A model generated the notes under the pieces. It was not told the origin of the DNA. It did no database searches and saw only the letters and a list, made by a program, of their open reading frames with translations. The translations under genes were made by a program, and so were the position numbers. DNA of 64,000 nt from Tubulanus polymorphus (taxonomy: Eukaryota > Nemertea > Palaeonemertea > Tubulaniformes > Tubulanidae), in NCBI RefSeq assembly GCF_964204645.1, contig NC_134026.1, positions 26,864,650 through 26,928,649 of the forward strand. The letters are read 5' to 3'. This document shows, piece by piece, positions 1 through 64,000 of the stretch; the stretch's first letter is position 1, and each line of letters begins with the position of its first letter.

Positions 1-570
1 CACCTCATATATTTATACGTATACACATACATATATATGTATCGTAATTTCATCTTATCAGACTCAGAGTAACGTTTCCATCAAAACAGCGTATATTATA
101 CACTCGCCTTGAAACATAATCAAACTCCAAAACAACATCTCCCCGAAATATAAATAGTTTAAAGATTGAAATAGTTATGGTTTTAGTGTTTATAAGAAAC
201 ATTTCCAGTCTACTGATGTGAACTTTTCACGTTGGAGTACAGGGTAAATCGTTTAACCGCGATGATATGTGATTCCAAGAAATCCCGCGTATAATTTATT
301 TACCCCATATAACGCATATTATTAAACTCGATGTATTAGGCTTATGTCGATTAATCAGTTTCTAGGGATTGACAGGACACTTAGCAACGTTATTCTCATC
401 AAAGATCGCAACCTATGTTGTGATATTGATAATTCGTGAAATATCTTTAACGAGAATTGCAAAATTCGAGAAAAAATTGCTGATGCGATGAAAATCTTCA
501 AGCATGGCAGTCGGTATTTCTCGCTAAGCCACGCCTATTTCACTCGCACCTTTGGCTTGTTTACGTTCAG
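1..570. other. Upstream non-coding flank of SoxC
   Basis: AT-rich DNA with no open frame of note and no repeat that I recognise. It probably holds distal regulatory sequence of the SoxC gene, but I can name no specific site here. Confidence 0.5.
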
Positions 571-574
571 CCAG

Positions 575-655
575 CCAATCCGACCAATCAAGAAGGCGTT
601 TTGCGACAGCTGATTGGTTCATACATTAGTCACGTGGTCTGTTGGTCTATATAAG
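575..655 (+). promoter_or_regulatory. SoxC core promoter (CCAAT boxes, E-box, TATA)
   Basis: Two forward CCAAT boxes (575-579, 584-588) and one inverted CCAAT (ATTGG, 613-617) are followed by an E-box CACGTG (631-636) and a TATA box, CTATATAAG (647-655). Spacing predicts transcription starting near 676-685, so the ATG at 670 would lie upstream of the transcript. The order and spacing are those of a classical focused promoter, which is unusual for a CpG-rich developmental gene. The start site itself is inferred. Confidence 0.75.
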
Positions 656-701
656 CGTACGAAAACCGCATGCTAGACCAATTTTTACACCGTCTTCCTT
701 C

Positions 702-752
702 ATGCGCTCGTGGAATACTATTATTTATATGCTCAGACTTGGACATTCGTAA
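702..752 (+). CDS. uORF in the SoxC leader, 16 codons plus stop
   Basis: This is the first ATG after the predicted transcription start. It opens a 16-codon frame ending in TAA at 750-752. That stop shares one base with the first in-frame SoxC ATG (752-754), giving the string TAATG. Such overlaps allow termination-reinitiation and would limit or tune SoxC translation. Whether it is translated is inference. Confidence 0.45.
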
Positions 753-1927
753 TGATACCACAGTCAACCTCAAACAAGATGTCACTGGAAAATTATACCG
801 AAGAATCAATGAACAATCCAGTATCAGCAATGACGATGTCAAATACTACGACGACTAGCATTGCTATGTGTATGGATAATCAAGCTGACCTGAATAACGC
901 CGCCGAATTTGGTTCGCAGTCTATCACGCCAGGGTCGTCGACTCCATACACCGATGCTACAAACTGTAAGAAAATTACCAACCATGTCAAGCGACCTATG
1001 AACGCATTCATGGTATGGTCGCAGATCGAGAGGAGAAAAATCTCCGAAGTGCAGCCAGATATGCATAATGCTGAAATCAGCAAAAGACTTGGAAAGCGTT
1101 GGAAGACTCTCAGTGAGCCTGAGAGACAACCGTACATTGAAGAAGCCGAACGACTTCGTCTGTTACATATGCAGGAATATCCGGATTATAAATATCGTCC
1201 ACGAAAGAAAGTGAAACCATCTTGCACTGGTATCAAGCCGGATACGGGAAAAGTGACGAAAAAGCCAACCGTCTCGAAGGTAGATAGAAAGAAACAACTC
1301 GTGCAAGAACAAAATAATAACAATAACAATACTTTAACGTATACGAACTCGGCGACCTCGTATGTGCAAAATAATAGTCAGGTCGCCAATAAGTTGAAAC
1401 TGAAGCTTACTATCGATAAGAAATTCAGGGAAAGCATCAAAGCCAGCCAGAGTGTGCCTCTTCTGGTCAGTCAGCTGACACCACCCGCCAAAGTGCCCTG
1501 CAGTCCGATGGCAGAACACCCGCCAACGCCGGAATCCAGTTTTTACGATGATGTGGATGGCATTTTCGAAACGCCCGAACCGTCTCCTCGCGAACACGTT
1601 CATATCAAATCGGAAATAATCGTGGGTCATCCGATGCAGCAGGTAAATCAGTTAAACCAGCAGCAAAATGACCAACAAATGGACAATCCAACCCTCGCCG
1701 ACCTGGACAATTTAACGGATATATTGCAATTGCCCACTAACTGGCAGATGGAACTTAATAATCTCGACTTGGGCAAGTTGGCCGAACAGGACTTTAATTT
1801 CGACATGACCGGAACGGCTAATTCTCACTTCGAGTTCCCAGATTACTCAACACCCGAGGTGACGGAAATGATTCAAAGTGACTGGTTGTTGGATTCGAGC
1901 TTGGGTTCGTTAATTTCGGCGCAATAA
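752..1927 (+). CDS. SoxC: SoxC-family HMG-box transcription factor (Sox4/11/12 type)
   Basis: Intronless frame of 391 codons from ATG 752. A second ATG at 779 has A at -3 and would give 382 residues. The same frame is open further upstream but only from a GTG, so I do not extend it. Residues about 78-156 are a complete Sox HMG box: the RPMNAFMVW signature, then helices containing [10 protein letters not shown] and EAERLR, and a basic RPRKK tail serving as nuclear localisation signal. This domain bends DNA at AACAAT-like sites. The last 32 residues (360-391), with [14 protein letters not shown] and DWL, match the SoxC transactivation tail, which separates this gene from SoxB, D, E and F. The middle is Asn/Gln-rich and then Pro/Ser-rich. 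SoxC proteins drive neuronal and sensory differentiation. A single-exon structure is normal for the group. The family call is secure; only the start codon is uncertain. Confidence 0.96.
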
Positions 1928-2282
1928 CCTAAGTATTACGCTCGATGCGTGTGTATATATTATATTATATTCCAAAATTCAGGACAAAAACGTTAAAAGC
2001 TCAGTGACAACTTTTACACGTATCCTATTGGATCTTTTAATGTGAAATAGCGACTCAACGTAGCGTTTGTATATATTCAGGTGTACATACAGAAAATCTG
2101 TAAGGACACTACAGTATTCATTCATTCTCACATACCAATGATCTATGTTCGAAAAAAACAACTATGCATCTCCAAGAATTCTAGGTCTTAGTTCGGCTGC
2201 TCTTTTCAGTCGTTAAAGTTTATTTATTAAGTCAATTACCTTTTTTTCATTCTGAATATTCGTGTAGCGATAAAAATAAAAA
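1928..2282 (+). other. SoxC 3' UTR with candidate poly(A) signal
   Basis: Non-coding AT-rich sequence follows the TAA stop (1925-1927). An AATAAA lies at 2277-2282, and an ATTTA element sits in the T/A-rich stretch near 2220-2231. The transcript end is inferred; later AT-rich sequence could supply other sites. Confidence 0.45.
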
Positions 2283-5200
2283 CGACCAAACAGTTCCGAA
2301 AGTGACCTTTCAGGCTTTTTGTAAATATGTCTGTGTTAATGGCCTGCATTGGAAGCATTGTATTTGCTGCGTTGTTTTTATCACTCACTTCTCTCTCATC
2401 TGCCATCTATTTGTATATTCATTCATAAAGATTTATATTATGTAAATTAAAACCCCCGTATATCACATAGGCATTTGTAAATGTAAGTTATAACTTTTGT
2501 TAAATAATTTTCTATTATATATATAACTTTTGTAAATTAAAAAAAGATTTCTAGTATTTTATAAGCTGCCATATTTAAAAGAAAGATTTCCAGAGTAAGT
2601 CATTGTGAAAGGAACGCTTTAGATTTTTATACACTGTACAGTGTTTTTATACATCCGTACACAGTTTCGGTACGTTGACCAATTGTCAATTGATGTGATT
2701 TAAACAAAATAATCAGCCTTAGAAATTACCCGAGCAACTTTCGCAATGACAGATTTAACTTATTGTGCTCTGTGGCCTGTCCACAAAAATGAATAATTAT
2801 AACTTATGTGTTTTGGCTGTTGTATAAAATATTATGACAATAATATAGAGAGAATAGTGTACAAATATAATATAAAATTGAAATATTCCAACGAACAAAA
2901 TAGTACTTGGGCGTGATAGCCACTGTGATTTTAATAATATTTCATATTTGTACATGAGATACAATAATAATGTAGTAAGTCTACTTTTGCAATGAATCCG
3001 ATATAAACGTTTTGAGTTACATGTTTTCTTCGTCAGGTTTTGATAGCTGCTTGGTGGGATCACACCAGTCTGGGATCAAAACAGTCAATTGTCAAGGGTT
3101 TTTGGATGAGATTTGCGTTAATGGTGTTGTCCTATTTTTAGTATTCACATGTATTTCTATGGCTCTTGGACACATTCTGATGGTGACGTGTATTATTTGA
3201 ATTCGTCACAATCCGTCGTTGGCGAAAAATGTTTCTTTTCATCGCAGACTCCAAGGAGGAAGCCTATATTTAGCATACTTGAATACTCAAAGACCCGGTT
3301 ACGACATTATAATTAGGTCGCGAATTTTAGTTTAGTATTTGGTTAGTCACACAAGAACGTCCAACAAAGCTTTTAATACGGATTAACAACCTAGGAAATT
3401 GCAAAACACTCATGATAGTAACTTTTATCAAGATATATCCCAAAAGAATTGTTTAATTTCCGTATCTTTTGGTGCCATGCATAAAGAAAAGGACACACAC
3501 GTATGTATATATATAAATGTAGTCCTAGACCGTGTGGGTGACCCGAACTTTTCAGTCAAATTCATAGGACGTATTTTGGGTTTCTCGGTGATCCGGTATT
3601 CATTCGTTTTGAATGTGCTTGTTTGCTTTCATAAGTGGCGCCGATTTTGACATAGTAACTGATTGTTTATACGTGCTTCGAGCCCTGGGATTTTTAACGG
3701 AAACTTTGGATGGTAACCTGAACGAGTCGAAACATGTCGAAGTCAACAATATATTTATATCCTGGCTCACAAATGCTATATCTAAATCCTCACTCAAATC
3801 CATCGCTAAAATTTCAGACGAAAGTAATCACTGTTGATAATGACACTCCCGCATATGTATTTAGTTATCGCGCTGCCAAGAATTATTATGCAATAGTTAA
3901 TACCTTTCATGCATGCATGGATAAGGTTAAACAATCCCGGCGTATCGAGAGTCAGACTGTTTAATGCGGGCAAATTTAACCCACTAGACCGCTGATTAAT
4001 TACACAAAATTATGTGAATTTGCGTCTAGCGCTATGAGCCAGACTTCGCTCAGTTGGTCCTTGTTTTGTTTCTGATTCGAACCACATGTGCCATTACCTG
4101 CAGTTCTATATTCATAATGCATTGGGCAAATAAAACTCGGTTGTATAGAATCTAGGCTATCAAAAACGGAAATGCCTGCGCGCACTATGGGGCTATGTAC
4201 GTATGTAGGCACGGAAAATTGTGCATTGCGGTGAATTTCTTCTTTTAGAACTCGTTTATTATTATGAACTCCAGCTATGAGCGTGCAGATCGGTATAAAG
4301 TCCATCATTTACTATTCAACGATTGAATAGAATTTCCGTATGACACACATACCTGAGGTGACCAAACTGGCCAAAAATTCCTAACTACATCCGTTTTTAA
4401 AAAGGTCAGCTATTCGAAGGTCCAAACAATTATAAACGTTTGTTTTCTATGCACGGATTCAGATTAACTATGGCCATGTCGAAAACTTGTTTGCTAAAAA
4501 TGGAAATCATTCCCGAACAATTCATTTTTGTTGTAATAACTTTTCAAAAGCATTGGCCTAGATTACGAATTGACTGTGTTCTGAGAAGGAGTGTATTTTG
4601 GGGCTGAGTGGTCAGTTTTGTGTGTGTGTCCTTATACGAAACGTGATTAAACGCATGCAAAACTCGTCTCAGATTTTCTGCGTTTAAGAAAACAGGCTTC
4701 TTTTACGTAGTTGTAGATTAAGGTGTCCTGTGCTGGAACAAGCAAACCTGGAAGATGAGTCACCGCTGTTTCGATCTAGCGGATGGATTTGCACTGGGGA
4801 TCATATAATATGCACTAGTGGCCAAATATGCGCCACCTTTAATACGATCCATTCAAACGCAGGAATAAAAGAGCGTGGAGTTTTCCACCTTAGGGGTCCA
4901 TTCTATCATAATGTCTATGATTCTCCTATTGACACGTTGATAGTTTTGCATTTGAGTTTTACTTTCAGGTATATATTTATTCGAGTATCGTTAAGACATT
5001 TGATGCATAAAGGATACAAGGCCATTTGTACGTAGGTCATTAAAAGCTTTCCTCAAACATCTGTCGTCCACTGTCCTTCCTCATCACTATCTTCCTTATC
5101 TCTCGGAGCTGGATTTTGAGGGTCTCCATATTTCGGTCCATATAAACTTTTCAAAGGCGTTGTAGACGTTATACCAAAAACGTTCACTGGTGTGATATTT

Positions 5201-7690
5201 CCCTGTTCAATTTCGCGCGTTTTAGTTCATTCAAAAATATGTAGGTGTCGTTACCGTGCAATCCAAATGATTTTGGCGCCTTAATCAAATCTAATAACAT
5301 GAAACAACACCACGCTGTTTATATACGTATTATACACTGTTATGGATCACACGTTGCTATGATCATGTGTTCACTGTACACACAGCAACGCAACGCTATC
5401 AATTCGGAATGAAATTCTATATGTAGCCTGTTTGGCAAATTAATTACGCATAGAACTTAAGATGTAAAATAGGGCGCTGTTTCTTTGATTATCAAGAGCG
5501 ATTGTATAATATCTCATACCTACATCGAAGAACAACTTTGTTTATCTATTAGTATACATTATACACGTGTATAACGAGATACATGTAATATCATTAAGGC
5601 CTGGCACAGAACTCCTTTCGTTGCGCACCGTTTTGCGGCCGTTTTTCTACAGCAGCCGACTATGTTGTGTATTCAAAATCTATTCAGTAAAAATCATACA
5701 ATGATCTGTGACTGATCGGAAGAGAATGGAAGATAAAAAAATTCCACGAATGAGCTGAAAAACAAATTAAGATAAAAATGTGACATTGTGAACTGCATGT
5801 AACATTGTGCCTTACAAAAAACTACCCGGTATCAAGGAGTAATGACGAGATACAATATTCTAGCATTCAGTTTTGCCATTATCAAAGAAACATATCGAAA
5901 AAGGTATGGTATAGGCCCTATAGTGCCTACATATAGGTATTCTATAAGGGCTTTGCCATGTAAACTTCTGAGAAAACTCCATCTGTTGTATAGGATCTTG
6001 TTGTTTTCTATCAACAAAACCCATCGAACCTTATAAAAATGTACACTTTCCATAAGCAATTTGGTTCGTTGGATCGCTAATGCCCCAGAGGTCAATGCAT
6101 TCAGAGCATCCGCTCAGGTTTGTTTACAATAGGATACCTTATTTCCGGTAATGAATATGTTTAAGCTCAACATTTATATATACATCACTGGGGCGTAATT
6201 TCAAAAGATCTTATTCATCTTCTAGCACATTTTCTTAGTATTAATCCCGTACAAGTGGATGGTTTTATTCAGCTCCCTGGTCTGATTCTACTTCTTCTTT
6301 TTGGTAAATTAGAAGATTTCTACAAAAATTATTCCCCTCATTCCGCCCATATTCGAACCGGACGTAAAAACTGGCCCCATTTTGAAATTACTTTTTTAGA
6401 ACTCTCTGCGATTTAAACCAAATTTTGGAGTAACTCGTTTTAAACTTCAGTACGCTAGCAACCGATCATTCTGTCATTTTGGTCCCATGGAGCGAATTCT
6501 AAGCCAATTTTAAAACACTTACTTTCTTACATTTCAAACTGTGCCTTATTGCGTTTTTATGTGGATGCTTAATGGATTACATATCTTACGAAAAGCGCTT
6601 TAAAACCTGGAAAATTTGAATGATAGTAGATCTTATTGGAAAAAGAGCTTGGGAAAAGATTTGTACAATATTGTTGTTCCTATTGTCTTTGATCCCATAT
6701 TTTGGCATTTTGATTTGAGTTCTATGATTGAGTTCTTTTATTTCGGCGATACGTAGCATCAACGGTTCGCGCGAACGATTCACTTTTACTGACTTGTGCT
6801 GACCTCTTACGGTAAACTAAAGAACTATGGTACGTTTGAGGTCGAGTCCCAGATTTTACTACGCGGACACGTAGGGGGTCGAGTCCCAGATTTTACCACC
6901 ACGTGGTTTATTCGAATGACGGCAACGTATCATACGTGAAGAAACAGTAGAAGAAATGTGAAAGTGTTGTTTCATCGTTAAAATTATCTGATTCGAATCC
7001 GAAATGGCTCTCTCAAGATAAATTGTGATTTAACCACGAGAAATAGACTTAAGTCTTCTTCGTTGTTGTGAAATAATTAACCGATTGACATTGTCAGCGA
7101 ATTATATATAGGCCTAAGATAACCTGAAGAGGTGCTGCAACACTTTGGTCAGCATCCAGCCAATAGCAACGCATCATTAAACCGAACATTGCCGAACGAC
7201 GCAGCACTGCCGATGATTTCCGAATGTTTGACAGATCACACATACGGATGGAGATGCTGGAAATTCTCTAAACTAGCATGTTTTTATCACATTTAACTCA
7301 TCCACTGTCGACCTAGCATTCAACGAACATTATGATTAGGTGTTTAAAGGTTTCATCGAGTGACACACGTCCGTGAATTCATCATGTAGTTGTGGATTTA
7401 AAGTGATTTGATCGCGTGAAATATAGTGATTCACCACAGTACTGCTCCTGGTTGTCTGTGTGCTGTTGATGCTGATGATTGCCCGCAGTCTCGCAGTACT
7501 ACTGACTGGGGTGGTGACACAGTAGTTCGGTGGTATGTTGGTCAAGTATCGACCATGTTAACAGTTTTATTATCATAGCTTAAACCTAGCCTGAACAACA
7601 TTGATACCTAACTCTACTAAGCATGCTGTTGAATTCAATAATTCGGTGTCATTGTTTTGTGGACAGTAGTAAAAATTCATGTTGGAATTT
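2283..7690. other. Intergenic DNA between SoxC and the kinase gene
   Basis: About 5.4 kb without a credible gene. All open frames are short, lack splice partners and have unremarkable composition. The only small structure I see is a 20-bp sequence that occurs twice (6840-6859 and 6877-6896), containing GGTCGAGTCCC, which resembles a Pol III B-box. Confidence 0.5.
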
Positions 7691-7695
7691 ACAGT

Positions 7696-7722
7696 ATGGG
7701 GAAGGATAGATGGAATTCTTGA
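7696..7722 (+). CDS. Short uORF before the kinase start
   Basis: An ATG at 7696 opens an 8-codon frame that stops at 7720-7722. It lies 13 bases before the kinase ATG, if the leader is continuous here. A second out-of-frame ATG at 7728 overlaps the kinase start. Both would reduce initiation at 7735 if they are in the mature leader, which is not shown. Confidence 0.3.
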   Translation: MGKDRWNS

Positions 7723-7734
7723 GTTCAATGAGAA

Positions 7735-39003
<31,269 letters not shown>

Positions 39004-42000
39004 CAGCAGGCTTGCTAGGGGGCTGTGATAGGCATGTACATGACACGAGCCAAGTCATATTCACTGTGATACTGGATATATAGATTCTTGTGTACTAGAC
39101 TTCGGGGTCTGATTTTCTCAGCCGGTTGTTCGGATATTTGTTGACAGCAGTCGGATCTCCGAGATTGGGTTGTGAGCGGATTTATCATTGCGTAATATAT
39201 TTAAGAAAAAAAACAGTGATCAAAACTAAAACGTGATGTTTTAAACTGAAAATGATCATCTATAAAACGTCACTTTATTTACTAATACTATTTATTACTC
39301 CTACTGTACTTATAACTACTACTTCTACAACTACTACTAGAGCTGGTGAAAACTGGTGACGCGTCATTTTTTCTGACTTAAAAGAAGAGTTTTCTAAACG
39401 TTCTATATTGTCTTAGAATTGCACGATGGAATTTCACTTTATCGCTGTTTCTTTCTGGTGCACAATGACAATGATGTGTGATGTTTTAGTCTTCATATTT
39501 GTATCTCTGCGGTGAACTCTTCACCTCGAACTGGTAGAAAAAACGACGGATATATTCGTTCACTATATGTACACGCAACAGACGGTGAAGTTTTAACTTA
39601 TTACGCTGCAATTAACTAGAGTAACCAACGTAGAAACATGCGAGCACCATGGCCGAGATTATTGCTGGAGTACATAAGATCAAGTATTTGTACAAAGTTA
39701 ACATTTCATTTATTCATCGAAATCATCTACATTCTACATCCAAATGAGTGCTTTTCTTTTGGGCAATGCAAATTATGTAAATAGGCTGTTTTTTACGGGA
39801 TTCTTTCAAATATTTTTCATATGCATGTAAGTACACACACTTCATTCAAGCATTCCGTGTAAATATTCATTTGAAATGAATACAGTCTCAACATATTTAT
39901 CTAATTACTTTAAGATGATATGCGCTTCGTTTTTCCAAAAACAATACCATTTTGTGATTTTTCTTGACAATTGAACGTTCCTTAGTTTGAAATATCAAAA
40001 TCACGCTTAGACCAATTTTATCTTTACAACAGTTATGTCCCTAAAATGTTCCACATTTTAAGAAATACCAACTTATTTCCAATGCTGTCATTACCATTTA
40101 AATGTTATTCCTGAAAAACTGATATATTCTGAGGGTTATCCACGCTGCATCACTCCATGCACTGCCATAGATAGTTACTTATTCAATCGAAACCAATTGT
40201 AATTTTTTTGTAGTTAATTTACAGGGTACACTACCATCTTTCTGTACTTTCCATGATTCTGAAAACAACGTTGAATTTTCGCCGCTGATTATATTTATTT
40301 TATTCCTGAATTTTGTTGAAAGGTAACCAACGATTAGAGAGATATACTGCATAATATATATAAGTCTCTTACACTCATTTCATTTTCTGAATACTCGTTC
40401 TTATATATATGAAAAAAGTATCGTCACTATTTATACATGTGTATATGAATACTTCTTTTACTGTTCTAGACTATAAAAGAAAAGAACGGAGTAAAAGGGA
40501 AAGTAATTGGTTTGGTTTATGCATACGTTTGCGTAAAAACCTGGTCTTGTATTGATGATAGATGACGATAAAGCTAAACTGTGATTTTGCTATTTTGCAT
40601 AATGTCATGATAAAAATGTTTACTGTTGAAACTAATTGTAATTACATACAAATGTAGATGCTGCCTAAACATTAACTGTGAACCTGGTTTTATTGATTAG
40701 GACTGTTTTTATTCAAAAATGCCATTTGTTGTACGGTTTTCATTGCTGAAGAATTTCAGTTGTAAATATGTTTGGGAAATTTTCATATTTACTAAAGATA
40801 AAAAAAATTTCTGGATGTTTAAAACCTTATGTTAAACATATGAATAAGAACAGTTTTTGTTCCTGATATTGATATTTGCAGATGTTAGATGAATATGGTA
40901 GTATCAACATTCCATTTGTATTGAGCAGTCATCTTTTCAAGTTTCGACTGCTGGCAACTATATGCCAATGTTATCTCTAAATTTGGCCTAAACCTACATC
41001 TAGTGACAAAGCTCGGAACTCCTATGAAGTATTTTACTGATTCTTGTAGCCTTCAAATGCGACTAGTGCTGGAAAAAGTGTAATGCAAAATAGAAAAGTA
41101 TTGTTATTTACTGGTAGATATTGAGGTTAAATTGTTTCACAGTTCTTTTGCATCATTTTAAAGTTATTTGAAACATGGTTTACAATAATTTGCCTAACTG
41201 TTCCATTACTTTTTACAATCCATCCAACATTTCTTCATCATATGTAATAATAACCTTCTAAGAAACACTTGATAATTATTGTTAGTGCATTATATTCTCC
41301 ATATTACATAGTCTTTGATAAATCAATGTATTAAAAGTTTTGAATTGTTGTTCATTGGTAATCCTAACGCTATTTGCAGCACAATGCTCAAATTATTTAT
41401 TTTCTTGGTGCTACATGGCGTTCGGACTTCCAACTCATTTTAGTTTTTGTCAGATATCTGTTTGTTGTCTAGATGGTTGAAACGTACTTGCCATTTTACC
41501 AGATTCTTCCGCGTTCATCATTTATCTATATCATACGACATGCTGTAATATGCATATGCTTATTGTGAACGGCTTATTTGAAATTATACTAATTTTCAAT
41601 ATAAATTTGAAAGGCATAAGATATGAATGCAGTTTGCAGCAGTGTATCTGGCATTTCTGTAGATCATCTAAGGAAATTCAAAAGAAGTTATCCGGACAAC
41701 TTAATAGAAACTAAATGTTTGTCACACATTTTGAACCTGTCATTATTTTTTTCTGTTTTATACCCAACTTGGTATATAGTTTGTTTCTTTCAGACAAACA
41801 TTAACAGGAATACTTATAGAACTTTGAGCACGTCTTCCTGTTGTCAGACACTTGCCACTTCAGTTTTTCCAGACTTATGAATTAGAGTATAGAAGTCACA
41901 TATCAAATGTATTTTTGTTATTATGCGTTTGTTATCAACCTTCTCATTATGGCTATTGTTAGATAGTTAGATAGTTTCAGTTAACTAAACCTTTCTTTGA

Positions 42001-43700
42001 AATTCAATAGATATTTTTATTGCAAGTCTCTAGTCCCCTAAAATCGAGTTTATATCATATGGGTTTCCTGAAATATTGGGACCAGATTGGTTGTGACCGG
42101 AATTGAGTATTGGCTGTATATTTATGCAATCTAGTGAATATGTGAGACTACATGTAGTGTGAATTAAGTGATCAGAAGCCACAGCAATTCTTTGTCACTG
42201 AACTCTAGCTACCAATCATACCACCACATTCTTTATTAACCTAGCACTTGATGTTCCATGTTGGATCACAAAATTCCATTAACCTCATGTTTTATATAGA
42301 GATAGATACAACTACATAGTGTAAGAACGTTGTTGTTCTGGCTGTAATTCTGTATTATAAAGCTGCATGATGGAATACCAGTAGTTTTCTTGGTGTGATG
42401 ATCTATTTGGCTGTGGTTCAGTAAATAAGTTACCGTACTAATCCTATGGAAATTTACTTCTTTTATCTTAAGATTGCTTTATTTGGAATATCGAAGAGGC
42501 AGGTACAGGGTATTTATTTATGGACCAATGTATTGTGGCTAAGGTTGAAAATAGATGAGGGGCAGTTAATTGTTGTTGGTTCAGGAACTGCTGTTGAGAT
42601 TAACGGTTTTCATTTGTACTCTTTCTGCTCTTATTACTCTATACAAATAATAAAATGAAATTGTCATAGAATGTACAAATTTTAATGACTAAGAAAAAAG
42701 CTAGTCCCTTCAGTAAAGGTTTCATCTTTTAATCTCGTTGATTTTATGTAAATTGTACAGTATTGCATTAAAATCTTCTCTCACGTTTTTCTACATTTTT
42801 ACCATTACTTATCTATTCTGTATGTATAAATTCAATAAGTGTTAACAGCGCAGAAAGTTTTATAAATGTAACAGGAGTTCTTTTACGTAAGATGTCCGAG
42901 AGGCGGTTCACTTTGCAGTTATACAGGCGTTACACTGGTATTTTTCGAAGATAACTTTGCAAGTGGTTCCTATTTGAAACCTCTCTTTGTTCATAAAACA
43001 TTTGAAGGGCGATAATGACGATTTATCTTTCATTTATATATTTAAAGGTTTTTATTTTTATTCTGTTATGTTACAGCTCTTGTTTATTCAATAAAATTTA
43101 AATGAAGTCAGAACTTGCATTTCCTCTGGTCACTTGCAATTCATCTGTTTCAATAGGAAGGAAGTATGGATGTTTTACTTCCCTGCGTGGATAATGTAGG
43201 GATCATCTATCCATGGCCGTCTAGATTCTGTATGGTCGGATGCCGAATTGATAGATGGATGCGCCTTTGGACGGTGCAAACCCTCCAACAATGATTTCTA
43301 TGGACAGGTGACTGTTGAATGCTCATATTTTCTTTATATTGTGGGTTTTTCCTTTGAATCACCCTCCAGCAGCTCGTATCAATGAGTTTAACACGCAAGC
43401 CTAATGCCAAGTTTGAACCCTTAGCTGTTGACACTATATTGTTGGTTTAGTTCATGGGAGATTTGAAAAAAAAAACAGCATAAGGCCCCTCGGGGACTAC
43501 AGTGCTGCCACCAAGTCTAGCTTGCACTTTTTGTAGGATGGATGGGCGATCGCAGTGTAAATGGGAGTGTCCATATAATCGACACAAAATACATCATCTG
43601 GGAATAGAGATCAGATGTTGAATTACATTATCTATACTTCGAAACCTTTACTCATTAAAGCAGCTAGAGAAAATCATTCTGATACATATTAAAGTAATAG
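39004..43700. other. Convergent intergenic DNA and 3' UTRs
   Basis: 4.7 kb between the kinase stop and the CDKAL1 stop, which face each other. AT-rich, no credible gene. Candidate + strand poly(A) signals AATAAA lie at 42649-42654 and 43090-43095; an earlier site closer to 39004 would be more usual. I see no recognisable repeat. Confidence 0.5.
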
Positions 43701-43701
43701 C

Positions 43702-43707
43702 TTTATT
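43702..43707 (-). terminator. CDKAL1 poly(A) signal overlapping its stop codon
   Basis: AATAAA on the minus strand shares two bases with the TAA stop at 43708-43706. If used, the 3' UTR would be only about 20-30 bases. A more distal signal could be used instead. Confidence 0.4.
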
Positions 43708-43846
43708 ATGTTTGATTCCATGAAAAAATAGACGTATAATTTTTTCCAGTCATTAAGCATGTTAGTCGATATAATAAAGCTATAAGCAGCATAAATACAG
43801 ATATTCTCAACCATGTAGATGGTGGCTTTTCAATTTTAACTTCTTC
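43706..43846 (-). CDS. CDKAL1: CDKAL1 terminal exon: C-terminal membrane anchor
   Basis: Short exon found from the acceptor TTTTATAG and phase 0. It encodes a polar stretch and then about 17 hydrophobic residues ([15 protein letters not shown], residues 531-545), followed by a 20-residue tail. Joined to the ACG|GTAATC donor at 43934-43933, it restores the ER tail anchor typical of CDKAL1. If that donor is skipped, the frame runs on for 12 codons to a TGA at 43897-43895 and gives an anchorless, probably soluble protein. Confidence 0.8.
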   Translation of the reverse strand, partial: EEVKIEKPPSTWLRISVFMLLIALLYRLTCLMTGKNYTSIFSWNQT

Positions 43847-46361
43847 CTATAAAATATACCAAAAAAAAAATCATGAACTGCAATTAATAGAAATTCATAT
43901 TCTACAAAGTGAATCAGTCATTCTGATGATTACCGTAATATACATTCCCGAAACTTCGCCTTTCTTCAGTGGAGGAGGTATATTCAAAGGTCTCTGGACA
44001 TCTGTTTTTGTGATTAGTTGCCCCTTTAAGTAATGTTTGCCAGTTTCAATGACAACTATGTCCATCATCTTACCCATGAGATTTTCATCTTTTGGGACCA
44101 ACACCTGGGAGAAAATCAAATATGGTACATGACTATGACAGTAACATTAGACTCATTACAGCAAATGGAATCTACTGGTATGTTACCTGGTCATAGTATT
44201 TATTGTGTCCCACATAATACTGACCATCATGAGATACTTCTGTTACTAGAACTCTTTGTTTTTCACCTAACTGTAATGAACAATCAGTCATTTACAAATA
44301 CAACATTAAGAACTGAAATAATGGATTTCAATTTTGTGCCTTTTTAAAATTTACCTTGTGTTCGTAAGGTTTATATGATTGAAATAATTCAGAAACTGCC
44401 TTCGTTCGCTGTTTTACCTTTTTAAGAATTACAATATAAAGATCATATATACTCATGAATTTGAGGAAAATCAAACACCCATAAAGCACCCATATCATCT
44501 CAAATAACTAACTCACTTCTGGAGGAGGAACTCGTGGCATTTTAGCTGCTGGAGTTCCAGGACGTGGGAAGAACTGGTTGATAAAAAGACTGGGAAACTT
44601 ATATTCATCAACAAGTTGCAAAGTTTCTTGGAAATCCTGCAATAGAAATAGTGTTTATGAAAATAACTTATAACCTATTGAATATGATAATCATAATTTA
44701 ATCAATCACCAATCTAATGTGTTTTTAATACCTCTGCAGTTTCAGTAGGGAAACCACATATCACATCAGTTGCTATAGTTATACCAGGTACACGCTCTTT
44801 GAGGAAATCCACTACATGTTTGAAATCAGCTAAACAGTATTCCCTTTTCATATCCATTAACACGCTATCAGATGCCGCTTGTACAGGGACATGTAGAAAT
44901 GAATATACCCTCGAATGGTTCAATATCTTAGCCATTTCCTGAAAAGGGGCATATCATTCTATAATCAGAAAGCTTAACAACAGACAGTCACATCTGCTTA
45001 TTGACATTCATTTTTGTACCTCCAAATGTTCCAATATGTATGGCGGATTAGTCATTCCTAGTCGTAACATTGCTCCCTCAGGTATGGCTTCTACAAGTTT
45101 CCACAGTAACTGCGGTAACGTGACACCAATATCTCTTCCATAAGCACCAGTGTCTTCAGAGGTCAACCATATTTCTACAACACCCTCTGTGAGAAAAATT
45201 GACTAGTTGATTCCAGACTGAAGAAACGAATCTATCAAAAATCGCTAAGAACAAATACTGCTACTGTAGTTTTTTTTTACCTTCAAATGACTGCTTTGCT
45301 CTAGCCACTATTTCATCAGGCGGGTAGCTCCCCAGTTCACCACGAGCATGTTTGGTTTTACAGTATGTACACTGATTTAAACAACTAAAATTCATATATT
45401 GTGTACAGTTAGAATGATTAGAATCTCACATTCACAGGATATTGAATTGCATTTAAGTCTAGGAAATGACATTTTCTTTCTTACCCTGTATTTATAGCTA
45501 TGATTTCAATTAATGGATTTTTACGTATTTTGGGGAGCATAAGAGAAGCTCCACCAGCTTTTTTGCCATCTTGTTTTTTCAGCCCAAGCAAACGTACAGT
45601 ATGGCCTTTTACCGTCTCTTCAACAACCTCTAATACTCTGTCTATTTGTTGAACTCCAATCATACTAACTCCCTGTGAGTAAGAATAAAATTCATCAGAG
45701 ACTTGGATATTTCGCACCAAGTTATACAGTCTACCTTGCAACTTACCTGTAAATAATCAGATTTAGGTTGACCCTGAGGTACACAGCCAGAAACGATTAA
45801 ATGTTTACCCGTTTCTTTAGCTTTCATTATTTCATTCCGGAAATGATCTTCGGCTGGACTTTTAACCGTACAACTATTCAATATCCACAAGTCAGCTGTA
45901 TCTTTTTCATCTTAAATACAAAATTAAATATCACAGATAGTTTTCACTCCTTAAACCTATTTTCCGAAATGTACTTCAGACATCGAGTTTAACCTGTGAT
46001 TTTATAGCCATATGAAGCAAGCTGTCCAGCCATGTACTCTCCATCTGAACTGTTGTGAGCGCAGCCCCATGTTTTCACGTAAATCGATTGACATCCTGAA
46101 AAAAACAGAAGCAAACCGATGAGATATTCAAACCGAGGAAAGATCTTCACATTCACAATCATGTAGAAACGTACCAGGAATTATGCTTTCAGCTTCAGGT
46201 TTCACTGCCGGAGATTTTGGTCTGTTCTTTTTAATCCTAGGTCGAGGGACTATTTTAGATTTAGCGGCTATCCTTTCATCCAGAGTTACATTGTTTGACT
46301 TGTTGACAATATCTTCAATGTCATCGATGAAGTTTTCCGATTCACAAATAACTGATGGCAT
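43706..46361 (-). CDS. CDKAL1: CDKAL1, tRNA t6A methylthiotransferase
   Basis: Twelve exons on the minus strand, all phases consistent, 565 codons: 46361-46175, 46095-45994, 45910-45747, 45672-45485, 45384-45281, 45186-45020, 44938-44732, 44636-44517, 44417-44355, 44270-44187, 44104-43934, 43846-43706. Vertebrate CDKAL1 is about 579 residues. The enzyme converts t6A37 to ms2t6A37 in tRNA-Lys(UUU), which improves decoding accuracy, and it sits on the endoplasmic reticulum. The N-terminal MTTase domain has its three cluster cysteines (Cys74 in TWGCAHN, Cys110 in LNSCTVK, Cys139 in SGCVPQ). The radical-SAM motif is CLNQCTYC (Cys215, 219, 222), after the conserved [16 protein letters not shown] domain spans about 430-500 ([22 protein letters not shown]). 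The start ATG is followed by an acidic FIDDIEDI segment as in other CDKAL1 proteins. The terminal exon supplies the membrane anchor. All catalytic residues are intact. Confidence 0.97.
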
Positions 46362-46446
46362 CTTCAGCAACAGAAAATAGTTTAAAATATCAGTGTTAAC
46401 GAGTCCTTATAAATTAGTTAGTTGAAATCATTATCATTACTATTAA

Positions 46447-46826
46447 GGTGTGGCTACTTGTACGGATTACTCTGGAGGCTATTCGTACGGAACTAGGATC
46501 TGTACGCTAATAACTGTCGCTGATTGGCTGATTAACACAGTGCATGCGTACAGAGGTGCGCGACTTAGAAAATTCAAGGAAAGTGTGGAGAATAGAGTTA
46601 GAGAAAAATAGAGTGGATCAAGCGAGACTCGAACCCGGGCCAGTAAATTACTAGCGCAGCATCATACCAGTAGACCACCGAGCTCGACGACAGTCGGCCA
46701 AATGTTTTAACTACATATAGCCTCACCTTACCCTAACCCTATCCCTTCCCATAGGAACATTCCAGAGTAATCCGTACGAATAGCCCACGGAATTATTCGT
46801 ACGGGTCCGTACGAGTAGCCACTTCG
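46447..46826. mobile_element. 380-bp inverted-repeat element with 10-bp target duplication
   Basis: Flanked by the exact direct repeat TTACTATTAA (46437-46446 and 46827-46836). Ends are inverted (GTGGCTACTTGTACGG against GTGGCTACTCGTACGG read inward), with the CGTACGAATAGCC-type motif repeated inside each end. A target duplication of this length points to a Mutator-like element. It lies 85 bp upstream of the CDKAL1 start codon and contains a minus-strand tRNA-derived SINE. Confidence 0.8.
46540..46695 (-). mobile_element. tRNA-derived SINE, copy 1
   Basis: On the minus strand: A-box-like TGGTCTACTGG, B box GGTTCGAGTCT, then a body ending with the segment TTTCTCTAACTCTATTCTCC and a CGCGCACCTCTGT end. 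The same body occurs in opposite orientation at about 47250-47400. Both copies lie inside inverted-repeat elements. Confidence 0.65.
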
Positions 46827-46885
46827 TTACTATTAACCGTTTACTATCATTTGGCCTACTCTTCTCTAGCCTAATTTATATTATT

Positions 46886-47466
46886 GGAAGTGGATATTTT
46901 GCCAATGCGGCATTATTTTAGTAAATGCTATTTTGCCAATGGCTATATATAATAAGATATAGTAATAAAATATAACAATAACATCATTATATTGGGTGTA
47001 GGGTTAGGGTTTCGATAGGGTAAGGGTCTAGAGGGTTAGGTTTAGGGTTAGGGTCCGTTTTTACCCCTAGGGATAGGGTTAGGGTAAGGTGTAGTCAGTA
47101 ACCTGTCTGTGGTTTAGTTTCACAATCGGATATTTTCACAAACCACATGGTATAAGCCCATCCGATTATAAAAAGCTTACCACCAACGATTAGGTAACTA
47201 ACTAGGTAAGGTGAGGCTATATGTAATGAAAAATTACGGGTGGTTTTGAGTGAGCCGGGTGGTCTAGTGGGAATATGTTACGCTAGCAATCTGCTGGTCG
47301 GGTTCGAATCCCGCTCTGACTATGCTGCTATTTTCTCTAACTCTGTTCTCCACACTTTCCTTGAATTTTCTAAGTCGCGCACCTCTGTGTGCATGCATGG
47401 CGTCAATTAGTCAAAACGCACCATTGGCAAAATAGCATTAACAGGAAAATATCCACTGCCTATCTA
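46886..47466. mobile_element. Inverted-repeat element enclosing a SINE and TTAGGG-like DNA
   Basis: Left end GTGGATATTTTGCC and right end with AATATCCAC are inverted, and ATGCTATTTTGCCAATGG recurs inverted further in (about 46927-46944 and 47421-47438). An ATATTATT on each side (46878-46885, 47467-47474) could be a target duplication but is AT-rich and the ends do not align perfectly. Between 46995 and 47085 lie several degenerate TTAGGG-like hexamers on the + strand. Confidence 0.6.
47250..47400 (+). mobile_element. tRNA-derived SINE, copy 2
   Basis: A box TGGTCTAGTGG (47260-47270) and a perfect B box GGTTCGAATCC (47301-47311), followed by the same body as copy 1 in the opposite strand. The head is Val/Asp-like by its A box. 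It is too diverged at the acceptor-stem end to be a working tRNA gene. Confidence 0.7.
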
Positions 47467-48061
47467 ATATTATTTATTTGAAAGCAAATTCGTTAATTCG
47501 ACTTCGAGAAGCTTCTCCCTTGCGTTGTCAATAAAATACTACTCATCAAAACTACTGTACAAGCTACTGTGGTTTATACTTCTCTTGCCGTAGAATCTAA
47601 AACTCTCTTCTACTTCAGCTTCTGAAATGGATTGTATTTTTCTGTAGAATTTTCGGTATTTTCTTCGTTTCAAGAGAATCCACGAAACGGAAGTATGTAT
47701 TATATTTGTTACATCGTATGCTAAATAATTTTGTTTTAGCGTTTTGCGCGACGACCTTCAGAATTTATCCTCTTTTTATCAAACGGGTGCTGCCTCACGT
47801 CATAATCATTTACGTAAATAATTGTTGAATTAAAATAATTGTAAATACTGTTTTTTCTCTATATACCATGGAAATGGTTGCATTGTAATAAACTGGCCGT
47901 AATAAAATATATTACGAATACGAATATTCGTATCAGTAAGTGCTGCCCCCTCTTGCGGTTAACGGTGAATATCTGAACTTACTCGCGTGCCGCAGTAGGA
48001 ATATTGCGCAACTTTTTGAATTATTAGTTGTCGAATAAACACTATAATCCGTGTACACTGT

Positions 48062-48226
48062 CGATAAATGAAGAAATCCCACACATCGAATTTAAAATTA
48101 TATGATGAAATTTATTCATTCGACTAGATGAAGGCTGTTAGTCAACAGCCGAAACGTTGTGGTTTCAAAATGATAAAGTTTATCGTATGATTTTAAATTC
48201 GAAGTGTGGGATTTCTTCATTTATCT
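48062..48226. repeat. Inverted dimer with a hammerhead-like hairpin in the middle
   Basis: About 56 bp at 48062-48118 is inverted at 48170-48226 (shared GAAGAAATCCCACAC and TCGAATTTAAAAT). Between them lies GATGA, a perfect 7-bp stem GGCTGTT/AACAGCC with loop AGTC, and then GAAAC, which resembles the hammerhead core CTGATGA-stem II-GAAA with one extra base. A third, partial copy with CAGCCGAAACGTTG lies at about 48338-48415. This layout fits Penelope-like or retrozyme remnants. Confidence 0.5.
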
Positions 48227-49104
48227 TTTTGAATTACCCTCAGCACCCTTTAGAATAAGGCTCTCCAGAAAACCGCTAGGGCGATATATTGTGTTCGCAT
48301 TTTGTGGATTGCCAACAAAAAAGATGGGATACCACTCAGACAGCCGAAACGTTGCGGTTTCGTTTTAATAAAGTATTTCATATAAAATTCGAATTGTGAG
48401 ACTTCTTCGATTAATGACGTAGTTACGATAAATGTGGATAGATGGCGACTGCAGAATGTTGAAAGCTTGTTTTGGTCGATTTTGACAGATCCAAAATGCC
48501 GGCTTTTTGAATCGTAGTTAGGCCTGCTGTACTCCTGGCTGGTCATACAAATTAGCGTCAACAACTATCAACGGGCCCAGTTTAACGTGCAGTGTCGTAT
48601 TGTTTCGCCGCTGATATAATCGCATAAATAAAAGCTTGTCGGCAGACCAGTTGGTGGGATTATTTTTTTTTGGGTTGAAAAAAAAGAAGTAGATTGCAAG
48701 AATAAAACGCAGGAGTTTCAAAAAAAGGTTTAACTCTTAAATCGATTTAATTTCTTCATTAATTCAGTTTATCTTAAAACGTTTTAGACCTCAATCCAGG
48801 ATTTGCTATACGTGTATTAAACTTAACTAAACAAATGACAAATTTTAGAATCAATCATATTCATTCTCATACAACAATTATACAAAATGCCAGGAGTGCT
48901 CGAGGAATTATAATGTAAGCTCCTCAAACACGTGGACTTTCAAAAACAACTAGTCCAACCACCAGGCGTATAAACTATAAACGAGAGTTTATACGGTTGT
49001 TCGGTGGTGTACCAGAACACCGTTTCAAGATGGCGGCTATGTAGAGGGCGCCATGGGACAATACAGTGAGAACAGGACCACCGCATACAACACGGGCCGA
49101 AAGC

Positions 49105-50283
49105 ATCCGTAGCAACACTGGTATCAGTAGTATCATCGGTCTCTGAGAGGATCGGACAGTATCACTGGTAACAGTGGTATCGGGGTAGCAGTAGTATCAC
49201 CGGTCTCCAGAAGGATCGGGCAGTATCACTGGTAACAGTGGTATCGGGGTAGCAGTAGTATCACCGGTCTCCAGAAGGATCGGGCAGTATCACTGGTATC
49301 AGTGGTATCGGGGTAGCAGTAGTATCACCGGTCTCCAGAAGGATCGGACAGTATCACTGGTAACGGTGGTATCGGGGTATCAGTAGTATCACCGGTCTTG
49401 GAGAGGATCGGGCAGTATCACTGGTAACAGTGGTATCGGGGTATCAGTAGTATCATCGGTCTCCAGAAGGATCGGACAATATCACTGGTAACAGTGGTAT
49501 CGGGGTATCAGTAGTATCACCGGTCTTGGAGAGGATCGGGCAGTATCACTGGTAACAGTGGTATCGGGGTATCAGTTGTATCACCGGTCTCTGGAAGGAT
49601 CGGGCAGTATCACTGGTAACAGTGGTATCGGGGTATCAGTAGTATCACCGGTCATGGAGAGGATCGGGCAGTATCACTGGTAACAGTGGTATCGGGGTAT
49701 CAGTAGTATCACCGGTCTCCAGAAGGATCGGACAGTATCACTGGTAACAGTGGTATCGGGGTAGCAGTAGTATCACCGGTCTCCTGAAGGATCGGACAGT
49801 ATCACTGGTAACAGTGGTATCGGGGTAGCAGTAGTATCACCGGTCTCGGAGAGGATCGGGCAGTATCACTGGTAACAGTGGTATCGGGGTAGCAGTAGTA
49901 TCACCGGTCTCCTGAAGGATCGGACAGTATCACTGGTAACAGTGGTATCGGGGTAGCAGTAGTATCACCGGTCTCGGAGAGGATCGGGCAGTATCACTGG
50001 TAACAGTGGTATCGGGGTAGCAGTAGTATCACCGGTCTCCAGAAGGATCGGGCAGTATCACTGGTAACAGTGGTATCGGGGTAGCAGTAGTATCATCGGT
50101 CTCTGAGAGGATCGGACAGTATCACTGGTATCAGTGGTATCGGGGTAGCAGTAGTATCACCGGTCTCCTGAAGGATCGGGCAGTATCACTGGTATCAGTG
50201 GTATTGGGGTAGCAGTAGTATCACCGGTCTGGGAGAGGATCGGGCAGTATCACTGGTAACAGTGGTATCGGGGTAGCAGTAGA
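49105..50283 (+). repeat. 64-bp tandem array, left arm, about 18 copies
   Basis: Exact 64-bp spacing, for example CGGTCTC at 49137, 49201 and 49265. The unit contains the dyad CACTGGTAACAGTG and the pair ACCGGT. Variants differ at few positions (CCAGAAGG, CTGAGAGG or TGGAGAGG; GTAACAG or GTATCAG), and the variants are interspersed, consistent with unequal exchange or gene conversion. 64 is not a multiple of 3, so it does not code for a repeat protein. Confidence 0.98.
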
Positions 50284-50309
50284 CTTTTTTGCGCCGGACA
50301 CGTTTGATT

Positions 50310-50358
50310 AAACCGATATTTCGTTATAAAAGATCTCGTTGTAGCGAGGTTTGACTAG
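50310..50358 (-). mobile_element. Pogo/Tigger-type terminal repeat fragment
   Basis: The minus strand reads AGTCAAACCTCGCTACAACG and then more of a typical pogo/Tigger end. I see only one end, so this is a truncated remnant just inside the left array. Confidence 0.45.
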
Positions 50359-50510
50359 TATTACAGTGGAATTTTTATCGGTGGTACATGTATTTATTTT
50401 CCAGAGTTGCAAAATTTGGTTTCATTTTTTGGTGCGCCGTATCCACTGCCTGGTAATACTCTCCGTACTAAGTTCTTTGACTTTGAATAGTACATAGCAG
50501 CTAAGGATCG

Positions 50511-50651
50511 GGGGCCAGTTGCACAGTTTGTGACTTAAGTCCAAAAGTGGTCTTAAATCTTAAGACTGGTCTCAAGTTGTTAGATTGGCTATAGAACTAA
50601 GTTGGTCTTAGACTGGTCTTAAGTCTAAGCCATAACTATGCAACTGGCCCC
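50511..50651. mobile_element. 141-bp MITE with GGGGCCAGTTGCA ends
   Basis: Begins GGGGCCAGTTGCACAGTT and ends with the inverse of GGGGCCAGTTGCATAGTT. The interior is rich in CTTAAG, GACTTAAG and TTGGTCTTA motifs in both orientations. No clear target duplication. It sits in the core of the foldback element. Confidence 0.8.
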
Positions 50652-51513
50652 TGGAAGATTTGTTGAAGGCGTATCAAATTATCTAACTTTATCGGGTAAT
50701 CTCAAACTCAAGCGGGTACAGATCAGTCGTCAGAAAAGATATTCAAAAAAATATTCAACGCAGGCTTAAACTGCAAATAACCCTCTTTAAACTCTGTAAA
50801 AATTGGAAATATAGCTTTAAGAGATACTTAGATATTTTGAAATTAATGAATGTTGAGATTTCTTTTACGCGCGGTTAAGATATGCGGTCCTTGGGGTCAC
50901 ATCGTCAGTGTTCTCAATTGTTGCGTTCAAAAATTCCAAGAAACGCCAGCAAATATCTGCATTTCGTTTCCTTAAAAATGGTGTATAAATTAATTTCGTC
51001 GAGCAAGGGACTGCAGAACTATATGATATTCAATCTAAACTTATGTTTTAAAAATGAGTGCAAATTATCGCAACAATAGGGACCTCGAGGGACCGCCACA
51101 AAATGGCGCCTAGAAACTGGAAACTTCTTTATTTAAAAAAAATTAGTTAAGTCACAAGTCACTCACTAATTAGTGTTTCTCAATTTTAAACAGCCTAATT
51201 AAGTATATTGTAAACAAACATATGCATCAATAAACCAATATCAAGATTGCAGATTAAGACTATGGAGAATAAATCATTGCTATTATGTACAATATATGAT
51301 ACAATAAAATGTAAAGTAAAATGTAAATGATACCTGAGAAATATAATCACCAATGAAGTCATACAACACAAAAATATCAAAAGCATACAACGCAGTAATG
51401 TATCAGATCATCACAGTTTTTATAACATTGAATGAACTACCATTGACCACAACTCAGCCTTAGTAGCATTGGTATTGAAAATATTTCACCAATTGACTAT
51501 CGGCTGTGTAAAT

Positions 51514-52251
51514 GAATCCGGGTCATAATACCTCCGCCCAAAATACCTCCACCCAAATATCCCACACCCAGAATCCCTCCACCCAGAATACCCTCATATG
51601 TGTCCAAAATACCTCCAGGCCCTAGATCTAATGGGTTTATGCCTGAAGGACAAAAATTTGAACCTATTAGAAATATAATTTTTTAGAATGAATATTTTGT
51701 CCCCCCCCCCCAAGTTTTAATTTACAGGCAATACTCAAATAAACCAAAGTTCTATAGTTTAAAAGTAGTTAATTGAGCAAAACAAAGTATAATGTTAATT
51801 TCAGTGATCATAGTTGCACTTAAATGGAAATGAACTGAATTCAGTGTGTAAAGCGAAATGTAGTACATTGTTTTCTTAGATTATAGGACTAATTAATATT
51901 CTATAATCTAAATATTGAATAGTTTCCAGAGAAATCTAGCATAAGATTAAAGACATGAGATAAACTAATTAATATTCCCAGCCAAAACTAATTGCAAGTG
52001 AACATTGTCATTAATTGTTATTCAATTATTATTCAGTAGGTTTATATATACCGTAATACATTATATATGATAGTTGTATAATAGTCAATATTGGTGGTAC
52101 TTTAAACATCTAAATAATATAATTATAGTATTTTTTTTAAATTCTGGGTGGAGGTATTTTGGACACATATGAGGGTATTCTGGGTGGAGGGATTCTGGGT
52201 GTGGGATTTTGGACGGAGGCATTTTGGGCGGAGGTATTATGGGCGTATCCC
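51514..52251. mobile_element. Nested foldback-like element I, 8-bp target duplication
   Basis: Direct repeat GTGTAAAT flanks it (51506-51513, 52252-52259). Inverted arms (about 51525-51625 and 52141-52251) are themselves made of a 17-20 bp motif repeated about five times (ATACCTCCACCCA-like on the left, its inverse on the right). The middle (about 500 bp) is AT-rich with a C9-10 run near 51703-51712. No coding capacity. Confidence 0.75.
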
Positions 52252-52355
52252 GTGTAAATAGAAGGTCCATCAAAATACCTATTTGTAAAATTCAACAACT
52301 TAAGTGTCATACTAAGTTGACCAGCACTGAGTAAGGCGGACGCAACTGTACACAT

Positions 52356-53232
52356 ATGGATGAAGAGTATAATTTGGTAACAGGTAAAAATCCCTCCTAG
52401 GTAAAAAAAAACCCAAAATCCCCCCAAATTTATTTCACAGCAAAAGTCAATGAAATACTGTAATATTCTTTAGTTGAAAAACGTTAATAGTTTTGCAAAA
52501 ATTTCCAATTTTCCCTGGTGTTTTTCACAATCACCTCGGATAATCTGTGTCTTTTACCGTGCAGTAAAAATCCCCTTGGTAAAAATCCCCAATTCTTCAA
52601 AGTAGGTAAAAATCCCCCTCCTTCTGAATGTAGTTTAAGTAGATACAATCTTAAGGTCAATTAATTCATATTTACCGGTATTTCATATTTATGATACACA
52701 TATCCTATTTATTATTGTGGAACATCATAAGGATATCATGAGTATACAAACTATTGCATATACTACTTGAATTCAAACATACTACAAATCAAAAATTCAT
52801 TAATACTAAATTAGTACTCAAAAGTTATCACACAGCTTAATGAAAGGGTTCTTAGCACTTGTCAAATATATTACACTAGTTTGAAACTAAAATATCTAGA
52901 ATTAAAAGTTCGTTATTGCTCAAAATTCATTGCATCGCGCAGCTCAAATATACCACAAGTTAACAAGATATTCCGGTTCGAATTTAAAGGTATTACAAAT
53001 AAAAGTGTATTATTCTTATTAATTCTAACAATTTATTGAAATCTAAGAGTTTACTTAAGAATTTATCACAACGAAAGATTTCATTGCACAGTCCAAACAT
53101 ATTTCAGTCTCATCGCAAATTAATAAAATTGGAGTATCATTTTGCTTTGAAATGGTCTTGAAAATCACCAAGTGGGGATTTTTACCTACTGTGAATATTT
53201 GGGGATTTCTACCTAGAAGTTTTTTACCATAG
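52356..53232. mobile_element. Nested foldback-like element II, 9-bp target duplication
   Basis: TGTACACAT is repeated exactly on both sides (52347-52355, 53233-53241). The left arm has several GGTAAAAATCCCC-type units (52384-52400, 52563-52620) and the right arm has their inverse (53165-53230). The long AT-rich middle is non-coding. A truncated second copy is at 54709-55016. Confidence 0.75.
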
Positions 53233-53326
53233 TGTACACATGATTGTATGCTGTTCTACTGGACTTGGAGTACTCGCGGCTATACTTATTATTATTCCAA
53301 GACTGGACGCAAGTCGTGCTTTCGAC

Positions 53327-53984
53327 GGGTCCATACCTATGTTCCTCGGGTCCTATGTTCCCCCAAGGGAGATTAAACATAAAAGGGGTTCTATATTCCC
53401 CGGATCCGATATTCCTGGAAGATTATGGAAAATGTATAAAAAGGTCCTTTGTTCCCATGGCCACATACACTCAATTTCGGCGCCGGGAATTCAGAGCATG
53501 ATAACGCGTCAGGCTGCCAATTAGTTGATGTTGAAAATCGGCACTACATGTATCTTTATCTTTATCTTTATTCTATTAAATGAAAATTAACGACATGAAT
53601 CACAATTAAAAATCTCCCGGGCAAGTTTCAAAGCCTTTTTACAGTGTGACGTAACTACTGAATAAATTACCTGATCGATCGATTAATTGTCATCTCGAAT
53701 TTCTCTCGTTAAGTTCTGGCGTTTGCAAAAAATAAAAGCACCTTGTCTGTATCAAATTTATAGTATCTAGCAAATACATGACATGATTGATGGACTATTA
53801 TTAAAAAGCATAGGTATGGACACCGGTCAACGTTTTTATTATTTGGAGAATATATGGAACCCTCGTTGTATTATTTCCTTTGGGAGAATATAGAACCCGG
53901 GGAATATAGGACCCGGGGAACATGGAACCCGGGGAATATAGGGCCCGGGGAACATAGAACCTGGGGAATCTAGGGATGACCCCC
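53327..53984. mobile_element. Nested foldback-like element III, 8-bp target duplication
   Basis: CTTTCGAC on both sides (53319-53326, 53985-53992). Ends are inverted (GGGTCCATACC against GGGGTCATCCC). Arms consist of 17-18 bp units, GGGTCCTATGTTCCCC-like on the left (53327-53450) and CCCGGGGAATATAGG-like on the right (53875-53984). A short ATCTTT repeat is near 53551-53575. The open frames here arise from the repeats and are not genes. Confidence 0.75.
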
Positions 53985-54410
53985 CTTTCGACCGTATTCA
54001 TTACTCATTACTTTTCAAATCATTACTGAAACGAAGAATATTTTAATTGATTTTTATTTCATATGGAAATATGCCGGTTACCTGAAACCGGAATTTTTCA
54101 TTGGATTAAAACAAGGGCCGGGGCTTATTTCTTCTTTGTTTTTCACCGCTTGCATCGATAGCTTACATAGTTTTGGTAGTCACATAGCCAGATCTTGGAG
54201 CGTTAAAATATGCAGGTGGTTTAATTTTACTTGAGCCCATTACAGGATCGATAATTCAAATGTAGAACATTTGCGAACAATTTGCGGAAGCGTGTAATAT
54301 TTCATTTTAAAGAAGTAAATCACATTTTGCATTTTCCTGGATACGTCCTCGTCAAGTTTTATTACTATTATATTTTCATCACTTGAATTAATTATTTTGT
54401 TTTGTAATAC

Positions 54411-54705
54411 AGTCAACCCCCGATATACCATCCACATCGGTGAAGAAAATTTTGACGGTATAGAGAGTATGACGGTATATATCGTGGGTATTTTACTATG
54501 TATTTGTTAAGAGATGTACATTGCCCACAATTTAAATTTTTCATCAAATTTCGCAAATATCTGCTCAGGGTAAAGAAACGTTCTGTTAATTCTGCTGTTC
54601 GCGGTAATCTGGGACAGTTCCCTCTACTTATAATTTTCTTGCCACTTATGGTCAAATAGTGGCTGTGCATCTGTAAAATAGACAGTTCGACGATGGTATA
54701 TAAAG
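54411..54705. mobile_element. Pogo/Tigger-like MITE, degenerate
   Basis: Left end CAGTCAACCCCCGATATACC after a TA; right end is roughly inverse (TATATACCATCG reading inward from 54705). More GGTATATA motifs occur inside near 54440-54490. The match of the ends is imperfect. Confidence 0.45.
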
Positions 54706-54708
54706 CGG

Positions 54709-55016
54709 CTAGTGGTAAAAATCCTCAGGGTTAAATTCCCCTAAAATCCAAATTCCTCAAAGTAAGTAAAAATCGCCCTCCTTCTGAATGTAGTGTAAGT
54801 AGATACAATCTTAAGGTCAATTAATTCATATTTATGATACATATATCTAATTTATTATTGTGGAACATCTTAAGGATATCATGATCATACAAACTTTGAA
54901 TTAAAACATTACTACAAATTAACACAGTTCATCGCACATTTCAAATATACTACACTAGCTTGAATCTTAAATATCTAGAATTAAAAGTTCACTATTGCTT
55001 ATAACTTCATGGCATA
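54709..55016 (+). mobile_element. Truncated copy of nested element II
   Basis: Sequence such as CTCCTTCTGAATGTAGT, ATTATTGTGGAACATC and AATATCTAGAATTAAAAG repeats that of 52615-52960 in direct orientation, with a few indels. It stops abruptly where the right 64-bp array begins. Confidence 0.75.
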
Positions 55017-58000
55017 CTGCCCGATCCTCTCCCAGACCGGTGATCCTACTGCTACCCCAATACCACTGATACCAGTGATACTGTCCGATCCTTCAGGAGA
55101 CCGGTGATACTACTGCTACCCCGATACCACTGTTACCAGTGATACTGTCCGATCCTTCAGGAGACCGGTGATACTACTGATACCCCGATACCACTGATAC
55201 CAGTGATACTGCCCGATCCTTCTGGAGACCGGTGATACTACTGCTACCCCGATACCACTGTTACCAGTGATACTGCCCGATCCTTCTGGAGACCGGTGAT
55301 ACTACTGCTACCCCGATACCACTGTTACCAGTGATACTGTCCGATCCTCTCCGAGACCGGTGATACTACTGCTACCCCGATACCACTGATACCAGTGATA
55401 CTGCCCGATCCTTCAGGAGACCGGTGATACTACTGCTACCCCGATACCACTGTTACCAGTGATACTGTCCGATCCTTCAGGAGACCGGTGATCCTACTGC
55501 TACCCCGATACCACTGATACCAGTGATACTGCCCGATCCTTCTGGAGACCGGTGATACTACTGCTACCCCAATACCACTGATACCAGTGATACTGCCCGA
55601 TCCTTCAGGAGACCGGTGATACTACTGCTACCCCGATACCACTGTTACCAGTGATACTGTCCGATCCTTCTGGAGACCGGTGATACTACTGCTACCCCGA
55701 TACCACTGTTACCAGTGATACTGTCCGATCCTCTCCGAGACCGGTGATACTACTGATACCCCGATACCACTGTTACCAGTGATACTGTCCGATCCTCTCG
55801 GAGACCGGTGATACTACTGCTACCCCGATACCACTGATACCAGTGATACTGCCCGATCCTTCTGGAGACTGGTGATACTACTGCTACCCCGATACCACTG
55901 TTACCAGTGATACTGCCCGATCCTCTCCGAGACCGGTGATACTACTGCTACCCCGATACCACTGTTACCAGTGATACTGCCCGATCCTTCTGGAGACCGG
56001 TGATACTACTGCTACCCCGATACCACTGTTACCAGTGATACTGTCCGATCCTTCAGGAGACCGGTGATACTACTGCTACCCCGATACCACTGACACCAGT
56101 GATACTGCCCGATCCTCTCCGAGACCGGTGATACTACTGCTACCCCGATACCACTGATACCAGTGATACTGCCCGATCCTTCAGGAGACCGGTGATACTA
56201 CTGCTACCCCGATACCACTGTTACCAGTGATACTGCCCGATCCTCTCGGAGACCGGTGATACTACTGCTACCCCGATACCACTGTTACCAGTGATACTGT
56301 CCGATCCTCTCCGAGACCGGTGATACTACTGCTACCCCAATACCACTGATACCAGTGATACTGCCCGATCCTTCAGGAGACCGGTGATACTACTGCTACC
56401 CCGATACCACTGTTACCAGTGATACTGTCCGATCCTTCACGAGACCGGTGATACTACTGCTACCCCGATACCACTGACACCAGTGATACTGCCCAATCCT
56501 CTCCGAGACCGGTGATACTACTGCTACCCCGATACCACTGTTACCAGTGATACTGCCCGATCCTTCAGGAGACCGGTGATACTACTGCTACCCCGATACC
56601 ACTGTTACCAGTGATACTGCCCGATCCTTCTGGAGACCGGTGATACTACTGCTACCCCAATACCACTGATACCAGTGATACTGCCCGATCCTTCAGGAGA
56701 CCGGTGATACTACTGCTACCCCGATACCACTGTTACCAGTGATACTGTCCGATCCTTCTGGAGACCGGTGATACTACTGCTACCCCGATACCACTGATAC
56801 CAGTGATACTGCCCGATCCTTTAGGAGACCGATGATACTACTGCTACCCCGATACCACTGTTACCAGTGATACTGTCCGATCCTCTCAGAGACCGATGAT
56901 ACTACTGCTACCCCGATACCACTGTTACCAGTGATACTGTCCGATCCTCTCCGAGACCGGTGATACTACTGCTACCCCGATACCACTGATACCAGTGATA
57001 CTGTCCGATCCTTCTGGAGACCGGTGATATACTGCTACCCCGATAGCACTGATACCAGTGATACTGCCCGATCCTTCTGGAGACCGGTGATACTACTGCT
57101 ACCCCGATACCACTGTTACCAGTGTTACTGCTCGATCCTTCTGGAGACCGGTGATACTACTGATACCCCGATACCACTGTTACCAGTGATACTGTCCGAT
57201 CCTCTCGGAGACCGGTGATACTACTGCTACCCCGATACCACTGATACCAGTGATACTGTCCGATCCTTCAGGAGACCGGTGATACTACTGCTACCCCGAT
57301 ACCACTGTTACCAGTGATACTGCCCGATCCTCTCCGAGACCGGTGATACTACTGCTACCCCGATACCACTGATACCAGTGATACTGCCCGATCCTTCTGG
57401 AGACCGGTGATACTACTGCTACCCCGATACCACTGATACCAGTGATACTGCCCGATCCTTCTGGAGACCGGTGATACTACTGCTACCCCGATACCACTGT
57501 TACCAGTGATACTGCCCGATCCTTCTGGAGACCGGTGATACTACTGCTACCCCGATACCACTGTTACCAGTGATACTGTCCGATCCTCTCCGAGACCGGT
57601 GATACTACTGCTACCCCGATACCACTGATACCAGTGATACTGCCCGATCCTCTCGGAGACCAGTGATACTACTGCTACCCCGATACCACTGTTACCAGTG
57701 ATACTGTCCGATCCTCTCCGAGACCGGTGATACTACTGCTACCCCGATACCACTGTTACCAGTGATACTGTCCGATCCTCTCCGAGACCGGTGATACTAC
57801 TGCTACCCCGATACCACTGTTACCAGTGATACTGTCCGATCCTCTCCGAGACCGGTGATACTACTGCTACCCCGATACCACTGTTACCAGTGATACTGTC
57901 CGATCCTCTCCGAGACCGGTGATACTAGTGATTCCACGATACCACTGATACCAGCGATACTGTCCGATCCTCTCCGAGACCGGTGATACTACTGATACCC

Positions 58001-58020
58001 CGATACCACTGATACCAGTA
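55017..58020 (-). repeat. 64-bp tandem array, right arm, about 47 copies
   Basis: Same unit as the left array but inverted, about 2.5 times as long. A few copies are defective (for instance GTGATATACTGC at 57026-57037 and a diverged unit near 57925-57955). Copies at the outer end are the most variable. Confidence 0.98.
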
Positions 58021-58169
58021 TTGCTACGGATGCTTTCGGCCGTGTTGTATGCGGTGGTAATGTCCTGTTCTCACTGTATTGTCCCATGGCGCCCTCTACA
58101 TAGCCGCCATCTTGAAACGGTGTTCTGGTACACCACTGACTAACCGTTTATACGCCGATGGTCCAACCA

Positions 58170-60785
58170 GAGACTCGATAGTCCATGGCCCCCGCACTAA
58201 AACCAGAGATAAACCTGGCCAATTATACTCTGGAAAGCGTAGGATTAAGTAATCAATCTGATTTAGATTTTTATCTTCACATATCAAATTATTACCTCTT
58301 AGCTTATTTTCTCAAATTTAAATACCTGGTAGTAATTTTATTTCTATTACATGTACCCGGTACTATGTATGAAATTGTACTAACTTTTAAACCACAAAAG
58401 TTACATGTAAGGTATTTCGAAGTCTTTATCTACGATACATTTTCACTACAGCTGATTTATACACAAAGAATTATAAACTTTGATGCATAAAACACCGACA
58501 ATTAAATCTGAAAGTCTAGGATCATGAATTTGACTATTCATGAGGTCAATATAACCGACACTTAGTTATATTTCATGAAATATGGATCTATCATGTCAAC
58601 TTTTCAAATGACATCGAGATTGAGGATATCTCCTCAATTATCAAGAAAAAGCTCAACTTTATTCGATAGGACCTTAATAAATCAGTGTTTTACGAACAAT
58701 TGACATGAACATGTCGTTTTATCCCACAACAACAATTATACCTAAATGACAGGTATTCATGTACTTGAGAGGAAGTGCCTCAGTCATTTACAAAAACATG
58801 ACCTGTATTTTAAAAAAAGTCTCCAAAATAAAACAGAGATATGCAATCAACAAGATAAAATTGTTCACCTCTCAATTTGAATACAGCTAGCACAATCTAC
58901 TAATTAACACTGTTTTTATATTCTCATTTATCAAGAGACTAGGTCAAGAGATATAAAATACATGCTTGCCCCAAAGTCAAGTGGCATCTATTCCTTAGAT
59001 CAAACCCTGCAAACTATTACAAAGGTTTTTCTTCGTGACAATTCAAGATAAATCGAGTATCTTCAACAAATATGGTTTGACTGATAAGCTACTGTAACTT
59101 CTTAATTATATTATTCAACTTGATAGTAGATATAAATACAACTCTATATAAAGATCAGAAATTCTTCGAGTCCATATATTAAAGGCCCCACACAGACGTG
59201 GTTAAACCGATAATCAAAACGAAGCTAGGACAATTGACCTATTAGCACTGTATCTTCAAGTTATCAAGAAACTGCTGCTGTTTTCTACAGGCCTTTAATC
59301 TAATCAGTATTTTATGAACCACTGAAAAGCACCACAGTGGAATTGTTGCTATAAAACTTAACAACTGAAAGGTTTCAACACGAATTATGAAAGTACATCG
59401 TTTTATTCACACAACAATAATATCTTAATCGAGGAATCATCATGCAAGTTCCTAAACATGCAAACTGTGTTACAATAACAGTCTCAAACATACAAACATA
59501 CAGGCATTAAAACTACAGATGAAACACACAGATTCACTCTGGAAATCTTAGTATCAATTAATCAGTCTTAATATTATTTTCATTAACATTACTTTCACTA
59601 GAAAACTACAATTTTACCAACTTTGCCCTGACTTCAAGATTTCCAAACACCTTGACATTACATACTAAGTATTCTGACGTTTTTTCTTCCAGCTTCGAAA
59701 AAGATCAACATAATTATACAATAAGTAACTAATCAATAACATAAATAACTTAAGTTTATAGCTGTTTAACCTTCTTTTAAAAAAGTAAAATGTATTTACC
59801 AAATTTTTAGACAGTAAATCTACCCCAGTATAACAATAAACAGTCACAGCAGTGATTGAGCGCGGCTAGTTCAAAGGATGGTCGATCTTTCATCACAGTT
59901 ATTCAAAGCATTCTATCATATCAGTTATCTTTTTAAGTGTGTTCGATTTAGTTAAGGTTTATGGTTATTTGTTTTGTCCATTACATTAACTGTGTCCTAT
60001 AGAATGCTTTGATTAACAACAGAAAAGATCTCAGGTTTTTGGCATACTTAAGGAAAGTTGTTCGATTAATGAAGAACCTTGTAAATAAATATTTGAAAAA
60101 ATGCCTTTTCATGTAAATAGAGTATTAATTTGTTGTTTGTTTGTATTGTTGTTTATTATTTTCATCTAGTTTTTATATTATCTATTTATTTATGTGCTTT
60201 TATTTTGTATTATTTACTATTTATTATTTATTGTTTGTTTTATTTATTTAATTCTTTATTAATTTATGTACTTGTAGTTTGTATTATGTATTATTTATAC
60301 TCCTCTATTTACAACTGCAGGCATTTTTTCACTGTAAAGTTCTTAAACCATTTTAAAAAAAGCACTACCGATTCACTGCCACTCCTTAATAATCATTATA
60401 CACCCGATTTGAAGCTAAGTGATTATTCACGAGAGCCATCTCGTGATATGGTCACCCATTACAATAAAAGAAGTTCAAACAGCTATAAACAATGTTAAAC
60501 GTTCAAAATAAGTCCTAGCTACAACTTTATGCCTCATTATTCCTAGCTTTACCTCTCAAATGTAAATAATGGTCTCCTTAGATGAAGCTTTTGTTTTCCA
60601 ATACGTAGCTATGATCATCAAACAGATTGATGGAGGGTCAAAGTTAAAACTCGATGTGAAAATTGACATATACGATTCATTTGTCAAATTAGATACATCG
60701 GCCTTTGAGAAAATATCATAAAATGCCATCAAATTAATACATCTACAATTCCGCAAATACTTATTTGTACATATAAGTATGGCCT
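58170..60785. other. Non-coding repeat-like flank
   Basis: AT-rich. The stretch at about 58170-58330 resembles about 59490-59650 (shared CTCTGGAAA and AATCAATCT-like blocks), indicating a diverged duplication. The T-rich frame at 60130-60498 is low complexity. I see no gene. Confidence 0.5.
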
Positions 60786-61060
60786 AATGTCGGCGTCGAG
60801 CGCCTAGCTTGAACTCGTAGGTCTGTTGAGTTAACTCCTAAACTGAAATAGTTTCAACATGATATTGTGAAACATATGTTATATGTTTCCTAACTATGTG
60901 ATATCGAGGGCAAAGCCAGACAGGGGCATAGCCACTGTTGACTATGTTTAACTATGGTAAGCACGAAGATAAAACTCACAATATCATGTTGAAACTATTT
61001 CAGTTTAGGAGTTAACTCAACAGACCTACGAGTTCAAGCTAGGCGCTCGACGCCGACATT
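60786..61060. mobile_element. 275-bp MITE with perfect 85-bp terminal inverted repeats
   Basis: 60786-60870 and 60976-61060 are exact reverse complements over all 85 bases (AATGTCGGCGTCGAGCGCCT at the left end). The loop is 105 bp. No obvious target duplication apart from a possible TA. Transcription would give a long perfect hairpin RNA. Confidence 0.9.
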
Positions 61061-61260
61061 TACCCCTCGTCACTAACCTAACTTGACTTATCTATCAACC
61101 AAGGATCGAAGACCAATATCTTGAATTAATGGAGCTTAGCTTTTATTAGACTCTCACATTGCATAAAACATTATAAAATAGTTTTCTCGAAAAAACTATA
61201 TTATCCATCAGACTGATTTAAAAAAGGGTGATAAGTAAAAAAATCAATACTTTACGACAG

Positions 61261-61460
61261 AAATCCGCTATTGTCTTTGCCGCTCCTGGATCTCAAGTGT
61301 TTATAAGATGCACTATTGTTTATGTTGCTCCTCAATTTATAAGATACACTATTGTCTTTGCTGCTTCTAAAACAGTGTTTACCCTGAATCAGTGTTGATA
61401 AAATAATCCATTAGCATTGCTGCGCGAATTAGTGTTTATAAGATACACTATTGTCTCTGC
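61261..61460. repeat. Degenerate short tandem repeat
   Basis: About five copies, 35-60 bp apart, of a motif like TATAAGATACACTATTGTCT followed by TTGCTGCTCC (starts near 61265, 61302, 61337, 61397, 61437). Confidence 0.65.
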
Positions 61461-61947
61461 TGCTCCCGATAGAATATTTTATAGAAATCAACCACCGATT
61501 GTAGAAGAATCCATCGATGAGTGATTAATCCGTCGCTGGCTCCTCAACTTATGTCACCTGGGCTTCTGCAGTTTTCATCAGCAAATGGGTCAATCAGTAA
61601 TCGTTGTCGGTGTCTTCTCGATGATGTTAGTTTGGCTGAAACAAAGTGAAGAAAGCAAAACATTTCAGTCAGATTTATCATACCGGTAATTTACATGTCA
61701 TTTCAAATTACAGGCCACCGTGTTTTTCACAAAGTAAAATTCATTGACGTCAATTGCCGATTTAAACCCCAATTATTAATTGCAGTAGTAGGACTAGATC
61801 ATCATTGTTTAAGACTAGTAAAGATAAAAGATCAGCCATGTGGACCGGTAAATAGAGTTTGATGATAGTCACTTATTAAATGATATTCATATGAGGCTTG
61901 AAATTTCTATATACCGGTAATTCCATGTACATGTATATCAACTTACC

Positions 61948-62060
61948 TTTAAACATTGCTGGGTTCAGTTCTGGCCTTTTCTGTGCACCGTTCCAGTTTG
62001 TAGATTTTGGACGAGTAGTTGATCTCAAGCTGGGCTTTTTCGTATAGTTGAAATTTAGCT
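61948..62060 (-). CDS. Possible exon of an unidentified minus-strand gene
   Basis: Between an acceptor ATTGCAG (about 62061) and a strong donor GTAAGT (about 61947) lies an open frame of about 37 residues (KKPSLRSTTRPKSTNWNGAQ, then KRPELNPAMFKG). A degraded copy with SLRSTT and NPA motifs and its own GTAACT lies at about 62150-62290. Composition is exon-like but I recognise no family, and the neighbouring exons are not certain. Confidence 0.3.
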
Positions 62061-62284
62061 GCAATGATCATAAGAAGATATCCTGTAATGACAAAAGATT
62101 TCATTCAGGATGAATCAAAATTTTTCCATGTACATCAAGTTACCTTTTATGATTGCTGGGTTCATTATCGACGGGGATCATCTAAGTTTGTTGGCTGATG
62201 AGTTGAATTCAAACTGGCCCGTTATGTGAGCTGTTCTCTCATCGGCAGATTTTAGATGAGTTGTTGATCTCAGGCTCTCGTTTG

Positions 62285-62640
62285 AAGTACAGATATAGTT
62301 GTGTGATCTGCGGTCAATCTAACATAATTTTTTTTTCAAAATCGAAGTAGTACGAAAGTTTACAAGGTAGAATTTTGTCTAAGTTTTACATATTTTTACA
62401 GTTTTTTTTTTAAAATCGAAGTGCAGATATAGCTGTCAATCTTACATATTTTTTTTTTCAAAATCGAAGTAGTCCGAAAGTTTACAAGGTAGAATTTTGT
62501 CTAAGTTTTACATATTTTTACAGTTTTTTTTTAAACGAAGTAAAGATATAGTTGTGTGATTGGTGTTCAATCTTACATAATTTTTTTTCGAAATCGAAAT
62601 AGTCTGAAAGCTTACAAGGTAGAAGATAACTTTGTCGAAT
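62285..62640. repeat. Tandem repeat, three copies of about 115-130 bp
   Basis: Each copy has AGATATAGTTGTGTGAT-like sequence, CAATCTTACAT, a T-run, AAATCGAAGTAGT, and AAAGTTTACAAGGTAGA. Copies begin near 62290, 62425 and 62545. The first overlaps the degraded exon-like copy described at 62150-62290. Confidence 0.75.
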
Positions 62641-62659
62641 TTTTACATTTGTTGGTTGT

Positions 62660-62850
62660 TTTTTCCGGGTATATGTTGATAACTTCATCCTCCAAGTTGC
62701 TTGTCCCGCGTGTTGACTAGGGAATGATGTTGTTGGAACATCCAAGGGTGCCATCGGACTCAGTCCCGGAGTCGGATTATGGATGTTGGTATCACCAGAC
62801 TTCCCACCATCGGAGTTTGACTTCTGGCTAGCGAAATGACAAGATGAAGA
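62660..62850 (-). CDS. Weak candidate coding segment, minus strand
   Basis: An open frame with GDTNIHNPTPGLSPMAPLDV and Pro/Ser-rich sequence follows a possible acceptor (CGCTAG at about 62830). It could be an upstream exon of the same hypothetical gene as 61948-62060. Evidence is only composition and splice-like sites. Confidence 0.2.
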
Positions 62851-62869
62851 GAGCATATTATATATTAGG

Positions 62870-63560
62870 TCAAAATGTTTGTCAGACAGAGCCTGACCAC
62901 TGTGGTTTGAGAAAGCTTTAATTATCTCATAACCATCCCTATCCCTATGCCTAGTATTAACTATTATTGTGCCACAGATTTATGCCAGCTCCATTCGTGT
63001 CTGGGTACATATACAGCCAAACCATGTACCTCTTCCCCACACGATAAGCCAGGTTTTTTGAGAACGGAATGTCTGAGTTTTTTGCCTTTGAGCTAGTAAG
63101 AAATTAACACCAAAGTACCACTAGCCCCTCCTAATGCCAGGCTTTTTTTTCTGAGAATCAAACACCTGCATTTTTGAATTAGTAAAAATCAACCCCTGAT
63201 ATACCACTAAGCTGAGCTAAGTAATAAGCTGAAATTAAATAGTACATAATCATTGATTAACAAGACGAAATTTGCGACTATATCTAACTTTGATAGTGGA
63301 TGACGAAAATGATGAAAGGCCAGGATGAGGGGTCTGAATCAGAAATCGAAGCTACACAGTTTACGATGTATTTGAAGTACATTAAAGATGTTCGAGATTA
63401 CAGAGTTTACGAATACATTATAGACGTTTATCATCTGCTGCGACAAGAATAACCAGGAAAGATTTTGAATAATGATGGAAGGGGAAAAAACCTTGGATGA
63501 AATATTAAATTTCCAGAGTTTCACGGCTTAAATTGAAGTACAACCATATAGACGCTGGTA
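62870..63560. other. Non-coding stretch
   Basis: No gene or repeat that I recognise. Confidence 0.5.
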
Positions 63561-63820
63561 ATACATAGTTTTAACGGCTTTACATCATATTTGATCGAAC
63601 CTGAGAAAGCGAAAGAAGTCAGCACAGAACTTCTGGCTGATAACAGCAAAGTCAGAGTTCTCGGGGTTTCAACTGGCAGTGGCAGAGTCGGAGTTCTCTA
63701 ACATGGCCTCATCCTAGCTAGTGGCGGGGTGCTGATGACACGGGTGTTACTACGGAGGACCCGCAATCAGAGTAAGATGGTAAGCGACAAACATCTTCGG
63801 CTTCTTCAAGCATCAACACC

Positions 63821-64000
63821 AAAAGACAACCGGCACCCAGATGAGAGAGAAAAACTGGGTGAACGGGGAACCCAATCGGCAAGATGCCAATGGGTAGCCT
63901 TAGGCGAAGAAACCAGCCGATTCAGACTAGAATGGACCAAACCAATTGAGCACACCACCTAAGACAACCGACACTCAGATGGCAGAAGCCAACTGGGTGA
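63821..64000 (+). repeat. Repeat running off the right edge (138-bp spacing)
   Basis: AGACAACCGGCACCCAGATG near 63824 and AGACAACCGACACTCAGATG near 63962, each followed by an AACTGGGTGA, suggest the start of a tandem array or the edge of a mobile element. The local GC content rises. The open frame at 63729-63962 follows this repeat and has no family I recognise. Confidence 0.5.

What the first reader, a model, noticed from the sequence alone, without database searches (positions are those of the whole stretch)
48962..58160. A 9.2 kb foldback (FB-like) transposon with satellite arms and a 9-bp target duplication
Seen: two inverted arms made of a 64-bp tandem unit, with unique inverted ends outside them and the exact 9-mer GTCCAACCA on both sides. 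Known: FB elements of Drosophila have tandem-repeat inverted arms and 9-bp duplications, and are related to Mutator-like elements. Inference: this is an independent FB-type element in a distant animal, and it is non-autonomous.
Basis: partly seen in the sequence, partly recalled or inferred. Interest (0 to 1): 0.88.

Follow-up and report, generated by a model that had tools for sequence, protein, structure and literature searches.

The report
Jumping gene with satellite-DNA arms
The window holds one copy of a recently active, protein-less mobile DNA element whose two mirror-image arms are built from a 64-base tandem repeat; the kind of element is known, but its target mark is 8 bases long and not the 9-base mark first proposed, and the enzyme that moves it was not found.

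Summary
The foldback structure is real, with corrected borders. The element is 48995-58145 (9151 bp), not 48962-58160: outer end (125 bp), 64-bp array (1.16 kb), non-coding interior (4.73 kb), inverted 64-bp array (3.0 kb), outer end (126 bp). The proposed 9-bp duplication GTCCAACCA is not the target duplication; it lies in an older interspersed repeat that the element entered, and two unoccupied copies of that repeat align through the site. The real duplication is 8 bp (GTTTATAC): 9 of 9 young copies have perfect 8-bp duplications, none extends to 9. At least 14 two-ended and 5 one-ended copies were found. Two copies on different chromosomes differ at 1 base in 9151, so the family moved very recently. 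An exact core word of the satellite occurs 420 times in the genome, 419 of them in these 19 places. No coding capacity was found. Termini 5'-GG with a uniform 8-bp duplication fit the printed description of Merlin better than Drosophila FB (9 bp), but no Merlin or MULE transposase is linked to these ends, so the superfamily is open. In passing, a second foldback family with a large transposase-like frame was found in the same genome.

The parts
48987..48994 (+). left 8-bp target site duplication GTTTATAC
   Evidence: unoccupied repeats
48995..49119 (+). outer unique end, alpha type (GGTTGTTCGGTGGTGTACCAGAACACC...)
   Evidence: 113 bp of it (48996-49108) 100% identical in copies B-I
49120..50282 (+). 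alpha arm: 64-bp tandem array, 18.2 copies
   Evidence: inverted relation to the other arm
50283..55013 (+). non-coding interior shared by the young copies (D lacks about 1.6 kb of it)
50687..51133 (+). stretch of another repeat family, present elsewhere as inverted pairs
   Evidence: not aligned in the older copies K, O, N
51534..52251 (+). nested MITE-like insertion with about 93-bp inverted ends, absent from older copies K, O, N
55014..58019 (-). beta arm: inverted 64-bp tandem array, 47 copies
58020..58145 (-). outer unique end, beta type (GGTTAGTCAGTGGTGTACCAGAACACC... on the minus strand)
58146..58153 (+). right 8-bp target site duplication GTTTATAC
48953..48961 (+). first GTCCAACCA: part of the pre-existing target repeat, not of the element
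58161..58169 (+). second GTCCAACCA: part of the pre-existing target repeat (GTCCAAACA in both unoccupied copies)

Best explanation
It is one copy of a non-autonomous foldback DNA transposon family. Shown: defined termini (5'-GG), inverted ends of about 125 bp, inverted 64-bp satellite arms, an exact 8-bp target duplication, dispersal to several chromosomes, very recent movement, and no recognisable coding capacity. Inferred: a DDE transposase supplied in trans binds the conserved outer end (core GTGGTGTACCAGAACACC), cuts the element out and joins it to an 8-bp staggered cut, and gap repair from a sister copy multiplies the element while arm length changes by whole 64-bp units. The most likely enzyme type is Merlin/IS1595 (about 0.45), then Mutator-like (about 0.3), then something else (about 0.25). 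The confidence below is for the non-autonomous foldback transposon, not for the enzyme.
For: Young copies A-I all share the termini and have perfect 8-bp duplications, each of a different sequence (9 of 9), none extendable to 9. Of all 14 two-ended copies: 11 perfect (K and M after allowing for a small end indel, read by eye; the script scored them as not equal), N 7 of 8 bases, L and O none. Joined flanks align through the junction with unoccupied paralogues for A, G and K, shown base by base for A; for G the two flank matches overlap by exactly 8 bases. Copies A (C2) and F (C9) are both 9151 bp with 1 mismatch. Pairwise interior differences among the nine copies are 0.02-0.54%, gaps left out. 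Alpha parts differ from A's by multiples of 64 bp, exactly, in all eight other copies (F by none), beta parts by multiples of 64 to within 0-6 bp. 419 of 420 exact satellite core words lie in the 19 family places (a reversed control word gave 0). No protein match in six frames. Merlin is described as having terminal 5'-GG, 24-462 bp inverted repeats and 8- or 9-bp duplications, and some Merlin copies as containing tandem repeats (PMC8101967, passages); 43 Merlin-domain hits, some in uninterrupted frames, exist in this genome.
Against: No autonomous partner found: 0 of 43 PF12762 and 0 of 56 PF10551 hits lie within 10 kb of any listed end-like site (on the lists); the nearest is a weak Merlin hit 14.7 kb outside copy K. 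The only transposase-like hit inside family borders is a Rehavkus-like fragment in copy N. Mutator-like elements can also leave 8 bp (8-11 bp in PMC6446971). Binding of the outer end by a transposase is not tested. The 64-bp unit is not similar to the outer ends beyond chance, so the arms are not shown to be extra binding sites. Copies L and O show no duplication. A strict text check for G's empty site in copy N (60 bases, up to 6 edits) found none, although BLAST aligns it at 90% over 475 columns.
Confidence: 0.9

Rival explanations
1. It is a Mutator-superfamily foldback like Drosophila FB, Tetris or Tm1, moved by a MULE or Rehavkus-like transposase.
For: Most foldbacks are said to belong to Mutator, with exceptions (PMC4079207 passages); Tetris has 8-10 bp duplications, Tm1 mostly 9. 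The genome has 56 MULE hits and a Rehavkus-like foldback family with its own transposase-like frame. A fragment of such a transposase lies inside copy N, 3.3 kb from its end.
Against: Duplications are uniformly 8 bp in 9 of 9 young copies, not 9. 0 of 56 MULE hits within 10 kb of an end-like site. The ends of the Rehavkus-like family, read at two places (ACCTACGTGAAG...), show no significant similarity to these ends. The fragment in N matches another locus on C9 at 98% over 606 bp only, with different sequence on both sides, so it looks like a separate insertion.
Confidence: 0.3
2. The two arms are an assembly join of one satellite array.
For: Arrays are difficult to assemble; arm lengths vary widely.
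Against: Eight other young copies show the same plan, each between its own 8-bp duplication; unoccupied sites exist. Array length in any one copy could still be misassembled.
Confidence: 0.02
3. The element ends at the GTCCAACCA 9-mer and makes 9-bp duplications.
For: Exact 9-mer on both sides.
Against: Unoccupied copies of the target repeat contain the stretch between the 9-mer and the terminus and the same or a near-identical 9-mer; by eye the other copies share nothing with A outside GGTTGTTC/GGTTAGTC.
Confidence: 0.01

Closest known systems
Tetris (Drosophila virilis foldback)
   Same: Outer unique domain, tandem-repeat domain, non-coding middle, no transposase found, duplications of 8-9 bp in complete copies (PMC4079207 passages)
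   Different: About 220-bp unit that shares 37 bp with the outer end (here 64 bp and no such similarity); Tetris repeats were amplified into satellite DNA, here 419 of 420 exact core words stay in the family
Tm1 (root-knot nematode Mutator/Foldback)
   Same: Composite inverted ends, non-autonomous members, no target consensus (PMC3169594 passages)
   Different: Mostly 9-bp duplications (8-10 bp in 45 of 53), known Phantom-type transposase member
Merlin / IS1595 superfamily
   Same: 5'-GG termini, 8-bp duplication, inverted ends within 24-462 bp; some Merlin copies contain tandem repeats (PMC8101967 passages)
   Different: No transposase in or linked to the family; the one search for Merlin with foldback gave a plant review only (listing)
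Galileo (P superfamily foldback)
   Same: Long internally repeated inverted ends, foldback-like (abstracts in the listing)
   Different: P-type transposase; 7-bp duplication and CA-type ends (recalled; the primary paper is not held)

Membership tests
Foldback transposons (structural class) | Long inverted arms containing tandem repeats | tested here: met
Foldback transposons (structural class) | Multicopy, flanked by target duplications | tested here: met
   14 two-ended copies found; 9 of 9 young copies with perfect 8-bp duplications
Drosophila FB family | 9-bp duplications | tested here: not met
   8 bp in 9 of 9 young copies, none extends to 9
Mutator superfamily | 8-11 bp duplications | tested here: met
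   against PMC6446971; not specific
Mutator superfamily | MULE transposase in a partner with the same ends | tested here: inconclusive
   0 of 56 hits within 10 kb of an end-like site; partner with diverged ends or absent from the assembly not excluded
Merlin superfamily | Terminal 5'-GG and 8/9-bp duplication | tested here: met
   against the description
Merlin superfamily | DDE_Tnp_IS1595 transposase in a partner with the same ends | tested here: inconclusive
Rehavkus | PHD-finger transposase, 3' minisatellite, 9-bp duplication | tested here: not met
   no protein match in the window element, 8-bp duplication; ends unlike those of the Rehavkus-like family 2
KDZ (Kyakuja/Dileera/Zisupton) | KDZ transposase in a partner | not tested
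   search machine did not answer

The most novel reading that the evidence does not exclude
A recently active foldback family of the Merlin superfamily, in which the foldback plan arose independently of Mutator and P, with a satellite that exists only as transposon arms and whose copy number changes in whole units between near-identical copies.
Probability: 0.4. Interest if true: 0.6.

Novelty: new member of a known kind. Interest (0 to 1): 0.42.

Why it matters
It shows, with copies almost too young to have mutated, how satellite arms change length by dozens of whole units between copies whose interiors differ by 0.1%, and that such a satellite can stay locked inside its transposon. It also corrects the diagnostic: a chance 9-mer in the target would have put it in the wrong group.

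Tried and rejected
Autonomous partner by shared ends: the terminal 19 bp with up to 2 mismatches (63 matches, against 25 for the reversed control), the inner 18-bp core with up to 2 (50 against 4) and a 99-bp relative end (33). Apart from the family's own copies, three inverted pairs appeared: C4:8846808/8846964 and C7:8517453/8519057, which could not be read, and C3:19113630/19116064, whose inverted repeat extends outside the motif and which looks like another element. Single ends with 20-34 bp of similarity, and the one-ended copies J, S and P, have no 8-bp partner in the fetched DNA; the autonomous element could lie beyond it or be absent from the assembly.

Transposase relict in copy N as the family's own gene: thought unlikely, since it matches a C9 locus over 606 bp only. 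Transposase remains in the extra interior parts of older copies K and O: no match but one weak, irrelevant hit (PROPPIN, E 0.061) in six read-through frames each. Unit derived from the outer end, as in Tetris: no similarity beyond shuffles (485 of 500 for the alpha end and 331 of 500 for the beta end reach the score). Arms homogenised within a copy: no signal (0.933 within a copy, 0.932 between copies; only 64-bp monomers counted, others left out). Plasmid collection as a source of relatives: no match (an ill-suited collection, run once). KDZ transposase search did not complete; hAT and P were not searched.
Full report
What is there. The window lies at C2:26864650-26928649 of a 267.8-Mb genome in 77 contigs; the species was not identified. 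Inverted 64-bp arrays lie at 49120-50282 and 55014-58019, with unique inverted ends outside them. Between the arms lie 4.73 kb without a frame over 110 aa and without any Pfam match up to E 0.1 in six frames read through stops.

Borders. Nineteen places carry the outer end together with at least part of the 64-bp unit; I call them A (the window) to S. One search scored 40 of 61 candidates, so 19 is a lower bound. Fourteen have two ends (A-I, K-O); for five (J, P, Q, R, S) one end was found, and P has only 46 bp of the unit. Lining up the ends (by eye) shows that similarity between copies stops at GGTTGTTCGG (alpha end) or GGTTAGTCAG (beta end). In A this places the element at 48995-58145, 9151 bp. 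Directly outside is GTTTATAC on both sides. Copies A-I all have a perfect 8-bp duplication, each of a different sequence, and none extends to 9 (9 of 9). Of the five older two-ended copies, K and M have 8 bp once a small indel at one end is allowed for (by eye), N has 7 of 8, and L and O have none.

The 9-mer. GTCCAACCA at 48953 and 58161 is real but belongs to the target. When A's flanks are joined with one GTTTATAC, the result aligns through the junction with two other copies of an interspersed repeat, on C2 (L045) and C4 (L043), at 76.5% and 75.6%. Both carry GTCCAACCACC and, after 2 (L045) or about 46 (L043) bases that A lacks, AGGCGTATAAACTATAAACGAGAGTTTATACG uninterrupted at the insertion point; both have GTCCAAACA where A has the second 9-mer. 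Joined flanks of G and K also align through the junction with paralogues; for G the two flank matches overlap by exactly 8 bases, though a stricter text check for G found nothing.

Age and dynamics. A on C2 and F on C9 are both 9151 bp and differ at one base over the whole element, satellites included. The interiors of the nine young copies differ by 0.02-0.54%, while alpha arrays range from 0.27 to 3.8 kb and beta arrays from 1.7 to 3.3 kb. Alpha parts differ from A's by exact multiples of 64 bp in all eight other copies (F by none); beta parts do so to within 0-6 bp. E and H differ by 0.11% in the interior, by 2048 bp (32 units) in the alpha part and by 124 bp in the beta part. D lost about 1.6 kb of interior; the two sides share GTTTAA at the join, as expected of interrupted gap repair (inference). 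In all nine young copies the interior has the same orientation relative to the two end types, so there is no sign of flipping by arm recombination. The exact core word AGTATCACTGGTAACAGTGGTATC occurs 420 times in the genome, the reversed control 0 times, and 419 times in the stretches fetched for the 19 places; diverged units are not counted by this.

History. K, N and O keep the same interior at 81-94% identity per aligned stretch and lack the 0.7-kb MITE-like insertion at 51534-52251. The non-coding family is therefore old and was re-amplified recently. Older copies are larger, in N and O because of nested elements. N holds a 16.5-kb Polinton-like element with 375-bp inverted ends at 99.7% and the 6-bp duplication AACCAG. 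O holds a retroelement with an envelope-like frame (Pfam Baculo_F, 2.4e-13; its other frames are my reading). L has a different interior and arms that share 2.5 kb at 97%, with beta ends on both sides.

What moves it. The family must be served in trans. MULE (PF10551, 56 hits) and Merlin (PF12762, 43 hits) domains both exist in the genome. A comparison of their places with all listed end-like sites gives no pair within 10 kb: the nearest Merlin hit, a weak one, is 14.7 kb outside K, the nearest MULE hit 237 kb away. The published description of Merlin, with conserved terminal 5'-GG, 24-462 bp inverted repeats and 8- or 9-bp duplications (PMC8101967, passages), fits this family in each of these three points. 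MULEs leave 8-11 bp (PMC6446971, passages), so they are not excluded. I rank Merlin about 0.45, Mutator-like about 0.3, other or unknown about 0.25.

A second foldback family. A transposase-like frame in N (3.3 kb inside its end) led to C2:24.19-24.215 Mb, C4:26.31-26.34 Mb, C1:4.83-4.85 Mb, C5:16.39-16.40 Mb, and further places at C2:25.31-25.33 Mb and C10:6.68-6.69 Mb. These six have tandem units in minus orientation on the left and plus orientation on the right (a capped list). At the C2:24.2 and C4 places the hit lies in a 1758-aa open frame. The C2 frame has a PHD finger, a ubiquitin hydrolase domain and a Ulp1 protease domain by Pfam and a DDE-like YYDATG region by my reading. A minisatellite of about 94-99 bp follows the frame. 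The PHD finger and 3' minisatellite match the printed description of Rehavkus (PMC6446971, passages). Its ends (ACCTACGTGAAG..., read at two places) are unlike those of the window family, so it is not shown to be the partner; its own duplication was not read.

Verdict. A genuine, recently active, non-autonomous foldback family. The kind is known: Drosophila FB, Tetris, Tm1, Galileo (sea-urchin foldbacks are cited in PMC4079207; the name TU elements is recalled). New here are the family, the corrected 8-bp duplication, the confinement of the satellite, and the open possibility of a Merlin-type foldback. One full-text search for Merlin together with foldback gave one paper, a plant review seen in the listing only.

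Noticed in passing
L059:1178-6451 (+), array from 6469 on into L060; G000 C2:24189341-24214965, C4:26311011-26337750, C1:4831951-4846480, C5:16390284-16402432, C2:25314257-25326569, C10:6683513-6688493: Second foldback family: inverted tandem arms at six places; two of them (C2:24.2, C4) have a 1758-aa open frame, in the C2 copy with PHD, ubiquitin-hydrolase and Ulp1 domains (Pfam), a DDE-like region (my reading) and a 3' minisatellite of about 94-99 bp (Rehavkus-like). Ends ACCTACGTGAAG... read at two places.
   Followed up: partly
copy N, C1:18824621-18841123 (L035-L036): Polinton-like element nested in a family copy: 375-bp inverted ends 99.7% alike, 6-bp duplication AACCAG; frames with an A32-type ATPase match over the Pfam cut-off, and integrase, chromodomain and capsid matches below it.
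   Followed up: partly
copy O, about C4:11493.1-11501.6 kb (L038): Nested retroelement: one frame matches baculovirus F envelope protein (Pfam Baculo_F, 2.4e-13); integrase and reverse-transcriptase-like frames by my reading only.
   Followed up: no
copy L, C2:8888634-8908906 (L031-L033): Family copy with a wholly different interior of about 13 kb, arms sharing 2.5 kb at 97%, beta ends on both sides, no 8-bp duplication; contains a reverse transcriptase frame and a receptor-like frame (7tm_1, below the Pfam cut-off).
   Followed up: partly
L050:185-249, L044:1044-1077, L054:104-132, L053:3690-3715, L051:3867-3886, L055:1898-1921: Isolated 20-34-bp pieces identical or nearly so to the outer end in unrelated surroundings, with no partner end or 8-bp repeat in the fetched DNA; origin unexplained.
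   Followed up: partly
G000 C7:8517453-8519074 and C4:8846808-8846981: Inverted pairs of the core CTGGTGTACCAGAACACC (second C7 copy with one more change) 1.6 kb and 0.17 kb apart: possible short relatives or a small autonomous partner; could not be read.
   Followed up: no
window 16588-16950: 102 perfect TA repeats followed directly by 16 copies of AGAGGGAGAG.
   Followed up: no
window 62313-62555: Two tandem copies of a 122-bp unit.
   Followed up: no
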